A stretch of DNA of 64,000 nucleotides, from assembly GCF_900101595.1 (NCBI RefSeq), contig NZ_FMYY01000026.1, forward strand, positions 1 through 64,000. Reading direction: 5' to 3'. This DNA comes from Paenibacillus sp. cl123. GTDB lineage: Bacteria > Bacillota > Bacilli > Paenibacillales > NBRC-103111. Position 1 is the stretch's first letter, and each line of letters opens with the position of its first letter. The translations under genes were made by a program, and so were the position numbers. The notes beneath the pieces were generated by a model. It ran no database searches and was not told the DNA's origin. It saw nothing but the letters and a program-made list of their open reading frames with translations. Positions 1-64,000 of this stretch are shown one piece after another.

Positions 1-3
1 TGG

Positions 4-1337
4 GTCTGTCAAGAATTTTGTGTAAACCCACCAACAGTGAAGCCTTAACGTAGATGCTGCCCGATGCGATCAGGGAAGAAGACGGAGAGCTGGAGGAGGA
101 TTTGGCCCCAGTTCTGGATCCGGCCTGTCCACTTGCGGACAACGTCCATGGTCGCCAGGTAGAGCATTTTGAGAAGGGCATCATCCGTCGGGAAAATGCT
201 CTTGCCCTTGGTGACTTTGCGAAGCTGCCGATGGTAACTCTCGATCATATTCGTCGTATAGATGAGCTTGCGGATCTCCGGCGGATACTTGAAGAAGGTG
301 GCGATTTCCTCCCAGTTGTTTCGCCACGAACGGACGATGAGCGGATACTTGGTCCCCCATGTTTCCTCAAATCGATCAAGCTCTAGAAGCGCAAGCTCTT
401 CCGTGGCGGCCTTGTAGATCGGCTTTAGGTCAGCCGTTACTTTCTTGAGATCCTTGTACGACACATATCGGGTCGAGTTGCGGATCTGGTGGATGATGCA
501 CTTCTGGATCTCCGTATTCGGGTAGCAGGCAGAAATCGCCTGGGAGAAGCCGGTGAGGTTGTCCACACAGGCAATGAGAATATCCTGTACGCCGCGATTC
601 TTGAGCTCGTTCAGCACGCTCAGCCAGAACTTGGCCGACTCATTCTCGCCGATCCACATGCCCAGCACGTCCTTGTTCCCGTCCAAATCGATGCCAATGG
701 CCATGTACGCCGCCTTGTTCACGATGGCCCCGTCCTGCTTGACCTTAAAGTGGATGGCATCGAGATAGACGACCGCGTAGACGCCTTGCAGCGGCCGGTT
801 CTGCCATTCCTTGATAAGCGGCAACAGCTTATTCGTGACATTGGAAATGAGCGTCGGCGACACTTCGATCCCGTACAGATTCTGCAGATGATCCTGAATT
901 TCACGGGTACTCACGCCTTTGGCGTACAGGGCTACGATCTGGTCTTCGATGCCCGTCACGTTCGATTGGTGCTTCTTGACCACCAGCGGCTCAAACTCAC
1001 TCAACCGGTCGCGCGGAACCAAGATCTCCTGCTCGCCGTATTCGCTCATAACCGTTTTCTTGCTCTTGCCGTTACGGCTGTTAGGCGTGGCCTTGGCTCT
1101 CGTCTCATGTTTCTCGTAGCCGAGATGCGTATCCATCTCGGCCTCCAGCATCTCCTGGATCGTCTCGGCAAACAGGTCTTTCAGCGCGTTCTGCGCATCC
1201 TGTGCCGTTACCAACTTGTTTTCCTTGATGAATGTCCGCAGTTGCTCTTTCGTCCACAATCCCATGTGTACTCCCCAACCTTTCGTCTACTTTCATAGTA
1301 AATTGGTTTTGGAGTTTACACAAAAGATTTTACAGAC
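4..1337 (-). mobile_element. IS256-family insertion sequence, apparently complete
   Basis: The element is one transposase gene flanked by imperfect terminal inverted repeats of about 24 bp. The left repeat is at 4-27 and the right at 1314-1337. They share GTCTGT at the outer tip and TTTTGTGTAAAC on the inner side, with a diverged centre of about six bases. This size and one-gene layout match the IS256 family. The family usually makes an 8-9 bp target duplication, but only three bases of left flank are in the window, so it cannot be checked here. The transposase frame is intact, so the copy could be active. Confidence 0.9.
45..1265 (-). CDS. IS256-family transposase (Mutator type)
   Basis: DDE transposase of 406 residues that would cut and join the ends of the surrounding IS. 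The N-terminal part carries the family block around EMLEAEMDTHLGYEKHE, followed by a basic RNGKSKKT segment. The catalytic core shows the first acidic motif in VVYLDAIHFK, the second in ACVDNLTGF and the C-terminal glutamate motif in YTTNMIESYHRQLRK, which is the IS256/Mutator arrangement. The length is typical of the family. The start is the ATG just inside the right terminal repeat. The gene is uninterrupted, so nothing indicates decay. It is unrelated to the neighbouring genes and marks an insertion. Confidence 0.95.
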   Translation of the reverse strand: MGLWTKEQLRTFIKENKLVTAQDAQNALKDLFAETIQEMLEAEMDTHLGYEKHETRAKATPNSRNGKSKKTVMSEYGEQEILVPRDRLSEFEPLVVKKHQSNVTGIEDQIVALYAKGVSTREIQDHLQNLYGIEVSPTLISNVTNKLLPLIKEWQNRPLQGVYAVVYLDAIHFKVKQDGAIVNKAAYMAIGIDLDGNKDVLGMWIGENESAKFWLSVLNELKNRGVQDILIACVDNLTGFSQAISACYPNTEIQKCIIHQIRNSTRYVSYKDLKKVTADLKPIYKAATEELALLELDRFEETWGTKYPLIVRSWRNNWEEIATFFKYPPEIRKLIYTTNMIESYHRQLRKVTKGKSIFPTDDALLKMLYLATMDVVRKWTGRIQNWGQILLQLSVFFPDRIGQHLR

Positions 1338-1420
1338 TCGACAGCTTCGCAGACTGTGTGGATGCCATTTAAGTGTGATCTGGCCGAGGTTGACTTTTCC
1401 ATCGTTTCTCCAGGCAAAGC

Positions 1421-1462
1421 ACAGCAGGCATTGTTCCCGTAGAGCGGGGCAGGGCCTGCTGT
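1421..1462 (-). terminator. Hairpin downstream of the small gene at 1492
   Basis: ACAGCAGGC (1421-1429) pairs perfectly with GCCTGCTGT (1454-1462) around a GC-rich loop. It lies just after the stop of the minus-strand gene ending at 1492. It has no clear U-tract, so it may be a weak or Rho-assisted terminator. The rest of 1338-1491 shows nothing else. Confidence 0.4.
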
Positions 1463-1491
1463 CTTGGTGCCGGGCTGGGAATCGGATGCGC

Positions 1492-1755
1492 CTAGTCGTC
1501 CGCTTCATCCAGCGCCTCCCGGAAGCTTAGGACGATATTGTCCACGAATTCATGCAGTGGCGCCAGAGCTTCGATCCGGGGTTGGTCATACAGGTGGTCA
1601 GCGGCTAAACGAGTTTGCAGTTGCTGAGCAGCGCTGGCGGCTGAATGCGGCAGCAACTGCGGCTCAGCGCCATCACCTGAATGAGCCTGCGACTCCTCTC
1701 CCACACCCGGGGAGGACATAGGGGCATGCGTGTCGCGCGTCGTGCGGTTATCCAT
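1492..1755 (-). CDS. Small hypothetical protein (87 aa)
   Basis: The product is not recognised. It is supported by a good ribosome site: AGAGGAGG sits about nine bases before the ATG. The first 45 residues are low in hydrophobics and rich in Ser, Ala, Gln and Gly, probably disordered. The C-terminal part, with LHEFVDNIVLSF followed by an acidic end, looks helical and amphipathic. There is no signal peptide, membrane segment or metal-binding motif. It is transcribed alone, divergently from the metallophosphoesterase at 1900, with a hairpin downstream. Confidence 0.6.
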   Translation of the reverse strand: MDNRTTRDTHAPMSSPGVGEESQAHSGDGAEPQLLPHSAASAAQQLQTRLAADHLYDQPRIEALAPLHEFVDNIVLSFREALDEADD

Positions 1756-1899
1756 GAAACGGCCTCCTCTCTAGGGCTGCGCAAAGTCTGAAAGATGTTA
1801 GTACGATGCCCGGCGCGGCATCATTTTACTCGATGGGCTCATTTGTGAGAGAATAGCAGATGAAGTCATCAAGGGAATAAGAATTCATCGAGGAGTCGG

Positions 1900-3048
1900 A
1901 TGTCCATGAGAAACCGTATCATGATGATTGCCACGGTACTGCTCGTATTTATCGGGCTAAACACGTATATCGCCTGGAGCGGGTATCGCTACTGGAATGC
2001 CGCGCTGCCCGGGGCTGCGGATCTGATCTATTGGATTCTGTATGCTTTGATCGCTTTCGGCTATATCGGCTCGATGCTGCTGCATAAAGTGCTGCCTTAC
2101 CGGCCGTACAAGCTTCTCAAGACGATAGGCTCCTATGGACTGGGAATTTTTTTCTACGGGCTGCTGCTGACGCCCTTGGCTCATCTGGCGGGTTGGCTGC
2201 TCGTACGCGGGGGCATGGACACGGGGAAAGCTATCCTGACCGCAGGTTCGGTAGAATTGGCGGTGCTGGCGCTGCTGTTCCTGCGGGGAACATGGAATGC
2301 CTGGAATCCGATCGTTCGCCGCTATGATCTGGAGGTGGCCAAGCATGGAGGCAAGCGGCAGGAGCTGCGGATCGCGGTAGCATCGGATCTTCACTTGGGC
2401 ACGACGATCGGCAAGCGGCATATCGCCAAGCTGACGAAGCGAGTAGCCGAGCTGGCCCCGGATCTGATTCTGCTGCCCGGCGATGTGCTGGATGACAGCT
2501 TCGAGCCCTTCGTCCGCGAAGGAATGGCCGAGGAAATGGGCAAGCTGCAGGCGCCGCTTGGCGTATATGCTGTGCTGGGCAACCATGAGTACATCGGCGG
2601 CCATATCGGCGACTATGTCGAGAAGATGCGGGAGATTGGCATCGACGTGCTGCTGGACCGGGTCGAGCTGGTAGACGGGAGCTTTTATGTGGCAGGCCGC
2701 AAGGACCATGCGGTCGAACGGTTTATGGGCGAAGGCCGGAAGCCGGTAGGCGTTCTGCTGGCGGAGGCGGACAAGTCCAGGCCGATTATTTTGCTGGATC
2801 ATCAGCCTCATAAGCTGGGGGCCGCGATGGAAGCGGGCGTCGATCTCATGCTGTCCGGGCATACCCATCGCGGGCAGATGCTGCCGAACCACCTGATTAC
2901 GCGCCGCCTGTTCGAGCTGGATTGGGGTTACCTGCGCAAAGGTGCCATGCATGCCGTCGTTTCCTCCGGCTTCGGCTTCTGGGGGCCGCCGCTTCGGCTG
3001 GGCAGCCGCTCGGAGGTGCTGGATATCCGGATTGCATTCCGGGGATAG
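1900..3048 (+). CDS. Membrane-anchored calcineurin-like metallophosphoesterase
   Basis: A phosphoesterase of 382 residues with four predicted membrane helices in the first 135 residues and a dinuclear-metal catalytic domain after that. The metal-ligand blocks appear in order: ASDLHLG, LLPGDVLDD, LGNHEY, LLDHQP and LSGHTHRGQ. This is the YkuE/YaeI-like family with an N-terminal membrane module. Known relatives hydrolyse phosphodiesters or pyrophosphates, some at the membrane surface, but the substrate here cannot be read from sequence. GAGGAG lies 4 bases before the chosen ATG and 10 before a second in-frame ATG at 1906, so the start is uncertain by two codons. It is monocistronic, with a strong terminator downstream. 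Confidence 0.88.
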   Translation: MSMRNRIMMIATVLLVFIGLNTYIAWSGYRYWNAALPGAADLIYWILYALIAFGYIGSMLLHKVLPYRPYKLLKTIGSYGLGIFFYGLLLTPLAHLAGWLLVRGGMDTGKAILTAGSVELAVLALLFLRGTWNAWNPIVRRYDLEVAKHGGKRQELRIAVASDLHLGTTIGKRHIAKLTKRVAELAPDLILLPGDVLDDSFEPFVREGMAEEMGKLQAPLGVYAVLGNHEYIGGHIGDYVEKMREIGIDVLLDRVELVDGSFYVAGRKDHAVERFMGEGRKPVGVLLAEADKSRPIILLDHQPHKLGAAMEAGVDLMLSGHTHRGQMLPNHLITRRLFELDWGYLRKGAMHAVVSSGFGFWGPPLRLGSRSEVLDIRIAFRG

Positions 3049-3092
3049 CGATGGAGCGGCCGGGCGCAAGAAAATTGATACGGCTATGAGAA

Positions 3093-3140
3093 TAGAAACG
3101 CAAGTAGAAACACAAGTAGAAACACAAATAAAAACGCAAA
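3093..3140 (+). repeat. Four tandem 12-bp repeats
   Basis: Four head-to-tail 12-bp units of the form TAGAAACRCAAR fill 3093-3140, between the stop of the metallophosphoesterase gene and its terminator. Units two and three are nearly identical and the last is the most diverged. The array runs directly into the 5' flank of the terminator stem. Confidence 0.85.
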
Positions 3141-3177
3141 TAGCCGAGGACGCTCTCCTCGGCTATTCGTGCGTTTT
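3131..3177. terminator. Bidirectional Rho-independent terminator
   Basis: AATAGCCGAGGA (3139-3150) pairs perfectly with TCCTCGGCTATT (3156-3167) over a five-base loop. A run of T follows on the plus side and AAAAACGC precedes it, giving a T-rich tail on the minus strand too. It serves the plus-strand metallophosphoesterase and the minus-strand MFS gene that converge here. Confidence 0.9.
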
Positions 3178-3270
3178 TTCGCTTCGCGGCCGAGCCGCCC
3201 GCAGCCCGAAAACATACCCGCACCGCCACAGGATTCAGGCCGGCGGCTGTGCGGGTATGGCGGCGCGCGC

Positions 3271-4546
3271 TTATGCGGCGCGCGTAGGCTGGGCCGGATC
3301 GTCGGCCGGCACGGGCATCCTCCGGATGCGGAAGATCAGAATGACCGATGCGCATAGCAGGAGACAGCCGGCGCCGCACAGCAGGAAGGCCGCGCTGGCT
3401 CCGAACCGGTCGGCGGCCAAGCCGGACAGGAAATTGCCGAGCGGCGTCGATCCGGCGAAGACCAGCGAGTACACGCTCATTACACGGGCTCTGTATTCGT
3501 CCTTGGCATGCATTTGCAGGGTCGAATTGCAGTTGGTTGCAAACAAGATGGTGAATACCCCTGTGACAGCCAGACAGACGCCGGCCGCATAGGGCGAGCG
3601 CATCAGGCCGAGCAGAAGAAGGCATACCGAGAGCAGCAGCGAGGAGAACAAGATCAGCCGCTGCCGGGGGCCTCCTTTGCTCAGGAAGGACATCGCCATG
3701 GCGCCCCCGAAGGAGCCGATCCCGATGCATGACATCAGGATGCCGTACGTTTGCTCCTGCAGATGCAGCACATCCTTGGTCAACACGGGTATGAGCACGC
3801 CGAAGTTATAGGCGAGCGTCCCGACGATGGCGACGAGCAGCAGCGTTTGGGACAGCAGCCGGTCGCCTGCGATGTAGACGATGCCGTCTTTGATCTCGTT
3901 CAAGAGGCCGGCTCCCTGCTTTTTCTCCCGAACGTAAGGGGTCGCCTGGATGCGCGTCAGCCCGTACAGGACGGCGATGAAGCTCAGGCCGTTCAGCAGA
4001 AAGCACCAGCCTGCCCCGAGCAGAGCCATCATCAGCGCGCCAAACGCGGGACCGATGATACGGGCCAGATTGAAGGTGGCCGAGTTCAGCGCGATGGCGT
4101 TCATCAGGTCTTCCTTGCCGACGATCTCAATATTGAACGCCTGCCGGGTCGGCATGTCGAACGTATTGGTGATGCCGAGGAGCAGGGCAAGCGTCATGAC
4201 ATAGCCATACCACCGTATCCGTGAATACAAGCAGGGACATCGTCAGCGCCAGACACATCGAGACGGATTGTGTGACGATCAGGATGCGTTTTTTCGGAAA
4301 TTTATCGATCACGACGCCGGCAAATAGCGAGAAGAGGGTAATAGGCAGAAATTGAACCGTGCCGATCAGTCCGAGCAGCAGGGGCGAGCCCGTCAAGGTG
4401 AGCACAAGCCACGCCTGCCCGATGTTTTGCATCCAGGTGCCGATCAGCGAGACGCATTGGCCCATCCAGAAATACCGGTAATTCCGGTGGGTCAGGGCAT
4501 GAAAGTTATTATGGACCAGCCGGGTCCCGGCGAGCTTGAGGTTCAA
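3271..4546 (-). pseudogene. MFS exporter, split by a frameshift
   Basis: Major facilitator of the 12-helix EntS/DUF894 type, usually an efflux pump for a drug or siderophore. The N-terminal part (4546 down to about 4215) begins MNLKLAGTRLV and contains the GTWMQNIGQAWLVL and DKFPKKR blocks. The rest (about 4228 to 3271) is in another frame and contains the conserved block TRQAFNIEIVGKEDLMNAIA. Reading continues smoothly if one base is skipped (or two restored) at about 4210-4220, after LLVFTDTV and before RWYGYVM. Each half alone would be useless. The start overlaps the stop of the upstream marR gene by ATGA, so the two were translationally coupled. This is a true pseudogene or a sequence error. 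Confidence 0.85.
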
Positions 4547-5037
4547 GAAGGCTCACCTTCTTTGGACTTTGGTTCCGGAGCGGGCCCATCAGGAGGGGAA
4601 GCTTCCTTGGCCAGCCGAGCTGCATTCTCTCCCATACGTTCAAGCAGCGTCCAGACGAGCTCTTTGTCGTTTTCCGACAACCCTTCCGTCAGTAAACTTC
4701 TCCAGTCGCTCAGCACGCCGCGAACCTCGTCCTTGATCTCCAGCGCTTTGGGCGTCAAAAAAACGCGGTTGAACCGTTTGTCGCTCTCCCTCGCCTTGCG
4801 AACGACATAGCCCTGTTCTTCGAGCTTCTTCAGCGCCTTCGCCGTCGTTCCTTTGTCGATCATCAAATATTCGGCCAGCTCCTCCTGGCTCAGGCCGTCG
4901 CCCTTATAGAGCGCATTGAGGAAAATATATTGGCCTCTGCCGATCTCGCGTTCCTTCAGCCGTCCGGCGATGTACATATGTCCTGACCGGTACAGCAGCG
5001 AAATCAGCCGTGGAATCGTATACTTGTGCTCGGCCAT
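4543..5037 (-). CDS. MarR-family transcriptional regulator
   Basis: Winged-helix regulator of 164 residues, a normal MarR length. The DNA-binding part runs from about residue 35 to 100, with the recognition helix near LMIDKGTTAKALKKLEEQGYV and the wing at RESDKRFNRVFLT. It heads an operon whose second gene is the split MFS exporter, overlapping it by four bases (ATGA). This layout is typical of a repressor that controls its own efflux pump and responds to a small aromatic or drug ligand. The C-terminal tail is acidic and proline-rich and may be disordered. The ligand cannot be predicted. Confidence 0.9.
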   Translation of the reverse strand: MAEHKYTIPRLISLLYRSGHMYIAGRLKEREIGRGQYIFLNALYKGDGLSQEELAEYLMIDKGTTAKALKKLEEQGYVVRKARESDKRFNRVFLTPKALEIKDEVRGVLSDWRSLLTEGLSENDKELVWTLLERMGENAARLAKEASPPDGPAPEPKSKEGEPS

Positions 5038-5063
5038 GCGCGTCCCTCGTTCCTCACTTAAAT

Positions 5064-5078
5064 TAGTTGCAAATGCTA
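5064..5078. promoter_or_regulatory. Candidate MarR operator
   Basis: TAGTTGCAAATGCTA lies 26 bp upstream of the marR start and is an imperfect dyad around a central TTGCAA. MarR autoregulators commonly bind such a dyad over their own promoter. The symmetry is only partial, so this is a weak call. Confidence 0.3.
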
Positions 5079-5250
5079 CTATTCAAAAGTATACGAAGGA
5101 AACGAAGGGAATGCAAACTTTTTTCCAGCGTTTGGTTGCCAAAGTTGTCGCCATTTTGTAATATTATTTTAAGCTTATTTTAATAAAAGTAGATTATGCT
5201 AATAGTATAGTAGGTTACGATACAAAAGATAGAATAGGACGGTGTCAGGG

Positions 5251-5478
5251 ATGAAAGTTTTTGTTACGTTTCAGAACAAAGAAGTCCCGGTTTTCGCCGA
5301 CAGCTTGAATAAGAAGACACTGAAGCTGCTCAAGGCAGCGCTCGACAAAAAGGTGGCAACCGGAAGACATACGCTGCAGAAATGTTTGAAGTCCCTCATC
5401 AGCATTGAAGTGATCGGCTGCGAGGCCATTCTGCACTCCCTTAACGAAAAAGACTCATTGGCTTTATCCCTCTACTAG
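5251..5478 (+). CDS. Small hypothetical protein (75 aa)
   Basis: The product is not recognised. The predicted protein is basic and compact, starting MKVFVTFQNKEV, with a Lys/Leu-rich middle (KKTLKLLKAALDKKV) and two cysteines in the C-terminal half. There is no signal peptide or membrane segment. The ATG at 5251 is preferred to the GTG at 5242 because AGGA (5236-5239) is 11 bases before it and too close to the GTG. Its stop codon lies in the loop of a Rho-independent terminator and overlaps the stop of the convergent AraC gene. Good terminator placement supports it being a real transcription unit. Confidence 0.6.
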   Translation: MKVFVTFQNKEVPVFADSLNKKTLKLLKAALDKKVATGRHTLQKCLKSLISIEVIGCEAILHSLNEKDSLALSLY

Positions 5479-5491
5479 AGGGATTTTTTTT
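5466..5491 (+). terminator. Rho-independent terminator holding two stop codons
   Basis: TCCCTCT (5467-5473) pairs with AGAGGGA (5477-5483) and is followed by eight T. The loop region contains CTAG (5475-5478), which reads as TAG on both strands and ends both convergent genes. The T-tract is only on the plus side, so it mainly terminates the small plus-strand gene. Confidence 0.9.
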
Positions 5492-6287
5492 GTAATCCGC
5501 GATAACGCCCCGGCGCCACGCCATAAGTTTCCCTGAAAACTCTGTGAAAATAAGAGTAGCCTCCAAAGCCGCAGGTCTGCGCGATCTGATCCAGCGTCAT
5601 CGACGTATACGTCATCCGCTCCACGGCGGCGGCCAATCTCAGCTCCAGCGCGTATTCCATCATCGTTTTGCCGAAGCATTCCTTGAACAAATGAACAGCC
5701 CGCGATACGCTCAGTCCGGCCTGCTCGGCCGCCTCCTCCACCTTGAAGCTGCGAGTAGCATGCTCTTCAATGAATCTTTTCATGCGGACAGCTGCGAACG
5801 GCTTGCCCTGCTTGGGCGCCGTTTCGGTGACCGCGCGGTCCAGGTAGAGGCATAATGCCCTCAGCAAATAGTCGGTTAGCTCCGCCGTTTCGCCGCCTGC
5901 CGTACGCATATTTTCGAGCAGCAGCTGCTGCCAGAGCGACACCAGCTTCTCATCCAGAACGATCCGGCTGACCGAAGCTCTTTCGCTGCGCCGCCACCAG
6001 CTCTCGAGCCACTCGCCTTCGCCGTACAAATAATAGTCGCCGCTAGCGACGGGAACGAGCTGACCGTCCGGGAGCGGCTGTTCCTCCACAAGCAGCGTAT
6101 ACGTATCGCCGGGCTTGATCAGGATCAGATGGCCGGCTTCGATATGTGCCCAGCGGCCGTTGATGCATACCTGGCAGACGCCCTCTGTCTGCAGGCGGAA
6201 CAGATAATGGGGAGATCCGTTTTTATGATGCATGGTGAAGCGTTCGGAATGAAACGAGTACCCGCAGGTAAGCAGCGTAGCGGACAT
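5475..6287 (-). CDS. AraC-family transcriptional regulator
   Basis: Regulator of 270 residues with an N-terminal cupin-like sensor domain (about 1-130) and a C-terminal double helix-turn-helix (about 170-270). The second HTH shows the family signature around IAQTCGFGGYSYFHRVFRETYGVAPGRYR. The start is the ATG preceded by AAAAGGAG at seven bases; an upstream in-frame ATG has no ribosome site. It is divergent from a sugar isomerase/epimerase and Gfo/Idh/MocA dehydrogenase pair and most likely activates that operon in response to the same sugar or polyol. The shared intergenic region is AT-rich, with a TATAGT -10 candidate at 6371-6376 for the plus side. Confidence 0.92.
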   Translation of the reverse strand: MSATLLTCGYSFHSERFTMHHKNGSPHYLFRLQTEGVCQVCINGRWAHIEAGHLILIKPGDTYTLLVEEQPLPDGQLVPVASGDYYLYGEGEWLESWWRRSERASVSRIVLDEKLVSLWQQLLLENMRTAGGETAELTDYLLRALCLYLDRAVTETAPKQGKPFAAVRMKRFIEEHATRSFKVEEAAEQAGLSVSRAVHLFKECFGKTMMEYALELRLAAAVERMTYTSMTLDQIAQTCGFGGYSYFHRVFRETYGVAPGRYRGLQKKSL

Positions 6288-6427
6288 GACAATTCTCCTT
6301 TTGAGCAATTCGCAGCCAAATTGTTGATGTTTTCATTATATCGTTTATATGCAATAAATTCGATTGTTTGTATAGTAGAAGGAGAAATGGCGCATCACAT
6401 GGAATAAGACAAGGGAGAGTGGATTTC

Positions 6428-7183
6428 ATGAGAAAGATGGGGATTGGCGTTCAGCTGTATACCTTGCGCAATGAAACGGCGGCGGATTTCGAAGGGACGC
6501 TTCGCAAGGTGGCGGAACTTGGTTACGAAGGAGTCGAATTCGCCGGATATGGCGGGCTGTCTGCAGAGGATATGAAAGCGCTCTTGCAGGAGCTGAATCT
6601 GAAGGTTCCCGGCAGTCATGTCAGTCTGGAGCGTCTGCGCAGCGATCTGCAGGGCGAGATCGATTATATGAAAACGATCGGCGGCGAGACGATTATCGTG
6701 CCATGGGCGAAGGCCGAGGATGAGGAAGGCTGGAAGGCGATCATCGCCGAGCTGCAAAGCTTCGGAGAAGAAGTCCGCAAGCAGGGGCTTGGCTTCGGAT
6801 ATCATAACCATGCCTTTGAATTCGAGGGCAAGGTCGGCGAGGCGTTTATTTTCGACGCGATCTTCGAATCGCAGCCTGAGCTGCTGGTCGAGATGGACGC
6901 ATGCTGGGTGCATCGCGGAGGCCAGGACCCGGTCGCCTATATCCGCAAGTACGCCGGAAGACTGCCGCTTGTTCATGCGAAGGACTACAAGGTGGAGGAT
7001 AACAACACCGTAACGCTGGAGCTGGGGCAAGGCATCGTAGCCTTGGACGAAGTGATAGCCGCGGCATCCGAAGCCGGGGTACAGTGGCTGATCGTCGAGC
7101 AGGACAACTGCCAGAACCCGCCTCTGGAAAGCATCGCGAACAGCCTGAATTGGCTGAAAGAGCATTATCTGCAGCGCGTCTAG
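6428..7183 (+). CDS. Sugar phosphate isomerase/epimerase (xylose isomerase-like TIM barrel)
   Basis: TIM-barrel enzyme of 251 residues, IolE/IolI/xylose-isomerase-like superfamily. Visible blocks are GVQLYTLRNE at the first strand, YEGVEFAGYGG, GFGYHNHAFEF and LLVEMDACWVHRGG, which supply the acidic and histidine metal ligands, then LVHAKDY and the glutamate of LIVEQDN near the end. Members isomerise or epimerise keto-sugars or inositol derivatives using a divalent metal. The ATG at 6428 follows AGGGAGAG at a good distance. A dehydrogenase starts 37 bases downstream, so the two likely work in one oxidation/isomerisation route controlled by the divergent AraC regulator. The exact substrate is unknown. 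Confidence 0.9.
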   Translation: MRKMGIGVQLYTLRNETAADFEGTLRKVAELGYEGVEFAGYGGLSAEDMKALLQELNLKVPGSHVSLERLRSDLQGEIDYMKTIGGETIIVPWAKAEDEEGWKAIIAELQSFGEEVRKQGLGFGYHNHAFEFEGKVGEAFIFDAIFESQPELLVEMDACWVHRGGQDPVAYIRKYAGRLPLVHAKDYKVEDNNTVTLELGQGIVALDEVIAAASEAGVQWLIVEQDNCQNPPLESIANSLNWLKEHYLQRV

Positions 7184-7220
7184 AGCTGCGACTATTTAAG
7201 GATGAGGAGAGATACGATTC

Positions 7221-8240
7221 ATGACTAAGCTGAAGGTGGCCGTTATCGGCTGCGGCTCCATTGCCAGAGTTCGTCATATCTTTGAATATTCCCTGCTGCC
7301 GCAGGTAGAGCTCGTCGCATTCTGCGATCTGAACGAAGAGCGCGCGCAAAAATTTGCCGACCAGTACGGCGGCAAGGTGTATACGGACTACCGCACATTG
7401 CTGGCTGAAGTCAAGCCGGATGCGGTCAGCGTGTGTACGCCGAATGCGATTCACGCTGAGGTTACGATCGCGGCTGCCCAAGCCGGCGCGCATGTGCTGG
7501 TCGAAAAACCGATGGCGGCTACGACGGCTGAAGCGGATGCGATGATTCAGGCGGCCGAAGCGGCAGGCGTTCATCTGATGGTCGGGCATAACCAGCGTTT
7601 GATGCCTCCTCATGTGAAGGCGAAGGAAATCCTCGAGAGCGGACGGCTTGGCAAGGTGTTGACCTTCCGCACGTCCTTCGGTCATCCGGGTCCCGAAGGC
7701 TGGAGCGTGGACGGACGGGAGAGCTGGTTTTTCCGGAAGCCGGAAGCGGTCATGGGCGCGATGGGCGACCTGGGCGTGCATAAGTCCGACCTGATCCGCT
7801 GGCTGCTGGCCGATGAGGTTGCCGACGTAGCGGCCTTCGTTGAGACCCGCCACAAGGAAGGCACGGATGTGGACGACAACGCCACTTGCATTTTGCGGAT
7901 GAAAAGCGGCGCGATCGGCACGCTGGTTGCGAGCTGGACGTATTATAAGGGCGAGGACAACAGCACGGTGCTCTGGTGCGAGAACGGCGTTATGAAGATC
8001 GGCACCGATCCGCAGGATCAAGTGATCGTAGAGCTGCGCGACGGCACGGTGGAGAAGTATAATGTCGGCGGCATCTCGACCAATGAGAAGCAGCTGACGA
8101 GCGGCGTCATCCGCGAATTCGTCGAAGGCATCCTGACAGGCACGCCTCCGCGTATTTCCGGGGAGGAAGGCAAACGCTCCCTGCACGTTATATTGGCTGC
8201 ATTTGAATCGCAGGATACAGGGAAAGTTATTTCCTTGTAA
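7221..8240 (+). CDS. Gfo/Idh/MocA-family oxidoreductase
   Basis: NAD(P)-dependent dehydrogenase of 339 residues. The Rossmann fold opens with VAVIGCGSIARVRH, followed by CDLNEERAQKFADQYGG and the family block HVLVEKPMAATTAEA containing the catalytic-site EKP lysine. The C-terminal half is the alpha/beta substrate domain, with GAMGDLGVHKSDLIRWLL carrying the D-xxx-H/K motif. Family members oxidise inositol, sugars or amino-sugars. It is the second gene after the isomerase/epimerase and ends the operon, since a long hairpin follows. The substrate is not readable from sequence. Confidence 0.93.
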   Translation: MTKLKVAVIGCGSIARVRHIFEYSLLPQVELVAFCDLNEERAQKFADQYGGKVYTDYRTLLAEVKPDAVSVCTPNAIHAEVTIAAAQAGAHVLVEKPMAATTAEADAMIQAAEAAGVHLMVGHNQRLMPPHVKAKEILESGRLGKVLTFRTSFGHPGPEGWSVDGRESWFFRKPEAVMGAMGDLGVHKSDLIRWLLADEVADVAAFVETRHKEGTDVDDNATCILRMKSGAIGTLVASWTYYKGEDNSTVLWCENGVMKIGTDPQDQVIVELRDGTVEKYNVGGISTNEKQLTSGVIREFVEGILTGTPPRISGEEGKRSLHVILAAFESQDTGKVISL

Positions 8241-8267
8241 CGGTCCGGCGGACTCTGACATACAAGT

Positions 8268-8314
8268 AAACAAGCTGCATCGGGCTCGCGGAAGCGGGGC
8301 GGTGCAGCTTGTTT
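8268..8314 (+). terminator. Long-stem hairpin after the dehydrogenase operon
   Basis: AAACAAGCTGCA (8268-8279) pairs perfectly with TGCAGCTTGTTT (8303-8314) around a 23-base GC-rich loop that can itself fold. It lies 27 bases after the dehydrogenase stop. It probably acts as a terminator or 3' end protector despite having only a short T-run. Confidence 0.7.
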
Positions 8315-8350
8315 GGCGTATGGACGCAGACTCAGAAGGACGGAAAGCGC

Positions 8351-8567
8351 TGTGGATGAATAGACGGAGGGATGCGGACATATAATCAGAATTGTGTGAA
8401 TTGTGGATAAATTTCTACAAATTCAGTGGATAACCTGGATAAAATTTGATAATCGCGGGATGAAAACCAGAATTGGAGGATTAGTGAGCGGAATTGTGGA
8501 TAAAGCTGTTGAAAATGTGAATAACATGTGTGTAATGTTCGATTATCTGTGTGTGAATTGTGGATAA
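8351..8567 (+). promoter_or_regulatory. Cluster of DnaA-box-like 9-mers in a gene-free AT-rich stretch
   Basis: TGTGGATAA, the reverse complement of the DnaA box TTATCCACA, occurs exactly at 8402-8410, 8495-8503 and 8559-8567. One-mismatch forms are at 8351-8359 (TGTGGATGA), 8425-8433 (AGTGGATAA) and 8516-8524 (TGTGAATAA). All face the same way. Two of the perfect copies sit in an identical 18-mer, GTGTGAATTGTGGATAAA (8394-8411 and 8551-8568). No gene is visible between 8320 and 8630. Bacillus is known to carry DnaA-box clusters away from oriC that bind DnaA, so a similar role is inferred. No dnaA or dnaN is nearby, so this is not oriC. Confidence 0.65.
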
Positions 8568-8630
8568 AATTCTGAAACACAGTTTGGTTAAATGGCCGGA
8601 TCGGTCTTACGCCCTGCTTAGCCCTTATGC

Positions 8631-9365
8631 TTAACCTCGTCCGAAGAAATCTTCTTCCGCCTCTTGTCCTTCGGCATAACCTTCCGTCAGCGGGCCGCCA
8701 TAAGGCGCGAGCCATTCTTCGGCAAGCGTCAGCAGCTGCGATTTATGATAATTCCGGTAAAAGGCCTCAAGCGCCGCAACAAGTTTGCCGCTTGCGCCGG
8801 CATCGCAGTCGCGGAGGCTGCGTACCAGCCATTTGCCTTCGCCAAGCCAGCAGCACCGGGTCCGCAGAGCGAACACGGCGAGCTGACGGCCCAAGTCGGC
8901 GGCAATAAACATGCACTCTGCGCGATCCTCCGCACCGGTCAGATCGGCAGCCAGCTCGCTCAGCTCATAGCGGGCTTTATCGAGCTCCCGGATGTCCCAA
9001 GGAGGCGGACCTGCGGCAAGGGCGCTCCGGGCTTCCTCCAAGATGTCGCTGATGGCGGCTTGCCCGTGCAGCGGCACGCCGCAAGCGCACATCCGCAGCA
9101 GCGAAGGGATGGCGCTTTCGATCGCAACGTCGAAGAAGTACCGGTACGATTCGCGCGTTAGCACGAATACCTCAATGATCCAGCCGAAGTCGCGGTAGGT
9201 CCGGCGGAACGGACCATCCTGCGATTCGTCGAAGATAACCAGGTCCAGATCCGATGCCTCCGTTGCTCCGCCTTGGGCGACGCTGCCGGCCAGCAGCGCT
9301 CCATCGCAAAGAGGAAAATGGGTCTGAACGAACCGCTTTGCCGCTTCTTCCCCGGCTAATCTCAT
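8631..9365 (-). CDS. Nucleotidyltransferase of the DNA polymerase beta superfamily
   Basis: Protein of 244 residues with the minimal nucleotidyltransferase core near the N-terminus: GS at residues 27-28 and the paired aspartates D39 and D41 in SDLDLVIFD, the metal-binding GS-x-DxD pattern. A third acidic residue is probably in WIIEVFVL. The rest is helical, as in aminoglycoside or kanamycin nucleotidyltransferase-like proteins. The substrate is unknown. The ATG at 9365 is chosen because AAGGAGG lies at good spacing; two upstream in-frame starts are too close to or beyond that site. It follows the methyltransferase gene by 54 bases and may share its transcript. Confidence 0.82.
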   Translation of the reverse strand: MRLAGEEAAKRFVQTHFPLCDGALLAGSVAQGGATEASDLDLVIFDESQDGPFRRTYRDFGWIIEVFVLTRESYRYFFDVAIESAIPSLLRMCACGVPLHGQAAISDILEEARSALAAGPPPWDIRELDKARYELSELAADLTGAEDRAECMFIAADLGRQLAVFALRTRCCWLGEGKWLVRSLRDCDAGASGKLVAALEAFYRNYHKSQLLTLAEEWLAPYGGPLTEGYAEGQEAEEDFFGRG

Positions 9366-9419
9366 CACCATGCCTCCTTCGCCCCGACAAGCTTTTGCCT
9401 TCACGATAAAGTTATGCGG

Positions 9420-10145
9420 TCAACCCTTGACCGCACAAATCAGCGCATAACCAAGCTCGGTTTGATGCTGTTGAATCAATTCATCGTGACGCAGCGAAAT
9501 TTCCCATAACGCAGGGTCCAGGAAGGCGGAGCCGTCTGTAATTTGCTGTAGATCGGGATGCTTGATCTGATCTTCGCCCAGATGCTCATCGAACAAGGAC
9601 CGCTCGAGAATCTCGTAGCGGGCAAATCTGGTTGCCGCGAGAGCCTCCAGCCAGCCATCTTCCGTATACAGGCGGTCGAAGCCGAAAAATTCGCTTAAGT
9701 CCTGGCGGGATGGCTCCGGCATATGCGGCAGCGCAATGACTTCGCGGTCATACAGCTTTCCCCCGGCGCGCAGCACCCGGTAATATTCCCCCAGCGCATC
9801 CGGTATGGGAGCGAAGTTGGTGACCGATTCGGCGAGTATGACATCGAAGGAATCCGCTGCGAAAGGAAGTGCGGTAATGCTGCCCTCCACCCACTCGATG
9901 TCCAACTGCTCCGCGGCCGATCGCTTGGCCGCTTTGCCCAGCATCTCGCTGCGCAGATCAAGTCCCGTGACCCGATACCCCAGGCGGGCCAGATAGCAGG
10001 CCGTTCTTCCCGTACCGCAGCCTACTTCCAGTATCCGTCCGCCTGCAGGCAGCGGGTAGCGCTCGAATTGGGTCAAGGTTGCCGCGAAGCCGCCCGGATG
10101 GGCGCTGCCGATCCCCAGGCGCGTCAGCATATCCAAATATCGCAT
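9420..10145 (-). CDS. Class I SAM-dependent methyltransferase
   Basis: Protein of 241 residues with methyltransferase motif I at ILEVGCGTGRTACYLA, the acidic post-I end of strand 2 in VTGLDLRSEML, and motif II/III around SFDVILAESVTNFAPIPDAL and EYYRVLRAGGKLYDREV, as in the Methyltransf_11/25 type. It transfers a methyl group from S-adenosylmethionine; the acceptor cannot be inferred. The ATG at 10145 follows GAGGGGG. It precedes the nucleotidyltransferase on the same strand, which may suggest a joint modification role, but pairings of such generic enzymes are often accidental. Confidence 0.88.
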   Translation of the reverse strand: MRYLDMLTRLGIGSAHPGGFAATLTQFERYPLPAGGRILEVGCGTGRTACYLARLGYRVTGLDLRSEMLGKAAKRSAAEQLDIEWVEGSITALPFAADSFDVILAESVTNFAPIPDALGEYYRVLRAGGKLYDREVIALPHMPEPSRQDLSEFFGFDRLYTEDGWLEALAATRFARYEILERSLFDEHLGEDQIKHPDLQQITDGSAFLDPALWEISLRHDELIQQHQTELGYALICAVKG

Positions 10146-10330
10146 CGTTGTCCCCCTCATCCATATGCATGTGTCTATGTATACTATGAGCGGAAGGATA
10201 AAAGGATATGGTCTGCTGTCCCGGGCCGGGTCATTTTCCTTAGAAAGACATGCTGGCGGCTGCCTTCCCCGGAACCGGGACTTGCAAGACGCGCCTGCTC
10301 CCTGAGACTGAAACTCTGGAGGTATGCGGC

Positions 10331-10926
10331 TTAAGAGCAGAAGAAGGAATCGATCCTCCGCAGATCAAGCCCGAAGAAAATCCAATAGCCGAAAGGACCG
10401 ACCCCGAACCAGCGGAAGCCCGATATCGAGTTGGGGCCGACAAAGGTCAAGTAAATCCAATACTGATCCCCGTTCTGCTGCCATATATAGACGAAGCGGA
10501 ACAGACATCTTCGGATACTGCCCGGATCAACGGCGAACAGCTGAGGATTTTTTTTCGGGATAAAGGATGGGGGACCTGATTGCGGAGCGCCGCTCGGCCC
10601 GCCTGGCCCGCCCGGTCCACCCGGCCATCCGGGTCCGCCGCCTGGCCCGCCCGGTCCGCCCGGCCATCCGGGTCCGCCGCCTGGCCCGCCCGGTCCGCCC
10701 GGCCATCCGGGTCCGCCGCCTGGCCCACCTGGCCCGCCTGGCCACCCCGGCCCGCCGCCCGGCCACCCGGGTCCGCCGCCCGGCCCGCCCGGTCCGCCCG
10801 GCCATCCGGGTCCGCCGCCCGGCCCGCCCGGCAATACGCCCGGCCCCGGGAAGGTCCCTGAGCCGCCCGGCAGCCCGGGGATTAGCCCACGCTGTGCAGG
10901 GACATCATTCGGATCAAAATTCGCCA
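10331..10926 (-). CDS. Gly/Pro/Trp-repeat protein with conserved C-terminal aromatic domain
   Basis: A predicted 198-residue protein in three parts. Residues 1-35 form a short lead beginning MANFDPNDVPAQRG. Residues 36-130 are a low-complexity block of 13-residue units such as GGPGWPGGPGGPG, not a strict collagen Gly-X-Y repeat. The C-terminal 65 residues are aromatic and ordered, including FRFVYIWQQNGDQYW and a final cysteine. There is no signal peptide. Similar repeat-plus-aromatic-tail proteins in bacilli are often spore-surface proteins, but that is inference here. The ATG at 10926 follows GAGGAGAGG. The gene is monocistronic. Confidence 0.75.
10602..10840 (-). repeat. 39-bp tandem repeats encoding the Gly/Pro block
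   Basis: Near-identical 39-bp units begin at 10602, 10641 and 10680, followed by diverged and partial units to about 10840. Each encodes 13 residues of the Gly/Pro/Trp protein. The extreme GC content and high identity make unit number likely to vary by slippage between strains. Confidence 0.9.
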
Positions 10927-11052
10927 TATAACCTCTCCTCTTCAGGGCAAGATGGTTGGTATTGCGCATAGGCTTATGCCAAGACACCCTAACCAACTAT
11001 ATGTAAGCCGCGGAAAAAGCTGAACAAAAAAAAGAAGAGGCTTGCCCGCGGC

Positions 11053-11463
11053 TCACCTCTTTTTTCCTGCGTTTATGGCTTCGATCGCATTGCCCGGTCC
11101 GTAACCAGGCTGCCTGTAGTCGGGATGCCGGAGCTTTTCCAGAATGCCCATCTCCTCGATATGCTTGCGCGTTTCGGGAGTGCCCAGCTCATAAATTTCC
11201 GTATAAACCCGGCCTATATGATCGTTATACCGGTTAGTTGCTTCATCATGATCCGCGGATTTGTAAGGCACGGGACCGCGGGCGAAAGTCTTCTCCTCAC
11301 GATGCTCCTGCTCCCGGATCAGCTCGCCCAACTCGGCAATTTCCTCGGGCGTTGCTTCGACGACCAGCTCCGTTACCGAAGCGGGCGGACCGGAATTCGG
11401 GTACTGCTCCAGCTCGATAATCGTGCGGTTTGCCACAGATACGGCATATTTCGATTTTGGCAT
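11053..11463 (-). CDS. Conserved-looking hypothetical protein (136 aa)
   Basis: The product is not recognised. The ATG at 11463 is chosen because GGAGG sits seven bases before it. The N-terminal half could form a small beta-alpha unit (SKYAVSVANRTIIELEQYP), followed by a long acidic helix (VEATPEEIAELGELIREQEHREEK). The second half is helical and charged, ending in a proline/glycine-rich basic tail. There is no signal peptide, membrane segment or Cys/His cluster, so it is probably cytosolic. It is followed by the Gly/Pro-repeat gene about 126 bases on and preceded by the HAD phosphatase gene, all on one strand. Confidence 0.7.
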   Translation of the reverse strand: MPKSKYAVSVANRTIIELEQYPNSGPPASVTELVVEATPEEIAELGELIREQEHREEKTFARGPVPYKSADHDEATNRYNDHIGRVYTEIYELGTPETRKHIEEMGILEKLRHPDYRQPGYGPGNAIEAINAGKKR

Positions 11464-11557
11464 CCCATCGCCTCCATCCTGTAGGGTTGTACAGGTTTTT
11501 AACCGGAAGCGGACGGCCTGAAACTCGGCGGGAGCAAGAGGAGGCATGGAGATTCGT

Positions 11558-12358
11558 TTAGATCGTCTGTAAAATAAACTTGTCTACCACATGCTTGACG
11601 CCGTCTTCGTTATTGCTCAGCGTGACATAGTCGGCGATGGCCTTCAGCGAATCGACGGCATTGGCCATCGCGACTCCAAGCCCGGCCGTCTCCAGCAGCT
11701 CGTGATCGTTCCAGCTGTCGCCGACGGCGATCACCTGATCCAGCTTGAAGCCGAAATGCTGAGCCAGATGGGCCAAAGCATGACCCTTCGTGCCCTCCAC
11801 ATGCATGATCTCCAGGAAGTGGGGCTTCGACTTCGTGATATGGACCTCGGTGCCAAGCATGCCCCGCAGCTCCGCGGCCACCCGGTCCAGCTTGTCCGGG
11901 TCGTCGATCAGCAGCAGCTTGAGCGAAGGCGTTTCGGCAAGTGTTGCGAAGTCGGGCCTGACGAGATAAGGGATACCCGAGAGGGCGGCGTAAGCCTCAG
12001 CTTTCTCATTGCTTTCCTGCACGTACAGTTGATCGTCGATGTAGGTTTGCAGATGCAGCTTATGGGTTGCGCAGTAGGCAAATATAGCGCGCGCCGCGGT
12101 TAAAGGGACATAACGCTCGTACAGCACTGTTCCGTCAAGCGAGTTTTTCACCAGCGAGCCCTGGTAGGTGATCAGCGGCACATTCAAGCCGAGCTGTGCG
12201 GCCAGGTTGCGCGCCGAAGCATACATGCGCCCCGTGGCGAGCGTCACGACGACATCCCGCTCCAGCGCGGCCTCCAGGGCCAGCCGGGTTCCCTCGGTCA
12301 CCTGCTTCTCATCGTTGATCAATGTGTCGTCAATATCAATAGCGAGCATCTTGTACAT
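11558..12358 (-). CDS. Cof-type HAD hydrolase
   Basis: HAD-superfamily phosphatase of 266 residues, IIB (Cof) subclass. Motif I with the nucleophile is LAIDIDDTLIND near the N-terminus, motif II is TLATGRMYASA, and motif IV is VIAVGDSWNDHELL, preceded by the lysine of EGTKGHALAHLA. The C2-type cap lies between them. Such enzymes dephosphorylate sugar phosphates, nucleotides or flavin intermediates with low specificity. The ATG at 12358 (MYKMLAID) follows a GGAG-type site; a longer frame upstream lacks one. Its 3' end is about 95 bases from the next gene on the same strand. Confidence 0.92.
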   Translation of the reverse strand: MYKMLAIDIDDTLINDEKQVTEGTRLALEAALERDVVVTLATGRMYASARNLAAQLGLNVPLITYQGSLVKNSLDGTVLYERYVPLTAARAIFAYCATHKLHLQTYIDDQLYVQESNEKAEAYAALSGIPYLVRPDFATLAETPSLKLLLIDDPDKLDRVAAELRGMLGTEVHITKSKPHFLEIMHVEGTKGHALAHLAQHFGFKLDQVIAVGDSWNDHELLETAGLGVAMANAVDSLKAIADYVTLSNNEDGVKHVVDKFILQTI

Positions 12359-12482
12359 CTTGTCTCCACTCCCGTACGTCAAATTGCTCTCATTATATGC
12401 CGCCTGCGCGCGGATAGCAATCCGTTAAATTCAGACTGGGCGGTTTGCCTGTAAAATTCCCGCTTCTCGCGCACCGCACAAT

Positions 12483-12531
12483 TTTTGCAATCCGCGGCCT
12501 GCGGATGCGTGCCCGCGCCGCGGCTGCAAAA
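12483..12531. other. Large inverted repeat in the gap upstream of the GH78 gene
   Basis: TTTTGCA (12483-12489) and CCGCGG (12492-12497) pair with CCGCGG (12518-12523) and TGCAAAA (12525-12531). It lies in the 310-bp gap between the divergent HAD and GH78 genes, upstream of both, so it is not an obvious terminator. It may be a regulatory structure or an insertion scar. The rest of the gap holds only promoters and a small dyad near 12572-12590. Confidence 0.5.
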
Positions 12532-12667
12532 GATGTGGGCCTGAGAAAAATGTGGCTTGTGGACAGCAGCCCCGTGCTTTAGCATGGGTGTAGGTGCAGG
12601 TCAATGTCTGTTTGACGCCCGCTCCAAGTCAAGCCCGATAGAGCGGCAATAGGAGGAGAGCGAATTT

Positions 12668-14959
12668 ATGGAAAAAAATTGGCAGGCGAGCTGGATCCGG
12701 CATCCCGATTTTGAATGCACGGTCCCGCTGGCGATGCTGCACAAGGAAATGGCCGTTAAGCCGGATAGTTTGCATCCTCCGAAGCTCAGAAATCATCATG
12801 CGCTGTTTCGCCGAAGCGTGGATTTGTCCGCTGCGAACCTCCAGGGAGAGGTATGGCTGGATATAAGCGCCGACGATTACTACAAGCTGCATATCAATGG
12901 CACCTTTGTCGCCCAGGGACCCGCGCAGGGATATCCGTTTCATTATTACTACAACCGGCTTGATATTCGTACGTACGTCCGGGCCGGTACCAATGTGATT
13001 GCCGTCCATGTGTACTACCAGGGCTTGGTGAACCGGGCCTATAACAGCGGAGATCTGCGCCAGGGGCTGATCGCGGAGCTGTGGGCGGCGGAAGCGGGGA
13101 CCGCGCGGGATGCGATTCTGCTGGCGGCAACAGATGCGGGCTGGAGCTGCGTGCGTACGCTGGAATACGGGAGCTGGGAAGCGCCTGCAACCGGCTACGA
13201 CACTCAATATCTGGAGCATGCGGACAGCCGTCTTGCTTATCGCGGCTGGCGCAGCCCCGGGTTCGACGATACGGGCTGGCAAGCGGCCGCCGAGCAGAAT
13301 CCGGCGGAAGCGGGGTACGTGTTAAAGGTACAGCCTACGCCGCCCGTCGAGGTATATCGGAAGGACCCGGCTGCCGTGCGGCTGATCGGGCCGGGCCATT
13401 ATGCGATCGACTTCGGCGAGGAGATCACCGGGCAATTCACGATGAAGGCTCAGGGCGAAGCCGGCGATGTGATCGAAATTTTTTGCGGCGAGGAACTGAA
13501 CGGAGCGTGGCCGGCCGGGGACCGGCAGGATGAAAGCGGGAAGGGCGCGGCCGAAGAGCAGGGGATGGAGATTCTTGTCCGCTATGATATGCGCTGCAAC
13601 TGCAGCTATCGCGAGCGGTGGACGCTGTCCGGCGAGGAGGATGTGCTGGAGCTGTTTGAATACAAGGCATTCCGTTACGTGGAAGTGATCGGGCCGCCCC
13701 GGGCGCTGGATGAAAGGCATTTTGCCGCGGTCGTACGCCATTATCCGCTGATAGACGGGACAGCCGGCCGCTTCCGCTCGGATGACGGTTTGCTTGACGG
13801 CATCTGGGATATTTGCGCCCGGGCTGTCCGAAACTGCGCTCAGGAGTCCTATGTGGATTGCCCAAGCAGAGAGAAGGGGCAGTATCTCGGCGACAATACG
13901 GTCATCGGCCATTCTCACTTGTATGTAAGCGGCGACCCGCGAATGGTGAAGAAGGCTCTTCGCGACTTTGCGCTCAGCACAGCGGTTTGTCCGGGGATGA
14001 TGGCGGTTGCGCCGGGTAATTTCATGCAGGAGATCGCGGATTTTTCCTGCCAGTGGCCGATGCAGCTGCTAACGTATTACCGGCATACGGGCGATCTGGC
14101 GTTTCTGCGGGAGATGCTGCCCTATGCCGACGGCATCGTTGCTTATTTTCGCCAATTTTCCCGTTCTGACTGCTTGCTGGAGAATGTGAAGGAGAAATGG
14201 AATCTGGTGGACTGGCCCGAGAACCTGCGGGACGGCTATGACTTCCCGCTGACGCGGCCGGTCGGAAACGGCTGTCATCAGGTGATCAACGCCTTGTTCT
14301 ACGGCTGCGTGAAGACGGGGCAGCAGATCAAGGACGTGCTGGGCATTCCTTATGAAGACGAGCTCCCGGCGCTGCGATCGGCGTTCGCCGCCGCCTTCTA
14401 TCGGCCGGACACCCGCTTGTTCGCCGATAGCGAGCATAGCGGCCACAGCTCTCTGCATGCCTGCGTATTCCCGCTGCTGTTCGATCTGGCTCCGGCGGAA
14501 GCCGTGCCCGCGCTGGTCGCCGAGATCCGCCGCAAACGGTTCAGCTGCGGCGTATACATGGCCTATTTTGTACTGAAGGCATTGGCCCATGCAGGCGAAC
14601 ACGCACTAGCATACGAGCTGATAACCGGAGAGGACGAGCGTTCCTGGAGCCAAATGCTGCGGGAGGGGGCAACGAGCTGCTTTGAGGCGTGGGGCAAGGA
14701 GCAGAAGTGGAATACAAGCCTGTGTCATGCTTGGGGCAGCGCGCCCATCCCTGTGCTGATCGAAGATATTATCGGGTTGAAGCCGGCGGAGCCCGGCTGG
14801 AAGGACGTTTTCTTTGAGCCGCGGCTGCCTGCGGATATGCAGCCGTTCGCGCTAAGCATCTCCGTACCGAGCGGGATCGTGGAGGTTCGCTATGACGGGA
14901 CGGGAGCGGCTCCAGAGCTGCTGCTTCCCCCGGGCGTTGCGCAGCGTATGGGCCGCTAA
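12668..14959 (+). CDS. Alpha-L-rhamnosidase-like glycoside hydrolase (GH78 type)
   Basis: Cytosolic-looking enzyme of 763 residues with no signal peptide. The N-terminal half is beta-sandwich, including WLDISADDYYKLHINGTFVAQGPAQGYP, typical of the accessory domains of GH78. The (alpha/alpha)6 catalytic domain starts near residue 360. SYVDCPSREKGQYLGDN aligns with the GH78 DCPxRxE block, making E402 the likely general acid. The C-terminal SLCHAWGSAPIPVL block is also characteristic. GH78 enzymes release terminal rhamnose from plant or bacterial glycans and glycosides. AGGAGAGCG precedes the ATG. It appears monocistronic, with no transporter beside it. Confidence 0.85.
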   Translation: MEKNWQASWIRHPDFECTVPLAMLHKEMAVKPDSLHPPKLRNHHALFRRSVDLSAANLQGEVWLDISADDYYKLHINGTFVAQGPAQGYPFHYYYNRLDIRTYVRAGTNVIAVHVYYQGLVNRAYNSGDLRQGLIAELWAAEAGTARDAILLAATDAGWSCVRTLEYGSWEAPATGYDTQYLEHADSRLAYRGWRSPGFDDTGWQAAAEQNPAEAGYVLKVQPTPPVEVYRKDPAAVRLIGPGHYAIDFGEEITGQFTMKAQGEAGDVIEIFCGEELNGAWPAGDRQDESGKGAAEEQGMEILVRYDMRCNCSYRERWTLSGEEDVLELFEYKAFRYVEVIGPPRALDERHFAAVVRHYPLIDGTAGRFRSDDGLLDGIWDICARAVRNCAQESYVDCPSREKGQYLGDNTVIGHSHLYVSGDPRMVKKALRDFALSTAVCPGMMAVAPGNFMQEIADFSCQWPMQLLTYYRHTGDLAFLREMLPYADGIVAYFRQFSRSDCLLENVKEKWNLVDWPENLRDGYDFPLTRPVGNGCHQVINALFYGCVKTGQQIKDVLGIPYEDELPALRSAFAAAFYRPDTRLFADSEHSGHSSLHACVFPLLFDLAPAEAVPALVAEIRRKRFSCGVYMAYFVLKALAHAGEHALAYELITGEDERSWSQMLREGATSCFEAWGKEQKWNTSLCHAWGSAPIPVLIEDIIGLKPAEPGWKDVFFEPRLPADMQPFALSISVPSGIVEVRYDGTGAAPELLLPPGVAQRMGR

Positions 14960-15080
14960 AATAAGGAGCGGACAATGAAGCGACTGCGCGTAATCGAGCG
15001 GCTTGCCCGGGAGCGGGCTGTCCGCCGTGCGAGGAAGCATGTATCCGCTCTGCACATACGTTCCCCAAAATCACAAAACC

Positions 15081-15134
15081 GCCGATTCATCTCCTCCCTA
15101 GAGAGCTAGAGAGGAAGGAGTATTTTCGGCTTTT
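15081..15134 (+). terminator. Imperfect hairpin after the GH78 gene
   Basis: GCCGA (15081-15085) and CTCCTCCCT (15091-15099) pair, with one mismatch and an internal loop, with AGGAAGGAG (15112-15120) and TCGGC (15126-15130), followed by TTTT. It lies about 120 bases after the GH78 stop and is the best candidate for its terminator. Confidence 0.5.
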
Positions 15135-15353
15135 AAGATAAAATTGCCGAAAAACACGGCAAAAATGACGCTCCAGTTCGAGGACCCGGCAAGCCCAACA
15201 CCGCAAGCCAGCGGCAAGGCTCTGCCGCCGTCATCCATGCCCGGACCTAGGTCCAGCCAGAAACTAAACCTGCGGTCGTTACTCCGTCTTTCCACATCTG
15301 CTAATCTGGTATAAGGCCGATTGTATGCGGAAATGAGGAGGAAATGCGAAGAA
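15135..15353. other. Gene-free stretch rich in hairpins, upstream of the VTT protein
   Basis: No convincing gene is seen. A stem TTGCCG/CGGCAA (15144-15149 with 15157-15162) is followed, when read on the minus strand, by TTTTAT and looks like a terminator. GCGGCA/TGCCGC surrounds 15211-15228, and GGACCTAGGTCC (15243-15254) is a perfect 12-bp palindrome. This could be a leader RNA of the plus-strand gene, a small RNA on the minus strand, or a mobile repeat. It matches no riboswitch class I can recognise. Confidence 0.4.
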
Positions 15354-15951
15354 ATGGAAACTGTAATTGAGTTTTTACGGAGCTTCGGGGCGGCGGGATT
15401 GTTCATTCACGCCATGATCGATGCGATTATTTTTCCTGTGCCGGCTTTTTTCCTTCAGCTGTCTTTGAGCGCGATGCAGCCGGAGAATGCTCTATGGCTG
15501 GCTACTGCCGGCTATGCCGGATGTCTGGCGGGAACGCCTGTGGGCTACGCTATTGGAAGGGTATCGGGCAATCTCCTTGCTTAGCAGATGGATGAGCAAG
15601 AAATGGCTGGACTCCGCCACGGCGATGTTTCGCCGCCATGGAGAAGCTGCTATCCTCTTCGGGTCGTTCACGCCGATTCCGTTCAAGCTGTTCACCATTA
15701 TGTCCGGCTGTATGAACTATCCGTTATGGAAGCTGCTCGGGTACGCCGCAATCGGGCGTGCGGTCAAGTTTTATATCGTTGGTCTGTTGTTCTATATGTA
15801 CGGCCGCGCGGCCGAGCATATGGTGGACCAGGTGCTCGCTACAACGCTGCTGGCCGCTGGCGTGCTGATCGCCGCTTGCTGGCTGCTGATCCGGCGGCTG
15901 GGAGGAAGAAGGAAGCAAGTGAAGGCGGAGGCGGAAGGAGATACGAAGTAG
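15354..15951 (+). pseudogene. SNARE-associated (VTT/DedA-like) membrane protein, frameshifted
   Basis: A small integral membrane protein of the VTT/DedA superfamily, whose members move lipids across membranes. The first part (15354 to about 15580) starts METVIEFLRSFG and ends at a stop after GYAIGRVSGNLLA. The second part, in the next frame, continues with LLSRWMSKKWLDSATAMFRRHG and the diagnostic GSFTPIPFKLFTIMSGCMNY block, ending at 15951. Skipping one base at about 15573-15583 joins them into about 198 residues with no missing segment. This is a one-base insertion or a sequencing error. The ATG at 15354 follows GAGGAGG by about 12 bases. It converges with the kinase gene at 15975. Confidence 0.8.
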
Positions 15952-15974
15952 ACTGGTCTATTCCCAATCAACGA

Positions 15975-16496
15975 TCAGTCAGATTGTTTAGCGGGATAAC
16001 GCAGCTGCGCTGCAAAACTCATATCCTTGCTATCATATAGCCTGATCATTTTTTCCTCGTATAGGTGCAGCCGTGATTCGAAATCCGCTCGATTTTCTTC
16101 AAACTCTCGCGTCCATTGATACATCAAGCGGAGCATCTCCCTGTCAGGCTGATAGCCACATTTTTCGAGACCAAGATTTTGCTTGATGAACCGGGTGAAA
16201 ATTCGTATTTTCCTTTTCCACAGCGGCGTATCCAGAAAGATGATGGTGTCGGCCATGTCGAATAAGCAACGATAGGACGCCCGGTCTGTCCCCTCGAATA
16301 TCCATTCTCCGTTTTTATCAATATGCTGAATCACCTCGACTTGCTCGTCTGCGGTTCGTTTGCGCCTCCCGGTCGCCGTTTGATGATGAACGATAGCATC
16401 CAGCTCGTACCACGGAATATGTAAGGCTTCCGACAGCCGCTTGGCAAGGGTTGTCTTTCCGCTGGCTACAATGCCAATGATGAATATTTTTCGCAA
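15975..16496 (-). CDS. P-loop kinase / topology-modulation-like ATPase
   Basis: Protein of 173 residues in the adenylate-kinase-like P-loop family often named FlaR or DNA topology modulation protein. Walker A is [17 protein letters not shown] at the extreme N-terminus. [10 protein letters not shown] gives the substrate-side acidic motif and [15 protein letters not shown] the strand before the lid region. The TTG at 16496 is chosen because GGAGGTG lies nine bases upstream; longer frames from upstream ATGs lack a site and would bury the P-loop. Phosphoacceptor and physiological role are unknown. It converges with the frameshifted VTT gene and is divergent from thyA. Confidence 0.82.
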
Positions 16497-16616
16497 GCTG
16501 GCTACACCTCCCTGCATCGATATGGAAATCAGGCCGGATTTCATAAGTATAAGGCATCCCCAAGGACTTCCGTAAGGGGGTTAATCATTCAGGTAGTTAA
16601 AAACCGGAACTCATTA

Positions 16617-16622
16617 TATAAT
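16617..16622 (+). promoter_or_regulatory. Probable -10 element of the thyA-folA operon
   Basis: A perfect TATAAT lies 58 bases before the thyA start. The hexamer 17 bases upstream (TAGTTA, 16594-16599) is a poor -35, so the promoter may be weak or regulated. Confidence 0.5.
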
Positions 16623-16679
16623 GATACATATTCATTCATCGCTCCGGCGAATAAAGGAACTCAAGAGGTGAACAATGAA

Positions 16680-17474
16680 ATGAAAGCATATTTGGATCTG
16701 CTTCACGATGTACTGGAGAATGGCGTTCGCAAGGAAGACCGGACGGGCACGGGCACGGTTTCTGTGTTTGGGAGGCAGATGAGAGTCAATCTGGCGGAAG
16801 GATTCCCCCTGCTGACGACCAAAAAGCTGCATATCAAATCCATTGTTCATGAGCTGCTTTGGTTTCTGAGCGGCAGCACGAACGTGAGCTATCTTCAGGA
16901 AAATGGTGTAAAAATCTGGAATGAGTGGGCCGACGAGGACGGCAATCTCGGACGCGTCTACGGCGCTCAGTGGCGTACCTGGCTGGGCCCGAACGGACAA
17001 GTCGTCGACCAGATCGATCAGGTGATCCGTCAGATTAAAACGAGTCCCGATTCGCGGCGGCATCTGGTCAGCGCGTGGAATCCGGCTGAGGTGGACGGAA
17101 TGGCGCTGCCGCCGTGTCACTATGCCTTCCAATTTTATGTGGCCGACGGGCGGTTATCGTGCATGTTCCAGATGCGTTCGGTCGATACGTTCCTGGGCCT
17201 TCCTTTCAACCTGGCTTCGTACGCGCTGCTGACTCATATGGTTGCCCAGCAGGCGGGGCTGGAAGTGGGCGACTTGATCTGGACCGGCGGCGATGTGCAC
17301 ATTTACTTGAACCATCTGGAACAGGTGAAGCTTCAGATGACGCGCGAGCCTTACCCACTGCCGACGCTGACAATTAAGCGCAAGCCCGATTCGATCTTCG
17401 ATTACCGGTACGAGGATTTCGAATTCACAGGCTATCAGTCTCATCCCGGCATCAAGGCGCCGATCGCAGTCTAG
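16680..17474 (+). CDS. thyA: Thymidylate synthase
   Basis: Makes dTMP from dUMP using methylene-tetrahydrofolate as one-carbon donor and reductant. The 264-residue length is exactly that of the short, E. coli-type ThyA. The N-terminus ([15 protein letters not shown]), the folate/dUMP block [14 protein letters not shown], the active-site [12 protein letters not shown] with nucleophile C146, and [16 protein letters not shown] are all present. The ATG at 16680 follows AGAGGTG by nine bases; an upstream in-frame GTG would add four residues. folA starts 16 bases downstream, so the enzyme that regenerates the spent dihydrofolate is co-transcribed. Confidence 0.97.
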
Positions 17475-17490
17475 GGAGGTACATCACATC

Positions 17491-17991
17491 ATGACGATTT
17501 CTTATATTTTGGCGATGGACGAAAATCGGGGCATCGGCTACGAAAATAAGCTGCCTTGGCGTCTGCCTGCGGATTTGCAATTTTTCAAGCGGACGACGAT
17601 GGGAGCAACCATTCTGATGGGGCGCAAAACGTATGATTCCATCGGCAAGCCGCTTCCGGGACGTACGAATGTCGTGCTGACACGGGATGAGCAATTTCAG
17701 GCGGAAGGCTGCCGCGTGGTGCGCTCGGTCGCCGAGGCGGCCGAAACGTACGGGCGGGGCGGGGAGAAGGCGGACGAGGAGCTGTTTGTGATCGGCGGCG
17801 CCGAAGTATTCAGACTGCTGCTTCCTTATACCGACCGGCTGTATATCACCGAAATCCGGCATGTGTTCCCGGCCGATACGTATTTTCCGGAGCTGGAGCC
17901 GGGCGAATGGCGGGAAGTGTCCCGGGTGCCGGGCGTGCGCGACGAGAAGAACCCGTACGATTACGACTTCGTGCAGTATGAGCGGAGCTAA
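17491..17991 (+). CDS. folA: Dihydrofolate reductase
   Basis: Reduces dihydrofolate to tetrahydrofolate with NADPH, restoring the cofactor used up by thymidylate synthase. The 166-residue chain shows ISYILAMDENRGIGYENKLPWRLPADLQFFK, with the catalytic loop and PWxLPxDL signature, then ILMGRKTYDSIGKPLPGR for NADPH binding and FVIGGAEVF for the second cofactor strand. The length is normal. GGGAGG lies just before the ATG, 16 bases after the thyA stop. A strong hairpin follows the stop and ends the operon. Confidence 0.97.
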   Translation: MTISYILAMDENRGIGYENKLPWRLPADLQFFKRTTMGATILMGRKTYDSIGKPLPGRTNVVLTRDEQFQAEGCRVVRSVAEAAETYGRGGEKADEELFVIGGAEVFRLLLPYTDRLYITEIRHVFPADTYFPELEPGEWREVSRVPGVRDEKNPYDYDFVQYERS

Positions 17992-18004
17992 AGAAGGCCA
18001 TGAG

Positions 18005-18035
18005 CAGGGAGCCGTTGTCGATAAACGGCTCCCTG
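18005..18035 (+). terminator. Hairpin after thyA-folA
   Basis: CAGGGAGCCGTT (18005-18016) pairs perfectly with AACGGCTCCCTG (18024-18035) over a seven-base loop, 14 bases after the folA stop. There is no long U-tract, but stem strength and position fit a terminator between convergent genes. Confidence 0.75.
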
Positions 18036-18068
18036 TTCGCGTCTGGCCGGGCAAGCGACCTTGAAGCT

Positions 18069-20261
18069 TTATGAGTAGAAGGCATAATGATACAAGGCGA
18101 ATGTAAAGGGAGCGGGGCGCGTAAACGTATAGGCTCCCCGTTCATCGGGACGCAGCTGCAGCGGGGCGAAGGCCGCTCCTTCCGGCCTCGGCCGTACGAG
18201 CCGGTCCCGCTCATCCATCTGCAGGAGCGGAGTGCATAGCAGCTCCCCGTAGGGCTGGCTCGAGCCGCCGGCGTCAGGGCCGCTGGCGAGACCGGGGACA
18301 AACAGCTCATAGCTGCAAGTCTCGGATGGATGGCGTTCCCGGATAATAAGCAGATATCCCGACCGGTCGCTTACGATACTCTGCATGCCGGTCCAGCCTG
18401 TGCCCGTAGGCTCTTCGCCGATCGGCACAATATGACCGGACAACAGATCGGAGTGATACGGCTTCACATCCTGTATGGCCAGGCGCAGCTGCTCGAAGGG
18501 AGCGGACGGCAGGCCGGTCAGCTCCATCCAGGCCAGCGGATTCGCAAACAGCGCAGCGGCGAAGGCGTACAGCAGGCCGGATGCGCCAGGGGCCAGCGGA
18601 TCGCCTTGATACAGCTCGGCGTTTCTGTACACGTTCAGAAACTCCAGCTGCAGCTTTTGGGCGGGCACATAGGGCGCCAGACTCCACAAATTCCGCAGCG
18701 TCCAGTGCGGATAATAGTTGCCCCAGTCGGTATACCGGTTCTCGAGAAACAACGTGCCGAACTGATTCCTGCCGAAATACCCTAGCCGGACCTGGGAAGT
18801 GGCGTCCAGATTAAAGGTCACTCGCCCCCCCGTCGCTTCGACGACTGTTCGCATCATGCGGACGAATCGCGTTTCGCCCCGTTTGGATGCCAGATTGACC
18901 CCATCCAGCTTGAAATAACAAATGCCGTACTTGCGGTGCAAATCAAGGATCACGGCCGCATCCTTCTCCCAATGGGCAAAGTCCTGCGAGGAATCGGGCG
19001 AAAACCACAAGCCGAGCCGGACGCCAAGGCTGTCCGCAAGCTCCGACACGGGCTTCAGCCCGCGCGGGAAACGGTCCGGATGCACGGACCAGAAGTCGCT
19101 GCCTTCCTCGTAATAATCGCTCCATCGTCCTCCGGCAACGACCGAATTGGCCGTGGCTCCTTTCTGCCAGCCGTCGTCAATCTGGTAAATATCGATCCCG
19201 AGCCGTGCCGCGGCAAGAAGCTCCTGCTCCAGAAACGTCTCGGTCACCCGTCCGTCTCTTGACCGGTCGCCCCACGTATTGCTCATGATGTAATAATCCC
19301 GATCCGGCTGATACCGGTAAATGGCTCGATGGTAGTCGTGCAGCGCGGCATAAGCCCCATAACGGCTTCCGCCAAAGACCGCGATAGCGCTGCCGTAAGC
19401 ATGCATCCATTCCTCCGGCTGCAGATCGTCGGCGCTTAGACCCGAACCGGATGTAAACAAGCGGCGCCCGCTGAAGCGGTAATCCTCGCCCATATCCTGA
19501 AGGTGGGCGAGCGGAGTAGGCCCTTCCTTCAAGGCAATCAGTCCGCCGGGCCGGACGGTTCTGCTGAGCAGAGCGATATTGCCCCGCAAGCTTCTTCGCT
19601 CGTTGGGGTACAGCAGCCCCTTATCCGTGCTGACCAGATTATTATTCGTATCGGTCACATCCCGGAAGCTGACCGTTTCCCAGCGGCAGTGCAGCTCGGC
19701 CAGCTCCATCGCGTCCACATAATCGGGCGGAGCGGCTGCACGCTGCTTGTTGTTGTCGTCGAGCCGGTAGTCCGGCGATCCCGGGACCGGAACGCGCGAA
19801 GCGACAGTCTCGTTTGAGGCCGGCGGCCAAATAACCTGAGGTCCGTCCGCTGTCTCGGATATAGGCACGGACGAAGAAGCCAGCACGAGCAGCTCATGCC
19901 TCATGAAGGCGGAGTCCGGATACAATCGGGTCAGGCAGCGAACCGTTCTCTGGGCGGAGCTGTAGTGAAAATCGACGGCTACGCTCAGATAAGGGGCCGA
20001 CAGCCCGGCGTCGTCCCCCTTCATGCAGGCCGCCTTGATCCATTCGGCGCCGCCTGTGTCGCCCAGGCAGGCCAATCGGAACATCGGCAAACGGCTTGAG
20101 GGCTCGATCCATTCCTCGCCTGTCCGCTTATCGAGGATCGAGACGGTGATCGGCGTTCCGGACGACAAATCCCACACCCTCTCCAGCCGTGCATTGCCGA
20201 CATGCAGGTTGACGCCCTTGATCCCCGCGTAGCAATCCTTCCATTCCCCAAGCATACGCAT
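18069..20261 (-). CDS. Alpha-galactosidase (GH36, melibiase type)
   Basis: Retaining glycosidase of 730 residues. An N-terminal beta-sandwich (about 1-320) precedes a TIM barrel. DIYQIDDGWQKG opens the barrel core, ICYFKLDGVN carries the likely nucleophile D453, and LFLENRYTDWGNYYPH is the likely region of the acid/base. A C-terminal beta domain follows. No signal peptide is visible, so it probably acts on imported galactosides. GGGAGGGAC is seven bases before the first ATG. It is divergent from an AraC regulator whose start is 112 bases away, and that regulator probably controls it. No transporter is adjacent. Confidence 0.88.
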   Translation of the reverse strand: MRMLGEWKDCYAGIKGVNLHVGNARLERVWDLSSGTPITVSILDKRTGEEWIEPSSRLPMFRLACLGDTGGAEWIKAACMKGDDAGLSAPYLSVAVDFHYSSAQRTVRCLTRLYPDSAFMRHELLVLASSSVPISETADGPQVIWPPASNETVASRVPVPGSPDYRLDDNNKQRAAAPPDYVDAMELAELHCRWETVSFRDVTDTNNNLVSTDKGLLYPNERRSLRGNIALLSRTVRPGGLIALKEGPTPLAHLQDMGEDYRFSGRRLFTSGSGLSADDLQPEEWMHAYGSAIAVFGGSRYGAYAALHDYHRAIYRYQPDRDYYIMSNTWGDRSRDGRVTETFLEQELLAAARLGIDIYQIDDGWQKGATANSVVAGGRWSDYYEEGSDFWSVHPDRFPRGLKPVSELADSLGVRLGLWFSPDSSQDFAHWEKDAAVILDLHRKYGICYFKLDGVNLASKRGETRFVRMMRTVVEATGGRVTFNLDATSQVRLGYFGRNQFGTLFLENRYTDWGNYYPHWTLRNLWSLAPYVPAQKLQLEFLNVYRNAELYQGDPLAPGASGLLYAFAAALFANPLAWMELTGLPSAPFEQLRLAIQDVKPYHSDLLSGHIVPIGEEPTGTGWTGMQSIVSDRSGYLLIIRERHPSETCSYELFVPGLASGPDAGGSSQPYGELLCTPLLQMDERDRLVRPRPEGAAFAPLQLRPDERGAYTFTRPAPFTFALYHYAFYS

Positions 20262-20373
20262 CCCTTGTCCCTCCCTTAATAATTGGTATAATATTGATGA
20301 AGTAATTTATATATTAAATCGCTTTTCTAGTTTTAATCAACGGTAATGAATTGAGATGGAGTGGTAAAATATT

Positions 20374-21255
20374 GTGCAGCATACATTCGGCTTTCGTTAC
20401 CCGGACGGACAGGGTCACAAGCTTTACAGGATAGTGTCGATCGGTCACGGCACCGCGGAGCGGCCGGAGTACCGCTGGCAGGGACTTAGCCGGAAGCACG
20501 GCGGACTTATCTTTCAGTACACGTTGTCCGGGGAGGGACGCCTGCGGCTTGGCGAAGACGTACACAGGCTCGTGAGGGGTCAGGCGTTTCTGGTCACGGT
20601 GCCGAGCGATCATGAATATTATTACGAGCAGCAGCCGGGGAATGTCCCCTGGGAGTTCGTCTGGCTTCGCGTTGAAGGGATGCTGGCGGAAGAGATCGGA
20701 GCCGAATGCATCCGGAGCATGGGGCCGATCGTACAGCTGGAGCCCGGCGCTCCTGTGCTTGAAGGGCTGTGGAGACTGTACGGGGACGTATCGGCCAAGA
20801 GAATCGGGGACAAGTTCGACATGTCGCTGCGGTTGTACGAGTGGCTTCTGCTGCTTCAGAAAGCCTGCTCGGGCGGCAGCCTGCCTTTGAAAGAAGCAGG
20901 GGTTCCGGATGCCTACGAACGGGCGGCCGCATACATCCGGGACCATCTTCACGAGGATATCTCGCTTGAGGATGTGGCCCTGATTGTCGGCATCACGAAG
21001 CATCATCTGTGCAAAACATTCCCCCGCTACTTCGGCTGCACCCCGATGGATTATGTGCGGAACCGGCGCATCGAGCAGGCGGCGAGGCTGCTCAGGCAGA
21101 GCGGGCTGTCCGTCACCGAGATCGCTCGAAGCTGCGGCTTCAGCAGCACCAGCTACTTCGGCAAAGTGTTCGTCCGGCTGGTCGGGCTGACCCCTTCGCA
21201 GTACCGGGAAGCTTCCGCAGACCGCATTCAGGATATGCTGCATGTGATGGACTAG
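20374..21255 (+). CDS. AraC-family transcriptional regulator
   Basis: Regulator of 293 residues. The N-terminal cupin sensor (about 1-150) includes FQYTLSGEGRLRLGEDVHRL and PSDHEYYYEQQPG. The C-terminal DNA-binding domain (about 185-290) has the two HTH units, ending with the signature EIARSCGFSSTSYFGKVFVRLVGLTPSQYRE. The start is taken as GTG at 20374; the GGAG-like site is about 12 bases upstream, so it is not certain. Divergent placement with the alpha-galactosidase suggests it senses a galactoside and activates that gene across the AT-rich shared region. Confidence 0.9.
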   Translation: MQHTFGFRYPDGQGHKLYRIVSIGHGTAERPEYRWQGLSRKHGGLIFQYTLSGEGRLRLGEDVHRLVRGQAFLVTVPSDHEYYYEQQPGNVPWEFVWLRVEGMLAEEIGAECIRSMGPIVQLEPGAPVLEGLWRLYGDVSAKRIGDKFDMSLRLYEWLLLLQKACSGGSLPLKEAGVPDAYERAAAYIRDHLHEDISLEDVALIVGITKHHLCKTFPRYFGCTPMDYVRNRRIEQAARLLRQSGLSVTEIARSCGFSSTSYFGKVFVRLVGLTPSQYREASADRIQDMLHVMD

Positions 21256-21327
21256 GAATGAAACGGCGGCCATCCGTGCATCTTAAGGACGGGAACCCCT
21301 AGAATCCCCCCGAGAGGAAGATGCCCC

Positions 21328-21645
21328 ATGACCGACGTGAAGCAGCATCAGATGCCGCAGCGGCATGTGATCGATAACGCCGAGAAAGCGATCCAGGTTG
21401 CCAAGGATGCCGAGATGGCCGTGCGCCATGCCCAGCTGGAATCCAATCCTCATAAGCTCGCGGCCGCGCTTGCGGAACTCGAAGCGGCTCAGCATGCGCT
21501 GGGGAAGGCGGACAGCCAGCTGGAAGCCAGGGACCAAGGGCACCTCGCTCAGGAGCTTGTCCAGGTCCGGGATCAGCTGACGCAAGCTCAGCAAAGTCTG
21601 GACGTTACGGCCTCCAACACGCAGCAGCCCAGACAGATGCGCTAA
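21328..21645 (+). CDS. Small helical coiled-coil-like protein (105 aa)
   Basis: The product is not recognised. Apart from short tails, the whole chain is predicted helical and amphipathic, rich in Ala, Gln, Glu and Leu, for example KLAAALAELEAAQHALGKADSQLEA. This suggests a coiled coil or small helical bundle. It has no cysteine, signal peptide or membrane segment. GAGAGGAAG precedes the ATG. A very strong terminator lies just downstream, which supports a real single-gene unit. Its function is unknown. Confidence 0.7.
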   Translation: MTDVKQHQMPQRHVIDNAEKAIQVAKDAEMAVRHAQLESNPHKLAAALAELEAAQHALGKADSQLEARDQGHLAQELVQVRDQLTQAQQSLDVTASNTQQPRQMR

Positions 21646-21674
21646 GGCCGGACGGCAAAAGCAAGAGCAAAAGC

Positions 21675-21713
21675 AAAAGGGTGCGTCCCCGATGGGAGAC
21701 GCACCCTTTTGCC
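21675..21713 (+). terminator. Strong Rho-independent terminator
   Basis: AAAAGGGTGCGTC (21675-21687) pairs perfectly with GACGCACCCTTTT (21698-21710) over a ten-base loop. It works for the small helical protein gene, and its symmetric A/T flanks allow use from the other strand for the tiny gene at 21798. Confidence 0.92.
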
Positions 21714-21797
21714 GTCGTTATTCGCCTATACACACATACAGGAGTTGCCTTCACAGAGAGCAAGTACCGGCCGGCGGCATGTCCGGCAGACCGCTCA

Positions 21798-21893
21798 TCA
21801 CATCGACTGGATCAGCTGGTGGAGTGTAAGGAGCGTAAATGTCAGCGCCGTACTGATGACCGTGTACTTAAGTGCTTTCTCCGAAAAAGTCAT
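21798..21893 (-). CDS. 31-residue single-helix membrane peptide
   Basis: A short frame from ATG at 21893 preceded by GGAGAGAG at about five bases. The peptide starts MTFSEKALKYTV, continues with a hydrophobic stretch rich in Thr, Leu, Ile and Ala (about residues 12-27) and ends LHQLIQSM. The pattern is a short charged head followed by one transmembrane helix, common among tiny Firmicute membrane proteins. The strong hairpin at 21675-21713 lies downstream. It is unrecognised and could be chance, but ribosome site, composition and terminator agree. Confidence 0.5.
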   Translation of the reverse strand: MTFSEKALKYTVISTALTFTLLTLHQLIQSM

Positions 21894-22016
21894 TGCAGCT
21901 CTCTCCTTTACCTGTAGGCTTTAATTATATTGTATCGCAAGCCGGAAGAGGGGCGTGTTAAAGTTTGATGAAGCAGCAGCCTCTCTTTGGCTTGACGCCA
22001 CAACCGATGGGTTGGA

Positions 22017-23270
22017 TTATTCATCGCGCATGGAGCGCAGCTCCTTCAGCGAATAGAAGGTGCCGCGCCAGTAAATGCCGCCTTGCCGCAGCGTAAGTCC
22101 TACCGAGCGGCCGACTACGTAGACAAGCAGCAAAATCGTGACCGGCAAGCCGATAAGCTCGCGGCCTCCCCCGCCTGTGATCGAACGGATGAGCTTCAGG
22201 TAAACGATCAGCATCAGGACTGCGGATGCGCCGAAGCACCAGGCTGCCCAGCCGGGCGCCCAGGCCCAAGCAACCAGCGGCAGGAAGAACAGCAGCAGCT
22301 GACCCAGAATGCCAAGCGCCGCGATGCTTACTTTATAGCCGAAGCCGGAGAACAAATTTTTCTCCAGTCCTTTCACAGCTTCGTTCAGATCTCTGTACCA
22401 CTCCACCTCGATATGATCCGCGCCAGAGGCCAGCCGCTGACGCAGCCGCCTCCGCTTGACCCGGCGTCCCAGCTCCAGATCGTCGTCGGGTCTCATCGCG
22501 AACTCGCGGTGCGTCCCGATCGCCTCATAGGCTCGTCTGGTCATCAGATTGAAAGCGCCGATGCCCATGCCGTGACGATGCTGGAGATCGTCGTTGGAGC
22601 GCCAGGGCCTGACATACAGGCTGAGCGTGAAGAAGAAGTAATGAACGAATGCTTTCAGCCAGAAGCCGCTTGTCCGCATCCGGGGCGCCAGCGTCAGATG
22701 ATCCGCGCGCTCCTGCTGCAGGTAAGCGACAGCATCGGACACAGCTTCGGGAGAGAAGCGGACGTCGGCGTCCGTGAACAGCAAATATTTGCCCCGCGCC
22801 TGGGTATAGCCTTGATACAGCGCGTGGTTTTTGCCGATCCATCCGGCGGGCAGGCTGGTGATATGGATGATCCGCAGCGGTACGCGAATGCCTTCCCGCT
22901 TCTCGGACCAGCTGCGCAGCTCGTCGAGCTTGTGTCCGGTTCCATCCTGGGAACGGTCGTTGACGGCGATAATCTCGATGCGCGGATAAGTCTGACCGAG
23001 CAGATGCTTGACCGTGTCCGCGATGGTCGACTCCTCCTCCTTGGCCGCGATGATGATGGACACAAGCGGATAATCGAACAAAGCTTGCTTCCCGGCAAGC
23101 CCCTGCGTTCTATCGGCAGCGGCCGCCTGACGGCGCACCGCTGTTTGTATAACTGTATTACCCTCGTCATGGGGGAGTGTAAACATCAGACGCTGGGCCC
23201 GCAGCGTATCTACCAGCATAAAGATCCAGTAGCCGAGCGCGAACAGCGACAGAAAGCCGAGCAGGCTCAT
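22017..23270 (-). CDS. Membrane glycosyltransferase, family 2
   Basis: GT-A glycosyltransferase of 417 residues with one N-terminal membrane helix and a cluster of hydrophobic helices at the C-terminus. The catalytic domain starts YPLVSIIIAAKEEE, has the acidic IIAVNDRSQDGT strand, the metal-binding DxD-type motif in LLFTDADVRF, and QHRHGMGIGAFNLMTRRAYEAIG before the acceptor-side acidic RPDDDLELGRRVKRR. Similar proteins glycosylate lipids, carotenoids or polyprenols on the cytosolic membrane face. The acceptor is unknown. The gene is divergent from the yyaC-like gene and stands alone. Confidence 0.87.
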   Translation of the reverse strand: MSLLGFLSLFALGYWIFMLVDTLRAQRLMFTLPHDEGNTVIQTAVRRQAAAADRTQGLAGKQALFDYPLVSIIIAAKEEESTIADTVKHLLGQTYPRIEIIAVNDRSQDGTGHKLDELRSWSEKREGIRVPLRIIHITSLPAGWIGKNHALYQGYTQARGKYLLFTDADVRFSPEAVSDAVAYLQQERADHLTLAPRMRTSGFWLKAFVHYFFFTLSLYVRPWRSNDDLQHRHGMGIGAFNLMTRRAYEAIGTHREFAMRPDDDLELGRRVKRRRLRQRLASGADHIEVEWYRDLNEAVKGLEKNLFSGFGYKVSIAALGILGQLLLFFLPLVAWAWAPGWAAWCFGASAVLMLIVYLKLIRSITGGGGRELIGLPVTILLLVYVVGRSVGLTLRQGGIYWRGTFYSLKELRSMRDE

Positions 23271-23451
23271 GGCCGCACCTCCAACTGTCCCCGGGTTTGT
23301 CCTGAATTATAGCATGCGGGCGAGTACCGCAACAAATAGTTGCCGAGTTCGAACAGCGTACAGTATGCTAACAAATACAAGAATGATGCCGGAGAGGAAC
23401 CGCCCGCGGGGCGGACCCGGACAGGACCGGCGAAAGACAGGTGGTAACGTC

Positions 23452-24000
23452 ATGCAGGAAGAGACGGCTCAGCCGTTAGTTCGGAAAAAAGTACGGGCCG
23501 AGGAGCTGCCCGAGTTTATAAGGATGATCCGCGATCAGGGGACGACGGTAAATGACATGATCTTCGTATGTGTCGGCACAGACCGTTCGACCGGCGATGC
23601 GCTCGGCCCGCTGGTCGGCTCGCTGCTGGAGGAGGCCGGCTATCGCGATGTGATCGGCACGCTGGCGCATCCCCTCGATGCCAGCAATCTGCCCACGAGA
23701 CTGGCATCGCTGCCGGTAAACCGCGTCGTGCTGGCTGTCGACGCTTGTCTGGGGCAGCCGGCGTCGATCGGTTATTACCAGGTGTCGAACCGGCCGCTTG
23801 CGCCGGGCAAGTCGGTAGGCCGGCGGCTTCCTCCGGTGGGTACCTATTCGATCGCGGCTATCGTGAATGCCGACCAGGGGCAGAAATACGCGCTGCTGCA
23901 AAGCACATCCCTGTATGTGGTCATGAACATGGCTAAGGAAATTGCGTCGGCGATCCGCCAGGTGCTGCCTCCGGATTATGGCGGGAGGTTGCTGCCATGA
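23452..24000 (+). CDS. yyaC: YyaC-like sporulation protein
   Basis: Protein of 182 residues resembling Bacillus YyaC, a germination-protease-related protein made during sporulation. The core block IFVCVGTDRSTGDALGPLVGSLL is diagnostic, followed by LDASNLPTRLASLP, VVLAVDACLGQPASIG and a glycine/proline loop (GRRLPPVGTYSI). The ATG at 23452 follows AGGTGG; a longer open frame upstream lacks a ribosome site. The ABC exporter gene starts 16 bases after the stop, so the two may be co-transcribed. Supports a spore-forming host. Biochemical role not established. Confidence 0.85.
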   Translation: MQEETAQPLVRKKVRAEELPEFIRMIRDQGTTVNDMIFVCVGTDRSTGDALGPLVGSLLEEAGYRDVIGTLAHPLDASNLPTRLASLPVNRVVLAVDACLGQPASIGYYQVSNRPLAPGKSVGRRLPPVGTYSIAAIVNADQGQKYALLQSTSLYVVMNMAKEIASAIRQVLPPDYGGRLLP

Positions 24001-24016
24001 TCGGGGAGGGAGAGCA

Positions 24017-25846
24017 ATGAGGGGAGCGGGCATGGGAGAGGGCGGTCCCGGACGTCAGCCGCGGGAGCCGGCAGGCTGGAAAGACGTCCAAATGTCGCGT
24101 GTATACGGCTTGTTCCGGCCATACAAATGGGCGCTGACCGCCATACTCGCTTTGGCGCTGCTGGGGGGCGTATTAGGACTTATACCGCCCCTCGTGATGA
24201 AGGAAATTATCGACCATGCGCTGCCGGAGGGCAGAACCCATGACCTGATGCTCATGGTGGGGCTGATGGTGCTCCTGCCTTTGCTGAGCGGGCTGATCGG
24301 CGTGTGGCAAAATTACCAGAATACGAAGGTCGCGCAGGGCGTCATGCGGGATCTGAGACAGTCGCTGTTCGCGAACCTGCAGCGCCAGTCGATGAAATTT
24401 TTCACGGATGCCAAGTCGGGGGAGATCATCCAGCGGCTGACAGGCGATGTGCAAGCCGTCCAATCGATCGTCTCGACGCTGATCGTCTCCACGATCACAC
24501 AATCGGCCATTGTCGTGACCTCCGTCTGCATTTTATTTGCGCTCGATTGGCAGCTGGCCTTGGTGGCGACCGTCATCCTGCCGCTTTTCCTGCTGCCGGT
24601 TCGCCGCGTATCGGCCATCCGCAAGCGTCTGCGCATCGAGACGCAGCGGGTGCGCGGAGAGATGTCGGCGAAGCTGGGGGAAATATTCGGGGTATCGGGC
24701 GCGATGCTGACCCGCATCTTCCAGCAGGAGCCCGCCCAGCAGCGGCAGTTCGGGCAATTGAACGAGCGGGTGATGGAGCTGGAGCTGCGGCTGAATCTGG
24801 TCGGCCGCTGGTTCGGGATGGTGGTCGGGGTGCTCGGTCCGCTCGGAACGGCGCTGATCTATTTATATGGCGGCTGGAAGGTCATCAACGGGACGATGAC
24901 GATCGGCAGCATCGTAGCCTTCGCCGCTTACCTGGGCATGCTGTACGGTCCGGTAGGGACACTGCTCAATCTGCGCGTAGAGCTGGGGACGGTGCTGGGC
25001 GTATTCCAGCGTTTATTCGAATACGAGGACCTGGTTCCGGAAATAGCGGACGGGGCGGATGCGCGGGAGCTGGGGCAGGCGACCGGACTGGTCGAATACA
25101 ACCGGGTAGCTTATGCTTACCAGCCGGGGCAGTATGCGCTGCGCGATGTGACATTCACGGCTCATCCGGGTGAGGTGGTCGCCATCGTCGGACCGAGCGG
25201 GGCCGGCAAGTCGACCTTGATCGGGCTGCTGGCGCGGCTCTATGATCCGACGGATGGCGAAGTGAAGGTCGACGGGACGGATATCCGTCGTCTGACCGTC
25301 GACAGCTTGCGCCGTCAGATCGCCTTCGTTACGCAGGAGTCGTTCCTGTTCCATGATACGATCCGCGGGAACCTGCTGTTCGCCCGCACGGACGCTTCCG
25401 AAGCGGAAATGGAGGAAGCCTGCAGGCAGGCCCACGTGCACGAGGTCATCCTCTCGCTGCCGGAGGGCTATGACACCACCGTCGGTGAGAGGGGCCACCG
25501 GCTGTCCGGCGGCGAGAGGCAGCGGCTTGCCATCGCCCGCGCGATTTTGAAAAATCCGCGGATTCTTATCCTCGACGAAGCGACATCCCATCTCGATTCG
25601 GAATCCGAAGCCTTCGTGCAGGCGGCGCTGGACAAGCTGATGGTGGGCCGGACGACGCTTGTCATCGCCCACCGGCTGTCCACGATACTGGCAGCCGACC
25701 GGATCATCGTCCTGGAGGACGGCCGGGTGGCCGAGTCCGGGCGTCATGAGGAGCTGCTGGCGGCAGGCGGTTTGTATGCGCGGCTGTTCCGCACCCAGTT
25801 CGCGAAGGTTGATGCTGGCGGCGGCACAGGGCTTGAGCTGTCATAG
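24017..25846 (+). CDS. ABC exporter, fused permease and ATPase
   Basis: Half-transporter of 609 residues that would work as a homodimer or heterodimer. The N-terminal domain (about 35-330) has six membrane helices. The ATPase (about 365-600) shows Walker A GPSGAGKST, Q-loop FVTQESFLF, signature LSGGERQRLAIARA, Walker B ILILDEATSHLD and H-loop IAHRLST, all intact. It resembles lipid- or drug-exporting MsbA/BmrA-type proteins. The ATG at 24017 is preceded by GGGGAGGGAGAG. It follows yyaC closely. Substrate unknown. A perfect 12-bp-stem hairpin ends the unit. Confidence 0.92.
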   Translation: MRGAGMGEGGPGRQPREPAGWKDVQMSRVYGLFRPYKWALTAILALALLGGVLGLIPPLVMKEIIDHALPEGRTHDLMLMVGLMVLLPLLSGLIGVWQNYQNTKVAQGVMRDLRQSLFANLQRQSMKFFTDAKSGEIIQRLTGDVQAVQSIVSTLIVSTITQSAIVVTSVCILFALDWQLALVATVILPLFLLPVRRVSAIRKRLRIETQRVRGEMSAKLGEIFGVSGAMLTRIFQQEPAQQRQFGQLNERVMELELRLNLVGRWFGMVVGVLGPLGTALIYLYGGWKVINGTMTIGSIVAFAAYLGMLYGPVGTLLNLRVELGTVLGVFQRLFEYEDLVPEIADGADARELGQATGLVEYNRVAYAYQPGQYALRDVTFTAHPGEVVAIVGPSGAGKSTLIGLLARLYDPTDGEVKVDGTDIRRLTVDSLRRQIAFVTQESFLFHDTIRGNLLFARTDASEAEMEEACRQAHVHEVILSLPEGYDTTVGERGHRLSGGERQRLAIARAILKNPRILILDEATSHLDSESEAFVQAALDKLMVGRTTLVIAHRLSTILAADRIIVLEDGRVAESGRHEELLAAGGLYARLFRTQFAKVDAGGGTGLELS

Positions 25847-25950
25847 GTGCGGGGCAGAATGCGGGCTTCTGAGGATGCGCACGGGACCATGCATCCAGCT
25901 TCGAGAGCGCCTAAATGTATGGATCTTTTGGAGTAGCGTTCATGTAATGA

Positions 25951-25994
25951 AGGAAGACCCGGTCGGTCGCATGGAGCTTCCGCCGGGTCTTCCT
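25951..25994 (+). terminator. Hairpin after the ABC exporter
   Basis: AGGAAGACCCGG (25951-25962) pairs perfectly with CCGGGTCTTCCT (25983-25994), about 105 bases after the exporter stop. There is no pure U-run, but the stem is long and GC-rich. Confidence 0.75.
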
Positions 25995-26065
25995 GCTGTA
26001 GCTTATTTGCCGCAGCTTGACGCATCAGGTTTCATTAAAAAAAGAGGCCCCTTCAGACAGGAAGC

Positions 26066-26240
26066 CGAAAAATCGTATAAAATGCGCCGGAGTGGCGGTC
26101 AACGTATCGGATTTATATGGAAAACCGTACAAATGCTCCCCGCGGCGGTCAAAAATGAGAGATTTGTGTGGAAAATCGTATAAATACGTTTTGTTGGCAA
26201 CATATAAGACGAAGTTATATGAAAAATCGTATAAATGGGT
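26066..26240. repeat. Four copies of a palindromic element at a 51-52 bp period
   Basis: The core GAAAATCGTATAAAT and close variants recurs four times, with its CGTA at 26074, 26126, 26177 and 26228. The better copies are palindromic, with ATTTATA- and TATAAAT-type arms about 24 bp end to end. Spacers differ. The array lies in the 315-bp gap between the ABC exporter terminator and the SMR gene stop. On the minus strand it reads through without a stop for 78 codons as a 17-residue repeat, but without a good ribosome site or normal composition, so coding is unlikely. Confidence 0.7.
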
Positions 26241-26310
26241 CTGGCTGCCGTCGGCAGCCATCGCGCAGGTGGCGCCTTCCGAGCGCCGTCGTCGCAGCTT
26301 CTTTCCCCGC

Positions 26311-26625
26311 CTACGAGACCAGCTTCAGCCCGACTGCAGAGCCGAGAATCATCGTAATAAACAGAATGCGCAGCAGACTGCGGGGCTCTCCATAACGGAC
26401 CATCCCCAGAATAGCCCCGCCGGAAGCGCCTATCCCAGTCCAGATGGCATAGGCGGTGCCCATCGGCAGCGTCTTCATCGCCAGCGTCAGCAGCAGGAAG
26501 CTGGCGCCGAAGCTCGCTGCAAGCAGCAGCAAGGAGGATAGCTTGCGGTCCTGATTCAGCTTGTTCATCATGGCAACGCCGGAAATTTCGCAAAATCCCG
26601 CGCATACGAGCAGCACCCAGTTCAT
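26311..26625 (-). CDS. Small multidrug resistance (SMR) protein, second subunit
   Basis: Four-helix proton-coupled exporter of 104 residues. Helix 1 carries the essential glutamate in [14 protein letters not shown], and helix 3 has the family block [22 protein letters not shown]. The ATG overlaps the stop of the preceding SMR gene (26622-26625), so the two are coupled. Paired SMR proteins such as YkkC/YkkD or YvdR/YvdS act as heterodimers that export quaternary or guanidinyl compounds. It is the last gene of the TetR-SMR-SMR operon, followed by the repeat array. Confidence 0.93.
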
Positions 26626-26981
26626 ATCGTCCGCACTCCTTCCGCCTTATCTTGAGCTTCCCCCGGTTCCTTGGTTACCAGCTTGAGTCCGATAACCCCG
26701 ATTAGCAGTATCGCGATCAGCACAAGCTTGGCGATGCGAAGCGGTTCCCCGAAGAAAAGCGCCTCGGAGAGCACCGTACCGGCCGTGCCCAGTCCGACAA
26801 ACACCGCATAGACGGTGCCTACGGGCAGCACGCTGGACGCCTTGATCATCACGTAGAAGCTGACAGCGATCGCCACGACCGTGCCGGCCCATTCCGGCGC
26901 ACTGTCTGCATGCTTTAATCCGCTTACCCATGCCACCTCGAAAAAAGACGCTATAATGACTTGAATCCATTGTTTATTCAT
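26622..26981 (-). CDS. Small multidrug resistance (SMR) protein, first subunit
   Basis: SMR exporter of 119 residues with four membrane helices. The key glutamate is in helix 1 ([17 protein letters not shown]); [22 protein letters not shown] forms helix 3 with the dimer-interface glycines. A 15-residue charged C-terminal tail extends beyond helix 4. It overlaps the next SMR gene by four bases and starts about 40 bases after the tetR stop. The order TetR-SMR-SMR matches the Bacillus yvdTSR operon, which suggests an inducible heterodimeric pump. Confidence 0.93.
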
Positions 26982-27020
26982 GTTGGTTCACCTGTTATGC
27001 CGTTCGGCCGGATAAGCCGC

Positions 27021-27599
27021 TCACTTGCATATTCCTTTCCAGAAAATAGACCAGACCGCTTGCATGCGGGCTTTCGAATCGTCTTGACGGTAGTAGAACT
27101 GCTGCAGGAACAAGCCGTCCATCACGCAATAAAAGGAAGCGATCAGCTCATCGATCGGCTGCGGACTGAGCTGGCCGGCCTGGATGCCTTCCTCGAACAT
27201 CGCGCCGAGCGCGGCATGAAGCGCCTGCTCATAACCTGAGAATTGATCGCGCAGCCGATCCTCCAGCGAAGAGGGCGGGAACAGCATCGCCCGCTTCAGG
27301 AAGGTAACCTGCTCATCGCCGAGCAGATAGCTGTGCCGGGCATCCTCCAGGATGGTGCGTAGCTTATCCGCCACAGACCGTCCTTCCAGGCTCCCGATCA
27401 GCTGCTCCATGCGCCGGTTATGCTCGCCGAGGCAATCCTCCAGCACGGCCATGAACAGCTCATCCTTGCTTTTGTAGTGTGCGTAGATGGACGGAGTTTT
27501 GATTCCGACAGCCCCGGCGATTTCGGACAAAGGGACCCCGTCGTAACCGCTGCGGGTGAACAGCTGCAGCGCGGCTTCTTTAATGCGGTCGGATGTCAT
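27021..27599 (-). CDS. TetR-family repressor
   Basis: Regulator of 192 residues with an N-terminal HTH (about 5-50): IKEAALQLFTRSGYDGVPLSEIAGAVGIKTPSIYAHYKSKDELF contains the full TetR signature. The all-helical ligand-binding domain follows. It is the first gene of a unit with two SMR pumps, and a good 18-bp dyad (27623-27640) sits 24 bases before its start, so it most likely represses its own operon until an exported compound binds. The arrangement matches YvdT-YvdS-YvdR of Bacillus subtilis. Confidence 0.93.
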   Translation of the reverse strand: MTSDRIKEAALQLFTRSGYDGVPLSEIAGAVGIKTPSIYAHYKSKDELFMAVLEDCLGEHNRRMEQLIGSLEGRSVADKLRTILEDARHSYLLGDEQVTFLKRAMLFPPSSLEDRLRDQFSGYEQALHAALGAMFEEGIQAGQLSPQPIDELIASFYCVMDGLFLQQFYYRQDDSKARMQAVWSIFWKGICK

Positions 27600-27622
27600 A
27601 GGCTCCAGCCCCTCTCTGCTTT

Positions 27623-27640
27623 CTAACTAACGATAGTTAG
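27623..27640. promoter_or_regulatory. Probable TetR operator
   Basis: CTAACTAACGATAGTTAG has perfect seven-base arms CTAACTA and TAGTTAG around a four-base centre. It sits 24 bases before the tetR start, where a self-repressing TetR protein would bind. Confidence 0.75.
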
Positions 27641-27825
27641 GTAAATGGTATGAGGAGAATACTAACCTATCTTTTCTTATTTGTAAAGGGGGCCGGTGAT
27701 TGATTAACACGATTAATCGTTTTCCGCTAAAAAAAGTTCACATATCGAGGTTCGTCCGCATATATATGGGGTATTATCTGTTAGTGCGTCTTCATGGGCG
27801 CAAGAGAGAGAGGAGTTTTGTATGT

Positions 27826-28125
27826 ATGCAACCTGTTCAGCATCGTAATTTGAAAGATGAGAGCGGCCGTATCTACTGCTGCCTGAGAAATAAAGTCGTG
27901 AAATTGGATGACCAGCAGAAGGAAGACTTCTGCCGCAGCTGCAGCATGTTTGCCGGGGATGCGGGCGGACTGGGCGTGGATTGCGTCTGGGAAGACCTCC
28001 GCGCAGTGGAAAGTCCGTATATCGTCCGCGATCCGGGCAAGGAATGGATGAGCAATCAGATGAAGCATATTTGGCCGCCGACTCAGACGGATCATCTGTC
28101 CACCTGTGTGGTCTATCATTCATGA
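27826..28125 (+). CDS. Cysteine-containing hypothetical protein (99 aa)
   Basis: The product is not recognised. The start MQPVQHRNLKDES at 27826 follows AGGAG by about ten bases; a longer upstream frame has no site. The sequence has six cysteines, including YCCLRNKV, FCRSCSMF and GVDC, spaced in a way that could bind a metal, as in zinc ribbons or small redox proteins. It is soluble, with no signal peptide. It converges with the TSUP permease gene and shares a bidirectional terminator with it. Zinc or iron-sulfur binding is inference. Confidence 0.72.
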   Translation: MQPVQHRNLKDESGRIYCCLRNKVVKLDDQQKEDFCRSCSMFAGDAGGLGVDCVWEDLRAVESPYIVRDPGKEWMSNQMKHIWPPTQTDHLSTCVVYHS

Positions 28126-28168
28126 CAGCAGCTAGGGGAAAGGAATCCCGAACTGTCTGTCGAACCTG

Positions 28169-28212
28169 AAAGGGAGAGCTCGCTCCGTGTCATGGAGGCG
28201 ATCTCTCCCTTT
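28169..28212. terminator. Bidirectional terminator
   Basis: AAAGGGAGAG (28169-28178) pairs with CTCTCCCTTT (28203-28212), and the intervening CGCTCC pairs with GGAGGCG. It lies between the convergent genes ending at 28125 and 28218. Confidence 0.85.
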
Positions 28213-28217
28213 GCCGT

Positions 28218-28979
28218 TCAGAACAAGTCCCAAAGCTGCTTGCCGATCAGCAGGGTCGTGACGACGATGAAAAGCGGCTTTACATAGGTCGAGCCTTTGC
28301 GGATGGCCAGCTGGGAGCCGACCAGCGCGCCTGCGATCATCGCCAGCCCCATAGGCAGGCCGTAGCCGATATGGACTGACTTCAGGAGGAAGAAGGAGGC
28401 CAGCGAGGCGATATTGCTCGCGAAGTTCAGCACCTTGGCATTGGCGGAGGCGCCTACGAAGTCGTAGCCGAACAGCAGGAAAACGAACAAAAGGAAGGAC
28501 CCGGTCCCGGGGCCAAAGAATCCGTCGTAGAAGCCGAGCACGAATGCGGCCGCCCCAAGCACAGTCCGCGAAGTTTTTGTCATCGGGCGCAGGCGGCCGG
28601 TTCCGTCCCAATTTTTTTTGAACAACGTGTAGATGAGAATGACAATCAGCAAACTAACGACAAGCGGGCGCAGGAACGAAGACGGCAGCAGATGAACCGT
28701 ATAGGTGCCCAGCGCTGACCCGACGAAGGCAAGGGGGAACAGAGCCAGCGCGATTTTTTTGTCAATTTTCCCTGATGTAAGGAAAGATAAGGTGCTGGTC
28801 AGCGAGGACAAAGTCCCTCCCAGCTTGTTGGTGCCAAGCGCGATGCTTGGCGGCAATCCGGCGAGCAGCAGAGCGGGCAGGGAGACGAGCCCTCCCCCGC
28901 CTACGACGGAATCGATAAAGGCGGCTATAAAGCCCGCCGCCAGCAGAAACAGAAGCATGTCCAATGTGGGCCATTCCAT
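28218..28979 (-). CDS. TSUP-family permease (TauE/SafE)
   Basis: Membrane transporter of 253 residues with about eight helices in two repeats. The first repeat has AAFIDSVVGGGGLVSLPALLLAGLPPSIALGTNKL, the diagnostic TauE/SafE block. The second has a matching glycine-rich GFYDGFFGPGTGSFLLF. Family members move sulfur-containing organic anions or other small acids, mostly outward. It is monocistronic, convergent with the Cys-rich gene and divergent from the oxidoreductase at 29168. Substrate unknown. Confidence 0.92.
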   Translation of the reverse strand: MEWPTLDMLLFLLAAGFIAAFIDSVVGGGGLVSLPALLLAGLPPSIALGTNKLGGTLSSLTSTLSFLTSGKIDKKIALALFPLAFVGSALGTYTVHLLPSSFLRPLVVSLLIVILIYTLFKKNWDGTGRLRPMTKTSRTVLGAAAFVLGFYDGFFGPGTGSFLLFVFLLFGYDFVGASANAKVLNFASNIASLASFFLLKSVHIGYGLPMGLAMIAGALVGSQLAIRKGSTYVKPLFIVVTTLLIGKQLWDLF

Positions 28980-29085
28980 GATGCAGACTCCTAACGTTTA
29001 GATGAGAATCGTGATGAATTTCTCTGGAGGGCTGCTTGTGCAAGCGTCCCTCGCAGGCAATAGAATTAGTATAGTGAAACAGTGT

Positions 29086-29099
29086 CCATTGTACAATGG
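29086..29099. promoter_or_regulatory. Perfect 14-bp palindrome in a divergent intergenic region
   Basis: CCATTGTACAATGG is fully self-complementary and lies 69 bases before the oxidoreductase start and 107 bases before the TSUP start. It is a good operator candidate for an unidentified dimeric regulator of either gene. Confidence 0.5.
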
Positions 29100-29167
29100 C
29101 CTATCTATGCCGCTGCGTCTTCAGGCGGACAGGTTTCGGAAAAAAGTAATCAGGCGAAGGAGCACAA

Positions 29168-29884
29168 ATGATGGATCAGCAAACAAGTAAAACGGCTGTT
29201 GTGGCTGGCGCTACGGGGCTTGTGGGCAGGGAGCTTGTCCGCCAGCTGCTGGAGCAGCCGTCCTATTGCAAGGTGACCGTGCTTGTGCGCAGAACAACGG
29301 GCTTGTCCCACCCTAAGCTCTCGGAGCGGCAAATTTCCTTCGACCGCTTGGAGGAAGAGCTGAATGGAGAACGGAATGAAGGGCTGCTGCAGGGGGCGGA
29401 TGTGTTCTGCGCCTTGGGAACGACGATCAAGACGGCGGGCAGCCAGGAAGCCTTCCGCCGCGTCGACTATGAATACCCGCTGGCCCTTGGCCGTGCGGCA
29501 CGGCGCGGAGGGGCGGCCTGTTATGTCATCGTGTCGTCGCTGGGCGCGGACCCGCAATCGAGAATTTTCTACAGCCGGGTGAAGGGGGAGACAGAGCGGG
29601 ATCTGACCGCTCTCGGTCTCCCGCGGCTTGTGATCCTTCGTCCGTCCCTGCTGCTGGGCGACCGGCAGGAGAAGCGCCCGGGCGAGCGCGCGGCTGCGGT
29701 GCTGTTCAAGCCGCTGGGCACGCTGATGATCGGGCCGCTGGCAAAGTACAGAGCGATCGAAGCCCGCACCGTCGCCATTGCGATGCGGCTGGCCGCCCGG
29801 GAGGCGGGTGGTCCGCAGGTCGAGGTGATCGACTCCGGCAGGATGGCTTCGCTCGTATCGGCAGCCGGGAGTTGCCGGTCTTGA
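29168..29884 (+). CDS. NAD(P)-binding oxidoreductase (atypical SDR, HTATIP2-like)
   Basis: Rossmann protein of 238 residues. The cofactor loop is AVVAGATGLVGRELVRQLL, with VLVRR at the end of strand 2 and YVIVSSLGADPQSRIFYSRVKGETE containing the serine and the YxxxK pair of the atypical SDR family. VILRPSLLLGDRQE is the usual substrate-side block. Such proteins are often annotated as NAD-dependent epimerases. GAAGGAG precedes the ATG. It is a single gene that converges with the small gene at 29972. Substrate unknown. Confidence 0.88.
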   Translation: MMDQQTSKTAVVAGATGLVGRELVRQLLEQPSYCKVTVLVRRTTGLSHPKLSERQISFDRLEEELNGERNEGLLQGADVFCALGTTIKTAGSQEAFRRVDYEYPLALGRAARRGGAACYVIVSSLGADPQSRIFYSRVKGETERDLTALGLPRLVILRPSLLLGDRQEKRPGERAAAVLFKPLGTLMIGPLAKYRAIEARTVAIAMRLAAREAGGPQVEVIDSGRMASLVSAAGSCRS

Positions 29885-29971
29885 GTTTGATTTTGACTTC
29901 GACTTCGGGGCGCGCGCAATTGTCAAGCCTCGAATTTGAGCGTTCGGCAGGAAGAGGCCGATGCGCATGCA

Positions 29972-30286
29972 TCAGCCTCCAAACGACTCGCGGAACGCAT
30001 GGGACATCGCCGGCTGCTCTACGCCCCACATGGCGGCAACCTCGGAGCTGACATGCTCGTCGAACCAGTCGGCCAGCAGCTTGCGGTTGCTGCCATTCTC
30101 CGCAATATAGGGGAGATTGGCCATCACCTTGCGGTAATAAAAATCATCCGCCTCGCGGATCTGCTCGGGCGTGATGAAACGGCCGAGCTTTTTGCGGGCG
30201 CGGTACAGCTCGCGGCTGCAGGTGCGGCGTATTTGCCTGGCGGACGGCAGCGGCTTCTGATGCTTCATGTGATTTCCCGGATTCAT
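29972..30286 (-). CDS. Conserved-looking small protein of unknown function (104 aa)
   Basis: The product is not recognised with a function. The chain begins MNPGNHMKHQKPLPSARQIRR, is strongly basic in the first half (CSRELYRARKKLGRF), and contains a motif-like stretch LLADWFDEHVSSEVAAMW in the second half. It is helical, soluble and lacks a signal peptide. AAGGAG lies 11 bases before the ATG at 30286; a GTG upstream is too close to that site. It is monocistronic. Confidence 0.72.
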   Translation of the reverse strand: MNPGNHMKHQKPLPSARQIRRTCSRELYRARKKLGRFITPEQIREADDFYYRKVMANLPYIAENGSNRKLLADWFDEHVSSEVAAMWGVEQPAMSHAFRESFGG

Positions 30287-30298
30287 AGGTTCACCCAC

Positions 30299-30604
30299 TC
30301 CTTCCCACCTATGGTATGCGGGAGACGGGGCGGATGTACCAGATGAGCAGGTGGGGACGGCTCAGATGTGCGGGTAGGGATGGGGGCGTACGATTGGGCT
30401 GACGGGACGGGGAGTCCGAAAATGGAATCTGGCAGCGTGGTCGTGAGATGACTCCTGCCGTGTGGCTCGTCGGAGGTTTGCGGCGCTGATCGAGGCGTGC
30501 GATCGAGGCCGTTTGCGGGCTTGGATCATGTCTCTAAGCCTGCCGGCGGGCTTGCGCTTATGAAATTGTGCGCTGAACTGGCCCAGGCAGGCCGCCGTGA
30601 ATCC
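30299..30604. other. Gene-free GC-rich interval
   Basis: No gene, promoter pair or repeat that I can support. Open frames cross it on both strands, but they have no ribosome sites, read as Arg/Pro/Ala-rich noise, and one would run through the terminator at 30605. Confidence 0.5.
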
Positions 30605-30652
30605 AAAAAGGTCGAGTCCAGGGGCTGTAGCAGCCCTGAACCCGACCTTTTT
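30605..30652 (-). terminator. Terminator, probably for the MFS operon
   Basis: AAAAAGGTCG (30605-30614) pairs with CGACCTTTTT (30643-30652). The stem continues, with small mismatches, through CAGGGGCTG and CAGCCCTG. Read on the minus strand it has a U-run and lies 150 bases past the MFS stop at 30800. A short GCCGCC/GACGGC fold nearer the stop is weaker. Confidence 0.85.
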
Positions 30653-30799
30653 GCTCATGATGCGGTAAGAAGCCTTCTCCTCTGGCAGTAATAACGGCGC
30701 TTGAGCAGCCTCCTCCGCCATGCCGGCCTCCCGCGCTGTGACCGGGTAATCCTACGGATGCTTCTATCCGGAAAGAGGGAAGGCCGCCAAAAAAGACGG

Positions 30800-32065
30800 C
30801 TACCGGCTGAGACCGGAAGCAGCCACTTTGCGGAAGCGGGCTTCCATCAGCAGCGTTCCCCCGTAGAGCAGCAGGAACAACACCATCGTCAGCGCCGACA
30901 TCCGGTACATCCAGGCGTAGCCGGTGCTGGCCGCAATACTCCCGAGCAGCAGGGAGCCGAGGGCGATGCCCAGGTCGATCGAGTTGTAGAAGGCCGCATT
31001 GGCCGAGCCCCGGCGTTCGGGGCTGACCGAGCCTACCATCCAAGCCTGGAGGGAAGGCTGGAGCATACCATAGCCGGTGCCATAGCAAAGCGCTGAGACA
31101 ATTAGGCCGGCAAGCCCGTGAGTATAGGACAAGCAGAGAAGTCCGACAAGGACGAGTAGCGCTGCCGGCGGCAGTACAGCTAGGTGGCCGCGAGTGTCAA
31201 ACAGCTTGCCTGCGAATGGGCGGACCAGAACGACGGCGCCGGCATTGAACAGGAAGAACCAGCCGACATTGGCCAAATTTGCCTCCTTGCCGTACAGGGC
31301 CAGGAAGCTGATAAGCCCTCCGTACGTAAACGCAAGCATCATGCTGAGCAGAAAAGGCAGCAGCATCCCCCGGTTGAGCCTGCGGTTGCCGGAGGATTCA
31401 GCCTGAGCGGGAGAGGCGGGCGGCGGCTCCGGAGACATGCTTTTGGGCGCAGACTCTGCAGCTGCGGGAGCTGTCTCCTGCTGTGGGCGCTTGGCCCGGA
31501 CGCCGTAGACCAGCGGAATGATCAGCGCGCCGAGCACAGCAGCCACGGCTATAAGCGTGCCGAACCCGTAAGCGTCCAGCAGCCAAAGGCCGATCAGCGG
31601 GGCGAGGGCCATGGAGAAGCCGGATGACAGGCCAAAGTACCCCATCCCTTCTCCGATGCGTTTCATCGGGATAATATCCGATACCATCGTGCCATACGTC
31701 GTGCTGGCTACTCCGAAGCCGACGCCGTATAGGAGACGGATGGCAAGGAACAATAGGAAGGAACCGGCGGCATAGAAGCTTATTGTCGCCAATACATAGA
31801 AAGCAAGCCCGACCAGCAGGATAGCGAGCCGCGGACCGGTCTTCAGCATCCGTCCGGTGAACAACCGGGCCACGACAGCCGTCAGCGCGAACAGACTGAT
31901 GACAAGCCCTACGGCAAACTGATCGGCTCCGAACGCCTCCGTCACATAAGAGGGCAGCGCCGGCGTAATCATCTGCAGATTCAGATACAGCAGCAGGTTG
32001 CTTAAAGTAAGCAGGATGAAGCTGCGCGTCCATAGACGCGGCTCGGGGGAGACGGATGGATTCAT
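30800..32065 (-). CDS. MFS transporter
   Basis: Intact 12-helix major facilitator of 421 residues. Helix 1 begins SFILLTLSNLLLYLNLQ; the loop 2-3 signature is degenerate (TGRMLKTGPR). A long hydrophilic loop of about 35 residues, rich in Pro, Ser and Glu, separates the two six-helix halves, and the second half repeats the loop motif as FAGKLFDTRGH. It is related to drug or metabolite efflux proteins such as YfcJ/YhhS-like MFS. It starts within the stop of the marR gene (ATGA overlap at 32062-32065), so it is translationally coupled and presumably derepressed with it. Confidence 0.92.
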   Translation of the reverse strand: MNPSVSPEPRLWTRSFILLTLSNLLLYLNLQMITPALPSYVTEAFGADQFAVGLVISLFALTAVVARLFTGRMLKTGPRLAILLVGLAFYVLATISFYAAGSFLLFLAIRLLYGVGFGVASTTYGTMVSDIIPMKRIGEGMGYFGLSSGFSMALAPLIGLWLLDAYGFGTLIAVAAVLGALIIPLVYGVRAKRPQQETAPAAAESAPKSMSPEPPPASPAQAESSGNRRLNRGMLLPFLLSMMLAFTYGGLISFLALYGKEANLANVGWFFLFNAGAVVLVRPFAGKLFDTRGHLAVLPPAALLVLVGLLCLSYTHGLAGLIVSALCYGTGYGMLQPSLQAWMVGSVSPERRGSANAAFYNSIDLGIALGSLLLGSIAASTGYAWMYRMSALTMVLFLLLYGGTLLMEARFRKVAASGLSR

Positions 32066-32517
32066 GAACGTTCCCCCTCCTCCAGCAGCAGCCCGAGCCG
32101 GTCCTGCAGGCGCTCATGAATCTGGCGGAACATGTCAAGCTCTGCCGCTTCCATATCCCCGAATATATCCTGGAGCGTCATATTCTCGATCGGAATCATC
32201 AACTCGATCTTCTCGCGGCCTTGCAGTGTCAGATAGACCTGGAACGAGCGTCGGTCGTTCTGGTTGATCTCCTTGCGCACCAGGTTTTTGCGGATCAGAC
32301 AGTCCAGGATACGGGCTATCGTTGGCTGATCCTTCACGGAACGCGCGGCGATCTCCTTCTGGCTGATCCCGTCTTCATCATGGAGACGATACAGCACGGA
32401 GAACTGCTCGGTCGTAATATCATGCTCGCGAAGACGGATGGAAAGCAGGTTGGCCATCTTGCGGTGCGTCTGTCCGATAAGAAATCCGATGGATTCGGAA
32501 GATGGTTCGGGCATCAT
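32062..32517 (-). CDS. MarR-family transcriptional regulator
   Basis: Winged-helix repressor of 151 residues. The HTH is around GISQKEIAARSVKDQPTIARILDCLIRKNLVRKE, and the wing contains NDRRSFQVYLT. It is the first gene of a two-gene operon with an MFS transporter, overlapping by four bases. Its promoter (TTTACA-17-TATAAT) carries a perfect TAATTGT-ACAATTA dyad over the -10, which fits autorepression released by a ligand. This is the second independent MarR-MFS pair in the window, and its pump gene is intact. Confidence 0.93.
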   Translation of the reverse strand: MMPEPSSESIGFLIGQTHRKMANLLSIRLREHDITTEQFSVLYRLHDEDGISQKEIAARSVKDQPTIARILDCLIRKNLVRKEINQNDRRSFQVYLTLQGREKIELMIPIENMTLQDIFGDMEAAELDMFRQIHERLQDRLGLLLEEGERS

Positions 32518-32539
32518 GAGTCACCTCTATTTGCAAAAT

Positions 32540-32582
32540 TAATTGTCATAACAATTATATGTTTGACAACTAAAATTGTAAA
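32540..32582 (-). promoter_or_regulatory. Promoter and operator of the MarR-MFS operon
   Basis: On the minus strand a -35 TTTACA (32577-32582) is 17 bases from a perfect -10 TATAAT (32554-32559). TAATTGTCATAACAATTA (32540-32557) has perfect seven-base arms and overlaps the -10 and start region, a classic MarR repressor position. Confidence 0.8.
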
Positions 32583-32629
32583 TGCCAAAAAACCGGCCCG
32601 TCTCCCATCAGACTAAGCCTGCCCCGCTT

Positions 32630-33184
32630 CTACAGCCAGCGCTGCGGGTAACGCCGGCCTTGCAGCCGATGGTATATCCAGGCGGCCGCCACAATCCAGA
32701 CGGCTCCTGCCAGCGCGGGCGCCCCGAGAAAGCTCCAGGCGCCGCCGCCCAGCATAACGACGAGCGGGTCGGCGCCGGCAGGCGGATGCAGCGTACGGGT
32801 CAGCAGCATGAGCGTGATGGCGAGGCCGACGCCAAGCGCGGCCGACCAAGGATGCATGCCTGCTGTGTGCAGCAGGGCTAACCCTATGGCGGTGCTGAGC
32901 ACATGCCCGCCGATGACGTTGCGGGGCTGGGCCAGCGGGCTGTCGGGCAAAGCGAATACGAGCACGCAGCTGGCCCCAAACGGCGCCATCAGCAGCGCCC
33001 AGCCCGTCCAGGAGCCGAACTGAAGCGCAGCGAGGATAGCGGCGAACGCTCCGGCGCCGGGACCGATCGCGGCGAGCGACAACCTCAGCCAGACGGCCGC
33101 CTGACCGCGGGGAGAAGGTGTAGAGTTCGCGGAACCGCCCGGACTCGCCGAAGCGCCGGGATCTACGGATGCATGGGGATTCAT
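32630..33184 (-). CDS. HPP-family membrane protein
   Basis: Four-helix membrane protein of 184 residues. The family-defining block is ITLMLLTRTLHPPAGADPL, where the HPP tripeptide lies near the membrane, preceded by FGASCVLVFALPDSPLAQPRNVIGGH. The N-terminal 30 residues are soluble and rich in Ser/Pro/Gly. Relatives in cyanobacteria transport nitrite, but the role in Firmicutes is not established. The ATG at 33184 follows AAGGAGAG. It is divergent from a LysR regulator, which is the likely controller. Confidence 0.88.
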   Translation of the reverse strand: MNPHASVDPGASASPGGSANSTPSPRGQAAVWLRLSLAAIGPGAGAFAAILAALQFGSWTGWALLMAPFGASCVLVFALPDSPLAQPRNVIGGHVLSTAIGLALLHTAGMHPWSAALGVGLAITLMLLTRTLHPPAGADPLVVMLGGGAWSFLGAPALAGAVWIVAAAWIYHRLQGRRYPQRWL

Positions 33185-33255
33185 TGGGCTCTCTCCTTTC
33201 CATTTTTGGAATGTCATGATGGCGATCATTACTCCAGCATGGTATCATGAACATG

Positions 33256-33274
33256 ATTCATTTGAATAACGAAT
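33256..33274. promoter_or_regulatory. Candidate LysR-type binding site
   Basis: ATTCATTTGAATAACGAAT has seven-base arms with six matching pairs around a five-base centre and fits a T-N11-A frame. It lies between the divergent HPP and lysR genes. Confidence 0.45.
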
Positions 33275-33317
33275 GTTTTTGATAACAATCATCGAATAAT
33301 GAAATGAGTGATACCAG

Positions 33318-34223
33318 ATGCTGGACCGGCTGGAAGGACGGTTTTTTCGTACATTTATTGCGGTGCTGGAGGAAGGCGGCATCGGCAGGGCGGCAGAGAA
33401 GCTTGGCTATGTGCAGTCCACGGTCACTACGCAAATCCGGCTGCTGGAGGAATCGGTCGGGCAGCGGCTGTTTGACCGGCTGCCGCGCGGCGTGGAGCCT
33501 ACTGAAGCCGGCCGCCGATTGGCCTCGTACGCCTACCGGTTCCTGGAGCTCGGGACGGAGCTGGAAGCGGGCATGACCGATGAGCGGGAGCCGAGAGGAA
33601 CCGTGCGCCTCAGGGCGCTGGAGTCGTTCGCAGCCGCCTTCCTCTGGGAGCCGCTTCAGGCGTTTATGGCCCGCTACGGGCAAGTCGAGGTCCAGCTTGA
33701 CTGCGGCTTTCAGTCCGACACGATCGAAGCGCTGCGCGAGCGGCGCATCGAGCTGGGACTTATCCCCGGCGATCCGGGGCTTGCCGATATCGAATTCCTG
33801 CCTATCGCGGATGATGAGCTGATCTGGGTCGCCGCGCCCGCTCAGGCTGCCCGGCTCGCAGCGGACGGCTCAGCCGCGGTCGGCAGCCTGAGGCTGATCG
33901 GATTCGGGCCGCGCTGCGCCTACACAGCCGAAGCGGAAGCGTCGCTGGCCCGGATGGGCGCCGCCGTCTCCATGCGGGCGGAATTTGCTTCGCTGGAGAT
34001 GATCGTGCAGGCGGTGCGAAGCGGCTGGGGGCTTGCGTTTATCCCGCGCTCCAGCGTCCGGCCGGAGCTGGCTGCCGGCGAGCTGGCCGTCTGCGCAGGG
34101 CTGGGCGGCAAGTCCTTCAGCCACGGTCTTGTCCGGCTGAAGCGGAAGGCGTTATCCCTGCCTGCGGAGCTGCTGCATGCGCATATAGCCGGATGCGGCA
34201 TGAACAGGCTTATGATAGAATAG
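33318..34223 (+). CDS. LysR-family transcriptional regulator
   Basis: Regulator of 301 residues. The winged HTH spans about 1-60: FIAVLEEGGIGRAAEKLGYVQSTVTTQIRLLEESVGQRLFDR is the standard LysR block. The rest is the two-lobed periplasmic-binding-like effector domain, with RRIELGLIPGDPG in the hinge region. It is divergent from the HPP-family membrane gene and most likely controls that gene and itself. The ribosome site is weak (GAGTGA), in line with a regulator made at low level. Effector unknown. Confidence 0.92.
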   Translation: MLDRLEGRFFRTFIAVLEEGGIGRAAEKLGYVQSTVTTQIRLLEESVGQRLFDRLPRGVEPTEAGRRLASYAYRFLELGTELEAGMTDEREPRGTVRLRALESFAAAFLWEPLQAFMARYGQVEVQLDCGFQSDTIEALRERRIELGLIPGDPGLADIEFLPIADDELIWVAAPAQAARLAADGSAAVGSLRLIGFGPRCAYTAEAEASLARMGAAVSMRAEFASLEMIVQAVRSGWGLAFIPRSSVRPELAAGELAVCAGLGGKSFSHGLVRLKRKALSLPAELLHAHIAGCGMNRLMIE

Positions 34224-34314
34224 AATGGGCTTGGAGAAGATGACAGATTCTCCCAGACCATAACAGAGAAGCCAGTGAACAATTTGGAGGAGGAAAGGAA
34301 GAGACGGCACAATT

Positions 34315-35478
34315 ATGAGCGAGCTGCTGCATTCATGGATTCAATCGGCGCTTCTGTTCATCGAAGGGCTTGGCGTGTGGGGAATTTTACTTGGACTTAT
34401 GCTGGAGGTGATCCCGAGCGAGATCGTGCTCGCGTACGGCGGGTATCTCGTCTCTCGCGGCGAAGTTTCGCTCCTCGGCGCCATTATATTCGGTACGATC
34501 GGCTGCCTGCTTCAGCAGGTAATTTTGTACGGCTTGGGCCGTTATGGCGGGCGTCCGGTGCTTGATAAGTTCGGCAAATATCTGCATCTTAAGAAAAAGC
34601 ATCTGGATACGGCGGAAAATTGGTTCAACCGGTATGGCCCGGGCATGGTATTTCTGGCCCGCTTCGTGCCGGTGCTGCGGCAGGCGATCTCGATTCCGGC
34701 GGGGATGGCCCGCATGCGGCTCACCGTCTTCCTTTTCTATACACTGCTCGGCACGATTCCTTGGGCGATCTTATTCGTATACCTGGGCCGGACGCTGGGC
34801 AACAATTGGGAGCAGATTGACGAGGTCGCAGGTCCGTATGTGAAACCTCTGCTGTACGGCGCCGTCATGCTTGCAGTGCTGTATTTCGTGTGGAAATGGC
34901 TGCTTCGCCGCGCCGCGCGCCGGCGGACCAAGGCTTCTCCTGCGCTGCGGGAGACGGACGGACAGGCGGGGGGAGCCGGGGCCGCGCTCAGCGGAGTAAC
35001 CCAGCAGCTCCGGTACATAGGCGGGGAATACCGTGTGCTTCATGGCCGGCGTGTCAAAGGCAGCGGCAGTCCGCAGGAAATTGATCATATTGTCATCGGT
35101 CCGGGAGGAGTGTTCCATATCGATGCGAACCCTTGGTCGGGAGAAATCCGCTTCGAGGAGAGAGCTTTGGAGAAAGGCCCGTCGCAGACGGCCGCAGCGG
35201 GAGAGCCGGATAAGGGCAGCATAGACCCTACAGCACCGCTATACCGGCATGAGTATGTCATCAAGGAGCTGCTGCGGCAGCACAAAATGCGCGCGGACGT
35301 CATCGGCATCGTCTGCTTCACGCATCCGAACAGCCGGCTGATCGGCACAAGCCAGGCTTTCACGGCGCTGAAGGCGGACCGTCTCGTGCCTTTTCTGAAA
35401 AACTACCGCCCCAGCCGGACGCTCGCTCCGGCGGAGGTTGCCCGGATCGAGCAAATCCTGCTCGAGAACAGCGAATAG
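34315..35478 (+). CDS. DedA (VTT) membrane protein fused to a C-terminal NERD domain
   Basis: A 387-residue fusion. Residues 1-200 are a complete DedA/VTT protein: GLMLEVIPSEIVLAYGGYLV, the re-entrant loop GPGMVFLARFVPVLRQAISIPAGMARM, then helices to about 198. DedA proteins flip polyprenyl or phospholipids. After a basic, Ala/Gly-rich linker (about 200-230), residues 240-380 match the nuclease-related NERD domain: HGRRVKGSGSPQEIDHIVIGPGGVFHIDAN contains the acidic-xxx-hydrophobic core of the PD-(D/E)xK fold, with SGEIRF after it. The catalytic lysine is not clearly seen. It stands alone, 91 bases after the lysR stop. Confidence 0.85.
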   Translation: MSELLHSWIQSALLFIEGLGVWGILLGLMLEVIPSEIVLAYGGYLVSRGEVSLLGAIIFGTIGCLLQQVILYGLGRYGGRPVLDKFGKYLHLKKKHLDTAENWFNRYGPGMVFLARFVPVLRQAISIPAGMARMRLTVFLFYTLLGTIPWAILFVYLGRTLGNNWEQIDEVAGPYVKPLLYGAVMLAVLYFVWKWLLRRAARRRTKASPALRETDGQAGGAGAALSGVTQQLRYIGGEYRVLHGRRVKGSGSPQEIDHIVIGPGGVFHIDANPWSGEIRFEERALEKGPSQTAAAGEPDKGSIDPTAPLYRHEYVIKELLRQHKMRADVIGIVCFTHPNSRLIGTSQAFTALKADRLVPFLKNYRPSRTLAPAEVARIEQILLENSE

Positions 35479-35632
35479 ACGGCGCGGACGGAGCCGGCGG
35501 CGGCAAGTTTGTCAGGGCGGCTCTGCCGGCCACCCGGCGATACGAAGGCCAGAGCCTAAGGGATGGAGCGCAGACGGATTTTTTGGTACAATAACCCATA
35601 GTAAGCAGCCTGAAGGAGGATGAACCAAGCGC

Positions 35633-36199
35633 ATGAGCAAAAATTTGAGCAGCAAGCTGAATCAAGGATTGTCGCCGGAGCAGTTCATCAATGCGATGAC
35701 CAAAAACCAGGACAAATTCAAGGAATGGTACGAAGCTTTCGCCTGGGAGAATGAAGGGGACAAGGAGTTTTTCGAGTCGTTGAACAATCGCGACGATCTG
35801 CGCTGCCTGATTCTGGCGGCCGACTGGTGCGGCGATGTCATCCGCAACGTGCCTGCGGTTCTGCGCGCCCTGGAAATTTCGGGCATTCCGACGGAGCTGT
35901 TGATCAAGGAAGAGCATCCCGATGTGATGGCCCAGTTCCTGACCATGGGCGGTGAAGCGATCCCGATCGTTATTTTTACCGATTTCAGCGGATTCGTCCT
36001 GGGGCAGTGGGGGCCGCGTCCGGCTCATGTACAAGCCGTGATGAACCGGTTCAAGCAGGAAAACCCGGACCGTGAAGCTCCGGATTATCAGGATAAAATC
36101 AAGGTTGCCCGCGAAGAGATGGGACGCCAGTACGGTGAAGGCACCGGCTATCAGGCGGTTATCGTCAAGGAGCTTCGCGAGCTGCTGTCCACGTTCTAG
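35633..36199 (+). CDS. Thioredoxin-fold protein
   Basis: Soluble protein of 188 residues. The thioredoxin-like domain is recognisable from LRCLILAADWCGDVIRNVPAVLRAL, the strand-helix bearing the active site, and from the cis-proline region EAIPIVIFTDFSGFVLGQWGPRP. The active site has only one cysteine (WCGD in place of WCxxC), so it is not a classical disulfide reductase and may work by a monothiol or bacilliredoxin-like mechanism. The MBL-fold gene starts 8 bases after its stop. AAGGAGG is 13 bases from the ATG, slightly long. Confidence 0.85.
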   Translation: MSKNLSSKLNQGLSPEQFINAMTKNQDKFKEWYEAFAWENEGDKEFFESLNNRDDLRCLILAADWCGDVIRNVPAVLRALEISGIPTELLIKEEHPDVMAQFLTMGGEAIPIVIFTDFSGFVLGQWGPRPAHVQAVMNRFKQENPDREAPDYQDKIKVAREEMGRQYGEGTGYQAVIVKELRELLSTF

Positions 36200-36207
36200 A
36201 GCGGCCG

Positions 36208-36849
36208 ATGAGCGAAGAACTGAAGCCGCTCCAAGTCGAAGTGTTCCAGCTGGGTCCGATCCAGACGAACGCTTACCTGCTGACCGTACCCGGGGAGAAG
36301 AAGGGCATCGTCATCGACCCCGGGATGAATCCCGGCCCGCTGATGAAGCGGGTAGCCGACCTGGAGATCGAAGCGATCCTGCTGACGCACGCTCACTTCG
36401 ATCATATAGGCGGCGTCGACGAGCTGCGCAAAGCCAAGGGCTGCCCGGTCTATCTGCATGACGCGGAAGCCGACTGGCTTGGCGACCCGAAGCGCAACGG
36501 CTCGGCCCGCTGGCCGGAGCTCGGAGCCCTGATCACGACCGATCCTGCAGAATATGCGCTGGACGACCGCCAGCAGCTGAAACTGCTCGGCCGCACGTTC
36601 CAGATCATGCATACGCCGGGCCATTCGCCTGGCAGCGTCAGCATCCTGCACGGCAAGCTGCTGTTCGGCGGCGATGTGCTGTTCCGCATGTCGGTCGGCC
36701 GCACCGACCTTCCGGGCGGCAGCCAGCGCGATCTGATGGATTCGATTCATGGCAAGCTCTTCGAGCTGCCGGACGACACGATCGTTTATTCGGGACACGG
36801 CCCGAAGACGACGATCGGCTACGAGCGCGAGCATAATCCTTACGTATAA
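36208..36849 (+). CDS. MBL-fold hydrolase (glyoxalase II-like, YqgX type)
   Basis: Metallo-beta-lactamase-fold enzyme of 213 residues. Zinc ligands appear in ILLTHAHFDHIGGVDELRKAKG, IMHTPGHSPGSVSILHGK, LFGGDVLFRMSVGRTDLPGG and VYSGHGPKTTIGYEREHNP, the complete set for the glyoxalase II-like subfamily. Such enzymes hydrolyse thioesters, including bacillithiol adducts of methylglyoxal in bacilli. It is eight bases after the thioredoxin-like gene, so a shared role in thiol chemistry is plausible. A hairpin follows. Confidence 0.93.
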   Translation: MSEELKPLQVEVFQLGPIQTNAYLLTVPGEKKGIVIDPGMNPGPLMKRVADLEIEAILLTHAHFDHIGGVDELRKAKGCPVYLHDAEADWLGDPKRNGSARWPELGALITTDPAEYALDDRQQLKLLGRTFQIMHTPGHSPGSVSILHGKLLFGGDVLFRMSVGRTDLPGGSQRDLMDSIHGKLFELPDDTIVYSGHGPKTTIGYEREHNPYV

Positions 36850-36860
36850 CTGACAAACCG

Positions 36861-36905
36861 ACAAGCCCGGATGGGACAGACATTCGTCTTCCCTTCCGGG
36901 CTTGT
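36861..36905 (+). terminator. Hairpin after the MBL-fold gene
   Basis: ACAAGCCCGG (36861-36870) pairs perfectly with CCGGGCTTGT (36896-36905) with further weak pairing inside, 11 bases after the MBL stop. The T-run is short. Confidence 0.7.
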
Positions 36906-37198
36906 TGGCGTTCGGCAGAAGGCAATCCCCCACAGTGTGAACAGCTTGAGGCAGCGGCCTACGCGGCCGGAGCAGCCGGCGTTGTCATCGAGCGCGTAAC
37001 CGAAGACAACCGGGGAAGAACCGGCTGAAACAGGGCTGACGTCTATTTTAACTGAAAATGGGTGAATACCGTGCTCGGGATAGGTGAGTCACCATAGACT
37101 GTTGTTGTGTCCCGAGACAATCGCACAGGAGCATTTGCCCCGGCGCAATCGGGCTCTGAACAACGAAAGCCGGCATGCCGGACTTTCGCAAATCTACG
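36906..37198. other. Gene-free interval with a hairpin before the poly-His gene
   Basis: No gene with a start codon and ribosome site is visible. At 37164-37188, CGAAAG and CCGGCATGCCGG form a nearly perfect dyad ending CTTTCG, a stem just upstream of the GGAGGT of the next gene. Its closeness to the ribosome site suggests post-transcriptional control or mRNA protection, but this is inference. Confidence 0.45.
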
Positions 37199-37212
37199 GA
37201 GGTGTTCTCTCG

Positions 37213-37506
37213 ATGGAAAAAATTCAACCGATGATGCAAAGCCCGATGCAAATGCCTGCTATGGCAGCCCCGGCTTCCCCAGCCGTTTCCCCGGCAGCCA
37301 TGCCTCAGCCGATGTATGGCGCACCGATCAACGTCCATGCCAGCTATGAGGAAATCAACATCTATGCTCCGAAAAAGCACCACCACCATCATCACATGCC
37401 TGCGGCAGTCTCTCCTGCCTATGCCGCTCCCCGGATGAACGCGGCAAGCATCCTGGTGCTGTACATTTTGCTCGTCATCATCCTGCGCAGCTTCCCGCGC
37501 TGCTGA
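37213..37506 (+). CDS. Small Met/Ala/Pro-rich membrane protein with a natural His6 run
   Basis: Protein of 97 residues starting MEKIQPMMQSPMQMP after GGAGGTG. The N-terminal 45 residues are rich in Met, Pro and Ala. A run of six histidines preceded by KK is at about residues 56-63. The C-terminal end is a single membrane helix (SILVLYILLVIILRSF) with a final Cys. This arrangement, with a hydrophobic tail at the very end, resembles small spore-coat or spore-membrane proteins of bacilli. His and Met richness could mean metal binding, and copper genes lie 420 bases downstream, but no function is established. Confidence 0.72.
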   Translation: MEKIQPMMQSPMQMPAMAAPASPAVSPAAMPQPMYGAPINVHASYEEINIYAPKKHHHHHHMPAAVSPAYAAPRMNAASILVLYILLVIILRSFPRC

Positions 37507-37789
37507 CCGTCTACGGCTGAGGAAGGTTAGCAAGGCACATAGCCGGGCAAGATAAAGACCCCCCGTAGAAAAGCCGGAGGCGGTCACAAGGCTTCCCTCG
37601 CAGCACAGCGGTAATTGACGCCGGCTGCGAGGGGCCTTGCGCAAGGTCGACGGTCCGATAATCAAGAAAAATAGGGGCATACATAAGAAATAACCTGATC
37701 GGCACTGGAAGTCCGGTGAACAACCCGCGGTCTGCGGATGATCGACGGACGGACAAGCATGAATAGGGAGACCGCAAGAATATTTAGTT
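37507..37789. other. Gene-free interval with a hairpin
   Basis: CCCTCGCAGC (37595-37604) pairs perfectly with GCTGCGAGGG (37624-37633) and may terminate the poly-His gene. Nothing else can be supported in this 280-bp stretch. Confidence 0.5.
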
Positions 37790-37825
37790 TTGCTCTTTAC
37801 ATACCCATGGAGGGTATAGTATGAT
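37790..37825 (+). promoter_or_regulatory. Copper-responsive promoter/operator of copZ
   Basis: ATACCCATGGAGGGTAT (37801-37817) is a dyad of TACCC and GGGTA arms, the kind bound by CsoR copper repressors. It lies within the promoter: TTTACA (37796-37801) -18- TATGAT (37820-37825), or alternatively TTGCTC (37790-37795) -19- TATAGT (37815-37820). The second reading has a 19-base spacer, as used by MerR/CueR activators, so the regulator class is open. Confidence 0.7.
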
Positions 37826-37922
37826 GACATTACCGAGAGCAAGTAAAAGCATCCTGTCGGAAGCAAGCTTTCGAAGTTTAGGGTAATGACAGGTATAACA
37901 TATTAATTTTGGAGGGATAACT

Positions 37923-38123
37923 ATGCAACAAGCCACTTTAACTGTCCAGGGAATGTCTTGCAACCATTGCGTAAACTCAATCGAGAGCGCCTTAAATACA
38001 TTGGGAGTATCCGGGAAAGTAGATCTTGCCGCAGGCTCGGTCAGCATTCAATACGAGGAAAGCCAAGTCACATTGGATGCGATCAAGGAAGCAATCGAGG
38101 AACAAGGCTACGATGTCGTCTAG
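37923..38123 (+). CDS. copZ: Copper chaperone CopZ
   Basis: Heavy-metal-associated (HMA) domain protein of 66 residues that carries Cu(I) in the cytosol and delivers it to the CopA ATPase. It shows the metal loop GMSCNHCVNSIESAL (MxCxxC) and the typical beta-alpha-beta-beta-alpha-beta length, ending EEQGYDVV. GGAGGG precedes the ATG. A Rho-independent terminator follows directly, so copA has its own promoter. It is expressed from a promoter with a copper-type operator. Confidence 0.95.
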   Translation: MQQATLTVQGMSCNHCVNSIESALNTLGVSGKVDLAAGSVSIQYEESQVTLDAIKEAIEEQGYDVV

Positions 38124-38166
38124 GCTTATGGGGCTTCCGGATTTTGGAGCCCCAAGCCATTTTTTT
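38123..38166 (+). terminator. Rho-independent terminator after copZ
   Basis: GGCTT and GGGGCT (38123-38135) pair with AGCCCC and AAGCC (38148-38158) and are followed by seven T. It separates copZ from the copA promoter. Confidence 0.9.
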
Positions 38167-38198
38167 GGTCTTCTATATACCCCATGGGGGTACATAAT
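38165..38198 (+). promoter_or_regulatory. Copper-responsive promoter/operator of copA
   Basis: TACCCCATGGGGGTA (38178-38192) is a near-perfect dyad matching the one at copZ and the CsoR consensus form TACCCC-n-GGGGTA. Upstream TTGGTC (38165-38170) and downstream TACATA (38191-38196) are possible -35 and -10 elements with a 20-base spacer. Its T-run start overlaps the copZ terminator. Confidence 0.7.
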
Positions 38199-38218
38199 GG
38201 ATAGGGGAGGAAGCGGAT

Positions 38219-40651
38219 ATGAGCGGCAATAAAGCTTTGGAGCAGCAGCGGCAAACCACTTTGCAAATTACCGGCATGACATGCGCCGCGTGCGCTAACC
38301 GGATCGAAAAGGGATTAAGCAAGCTGGAGGGCGTTTCCCAGGCGACGGTAAATTTTACGCTGGAGCAAGCCTCCGTTACCTTCGATCCGGGTAAAACCGA
38401 TCTTTCCCGCATGGAGCAAAAAATTCAAGCGCTCGGTTACGGCACTGTGACGGAGTTGGTTGATCTGCAGATTACAGGTATGACCTGTGCGGCATGCGCG
38501 GCCAGAATTGAGAAGGGACTCGGCAGACTGCCGGGCGTGACGCAAGCAAACGTGAATCTGGCTCTGGAAACGGCTCATGTGGCCTACAATCCGGCCGCTG
38601 TGACCGCAGCCGACATCGTTCGGAAAATTGAAACGATCGGTTATCAGGCAGCGGTCAAAGGGGAGCAGAAGGATGCGGGGGACCGCCGGCAGAAAGAGAT
38701 CAAGCATCAGAAGCGCAAGCTTGCGGTGTCGGCCCTGCTTTCCCTCCCGCTGCTGTGGGCGATGGTCAGCCATTTCTCCTTCACTTCCTTCATCTGGCTG
38801 CCGGAGCTGTTTATGAACCCTTGGTTTCAGCTGGCATTGGCAACCCCGGTTCAGTTTATTATCGGCAGACAGTTCTACATCGGTGCCTATAAAGCGCTCA
38901 GGAACGGCAGCGCGAATATGGATGTGCTGGTGGCCTTGGGCACATCAGCGGCCTATTTCTACAGCCTTTATCAGACGATAAATACGCTTACTGCCGGCAG
39001 ACATCATCAGGTTGACCTTTATTATGAAACAAGCGCAGTCTTGATTACGCTGATCTTGCTGGGAAAGCTGTTCGAGGCGCTGGCCAAGGGCAGATCGTCC
39101 GAGGCGATCAAAACCTTGATGGGGCTGCAGGCCAAGACGGCAACGGTCATCCGGGCAGGCCAGGAGATGACGATAGCCGTCGAGCAGGTGATAGCCGGGG
39201 ATGTTGTGGTGGTGAAGCCCGGAGAGAAAATTCCGGTAGACGGCGAAGTGGTCTACGGCACGTCTTCCGTCGATGAATCGATGCTGACCGGGGAGAGCAT
39301 TCCTGTTGAGAAGCGCACAGGAGATCTCGTTATCGGCGCGACGATCAATAAAAACGGCATGCTGCGGATTCAAGCGACGAAGGTCGGTAAAGAAACGGCG
39401 CTTGCGCAAATCATCAAGGTAGTGGAGGAGGCGCAAGGGTCCAAGGCGCCGATCCAGCGGGTGGCCGATGTCATCTCGGGGATATTTGTCCCTATCGTCG
39501 TCGGTATTGCCGTCGTTACTTTCCTCGTCTGGTATTTCGCGGCCGAGCCGGGGAATTTCGCCGACGCGCTTGAAAAAGCGATAGCCGTCCTCGTTATCGC
39601 ATGTCCCTGCGCATTGGGCCTGGCGACGCCAACCTCGATCATGGCCGGCTCCGGCCGCGCGGCCGAGCTGGGGATTCTCTTCAAGGGAGGAGAGCATCTG
39701 GAGGCCGCTCACCGGGTCGATGCCATCATCCTGGATAAGACCGGGACGGTCACGAAAGGAAAGCCGGAGCTGACGGATGTCATCGTGGAGAGTCAGTTCA
39801 AGGAGCAGGATTTCTTGCGGCTTGTAGGCGCAACGGAGAAACATTCGGAGCATCCGCTTGCGGAAGCGATCGCCGCAGGCATCGGGGCCCGAGGGATCGA
39901 GCTGCCGGAGACAGACCAATTCGAGGCTATTCCGGGCTATGGCATCCGCGCTGTCGTGGAAGAGAAAGAGCTGCTTGTCGGTACAAGAAAGCTGATGGGC
40001 AAATACGATATTCAGGCCGATGCCGCCTACGGCAGGATGAATGAACTGGAGGAGACCGGAAAGACCGCGATGCTCGTCGCGATTGACGGCCGCTATGCTG
40101 GCATCGTCGCTGTAGCCGACACGATCAAGGAAACGTCCAGGGAAGCCGTGCGGCGCTTGCAGAGCCTTGGCATCGATGTCATCATGATTACGGGCGACAA
40201 TGAACGGACAGCGAGAGCCATCGCGGCTGAGGCCGGGATCGGGCAGGTATTGGCCGAGGTTCTGCCGGAAGGCAAGGCGGCTGAGGTGAGAAAGCTGCAG
40301 GAGTCCGGGAAGAAGGTAGCCATGGTCGGAGACGGGATCAATGACGCTCCCGCACTGGCAACGGCGGATATCGGGATGGCTGTCGGAACCGGTACCGATG
40401 TGGCCATGGAGGCGGCGGATGTCACGCTTATGCGCGGAGACTTGAACAGCATTCCCGACGCTATCTTTATGAGCAAGAAAACGATGGCCAACATCAAGCA
40501 AAACTTGTTCTGGGCGCTTGCTTACAACGTCATCGGCATTCCGATCGCGGCGCTTGGCTTCCTGGCGCCATGGCTGGCCGGCGCTGCGATGGCGCTTAGC
40601 TCGGTTTCGGTTGTATTAAACGCGTTAAGACTTCAGAGGATTAAACTTTAA
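38219..40651 (+). CDS. copA: Copper-exporting P1B-type ATPase CopA
   Basis: Membrane ATPase of 810 residues that pumps Cu(I) out of the cytosol. Two N-terminal HMA domains each carry GMTCAAC (near residues 18-24 and 86-92). The membrane ion path has CPC at residues 462-464 ([12 protein letters not shown]). The phosphorylation site is D506 in [11 protein letters not shown], the ATP-binding HP motif is in [12 protein letters not shown], and the hinge is [18 protein letters not shown]. All key residues are intact. GGGGAGG lies eight bases before the ATG. It lies downstream of copZ but has its own copper-type operator. Confidence 0.97.
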
Positions 40652-40739
40652 CGCAATTAAGGAGCGCCTCATCTGGCTCATTCGATGATGGACAGACCGT
40701 TATTTCCACAAGGTTTTCACTGACAAAATTTTTACGTAA

Positions 40740-40783
40740 AGCCCCTTGCTTCCGGCTAACGCATAAGACCGGCGGGAGGGGCT
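40740..40783 (+). terminator. Hairpin after copA
   Basis: AGCCCCT (40740-40746) pairs with AGGGGCT (40777-40783), with CCGG/CCGG pairing inside and GTAAA/TTTAC outside. It is about 90 bases after the copA stop and probably ends the copper unit. The remaining 200 bases to the lipase gene carry only a candidate cre box and promoter. Confidence 0.65.
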
Positions 40784-40988
40784 ATTCCGATTTACAGCCC
40801 CGTTGCTAAATAAGCGACCAACTTTCCCGTAATTCGAACCGTTTCCTCCACAACTGATCCACTATTATTTGAACCATTTCTAGAGGTTTTGGGATATTTC
40901 ACTGGGCTTATTTTTGCTAATCTTTTTATGTAAGCACTTTATATGAAAGGGGTTGGGCGATTGATGAGGTAGAGGGTCCTTTTTGTTT

Positions 40989-41002
40989 TGAAAGCGGTTT
41001 CG
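40989..41002 (+). promoter_or_regulatory. Candidate cre box (CcpA site)
   Basis: TGAAAGCGGTTTCG matches the CcpA consensus TGWAANCGNTNWCA at all but the last position. It lies 51 bases before the lipase start and would place that gene under carbon catabolite control. Confidence 0.55.
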
Positions 41003-41052
41003 GTCGGAAGAAGGGCTTGCCAGTTCCATAAATCAAGAAGAAATGAGGTCAT

Positions 41053-41656
41053 ATGATGAAAAGAAAAATGCAGTTCATGATGCTGTTCAGCATGCTTGCT
41101 CTCCTGTTGGCGATAACATGTGCATGGAGTCCCATGACAAACACCGCAGAAGCGGCTACTGCCCGTGTCCCGGTCGTATTCGTTCACGGATTAACCGGCA
41201 GCGATACGAATTTTGACTCGATCAAAAGCTATCTGCTGGGCCAAGGGTGGAGCGAGGATGAGCTGTATGCGATAGATTTGCCAAGTAAAAGCGGCCATCA
41301 GGAGTTGAACTCGGCAGCGCTTGCTTCCTTTGTGGATCCAGCAAACCGGACACTCGAAAGTCCATATGGTCGCGCATAGCATGGGCGGCGCCAACAGCTT
41401 GTACTACATTCTGTATAAGGGAGGAAATACGAAGGTTTCGAAGCTGGTTACACTGGGGGGAGCCAACAGCGTAACGACCAGCTACGCTCCGTGGGGCATA
41501 GCTACGACTTCGATCTACAGTGCGAATGACGGCGTAGTCGCCAATAACTGGTCTTTCCTGTTCGGAGCGAATAACATTAAAATTTATGGGGTATCCCATG
41601 TGGAGCTGCTGACCAATACGTATGTGAAATCGCTCATCAAGTCAGCGCTGAACTAG
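41053..41656 (+). pseudogene. Secreted class-2 lipase/esterase (Bacillus LipA-like), frameshifted
   Basis: A secreted alpha/beta-hydrolase split in two frames. The first (41053 to about 41340) has a signal peptide and the oxyanion-side block VPVVFVHGLTGSDTNF, then DLPSKSGHQELNSAALASFVD. The second, from about 41340, has QQTGHSKVHMVAHSMGGANSLYY with the nucleophile serine, YSANDGVV with the acid, and GVSHVELL with the histidine, ending at 41656. Joining needs one base skipped or two restored near 41338-41350. Compared with Bacillus LipA, a residue or two also seem missing there, hinting at a small deletion. It is preceded by a cre-like box and followed by a strong terminator. Confidence 0.85.
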
Positions 41657-41657
41657 G

Positions 41658-41706
41658 AGTCCGGTGAACAAGAGGCCCGAGGCCGCACGTTATTCACCGG
41701 ACTTTT
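41658..41706 (+). terminator. Rho-independent terminator after the lipase gene
   Basis: AGTCCGGTGAA (41658-41668) pairs perfectly with TTCACCGGACT (41693-41703), followed by TTTT. It directly follows the lipase stop. Confidence 0.9.
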
Positions 41707-41719
41707 AGGAAGCCGACGG

Positions 41720-41764
41720 CAATGGCAGCTGGACGATCACGATCGAGCGGTTGCCATTGTTTTT
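41720..41764 (+). terminator. Second hairpin with T-run
   Basis: CAATGGCA (41720-41727) pairs with TGCCATTG (41752-41759), followed by five T. It may reinforce the previous terminator. It lies about 100 bases beyond the stop of the convergent AraC gene. Confidence 0.6.
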
Positions 41765-41866
41765 AGTTATCGTACTATCCGGCGCTATAGTAGGGAGGGA
41801 GAGCTTCGCGCTAACAAAGTATCTAAAAGCTGGCGCAGCAGACAGCAGAGCTCTATCTCTCGCGGA

Positions 41867-44140
41867 CTAGGCCTCGTCTTCGCTTGTCCCTTGATATCCG
41901 TTTAATGCTCGGAATTTTCCCGGAGTCATCCCGACTTCGCGCTTGAACGAGCGAATGAAATTTTGCGGATTCGTGAAATGCAAGTTTTGGGCGATCCGGT
42001 TCACGCTATCTTCGGTTTCCAGCAGCATCGTCTTCGCGACGCTAATGCGTTTGGCAGTCAAATATTCCGTGAACGACATGCCTTTCTCCTTGCGGAATAC
42101 TTGACTTAAATACGCTGGAGAGTAGCTAAGCTTCACCCCGAGCTCCTCCAGCGTCAGCTCCGAGTAGCCTTCCTGCTCCAAACACCGAATCATATCGTCG
42201 GAAATTTTTTTGTGCTCCTGATCGGTCTTGTCCTCAATGAGCTGCATGATCGGGCCGATTACCTGACGCATGAACCAATCCTCAATGTCGGCGGCGGTTT
42301 GCTGCGCCATCAGGTCCTGGATCAGCTTCTGGTCGGGGCCGTGCTCGAAAGGATACTGATTTAAGATTTCGCTTAGCAGCCGGATCAGCACGAGCTGGTA
42401 GTCGGCCGGCGTGCCTGCATGCTGCAGCAAAGCTTGAATGAACCGCGAAAGCACCTCTTGCGCGGTCTCTTTATCGTTCAGCTTGATCGCGTCCTTCAAT
42501 TGAGCGGAGAGCACGACGGGGTACCGGAACATGGCGCTGCCAGAGATCGGCTCCACGTCTTCAATAAACAGCAGGGAGCCGTTCCCGAACTTAACGCGAT
42601 ATTTCAGGGCGTCCAGCCCTTCCGCCAGGGCTTCCTGCGCGAGCGACAATTCCGAGAATGTTCGGCTGACGCCAAAGCTGACAGAAATTCCTAGATACTG
42701 GGTGATATTCCGCTGCACGTCCTCCCCCAAGGCGAGGACTTCCTGCTTGTTCAGCTCCTGCGAAACCCCGCTCAAGGAGACGAGACAGATAAGCGACTGG
42801 TTCATCACGACGGGCGAGAGCTGGACCGGCGAAGGGATGGTCTCTTGCAAAATGTTCATCGCAGCAAACAGCAGCAGTTCCCGGTCAGCTTCCCTGAAGC
42901 GGATCCCTTCGAATGTATCGATCTTCATGACAAGCACCGCATAGTGCTTGGAGTCGCGGAAGCGCGGATGGCTGAGCAGCACCTTTTCCTCAATTTCCTT
43001 AGGCAGAAATTCCCCTTGAAACAGCTTCAACACGTAATATTTGTGCAGTTCCTTCCCCTGATTGGCGAGCTGCTGCCGCATATTCAGGAGCGAGCTCGCG
43101 ATAAAATCGAGCTCGTCCAGATTTCTTCTCCCTTGTTTATCCTTTGCGAGCTGGCTGTAGAGATTATGGATAGGCGAATACATACGCAAAGAGCCTTTAT
43201 AAGAAAGCACCAGCATGATGCCGATGATCGCTGCGCCCGTTAACAGCGTCGCCCAAGCGATCCCGTAGTTTTCCCGGTTGATGACCGAAATAGGCACAAC
43301 GGATAAGTAAGTCCAGTTCGTGTAGGCCGATTTTTGATAAAAAATATAGACCGTCTCGCCGAGCAGATTCTCCTTAGCGTAGCCGGTCGGCGAGCTTGCC
43401 TGGGTGACCAACCCGGATAAAATCTTCTCCAACGGTTTCGTCTGGGTGTCGTTGTCGGCGTTTGAGGCGATCATCTGCATGCGCTCGTTGGCGATCCAGA
43501 CGCTGCCGAATTGTCCCGAATTGGCGATCCAGCGGTTCACCTGCTTATACTCGATCAGGGAGAGCACCAGACTGTTCGCTTCGGACGCGTACTGAGGGAT
43601 CGGCTTGGCAAACAGGAAGCCGTACGGAATACCGGCATCTGCAAGCGAGAGCCCGGAATCGGCGCTATGCTCCAGGATGAAGGGATGCAGCTTCACTTGC
43701 TCGTTCAACCGTTCGAATGCCTCTCGCTCGCTGTCGTTCAAGTCGAATATTTTGTTGGGGAAAATGGCCCACTTGTTTTTGATGTTTAAGAAATACAAGC
43801 TGCGAATATCGGAATTGCCGGCGGCGGTCGTTCCTAATAAATGGTTGAGCTCTTGAATCATTTCGAACTCGCGGGGCTGCAGCGGCGTATACGCTCCCTT
43901 TGCCAGGAGGGGGGATGCAGCAACTTGCTTCATGGTATGCTCCACAATTTGCAGGTTTTGTTCGACGGTCATGCGTGTCTGCTCCAGCAGCTGCTGCATG
44001 CTCTGCTCCACCTTGTTCACAATACTCACCGATGCGGTGAAATAGGAGAAGACGCCAAGGCAGACCACGGGCAGCGTAGAGATAAGAATTGCAAAAAGCA
44101 GCAGACGCCGCAAATATTTGGGCACATTCATTGGAGTCAT
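41867..44140 (-). CDS. Membrane-bound AraC-family regulator with extracellular sensor
   Basis: Regulator of 757 residues in the architecture common beside Paenibacillus sugar importers. Helix 1 is RLLLFAILISTLPVVCLGVFSYF, followed by an extracellular Cache-like domain (about 40-300), helix 2 AWATLLTGAAIIGIMLVLSYKG, a HAMP-like and middle region, and the C-terminal AraC DNA-binding domain (about 650-750), with RISVAKTMLLETEDSVNRIAQNLHF and IRSFKREVGMTPGKFRAL. The ATG at 44140 follows GAGGAAAGG; a longer frame lacks a site. It is divergent from the LplB/YtcP/LplA-type importer and likely activates it on sensing an extracellular sugar. Confidence 0.92.
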   Translation of the reverse strand: MTPMNVPKYLRRLLLFAILISTLPVVCLGVFSYFTASVSIVNKVEQSMQQLLEQTRMTVEQNLQIVEHTMKQVAASPLLAKGAYTPLQPREFEMIQELNHLLGTTAAGNSDIRSLYFLNIKNKWAIFPNKIFDLNDSEREAFERLNEQVKLHPFILEHSADSGLSLADAGIPYGFLFAKPIPQYASEANSLVLSLIEYKQVNRWIANSGQFGSVWIANERMQMIASNADNDTQTKPLEKILSGLVTQASSPTGYAKENLLGETVYIFYQKSAYTNWTYLSVVPISVINRENYGIAWATLLTGAAIIGIMLVLSYKGSLRMYSPIHNLYSQLAKDKQGRRNLDELDFIASSLLNMRQQLANQGKELHKYYVLKLFQGEFLPKEIEEKVLLSHPRFRDSKHYAVLVMKIDTFEGIRFREADRELLLFAAMNILQETIPSPVQLSPVVMNQSLICLVSLSGVSQELNKQEVLALGEDVQRNITQYLGISVSFGVSRTFSELSLAQEALAEGLDALKYRVKFGNGSLLFIEDVEPISGSAMFRYPVVLSAQLKDAIKLNDKETAQEVLSRFIQALLQHAGTPADYQLVLIRLLSEILNQYPFEHGPDQKLIQDLMAQQTAADIEDWFMRQVIGPIMQLIEDKTDQEHKKISDDMIRCLEQEGYSELTLEELGVKLSYSPAYLSQVFRKEKGMSFTEYLTAKRISVAKTMLLETEDSVNRIAQNLHFTNPQNFIRSFKREVGMTPGKFRALNGYQGTSEDEA

Positions 44141-44395
44141 GATCCCTTTCCTCGTCCTTAGACGCGCGTAGTTCCGAACCGTATCCCTATTATAGGGAAG
44201 TATCGTAGATATGCAAAGATAGCTAAAGTACGCTAGGCAATAATCTATTCTGTTGATTATTTCTATTCTGGAGAGCATCGGCGGCCTAAGACACGCCGGA
44301 TGCGGAACAACTGCTGAGCGGATTATATCGGGTTATGCAAGGTCACGGCTATGATAAGGGAGCAGTTCAACACACGATAAGGGAGCGCAGCGTAA

Positions 44396-45352
44396 ATGAA
44401 ACAAACCGTCGCCCATGCGGCAGCCGAGCGGGCAGTCGGATCGGTTGCCAACCAGTTCCTCAAGGAGGTCCGCCGTCATAAATGGCTCTATTTAATGGTT
44501 TTGCCGGGCATCCTCTACTTTGCCGTTTTTAAATATGTACCGATGCTTGGCATCGCGATTGCGTTTAAGGATTATCAGCCTTTCGCCGGGTTTCTGGACA
44601 GCCCTTGGGTGGGGCTGAAGCATTTCGAACGATTTTTCAGCAATGACGATTTTCCGATACTGCTTCGCAACACACTGATCATTGCGATCTACAAACTGTT
44701 GTTCTATTTTCCTGTCCCGATCGTGCTCGCTCTGCTGCTGAACGAAGTTCGCATCAAGCTGTTCAAGCGGGTGGTACAAACGATTCTGTATGTTCCGCAT
44801 TTTTTCTCCTGGCTCGTGATTGTCGGCATGACCTACATGCTGCTCACGACCGAAGGAGGGCTGATAAACCAGATGGTTCAATCGGCTGGAGCCGAGCCGA
44901 TCAACTTCCTTGGCACTGAGACGTGGATTCGCACACTGCTGACATCGCAGAATATCTGGAAGGAAGCCGGCTGGGGAACGATCCTGTATCTGGCCTCGAT
45001 GAGCGCCATCGATCCGCAATTATATGAAGCGGCCCGGATGGACGGAGCGGGGCGGTTCCGGCTGATGTGGCATATCACGCTGCCTTGCATCCGCAGCACG
45101 ATCGTGATCCTTCTGATCTTGCAGCTGGGGCATATGCTGGACCTTGGGTTTGAGCAAATCTTCAATATGCTGAATCCGGGCAACCGTCTGTATGCCGAAG
45201 TGTTCGACACCTACGTATACACTGCGGGCATTACCCAGGGGCAGTTCAGCTACAGCACCGCGGTCGGCTTGTTCAAATCGCTGGTGGGACTTGTGCTAGT
45301 CCTGTTGGCGAATGCCGCTGCCCGTCGGCTTGGCGAGGAAGGCGTGTTCTGA
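44396..45352 (+). CDS. ABC sugar importer permease (LplB type)
   Basis: Six-helix permease of 318 residues. After a cytosolic lead of about 30 residues, helix 1 is LYLMVLPGILYFAVFKYVPMLGIAIAFKDY. The EAA loop is YEAARMDGAGRFRLMWHITLPCIRSTIVIL, the contact site for the ATPase. LplB-type permeases import complex-sugar fragments. AAGGGAG is ten bases before the ATG. First gene of permease-permease-binding protein; no ATPase gene is present here, so a shared MsmX-like ATPase elsewhere is likely. Driven by the divergent AraC regulator. Confidence 0.94.
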   Translation: MKQTVAHAAAERAVGSVANQFLKEVRRHKWLYLMVLPGILYFAVFKYVPMLGIAIAFKDYQPFAGFLDSPWVGLKHFERFFSNDDFPILLRNTLIIAIYKLLFYFPVPIVLALLLNEVRIKLFKRVVQTILYVPHFFSWLVIVGMTYMLLTTEGGLINQMVQSAGAEPINFLGTETWIRTLLTSQNIWKEAGWGTILYLASMSAIDPQLYEAARMDGAGRFRLMWHITLPCIRSTIVILLILQLGHMLDLGFEQIFNMLNPGNRLYAEVFDTYVYTAGITQGQFSYSTAVGLFKSLVGLVLVLLANAAARRLGEEGVF

Positions 45353-45407
45353 AGCGGCTACTCCAGGATAGACCTGATTTCATTTTTTTAGGAAGGAGAT
45401 GTTCACA

Positions 45408-46283
45408 TTGATCCAAACGCAAGCAACACGTACAGGCAGCCGATTATTCAGCCTGTTCAATTATGTTTTTTTGACGGCATGCGCGTTCGCCTGCCTGTTC
45501 CCGTTTCTCTCAATTGTCGGCGGCTCGTTCGCTACGGCCGGGGAGCTTGCGGCCAAGCGGTTCGTTATCATTCCGGAAATTTTCTCGGTGGAGGCGTACC
45601 GGATGATTTTTTCGGGCGGGGCAATTCCGCGAAGCTTGCTCGTATCGGCATTCATTACCGTGGCAGGGACGGCAATCAATCTATTTTTCACCGCGATCAC
45701 AGCTTATGCCTTGTCCCGCAGAGGGCTGAAAGGCCGACGATGGATGATGCTCATGATCGTGTTCACCATGCTGTTCGACGCGGGGGTTATTCCGCATTAT
45801 CTTCTCGTGAAGCAGCTGAACATGCTGAACACGTACTGGGCGGTTCTTATCCCCGGCGCTATCGCCGCATTTAATCTGGTGCTGATGCGCAATTTCTTCA
45901 TGCAGCTGCCGGAGGAGCTGTTCGACTCCGCGAAAATCGACGGATGCAATGATCTGTCTACTTTCTGGCGAATCGTGCTGCCGCTGTCCACAGCTTCCTT
46001 GGCAACGTTTACGTTGTTCTACGCGGTCGGACATTGGAACAACTTTTTTTCAGCGTTCCTCTATCTAAACAAACCGAGCATGTGGCCTGTCCAAATCTGG
46101 CTGCGGAATATTCTGGTTTTGGCGACCTTCGATCTCTCGGAGATGGGCGTCAGAGTCGACGTTCCGTCCCGCAGTTTGCAGAATGCGGTTATCGTCGTCG
46201 CCACGCTGCCGATTCTGGTTGTCTACCCTTTTGTACAGAAATATTTTGCAAGCGGCGTTATGGTAGGGTCGGTTAAAGGATGA
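45408..46283 (+). CDS. ABC sugar importer permease (YtcP/CAR type)
   Basis: Second six-helix permease of the importer, 291 residues. Helix 1 is NYVFLTACAFACLFPFLSIVGGSF, and the EAA loop is LFDSAKIDGCNDLSTFWRIVLPLSTASLAT. The end PFVQKYFASGVMVGSVKG is the YtcP signature. The TTG at 45408 is taken as start because AAGGAG is nine bases before it and directly abuts the ATG at 45399, which could not then be used. It pairs with the preceding permease and lies 55 bases before the binding-protein gene. Confidence 0.93.
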   Translation: MIQTQATRTGSRLFSLFNYVFLTACAFACLFPFLSIVGGSFATAGELAAKRFVIIPEIFSVEAYRMIFSGGAIPRSLLVSAFITVAGTAINLFFTAITAYALSRRGLKGRRWMMLMIVFTMLFDAGVIPHYLLVKQLNMLNTYWAVLIPGAIAAFNLVLMRNFFMQLPEELFDSAKIDGCNDLSTFWRIVLPLSTASLATFTLFYAVGHWNNFFSAFLYLNKPSMWPVQIWLRNILVLATFDLSEMGVRVDVPSRSLQNAVIVVATLPILVVYPFVQKYFASGVMVGSVKG

Positions 46284-46337
46284 GCTATTCTCATCTTTAA
46301 CAATAGATTACAATTTAGTTTGGGAGGGTTAAAGAAA

Positions 46338-47867
46338 ATGAATAAACAAAGTAGAAAAAAGATGGCTGGCTTGCTGATGCTTACACTGGTATCCACAACG
46401 CTTGCGGCCGGTTGTTCAAGCGGAAACGGCGCTAGCGGCAGCAGTCCCAATGCTTCCAATGCGCCAAGCGAGAGCCAGACTCCGTCCACCCAACCGAATA
46501 AACCGATCAGTATCCGTACGATGCAGCCTTACTGGTCGTCCGCGCTGCCGGATACGTCCAGTCCGCTGTTCAAGAAGATGGAACAAATCATGAACGCCCA
46601 GATCACAGCCGATTTTGTCCAGGGCAGCAGTTTCATGGATAAGGTCAACGTAACGCTTGCCTCCGGTGATCTTCCCGATATTCTGGTCGTCCTGCAGGGT
46701 AATCAGCCCTCCATTATCCAGGCCATCCGTGCCGGAGCATTCTGGGAAGTCGGTAAATATGTCGATAAATTCCCGAATCTGAAGGCCAGCCGCTCTAAAA
46801 TCAGCGACGACGCGATCCAGGTGGACGGAAAAATATGGGCGCTTTACAAGCCGATGGACCTCGACCGTGGCGGGATCAATATGCGTCAGGATTGGCTGGA
46901 TAAGCTTGGGTTGAAGCGTCCGCGGACGATGGATGAGCTGTACAACGTGCTGAAGGCGTTCGCCCAGAACGATCCGGACGGCAATGGCAAGCAAGACACG
47001 TATGGATTGGCATCCTCCGGACTTCCGCTCTGGTTTTTTGCAGAGAAATTCGGAGCGCCTAACGGCTATAAAGTGGAGGGCGGCAAATTCGTACCGGCCT
47101 TCGCAACGGAGGAATACCGGAACGCGATGAGGTTTTTCCGTAAGCTGTACACCGAGGGTATTATGAATAAGGATTTTGCGTATGCGAAGCTCAGCCAGAC
47201 GGACGAAATACTGGTGAATGGTCAAGCCGGGGCCTACTTCGGCAACGTGGACCGGGCAGACCTGTGGGCTAAGGTGATGAATAATAACGCAAACGCGAAG
47301 CTCCTCTCTTTCTCTGATATGGACGGCCCGAACCTCAACTATGCAAACACCGGCTACTACACGACGATGATGTTCCCGAAAGGCACGGTCAAAACGGAAG
47401 AGCGTCTGCTTGAGCTTCTTGGCGCGCTCGATCGCCTGGCAGCGCCGGAGAACGCCGACTTCCGCGTATACGGCATTGAAGGCACGGATTACAAAGTGGA
47501 GAACGGCAAGAAGACGATCATCAACAATCAGTGGCCTGTGCTGGCTTCGCTGACTGCTCTTGCGGCAACGAAGCCGGAGGTTCCGTTAGATGGTCACCCG
47601 GACTGGCACGTGGAAATGTACAAGATCGTGGCGGAAAACGGCAAAAGCAAGACGCTTACCCCGAACCCGTCCGCAGGCTTGGTCTCGCAGACGCGGAACG
47701 AGAAAGGCAACGAGCTGCAAAAGCTGATCGACGATGCCGTGACCAAATACGTCATGAACGAGCTGGATGATAAAGGCTTTGACGACGCGATCCAGAAATG
47801 GCGTTCGACTGGCGGGGATCAAATGCTTAAGGAATACGAAGCCGAGCATCAGAAGCTTAAGCGCTAA
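46338..47867 (+). CDS. Sugar-binding lipoprotein of the ABC importer (LplA type)
   Basis: Extracellular solute-binding lipoprotein of 509 residues. The signal peptide ends at the lipobox LAAGC, followed by a Gly/Ser/Asn linker, then a bilobed type-1-family domain with IMNAQITADFVQGSSFMDKVN and WALYKPMDLDRGGINMRQDW, typical of LplA proteins for oligosaccharides. The ATG at 46338 is preceded by GGGAGGG at nine bases. The hairpin right after the stop (47874-47909) would protect its mRNA 3' end, a common way to make more binding protein than permease. The CE7 esterase follows. Confidence 0.93.
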   Translation: MNKQSRKKMAGLLMLTLVSTTLAAGCSSGNGASGSSPNASNAPSESQTPSTQPNKPISIRTMQPYWSSALPDTSSPLFKKMEQIMNAQITADFVQGSSFMDKVNVTLASGDLPDILVVLQGNQPSIIQAIRAGAFWEVGKYVDKFPNLKASRSKISDDAIQVDGKIWALYKPMDLDRGGINMRQDWLDKLGLKRPRTMDELYNVLKAFAQNDPDGNGKQDTYGLASSGLPLWFFAEKFGAPNGYKVEGGKFVPAFATEEYRNAMRFFRKLYTEGIMNKDFAYAKLSQTDEILVNGQAGAYFGNVDRADLWAKVMNNNANAKLLSFSDMDGPNLNYANTGYYTTMMFPKGTVKTEERLLELLGALDRLAAPENADFRVYGIEGTDYKVENGKKTIINNQWPVLASLTALAATKPEVPLDGHPDWHVEMYKIVAENGKSKTLTPNPSAGLVSQTRNEKGNELQKLIDDAVTKYVMNELDDKGFDDAIQKWRSTGGDQMLKEYEAEHQKLKR

Positions 47868-47873
47868 TTCCGC

Positions 47874-47909
47874 GCAAGCCCCAGTTGTTTTTCGATGGTT
47901 GGGGCTTGC
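47874..47909 (+). terminator. Intercistronic hairpin between binding protein and esterase
   Basis: GCAAGCCCCA (47874-47883) pairs perfectly with TGGGGCTTGC (47900-47909) over a T-rich loop. There is no U-tail, so it may be a partial terminator or 3' end stabiliser, letting some reading reach the esterase. Confidence 0.65.
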
Positions 47910-47998
47910 CGTGATAGCAAGGAAATATGGGGTAGGGATGTACCGTTTATTTGCTGCGGGAGGCTGCATGAAGAGACAGATGGAAGGAGGAATGAAGG

Positions 47999-48946
47999 GT
48001 GAACGCAATTGAGAAACGACTGAAGGAGCTGAGTCAGCTTCAGCCGGAACCAACGGCTCAGCCGGATTTTGCGGCATTTTGGGAGCGTGTGCTCCTCGAA
48101 GCAGCGGAAGCCGGGTCTTGCGGTCGCGAGCCGATGGCATCTCCGTTCGTTGATGCGCCGGTCTACAAGCTCGTCTTCACGGGTGCGAGCGACACGCCGA
48201 TCCACGCTTTATACATGCTGCCGCCGGGAAGGGGCGAAGCTCCTGTACCGTGCGTCGTTATTTTTCACGGATACTCCGGGTCGAAGGGCAACCCGGAGGA
48301 CTACGCCGCTTGGGCGATGATGGGGTACGCGGTGCTGGCGGTCGACATTCGCGGTCAAGGCGGGGAGACGGGCAATATGCTGCCTCAGGATTATGGGAAG
48401 ACCGCAGGCTGGGTCACGCAAGGGATTCTTGATCCGGAAACCTGCTATTACCGGGCGATCTCCATCGACGGTTTGCGGGCGGTGCGGTATGCACGCGAGC
48501 AGCCGGAGGTGAATCCGGATCAAATCTTCATCGCAGGCACGAGCCAGGGCGGAGGCTTGGCGCTGGTCGTCTCCGCGCTAGATTCCCGCATCAAAGGGAC
48601 GGTCGCGAAAGTGCCCAATATGTGTCATATGGATTACGGCCTGCTTTACTCCACCGGCTCGGTGACGGAGGCAGCTGATTTCGTCACACGCATGCCGCAG
48701 CACCTTGGCGCTGTCCTGCGTACGCTCAGTTATTTTGATGTGATGAATTTGGCCGAATGGATTCATATGCCGATTCGCGTAACGGCAGGACTCAAGGACA
48801 CGGTCTGCATGCCGGAGACGATTTTCGCCGCTTACAACAAAATTTCGTCCGCCGATAAAGCAATTCAAGTGTTTCCGTTCATGGGGCATGCGGTAGAGCC
48901 GGGACACCGGCAGGCGGCACATGCTTTCTTCAGCACGCTCAGCTAA
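47999..48946 (+). CDS. Acetyl esterase, carbohydrate esterase family 7
   Basis: Alpha/beta-hydrolase of 315 residues related to acetylxylan esterase and cephalosporin-C deacetylase. VVIFHGYSGSKGNPEDY gives the oxyanion region; FIAGTSQGGGLALVVSAL has nucleophile S182; GLKDTVCMPETIFAAYNKI has the acid; and FMGHAVEPGH has the catalytic histidine. CE7 members remove acetyl groups from short xylooligosaccharides inside the cell and are hexameric. No signal peptide. The GTG start follows GGAGGAATGAAGG. Location after the importer suggests it deacetylates the imported sugar. Confidence 0.93.
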   Translation: MNAIEKRLKELSQLQPEPTAQPDFAAFWERVLLEAAEAGSCGREPMASPFVDAPVYKLVFTGASDTPIHALYMLPPGRGEAPVPCVVIFHGYSGSKGNPEDYAAWAMMGYAVLAVDIRGQGGETGNMLPQDYGKTAGWVTQGILDPETCYYRAISIDGLRAVRYAREQPEVNPDQIFIAGTSQGGGLALVVSALDSRIKGTVAKVPNMCHMDYGLLYSTGSVTEAADFVTRMPQHLGAVLRTLSYFDVMNLAEWIHMPIRVTAGLKDTVCMPETIFAAYNKISSADKAIQVFPFMGHAVEPGHRQAAHAFFSTLS

Positions 48947-49055
48947 GCGCGCCGGGTTCGATAGGCCTGAAAGGAGGTGGTTGCTGTCGCGCAAATCAGC
49001 GACATTGTAAAGAATTATGAAAGGGCTTTAATACAACTGAACAGGAGGATTGAGA

Positions 49056-52000
49056 ATGAGAAAAGGAACGATGACTAAGGTTTCAGTTACGCTGGCAACT
49101 GCTTTAATCGTGCAATTAGCAGGGGGTACAGGTCTGCCGGACCCTACCGCACAAGCAGCTCCCATTGTGGCTGACAGCACCTGGAAGGCTATTGATACTA
49201 CACTGGCGGTAGCTCCCGGAAGTGCGCTTGATTTGTCCTATATGAATCCAATTCCGGCTGGAACGAAAGGCTTCGTCAAGATCGATGCGGATGGCGATTA
49301 TTATTTTACGGATGAGCCCAATAAGAAAGTAAAGTTCTTCGGTACCAATCTGAACGGCAGCTATGGCCAGGATCCTTCCCGAGATGAAATGGTGGTCATC
49401 GCCGACCGGATTGCAGCTATGGGTTATAATTCGGCGCGTTTCCATTCCATTGATGAAAATTATGACTGGGCAAAAGGGCTTATGGAGAAGCCTACTTCCA
49501 CCACCGTTACATTGAATTCGGCCAAACTGGACAATTTCGAGTACTTTCTTTATTTATTGAAGGAGCGGGGCATCTATATCAACATTGACCTTATGGCCTA
49601 TCCGGATTTCTCCGGCGTACCAGGCCTAAGCCAATACGGCACATTCGAAGACAAAAATATGGCGCTGCTATTTCCGGAAGGGAAAGCGATCTGGCGATCC
49701 TTCGCTCAGCAGCTGCTTACTCATGTGAATCCATATACCGGAATCGCCTTGAAGGATGATCCTATCTTGATGGGGCTTTCTCCCATGAATGAGGCTATCC
49801 TTTATAATGCTAACTTTTCAAATGAAAATGTAAATGCGTGGTTCCTTACAGACTTTAATCTATTTCTGGCCGGTAAAGGGCGTCCTGCGATCACCACATT
49901 CCCCAACACGTTCTGGAGTGCGCCTGCGAGTATCCGTGACGATCTTGCCGAGTACTTCACAGACAAAGCGTTATCTTCCTATAATGAAATGAAAAATTAT
50001 CTTACAGATGTAATCGGAATCCAGATTCCCATCGGAGGAATGAATTACATCAATGATTCTTTGGCCAACTATTGGCGCACACAAACAGACATTCACGAAA
50101 CCCACTTATACAATGGGCTTGTGGACGGGAGGGGAGCATCCTTCTCTTATACCCCTGCGAGGCATCCCCGGTACAGTATGAGATTTGATCCGGAAACAGC
50201 GGCTAACTATGTGCCGACTTACGCCGGGCAGAGTATCTTTAAAAATTATATTCCCGGTCTTGCTCTTGGGCAGCTGTACCAGAAGCCATTTGCATTAACG
50301 GAGTATAACCAGGAGTTTCCGACGAAAGGCCGGGACGAACTAGGATTGATCGCGGCCGCGGCCGGCGCCCACAATGGCTGGGATATGCTGCAAAGATTTC
50401 AATATGTGTCCCGTGTAGAACAAGCCGTTCAACAAAGCTCTACTTTGGGCGGGTTTACCTCCTTCGACATTCTAACCGATACGTTGGTCACGATGTCCGA
50501 AATTCAAAGCGCCCTTCTTTTCCGTAAAGGCGGCGTCACGGCAGGCCAGCCTAGATTTGTCATTGTCAGGGATAAGACATCGGTGAAGACGGATGCGGCT
50601 TCGACGGAGAATGAAGATAAAGAGACTAATCGAAACTACATTCCGCATCTGTTCAAAATGGTTACCGTGTATGCAGATAAGCCTGGAGAACCTTATGCCT
50701 TCTACAAAATCACACCTGATCTTACGCCCGAGCAGATCGCAAGCGGCAATATTCCCGCCCAGAATAAGATTACGATTACAAACAGCATGACGATCAAGCA
50801 GGTTGCGGAGACGTTTATTAATGCTCTGGACGATGTCAATCTGAAAAACAGCATGCTTGCCAATCTGAATCAAAATAAGCTGGTTTCGGACACGGGTGAG
50901 CTTGTTTTTGATCTTAATCTAAATACGTACCTCATCGATACCCCTTACATGGTTGGAGCTGTAGGTACACTCAATAACAACACATTCGAGCTTGGTCCAG
51001 TATCCTTGAAGGCGAGTGTGGATAAAGGAACCGTGTCCGCAGCAGCGCTTGATGATCAATCTCTCGATAAAAGTGAAAGAATCGTGGTCATCCATACAAC
51101 TGATGTAGCAGCCACAGGGGAAGATACCATTCAAGATCCTGTCGATAGCAATAAGAGGACCTATGTAAGAGGGACATTGCCGACGCTTGCCAAATACGGG
51201 ACCCTGGAATTCCGCCTGAAGACGACACTCGTGCCTGCGGCGTACAAAGCTTACAAGCTGGCGACCAACGGTGTACGGCTGCAGGAGCTTCCCGTGGTCA
51301 CCGCAGGAGATGAAGTCATTGTCCAGTTTGATACGGATAAAGGCTACGCTTTCGAGCTCGTGTACGATGCGATCTATGCGGATGGCTTTGAAGCGGGCAA
51401 CGCAAACGGCTGGAGTCCGCAGAAAGGACAATGGAGCACCGTGCAGGAGGGCGGATCTTCCGTCTATCTGTCCGAAAAATCGGGACTTTCCGTGGCCGAT
51501 GCAACGTACGGTACTGATTATTGGGTAGAAGCGGACGTTAAGGAGTCCAATACCAGGGGAGACCTCGGTCTTGTAGCGCGGTATGCGGATAGCGGCAATT
51601 ATTATGCTTTTACCTATCACGCAAATCCCGGCAAAGCCAAGCTCGAAAAGCGCCAGAATAATCAGAACATTGAGATTCAGTCCGTGTCGGGACTTCCAAA
51701 AATGGAAGCGGGAACAACCTACAAGCTGCGCTTTGAAACCGTCGGCACTACATTAAAAGGTTATCTAAACGGCCAATTGGTGATTAGCGCCACAGATCCT
51801 GCTTCTAGCGGTGGAAAAGTCGGCCTCATAACCAGCTCCACAGATCCTGCTTTTAGCGGCGGAAAAGTCGGCCTCATCACCAGCTCCAGCCGAAAAGCAT
51901 ACTTCGATAACGTGGTTGTCCGTCATGACGACGCGGCAGCTCCTACGGCTCCTTCCAACTTGACGGCCGTGGCGAACTCATCCTCACAAATGGATCTCAC

Positions 52001-52742
52001 ATGGGAGGAGTCCTCGGATGAAACCGGCGTGTCGGGCTATAAAATTTATCGCGACGGACAAGAAATCGCAACGGTGAATGGCGTGGTCAACAGCTATAAG
52101 GATACGGGCCTGACAATCGCAACAACCTATCAGTATAAGGTCAAAGCGTTCGATTCGGGGGGACGGGTATCGGAAGCAAGCAACGAAGCGACGGCCACGA
52201 CAACCAACACACTTCTTGTAGATGATTTCGAAGACGGCAACGCGAATGGCTGGTCGGTTGTTAACTTCTGGGGAACGTTCTCGGTTGTTGCGGATGGAAG
52301 CTCCAAGGTCTACTTATCCGATAATGCGGCCAAAGGCGCCACGAAGTCCGTTGCGGGTTCCGCCGAATGGTCCAATTATAAGGTTGAGGCTAAAACTAAG
52401 GTGGATAGCTGGAGTAATCGAGTCGGTTTGATAGCAAGGTACGTCGATCCGAATAATTTTTACGCGATGTATTATGATACCTATTCCAATAAGCTATTCA
52501 TCGTCAAGAATCTGAATGGAAGTCAGACGACCCTTGCATCAGCACCGATGGCCGCAGCACCGACAGCCGGCGTGTACCATACTTATAGCCTTGAGGTAAA
52601 TGGCAGTACATTAAAGGCTTACGTGGATGGGCAGCTGCTTGTCACTGCCACGGATTCAAGCTTTACAGCCGGTAAAATAGGGGTTTATAGCCATGTGCAG
52701 AAGGCCTATTTTGACGATGTGGTTGTTACCGTTACGCCTTAG
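49056..52742 (+). CDS. Secreted clan GH-A-like protein with concanavalin-like and Fn3 modules (paralog 1)
   Basis: Secreted protein of 1228 residues. A signal peptide ends near residue 30. A TIM-barrel-like domain (about 40-510) starts FGTNLNGSYGQDPS and IADRIAAMGYNSARFHSIDENY. SPMNEAIL carries the likely acid/base E246 in the NE position of clan GH-A, and FALTEYNQEF the likely nucleophile E416. A beta-rich middle region (about 510-770) precedes a LamG-like module (about 780-960), a fibronectin type III module (about 965-1050) and a second LamG-like module to the end. The exact GH family is not recognised. GGAGG lies seven bases before the ATG at 49056. A tandem paralog follows at 52773. Confidence 0.85.
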   Translation: MRKGTMTKVSVTLATALIVQLAGGTGLPDPTAQAAPIVADSTWKAIDTTLAVAPGSALDLSYMNPIPAGTKGFVKIDADGDYYFTDEPNKKVKFFGTNLNGSYGQDPSRDEMVVIADRIAAMGYNSARFHSIDENYDWAKGLMEKPTSTTVTLNSAKLDNFEYFLYLLKERGIYINIDLMAYPDFSGVPGLSQYGTFEDKNMALLFPEGKAIWRSFAQQLLTHVNPYTGIALKDDPILMGLSPMNEAILYNANFSNENVNAWFLTDFNLFLAGKGRPAITTFPNTFWSAPASIRDDLAEYFTDKALSSYNEMKNYLTDVIGIQIPIGGMNYINDSLANYWRTQTDIHETHLYNGLVDGRGASFSYTPARHPRYSMRFDPETAANYVPTYAGQSIFKNYIPGLALGQLYQKPFALTEYNQEFPTKGRDELGLIAAAAGAHNGWDMLQRFQYVSRVEQAVQQSSTLGGFTSFDILTDTLVTMSEIQSALLFRKGGVTAGQPRFVIVRDKTSVKTDAASTENEDKETNRNYIPHLFKMVTVYADKPGEPYAFYKITPDLTPEQIASGNIPAQNKITITNSMTIKQVAETFINALDDVNLKNSMLANLNQNKLVSDTGELVFDLNLNTYLIDTPYMVGAVGTLNNNTFELGPVSLKASVDKGTVSAAALDDQSLDKSERIVVIHTTDVAATGEDTIQDPVDSNKRTYVRGTLPTLAKYGTLEFRLKTTLVPAAYKAYKLATNGVRLQELPVVTAGDEVIVQFDTDKGYAFELVYDAIYADGFEAGNANGWSPQKGQWSTVQEGGSSVYLSEKSGLSVADATYGTDYWVEADVKESNTRGDLGLVARYADSGNYYAFTYHANPGKAKLEKRQNNQNIEIQSVSGLPKMEAGTTYKLRFETVGTTLKGYLNGQLVISATDPASSGGKVGLITSSTDPAFSGGKVGLITSSSRKAYFDNVVVRHDDAAAPTAPSNLTAVANSSSQMDLTWEESSDETGVSGYKIYRDGQEIATVNGVVNSYKDTGLTIATTYQYKVKAFDSGGRVSEASNEATATTTNTLLVDDFEDGNANGWSVVNFWGTFSVVADGSSKVYLSDNAAKGATKSVAGSAEWSNYKVEAKTKVDSWSNRVGLIARYVDPNNFYAMYYDTYSNKLFIVKNLNGSQTTLASAPMAAAPTAGVYHTYSLEVNGSTLKAYVDGQLLVTATDSSFTAGKIGVYSHVQKAYFDDVVVTVTP
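51790..51885 (+). repeat. 48-bp in-frame tandem duplication inside paralog 1
   Basis: Two near-identical 48-bp units lie head to tail at 51790-51837 and 51838-51885. They encode TDPA-x-SGGKVGLITSS twice, at the edge of the first LamG-like module. The second paralog does not have it, so it looks like a recent slippage event. Confidence 0.9.
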
Positions 52743-52772
52743 GTCTGTAATTTCAATTCAAGGAGCTGATGG

Positions 52773-55643
52773 ATGATGTACACATCGATCCGTAAAGGCT
52801 GGACTTCCTTCCTTGTTATTACTTTGATGCTCTCTATGATTGGCGTCGGCGGACTCTTGGGCTATGCACCGGCAGCACAGGCGGCCGATGTCTGGGTGCC
52901 CATGGACACGGAGCCGATGACGGTTCCCGGCAGCGCCCTGGATTTATCCGGGATGAATGATGCACCGGCGGGGAAATATGGTTTTATCCAGCAAGGGGCT
53001 GACGGCGACTACACCTTCGAGCAGGCGCCGAACAAGAAGGTGAAGCTATATGGAGCCAATGTGACCTGGAATATGTATTACGGCTCTAAGGAAGATGCGG
53101 ATAAAACGGTAGATCGGCTCGCACGGTTAGGCTACAACGTGGTGCGGCTGCATCCGGTCGATTCCATGACCAGTTGGGCGCCGGGTATCTTCGTTCAGAA
53201 TGGATCGACAACGCCCGAGCTGGAGGATAGTGTTAATGGTAAATTGGATCGGTTGGATTACTTTATTGCGAAGCTGAAGTCCAAGGGCATTTATGTGGTG
53301 ATCGATGTTTTCCACCTGTATAATTTCAAAGATATACCGGGACTTGGCGAGTATGCGGACGGGGGGAATTTACCGTATTTGCTTCCGCTGCTCCCGCAGG
53401 CGCTGGATATGTGGAAGGCGATCGCGGGCACGTGGCTCTCTCATGTGAACCCCTACACAGGACTCGCTTTGAAGAACGACCCCGTTCTGATCGGGGTCAG
53501 CCCGTGGAATGAAACCTTACTCCTGAATATGAGTCTCAGCGGTATGAAGGCGCCTTTGCGCGATTACATGCTTCAGGATTTTAACCAGTACCGGGCTTCG
53601 ATAGGGAAGCCGGCCATCACCAGCTTTCCTAACAATTATTGGGATGCATGGGGGGACATTAAAGATCAGCTTAGCGCTTATTACTCAAATAAAACGATTA
53701 ATGTCTCCAATGCGATGAGAGCGTATTTAAAAGATGAGCTCGGCATTAAAGCGCCTATTGGCGGAATGAATTTCATTTATAGTCCGAATGTGAACTATTG
53801 GCGCGATCAAGCTTCCGATGTGTATGAAACCCATACCTATTACCAATATTCAAACGATAGATTCACCGATAGTACAGGGAGCGGCTATCAGTATCATCCA
53901 CTTCTGGAGCCTCGTCTAAGTATGGCTTTCAATAGCGCTACAGCCGCCAATTATCCGAAGCGTTGGGGGACGGACAGCCATTTTGGAACGTATTATCCTG
54001 CTCTGTCATTAAGGCAGCCGTATAACAAACCATTTGTGCTTACCGAGTTTCAAGATACCTTTCCCGTCAAAGGGCGTGAGGATATCGGGATTTTTGTTGG
54101 TGCCGTCGGGGCCTATCAGGGCTGGGATATGATGAACCGATACTCCTTCGGCCGGGACAGTGGGGATGGGTTTACGAATCTGGCGATGGGATCCGCAGAG
54201 GAATTCTCTATTGCAGGCGACCCGCTTGCCATTATGACGGAGACGGAAGCGGCGCTTCTCTTCCGCAATGAGGCGGTTCAGGCAGCAAGTCCCAAATTCG
54301 TGTTCGTGTGGGATCGCACATGGGCCCGCAACACAGGTGCAGCCTCGGAAACCAGCGCTTATGTAGCTAACATGATGTATATTCCGCACTTGTTCAAGAC
54401 CGTGAGTGTGTATGCAGATAAACCGAATGAACCGTTTGCTGTGTACAAAATTACGCCGAACCTCACGCCGGCACAGATCGCTAGCGGCAATCTGCCGGCA
54501 GCCAATAAGCTGCCGCCGATTTCGGAATTAATGTCGAACAAACAGGTAGCGGAGCTGTTTATTAACGCTTTGGACGATGCGAACAAGAAGGCGGAAATGC
54601 TGGCTGCCTTGAATCAAAATAAGCTGTTGTCCGACACCGGGGAGCTCATATTCGATCTCAATCTGGACACCTACTTCGTGAACACGCCGAAAGTGATTGC
54701 CGCGGCAGGAACGATGAACAATCAAACGTTCACAATAGGGCAAGCGACAGTGACCGGCGATGTGGAGAAGGGTACTTTTTTTGCATCCTCCTTGGACGAA
54801 AATGAACTGAAGGATAGCGAACGCATGCTGCTTGTCTATACAACAGATGTTGCGGCGACAGGAGAACAATATGTGACACAGCCATCCGGCGAAATCAAGT
54901 ATTACAAAGGGACACTGCCTACACTGGTGAAGCAGAAGACTGCTCAGTTCACGTTAACCACGAATAAACCTGCTTCCGGATATAAAGCGTATAAGCTTGC
55001 GCTGGGTGGCGCGCGCCTTCAGGAAATCCCTGTGGCCGTGAACGGGCAGGCGTTATCTGTTACGCTGGAGACGGACAAAGGCTTTGCTTTTGAGCTCGTA
55101 TACGACGCGCTGTACGCTACGGGTTTCGAATCGGGCACCGCGAACGGGTGGTCTGTCGTTTCTTCCTGGGGGAATTTCTCCGTGGCATCGGCTCCAAACG
55201 GCTCCAAAGCCTACTTATCCAATAATGCGGACAAAGGAGCAACGAAGTCAGTCACAGGAACCTCAACATGGACCAACTACAGCGTAGAAGCGAAGGGGAA
55301 AACGGATGCAACGAGCGGCAGAATGGGGGTAGTGGCCAGATTCGTCGATCCTAACAACTACTACAGTATGACTTACGACAGCGCTTCAAAAAAAGTCTAC
55401 ATCAGCAAGATACAAAACGGCGCTCTAACCGATCTTGCGATTTCAGCTCCAATCCCACCGCTCGCCGCAGGAGTTTACCATAATCTGCGATTTACCGTAA
55501 CAGGAAACACGCTGCAGGCTTATGTGAATGGCCAGCTTATTGCTACAGCTACAGACAGCGCGTTCTCAGCGGGAAAAATCGGTGTGTATTCGCATATGAG
55601 CAAGGTTTATTTTGATGATGTTGCGGTGCGTTTGGCTCCGTAG
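52773..55643 (+). CDS. Secreted clan GH-A-like protein with one concanavalin-like module (paralog 2)
   Basis: Secreted protein of 956 residues, paralogous over its whole length to the preceding gene. The signal peptide ends near AAQA (about residue 37). The barrel-like domain has KLYGANVTWNMYYGS and LARLGYNVVRLHPVDSM. GVSPWNETLLLN carries the likely acid/base E247, and FVLTEFQDTFPVKGRED the likely nucleophile E425. The middle beta region is close to that of paralog 1 (DLTPxQIASGN, LNQNKLxSDTGEL). Only one C-terminal LamG-like module is present and there is no Fn3. AAGGAG is seven bases before the first of two ATGs. It is 30 bases after paralog 1, so co-transcribed. Substrate unknown. Confidence 0.85.
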   Translation: MMYTSIRKGWTSFLVITLMLSMIGVGGLLGYAPAAQAADVWVPMDTEPMTVPGSALDLSGMNDAPAGKYGFIQQGADGDYTFEQAPNKKVKLYGANVTWNMYYGSKEDADKTVDRLARLGYNVVRLHPVDSMTSWAPGIFVQNGSTTPELEDSVNGKLDRLDYFIAKLKSKGIYVVIDVFHLYNFKDIPGLGEYADGGNLPYLLPLLPQALDMWKAIAGTWLSHVNPYTGLALKNDPVLIGVSPWNETLLLNMSLSGMKAPLRDYMLQDFNQYRASIGKPAITSFPNNYWDAWGDIKDQLSAYYSNKTINVSNAMRAYLKDELGIKAPIGGMNFIYSPNVNYWRDQASDVYETHTYYQYSNDRFTDSTGSGYQYHPLLEPRLSMAFNSATAANYPKRWGTDSHFGTYYPALSLRQPYNKPFVLTEFQDTFPVKGREDIGIFVGAVGAYQGWDMMNRYSFGRDSGDGFTNLAMGSAEEFSIAGDPLAIMTETEAALLFRNEAVQAASPKFVFVWDRTWARNTGAASETSAYVANMMYIPHLFKTVSVYADKPNEPFAVYKITPNLTPAQIASGNLPAANKLPPISELMSNKQVAELFINALDDANKKAEMLAALNQNKLLSDTGELIFDLNLDTYFVNTPKVIAAAGTMNNQTFTIGQATVTGDVEKGTFFASSLDENELKDSERMLLVYTTDVAATGEQYVTQPSGEIKYYKGTLPTLVKQKTAQFTLTTNKPASGYKAYKLALGGARLQEIPVAVNGQALSVTLETDKGFAFELVYDALYATGFESGTANGWSVVSSWGNFSVASAPNGSKAYLSNNADKGATKSVTGTSTWTNYSVEAKGKTDATSGRMGVVARFVDPNNYYSMTYDSASKKVYISKIQNGALTDLAISAPIPPLAAGVYHNLRFTVTGNTLQAYVNGQLIATATDSAFSAGKIGVYSHMSKVYFDDVAVRLAP

Positions 55644-55664
55644 TTCGAGAAAAACATTAAGCGT

Positions 55665-55699
55665 TAAATGGCTCTTGTCATCATGATGAGGGCCATTTA
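55665..55699 (+). terminator. Hairpin after paralog 2
   Basis: TAAATGGC (55665-55672) pairs with GCCATTTA (55692-55699), with TCAT/ATGA inside. It lies 22 bases after the stop and is followed by AT-rich sequence. It probably ends the esterase-GH unit. Confidence 0.7.
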
Positions 55700-55790
55700 T
55701 AAATTCTTAATATGTAAGTGGTATTGATTTTACATTCCATTGTTACAGTACTCTTAGAATCTATAACTTTTAAGAGGTGAATGGACAGGA

Positions 55791-59531
<3,741 letters not shown>

Positions 59532-59625
59532 GTGAAAGGTGTGCATCGCGGCCAATTGTGGTTTTGGCAGCGGAAAACACTCATGCTCGACTATGTTTTT
59601 TCAGCTCGACGCCGCGATGATAATG

Positions 59626-59663
59626 AAAAAGGGGGCTGTCCCAGTAAGGGGCAGGCCCCTTTG
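59626..59663 (+). terminator. Hairpin after the SLH phosphatase
   Basis: AAAAAGGGGGCTGTCC (59626-59641) folds back on GGGGCAGGCCCCTTTG (59648-59663) with small bulges, followed by TTGTTG. It is about 95 bases after the stop. Confidence 0.65.
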
Positions 59664-59796
59664 TTGTTGCTGTGCAAGCCGTATTATGCAAAAGGGTTCC
59701 CCGTATTTTCAATCTGCTTTTCAACAATACTAGTCAAATACGGAGCAATATATGATAAATCGCCGCAATTTCAGTATGATATATTTTTTACTGTAA

Positions 59797-60705
59797 ATGC
59801 TACTACAAGATGAGCAGCTTGACTTCGAAGGGGGGGCCCTCTTGGTAATTCATACGCCCACTAATCTCGCTCTCCAGAAACTAGGCATCTACGTTAGGGC
59901 TGATGCGGATGATTGGCAGTATAACTGGCCGGTTCATACCCATGAGGGGCTTGAGGTTTATTATTTTCAACGAGGAAATGCTAATTATGTCATTGGTGAG
60001 GAAATTTACGATTTATTCCCCGGCGATATGCTTCTGTTTCGAGGAAGTACGATTCACAGGGTGAACCCGTCGAAGGATGTTCCCTATATACGCAGTTATG
60101 TCAATTTCACCGAAGCTTTCCTGCGGGAGCAGATGCCGGAGGATATGTTCGAGAAGCTGATGTCGATGTTTGAAGCGCCCAACGGCATGCTAATTCGGTG
60201 GTCGCCGGAAGAACGGGATGAGGTAGCGACATATTTCCGCGCCATTCACCGGGAAAACGAACATGAATCATTCGGTTACCAGCTCATTTTGAAAACGCTC
60301 TTAACGCAGCTGTTAATCGCCACCTACCGAAAAGCCAAGCGACTGCACGAAATTGCGCCTGCCGGACAGCAATCGCACAGCCAGGAAAATGTTCGACGCA
60401 TCCTGCAATACATTAACCAGCATTACACAGAAAATTTTTCTTTGCAAGAGCTGTCTAAAGAGCTTTATTTAAACAAATATTATATGTGTCACTGCTTTAA
60501 AGAGGTCACCGGTTCAACGATCAATAACTATGTGATCAGCAAACGAATCGAGGAAGCCAAGAAATTGCTTCGAACAACAGATGAGCCGGTAGCCTTCATA
60601 TCGGAAAAGCTAGGGTTTAACACCGCCGTTCACTTTAGCCGTTCCTTCAAGAAATTTACCGGAATCTCACCTCAGCATTACCGTAAACAAGCTGTGGGGC
60701 CGTGA
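59797..60705 (+). CDS. AraC-family transcriptional regulator
   Basis: Soluble AraC regulator of about 302 residues. The N-terminal cupin (about 20-110) has WPVHTHEGLEVYYFQRGNANYVIGEE and the C-terminal HTH pair is about 195-300, with ISEKLGFNTAVHFSRSFKKFTGISPQHYRK. The start is uncertain. The ATG at 59797 has no visible ribosome site, whereas a TTG at 59842 has GAAGGGGGG five bases upstream, which would remove 15 residues. It lies immediately before the second importer, whose binding protein starts 64 bases on, and most likely activates it. Confidence 0.88.
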   Translation: MLLQDEQLDFEGGALLVIHTPTNLALQKLGIYVRADADDWQYNWPVHTHEGLEVYYFQRGNANYVIGEEIYDLFPGDMLLFRGSTIHRVNPSKDVPYIRSYVNFTEAFLREQMPEDMFEKLMSMFEAPNGMLIRWSPEERDEVATYFRAIHRENEHESFGYQLILKTLLTQLLIATYRKAKRLHEIAPAGQQSHSQENVRRILQYINQHYTENFSLQELSKELYLNKYYMCHCFKEVTGSTINNYVISKRIEEAKKLLRTTDEPVAFISEKLGFNTAVHFSRSFKKFTGISPQHYRKQAVGP

Positions 60706-60769
60706 TGCTTCGACTTCGAATCCGCGGTAAACATAGATTTGTCATCAATGAGAAAAGAGAGGTAGCATC

Positions 60770-62062
60770 ATGCGGAAAGCTTGGAAAACGGCGTCCATCG
60801 CCACACTCTTGGTTCTGGTCCTATTCATGTCGGCTTGCGGGAACAAACAATCCGGAGCGGGAACGGCAGCTGGAGGCCCAAATAATGCAACGCTGGATTT
60901 TGTCTGGTTTTCAGACGGCAATGAAGGCGAAATCATGAAGAGCATCATTAAAGATTATGAGGCTAAACATACGAACATCAAAGTGAATATGATCGAGGTT
61001 CCCTACAAGGACCTTTCCACGAAATTAAAAACGATGATCTCAGGCGGAAAGCCGCCGGCGCTTGCCCGGATCAGCACCAGCGAGCTTGGCGGATTTGCTA
61101 ACCAAGCGGTAGAGCTAAGCGAGAGCAACGGCGGATTGGATAAGTTCACGGCACAGTTTGTTGATTCTTTAAAACCGTTTTATGTGGTGAACAACAAGGC
61201 GGTGGCCGCTCCGATGGACGTAACCGCTAACGGATTGATCTACAATAAAACGTTGTTTGACAAAGCGGGAGTCAAGGTGCCTTCATCGCCTGATGAAGTA
61301 TGGACTTGGGATGAGTTCTCCGCGGCCCTGAAGCAGGTCATGGAGAAAGGCGGGGCGAAGTATGGCCTGGTTTGGGATTTTACGCCGCAGCGCTGGTCGA
61401 CTTTGCTGTATCAATTCGGAGGCAGCATGATGAGTCCGGATGGAACAAAAGCAACGATTAATAATGAAGCCGGCGTGCAAGCGGCGGAATATTTCAAGAA
61501 GCTGCATACGGACGGCATTGCTCCGACTTCGGTCTGGTATGGCGGGGAAAACCCGAATAACCTGTTTCGCAGCGGCACAGTTGCCGCGCATTTGGCGGGA
61601 AACTGGATGATCAGCAACTACAAAGATATCACGAATTTTGAATGGGGCGTTACGTATATGCCGAAAGCCAAGGTGCGCTCTTCGGTACCAGGCGGTAAAT
61701 TCGCTATGGCGTTCAAAAAGTCCGGCGTAGAAAAAGAAGCCGCAGATTTCATCAACTATATCACGACGAAAGAAGTTAACGCGAAATACACCCAAGAGGC
61801 GCTGTTCCTCAGCCCGCGCAAAGATAATGCGAAGCTGGACTACGCCTTCGGCAAAGAAATGATGGAATTGTTCTCGAATGAACTGAGCAACACGGTTCCG
61901 GCTGCAGCTGAGGATTGGTCCAGACAAACGATCGTACCTAAATTCAGCAACGATTTGAAGACGACCATTTCGGATATCGTGGCAGGCAAGACAACGGCGC
62001 AGGCAGGTCTGGATAAGGTTGCAGGCTTAATTGACAAAGCAATCAGCGCTGAGAAGAAATAA
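60770..62062 (+). CDS. ABC importer solute-binding lipoprotein (UgpB/MalE-like)
   Basis: Extracellular binding lipoprotein of 430 residues. The signal peptide ends at the lipobox MSAC, followed by a Gly/Ala-rich stretch. The family-1 solute-binding fold is seen in LDFVWFSDGNEGEIMKSIIKDYEAKH, KLKTMISGGKPPALARISTSELG and NNLFRSGTVAAHLAGNWMISNY. Such proteins bind sugars, glycerol phosphate or polyols. GAGAGGTAG precedes the ATG. It forms one unit with two permeases, and glycerol kinase follows, so a glycerol-containing ligand is plausible but not shown. No ATPase gene is seen within the window. Confidence 0.93.
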   Translation: MRKAWKTASIATLLVLVLFMSACGNKQSGAGTAAGGPNNATLDFVWFSDGNEGEIMKSIIKDYEAKHTNIKVNMIEVPYKDLSTKLKTMISGGKPPALARISTSELGGFANQAVELSESNGGLDKFTAQFVDSLKPFYVVNNKAVAAPMDVTANGLIYNKTLFDKAGVKVPSSPDEVWTWDEFSAALKQVMEKGGAKYGLVWDFTPQRWSTLLYQFGGSMMSPDGTKATINNEAGVQAAEYFKKLHTDGIAPTSVWYGGENPNNLFRSGTVAAHLAGNWMISNYKDITNFEWGVTYMPKAKVRSSVPGGKFAMAFKKSGVEKEAADFINYITTKEVNAKYTQEALFLSPRKDNAKLDYAFGKEMMELFSNELSNTVPAAAEDWSRQTIVPKFSNDLKTTISDIVAGKTTAQAGLDKVAGLIDKAISAEKK

Positions 62063-62079
62063 CGTTGAAAGGAGTATGA

Positions 62080-62985
62080 ATGATGTCTTCAATAGTCCCG
62101 GCAGCAAAGAAGGTTAAAAAGCGTCCCAATCAATCCATGGGATTGATCCCCTATTTATTCGTACTGCCTAACTTGCTGATCTTCACCACCTTTATTGTCA
62201 TTCCTACTATTATCGGGTTTGTGTATTCGTTCCACGAGTACGACGGTCTGAATCCGATGGAATTCGTAGGCTTCGACAATTATAAAGAAATCTTTTCGAA
62301 CACAGATTTCTGGACCGCCTTGGGGAAAACAGGTTTGTATGCGGTCATTGTGGTACCGCTCATCTATGGTGTAGCACTTGCCGTAGCTATGATGCTGATT
62401 CAGCCCCTTCGGTTTAAAGGCGTGTTTCGGTCCGTGTTTTATTGGCCAACAATGATTTCCTACATCATTGTTGGTCTGACATGGAAATGGATTTTCGGCG
62501 ATTTCGGGGTGCTGAATTACTTTCTGACCTTGTTCGGGGTCGATCCGGTTCATTTCTTGTCGGATTCATTCTTTGCGAATGTCTCCGTTGTTATCGCAAC
62601 GGTCTGGTCGCGCCTCGGGTTTTATATGGTTATCTTCATAGCGGGACTGCAAGCGATTCCAACCGACTTCTACGAGGCGGCCAGGCTGGACGGCGCCTCC
62701 AAGCCCCGGGTGTTCTGGAGCATTACGCTGCCGCTGCTTAAGCCTACTACGGTGCTGGTCATTATGCTTTCGATGATCGAGGCGTTTAAAGCGTACCCGC
62801 TAATGTTCGCTCTGACGGGCGGCGGACCGGGCAAGGAAACGACCTTTATCGTTCAGTATATTTACGAAACCGGGTTTGCCAAGCAAGAGCTGGGTATGGC
62901 CAGCGCCATGTCTGTGCTGCTGTTCCTTCTTATTGTCATATTTACGGCGACGCAGAACCGATTGTCTAAAGGAGGCTCGAACTAA
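62080..62985 (+). CDS. ABC importer permease (UgpA/MalF-like)
   Basis: Six-helix permease of 301 residues. Helix 1 is GLIPYLFVLPNLLIFTTFIVIPTIIGFVYSF after a basic head. The EAA loop is DFYEAARLDGASKPRVFWSITLPLLKPTT, and the late GGGPGKETTFIVQYIYETGF is typical of UgpA/MalF-like permeases. GGAG and two close ATGs (62076, 62080) are found at the start; the in-frame one at 62080 is used. It lies 17 bases after the binding-protein stop and two bases before the second permease. Confidence 0.94.
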   Translation: MMSSIVPAAKKVKKRPNQSMGLIPYLFVLPNLLIFTTFIVIPTIIGFVYSFHEYDGLNPMEFVGFDNYKEIFSNTDFWTALGKTGLYAVIVVPLIYGVALAVAMMLIQPLRFKGVFRSVFYWPTMISYIIVGLTWKWIFGDFGVLNYFLTLFGVDPVHFLSDSFFANVSVVIATVWSRLGFYMVIFIAGLQAIPTDFYEAARLDGASKPRVFWSITLPLLKPTTVLVIMLSMIEAFKAYPLMFALTGGGPGKETTFIVQYIYETGFAKQELGMASAMSVLLFLLIVIFTATQNRLSKGGSN

Positions 62986-62986
62986 C

Positions 62987-63808
62987 GTGGAACTGAAATC
63001 CTCCGCAAAAGCTGCCTTATATATAGCTCTAGTTCTTTTGGCGGCATGTTGGCTGTTTCCTGTGCTTTGGATCGTCATCTCGTCTTTCAAGACGAACACC
63101 GACTTATACAACTTTCCGCCCACCTTTTGGCCTTCGCCGTTTACATTTGAGCATTTTACGGCTGCCTTTGAGAAGGGCAACTTCGGCCGTTATTTCATGA
63201 ACAGCACGATTGTTACGATCAGCTCGACGATTCTGCTGCTGTTGATCAATTCCATGGCGGGCTTCGCGCTCGCCAAGTACAGGTTTAAGGGCGACACGAT
63301 TTTGCTGGTCGGATTCATCTCAACCTTGATGATTCCGCTTGAGGTCATTATGATCCCGATCTTTAAGGTGCTTAGCTTCCTGGGTCTGTTCAATACGCTG
63401 CTGGCGCTTATTATTCCGCCGGCGGCTACACCTACGGGCGTGTTCCTGATCAGGCAGTACTTGCTTACTGTGCCGGATGAGCTGCTGGAGGCGGCGCGGA
63501 TGGACGGAGCATCGGAGTGGCGCATTTATTCACGGATCATTTTGCCGCTCTGTAAACCCATTTTGGCGGTTCTGGCGATTTTCTCCTTCATGTGGCGGTG
63601 GGACGACTTCTTATGGCCGCTCATCGGTATCAGCGATCCGTCTCTTTATACGGTTCAGCTGGCCTTGTCCAACTTTATAGGGGAATACAATGTGGATTGG
63701 GGCAGCTTGCTCGCCATGTCTGTCATTACGATGATTCCCGTGCTTGTTGTTTTCATCATCTTCCAACGCCAATTCGTCAGCGGTATGGTGACATCGGGAA
63801 TGAAATAA
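62987..63808 (+). CDS. ABC importer permease (UgpE/MalG-like)
   Basis: Second permease of the importer, 273 residues. Helix 1 is ALYIALVLLAACWLFPVLWIVISSFKT. The EAA loop is ELLEAARMDGASEWRIYSRIILPLCKPILAVLAI, and it ends FVSGMVTSGMK as in UgpE-like proteins. GTG at 62987 is chosen since GGAGG (62971-62975) is 11 bases upstream and the previous gene stops at 62985; the longer frame overlaps that gene heavily. A possible terminator/leader separates it from glpK. Confidence 0.93.
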   Translation: MELKSSAKAALYIALVLLAACWLFPVLWIVISSFKTNTDLYNFPPTFWPSPFTFEHFTAAFEKGNFGRYFMNSTIVTISSTILLLLINSMAGFALAKYRFKGDTILLVGFISTLMIPLEVIMIPIFKVLSFLGLFNTLLALIIPPAATPTGVFLIRQYLLTVPDELLEAARMDGASEWRIYSRIILPLCKPILAVLAIFSFMWRWDDFLWPLIGISDPSLYTVQLALSNFIGEYNVDWGSLLAMSVITMIPVLVVFIIFQRQFVSGMVTSGMK

Positions 63809-63817
63809 TGTGAATGT

Positions 63818-64000
<183 letters not shown>

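Follow-up and report, generated by a model that had tools for sequence, protein, structure and literature searches.

The window analysed here, a stretch of 64,000 nucleotides of Paenibacillus sp. cl123 DNA, carries, on another contig than dnaA, a group of DnaA boxes, the binding sites of the initiator of chromosome replication. This raises the question whether the group is real, whether it could be an origin or a control element for a nearby gene, and what DnaA would do if it bound there. In the following, G000 denotes the 7.27 Mb draft genome from which the window comes, and G006 the one related genome in which a counterpart was found.

Six DnaA boxes between converging gene ends

An earlier note on this DNA had claimed three perfect and three one-mismatch DnaA boxes, and all six are present on the minus strand, spanning 217 bp between two gene ends:

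7221-8240, plus strand: Gfo/Idh/MocA oxidoreductase gene (Pfam PF01408), left flank, reading toward the cluster
8268-8314, plus strand: hairpin separating the cluster from the oxidoreductase gene, an inverted repeat with 15-nt arms
8351-8359, minus strand: DnaA box with one mismatch (TCATCCACA); no counterpart box at that position in G006
8402-8410, minus strand: perfect DnaA box (TTATCCACA) in copy 1 of an 18-mer; aligns to TTATTCACA in G006
8425-8433, minus strand: DnaA box with one mismatch (TTATCCACT); not conserved in G006
8495-8503, minus strand: perfect DnaA box (TTATCCACA); aligns to TCATCCACA in G006
8516-8524, minus strand: DnaA box TTATTCACA, one mismatch, fitting TTATNCACA; 8/9 bases kept in G006
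8559-8567, minus strand: perfect DnaA box (TTATCCACA) in copy 2 of the 18-mer; 9/9 bases kept in G006
8631-9404, minus strand: nucleotidyltransferase-like gene, right flank, reading toward the cluster with its stop at 8631
9420-10160, minus strand: methyltransferase gene (PF08241), used as synteny anchor; its G006 orthologue lies beside the cluster there

The 18-mer TGTGTGAATTGTGGATAA, also described in the earlier note as carrying perfect boxes 157 bases apart, is seen at 8393-8410 and 8550-8567, an offset of 157 bp. The box cluster at 8351-8567 is real and non-random, and chance is excluded: 20,000 dinucleotide-preserving shuffles of 8345-8575 averaged 0.012 perfect boxes, or 0.22 when up to one mismatch was allowed, and the observed 3 perfect or 6 near boxes were reached in 0/20,000 of them. 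GC content in the box region is 34-38% (about 36%) versus 55-65% in the background, and GC skew is strong. Folding the cluster itself as RNA gave no signal (z -0.8 and -0.3), and an Rfam scan of 6000-11000 returned no family.

The host has a single dnaA gene, located on contig C16, and its product carries GGRDHTTVIHAHEKI, which we take to be the DnaA signature and canonical box-reading motif. Because host DnaA has this motif, TTATCCACA should be the box that it reads. The consensus given for the B. subtilis DnaA box is TTATNCACA (PMC4447404).

The hairpin folds stably (8262-8330: -38 kcal/mol, z -6.7) and probably terminates the oxidoreductase gene; the protein encoded at 8631-9404 matched nothing in Pfam or NCBIfam. 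Because the cluster occupies a stretch without genes where two converging genes end, past this strong hairpin, promoter control is unlikely. We therefore consider it very improbable that the boxes form a DnaA-dependent regulatory site for a nearby gene, as DnaA does at B. subtilis ywlC or sda; while DnaA does act on transcription at certain clusters (PMC4447404), both genes next to the window cluster end at it, promoter-like matches are weak (9/12), and the neighbours differ in G006.

Genome-wide rank and features of an origin

To place the cluster in its genome, we ranked all of G000 by the density of TTATNCACA per 300 bp. Genome-wide, TTATCCACA occurs 49 times versus 20 for the reversed control and TTATNCACA 141 times versus 82 for its control. 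Random scatter would yield ~5e-6 groups of four TTATNCACA within 300 bp, whereas three such places were observed:

C12:68104, downstream of leuA: five boxes, top site
The window cluster: four boxes, three of them perfect, tied for second
C16, region upstream of dnaA (half of oriC): four boxes, tied for second

In a ranking of the kind that the earlier note had proposed, the window cluster stands joint second with the dnaA-upstream half of oriC; this rank counts strict boxes only, so that clusters built solely from weaker boxes would be missed.

The claim that the window cluster is not oriC holds, given that dnaA is on another contig and that the window contains no parS within 3 mismatches. The cluster contains no DnaA-trio while a trio-like CTACTACT is present in the dnaA-dnaN gap, and its most AT-rich 30-mer has 23% GC versus 13% in the dnaA-dnaN intergenic region. 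Because a DnaA-trio and a strongly AT-rich stretch for unwinding are lacking in comparison with that gap, an origin is disfavoured, and we rejected assignment to bacterial oriC. A remnant or ectopic origin, e.g. from an integrated plasmid or phage, is hardly probable either. AT-rich direct repeats of DnaA boxes do recall origins of the iteron type, and a transposase of the Mutator family (IS256-like) lies at 45-1265 of the window, ~7 kb from the cluster; however, the ten neighbouring proteins scanned include no replication-initiator family or other replication gene, the plasmid and phage collections searched hold no similar sequence, the DnaA-trio is missing, and two species share the position.

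The top-ranked site provides a yardstick. The array downstream of leuA, the gene for 2-isopropylmalate synthase, lies at G000:C12:68094-68340, comprises 8-10 boxes and was found in 25/25 genus genomes with near-fixed spacings (near 9, 63, 26, 9, 64 and 12) and many invariant box columns. Beyond the genus, parts of it match elsewhere in the family and order, though the short matches may be due to the boxes only. The array and the window cluster have the same box consensus, are both non-coding and lie on the same chromosome arm in two complete relatives; in contrast to the array, the window cluster is found in 2/25 genomes, has looser spacing and comprises only six boxes. The leuA array is the more striking and stronger case. 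The leuA array and two boxes of the window cluster have a 64-bp spacing in common, probably by coincidence, as the other intervals differ. Upstream of tadA, a further cluster (G000:C37:16506-16605) has three perfect boxes with spacings of 12 and 79 that are identical in G000, G006 and G013, and lies ~30 kb from oriC in G013. We note that G008 has a box set resembling this cluster.

Because G000 is a draft, we used the gene order of the complete genomes G013 and G011 to estimate how far from oriC the window cluster lies. The window also contains thyA (16668-17474), and in these two relatives methyltransferase and thyA are 25-40 kb apart. In G013 (8.74 Mb; dnaA at position 340) the pair is found at 0.96-1.00 Mb, and in G011 (4.70 Mb) it lies 0.72-0.75 Mb away from dnaA. 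This suggests that the window cluster is ~11-15% of the genome from oriC; the leuA array is 7-9% from oriC in the same two genomes.

Conservation and history of the cluster

In a set of 100 related genomes, DNA matching the cluster occurs in G006 alone, a member of the same genus; when the G006 sequence was in turn searched against 104 genomes of the family, it returned G000 plus two box-free matches (G135 and G057) that we put down to chance. In the genus the cluster is thus present in 2/25 genomes, the sister pair G000/G006. The G006 cluster has five boxes, in one orientation as in G000, and lies beside the orthologous methyltransferase gene, whereas the nucleotidyltransferase-like gene is missing and a DUF5060/apiosidase-like gene replaces the oxidoreductase gene. 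Of note, the nucleotidyltransferase-like gene adjoins the methyltransferase gene in nearly all genus genomes. The cluster therefore persists in both genomes although both immediate neighbours changed. Four box positions align between the two genomes with 8/9 or 9/9 bases identical; a single base separates most of the aligned boxes, and two of the six boxes have no G006 counterpart. In 8486-8570, identity is 32/36 (89%) in boxes and 29/49 (59%) in spacers (Fisher p 0.003), a comparison that is biased upward by the definition of boxes from either genome.

Other methyltransferase orthologues in the genus have no box cluster within ~1.5 kb. The next relative, G018, has kept the order methyltransferase, nucleotidyltransferase, sugar isomerase, MarR, MFS; at its syntenic site, between nucleotidyltransferase and sugar isomerase, there is a different gene and no boxes, and the cluster is likewise absent from the 22 other genus genomes. 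The expectation that the site would be conserved in relatives is thus supported by the sister species and contradicted by all other genus genomes. In a tree of the methyltransferase, G000 and G006 are joined with support 89/84 and G018 is outside. The simplest reading is that the cluster is lineage-specific and probably arose by a single gain in the common ancestor of G000 and G006; a loss in G018 is a possible alternative. The gain probably came in part by local duplication of the box-bearing 18-mer.

Because only 2/25 genus genomes have the cluster, it is not essential. The same distribution fits the idea that DnaA binds here with little or no selective consequence, the box duplications having drifted to fixation in one lineage without measurably affecting initiation; so do the two boxes unshared with G006 and the conserved leuA array already present in the genus. 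Against it speak the lower divergence of boxes than of spacers in the aligned core and the survival of the cluster when its two neighbouring genes were replaced, and we regard neutrality as unlikely, albeit the likeliest of the rival readings.

A predicted DnaA sink and its known counterparts

Because placement disfavours promoter control and the missing origin features disfavour an origin, DnaA binding as such remains. Our working hypothesis, to which we assign a probability of about 0.7, is that the window cluster, located on the chromosome away from oriC, takes up DnaA cooperatively and serves as a sink for it, in the manner of the B. subtilis DnaA-box clusters (DBCs). Specifically, DnaA would bind the boxes at 8351-8567 cooperatively, the copy number of a cluster 11-15% from oriC would double early in replication, and the extra binding would lower free DnaA so that the next initiation would be delayed a little. 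The boxes tend to be in phase with a 10.5-bp helical repeat (G000, p 0.056; G006, p 0.001) and would thus face much the same side of the helix, as a cooperative complex might require; the leuA array lacks this phasing, and we treat it as suggestive only.

In B. subtilis, single DBC deletions do little, and the effect is strong only when six are removed together; a single site like the window cluster may likewise have little effect on its own. That species has six strong DnaA-binding clusters away from oriC, among them one downstream of both gcp and ydiF that is a top DnaA site in vitro, with 10 boxes and a Kd of 0.15 uM (PMC4447404), and loss of all six DBCs brings initiation forward (PMC5295017, PMC13220808). 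The window cluster resembles these DBCs in having several TTATNCACA boxes within ~300 bp, beyond chance, in an intergenic region outside oriC. It resembles the gcp/ydiF site in particular in its position between two converging gene ends and, if its inferred position is correct, in relative distance from oriC, which for gcp/ydiF is 628 kb in a genome of 4.2 Mb. It differs from that site in its flanking genes, fewer boxes and lineage-specific occurrence. Orthology to a named B. subtilis DBC was rejected because the flanks are not gcp, ydiF, ywlC, ywcI, vpr, yydA or sda (PMC4447404). The window cluster can therefore be of the same kind as the DBCs without being an orthologue of one; we infer its function by analogy, as an addition to a known kind.

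E. coli datA is also a non-coding cluster away from oriC, with ~five high-affinity DnaA boxes, and lowers initiation; it differs in acting through IHF and ATP hydrolysis. Such non-coding clusters in E. coli (PMC5295017) give some precedent for a DARS-like or datA-like site that alters the nucleotide state of DnaA instead of titrating it. Because datA function needs IHF binding (PMC5295017), and IHF, Hda and DiaA are lacking in B. subtilis (PMC13220808), we find such a role here extremely doubtful.

Returning to the predicted sink, the earlier note had reasoned that a matching site in Paenibacillus would suggest conserved replication control. A DBC-like cluster is present and is kept in one relative, but replication control shared with Bacillus is not supported; conserved control fits the leuA and tadA arrays better, and the window cluster is better seen as a lineage-specific addition. 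Tentatively, the cluster could be a recently gained extra DnaA sink on top of the genus-wide array, and G000, G006 and the empty-site genome G018 would then offer a natural experiment on the tuning of initiator-titration capacity as species diverge. Among the open-access papers searched, we found none on DnaA-box clusters in Paenibacillus, and the weight of clusters outside oriC in Gram-positive replication timing is unsettled; a lineage-gained cluster together with a near-fixed genus-wide array offers comparative material for initiator titration outside B. subtilis.

Two smaller box groups were also seen in G000. One is a perfect box pair ~18 kb from dnaA (G000:C16:146275-146374), the 91-bp spacing of which is also found in G006, and the other (G000:C32:37696-37794) consists of five boxes close to the consensus, upstream of a gene resembling that of seryl-tRNA synthetase.
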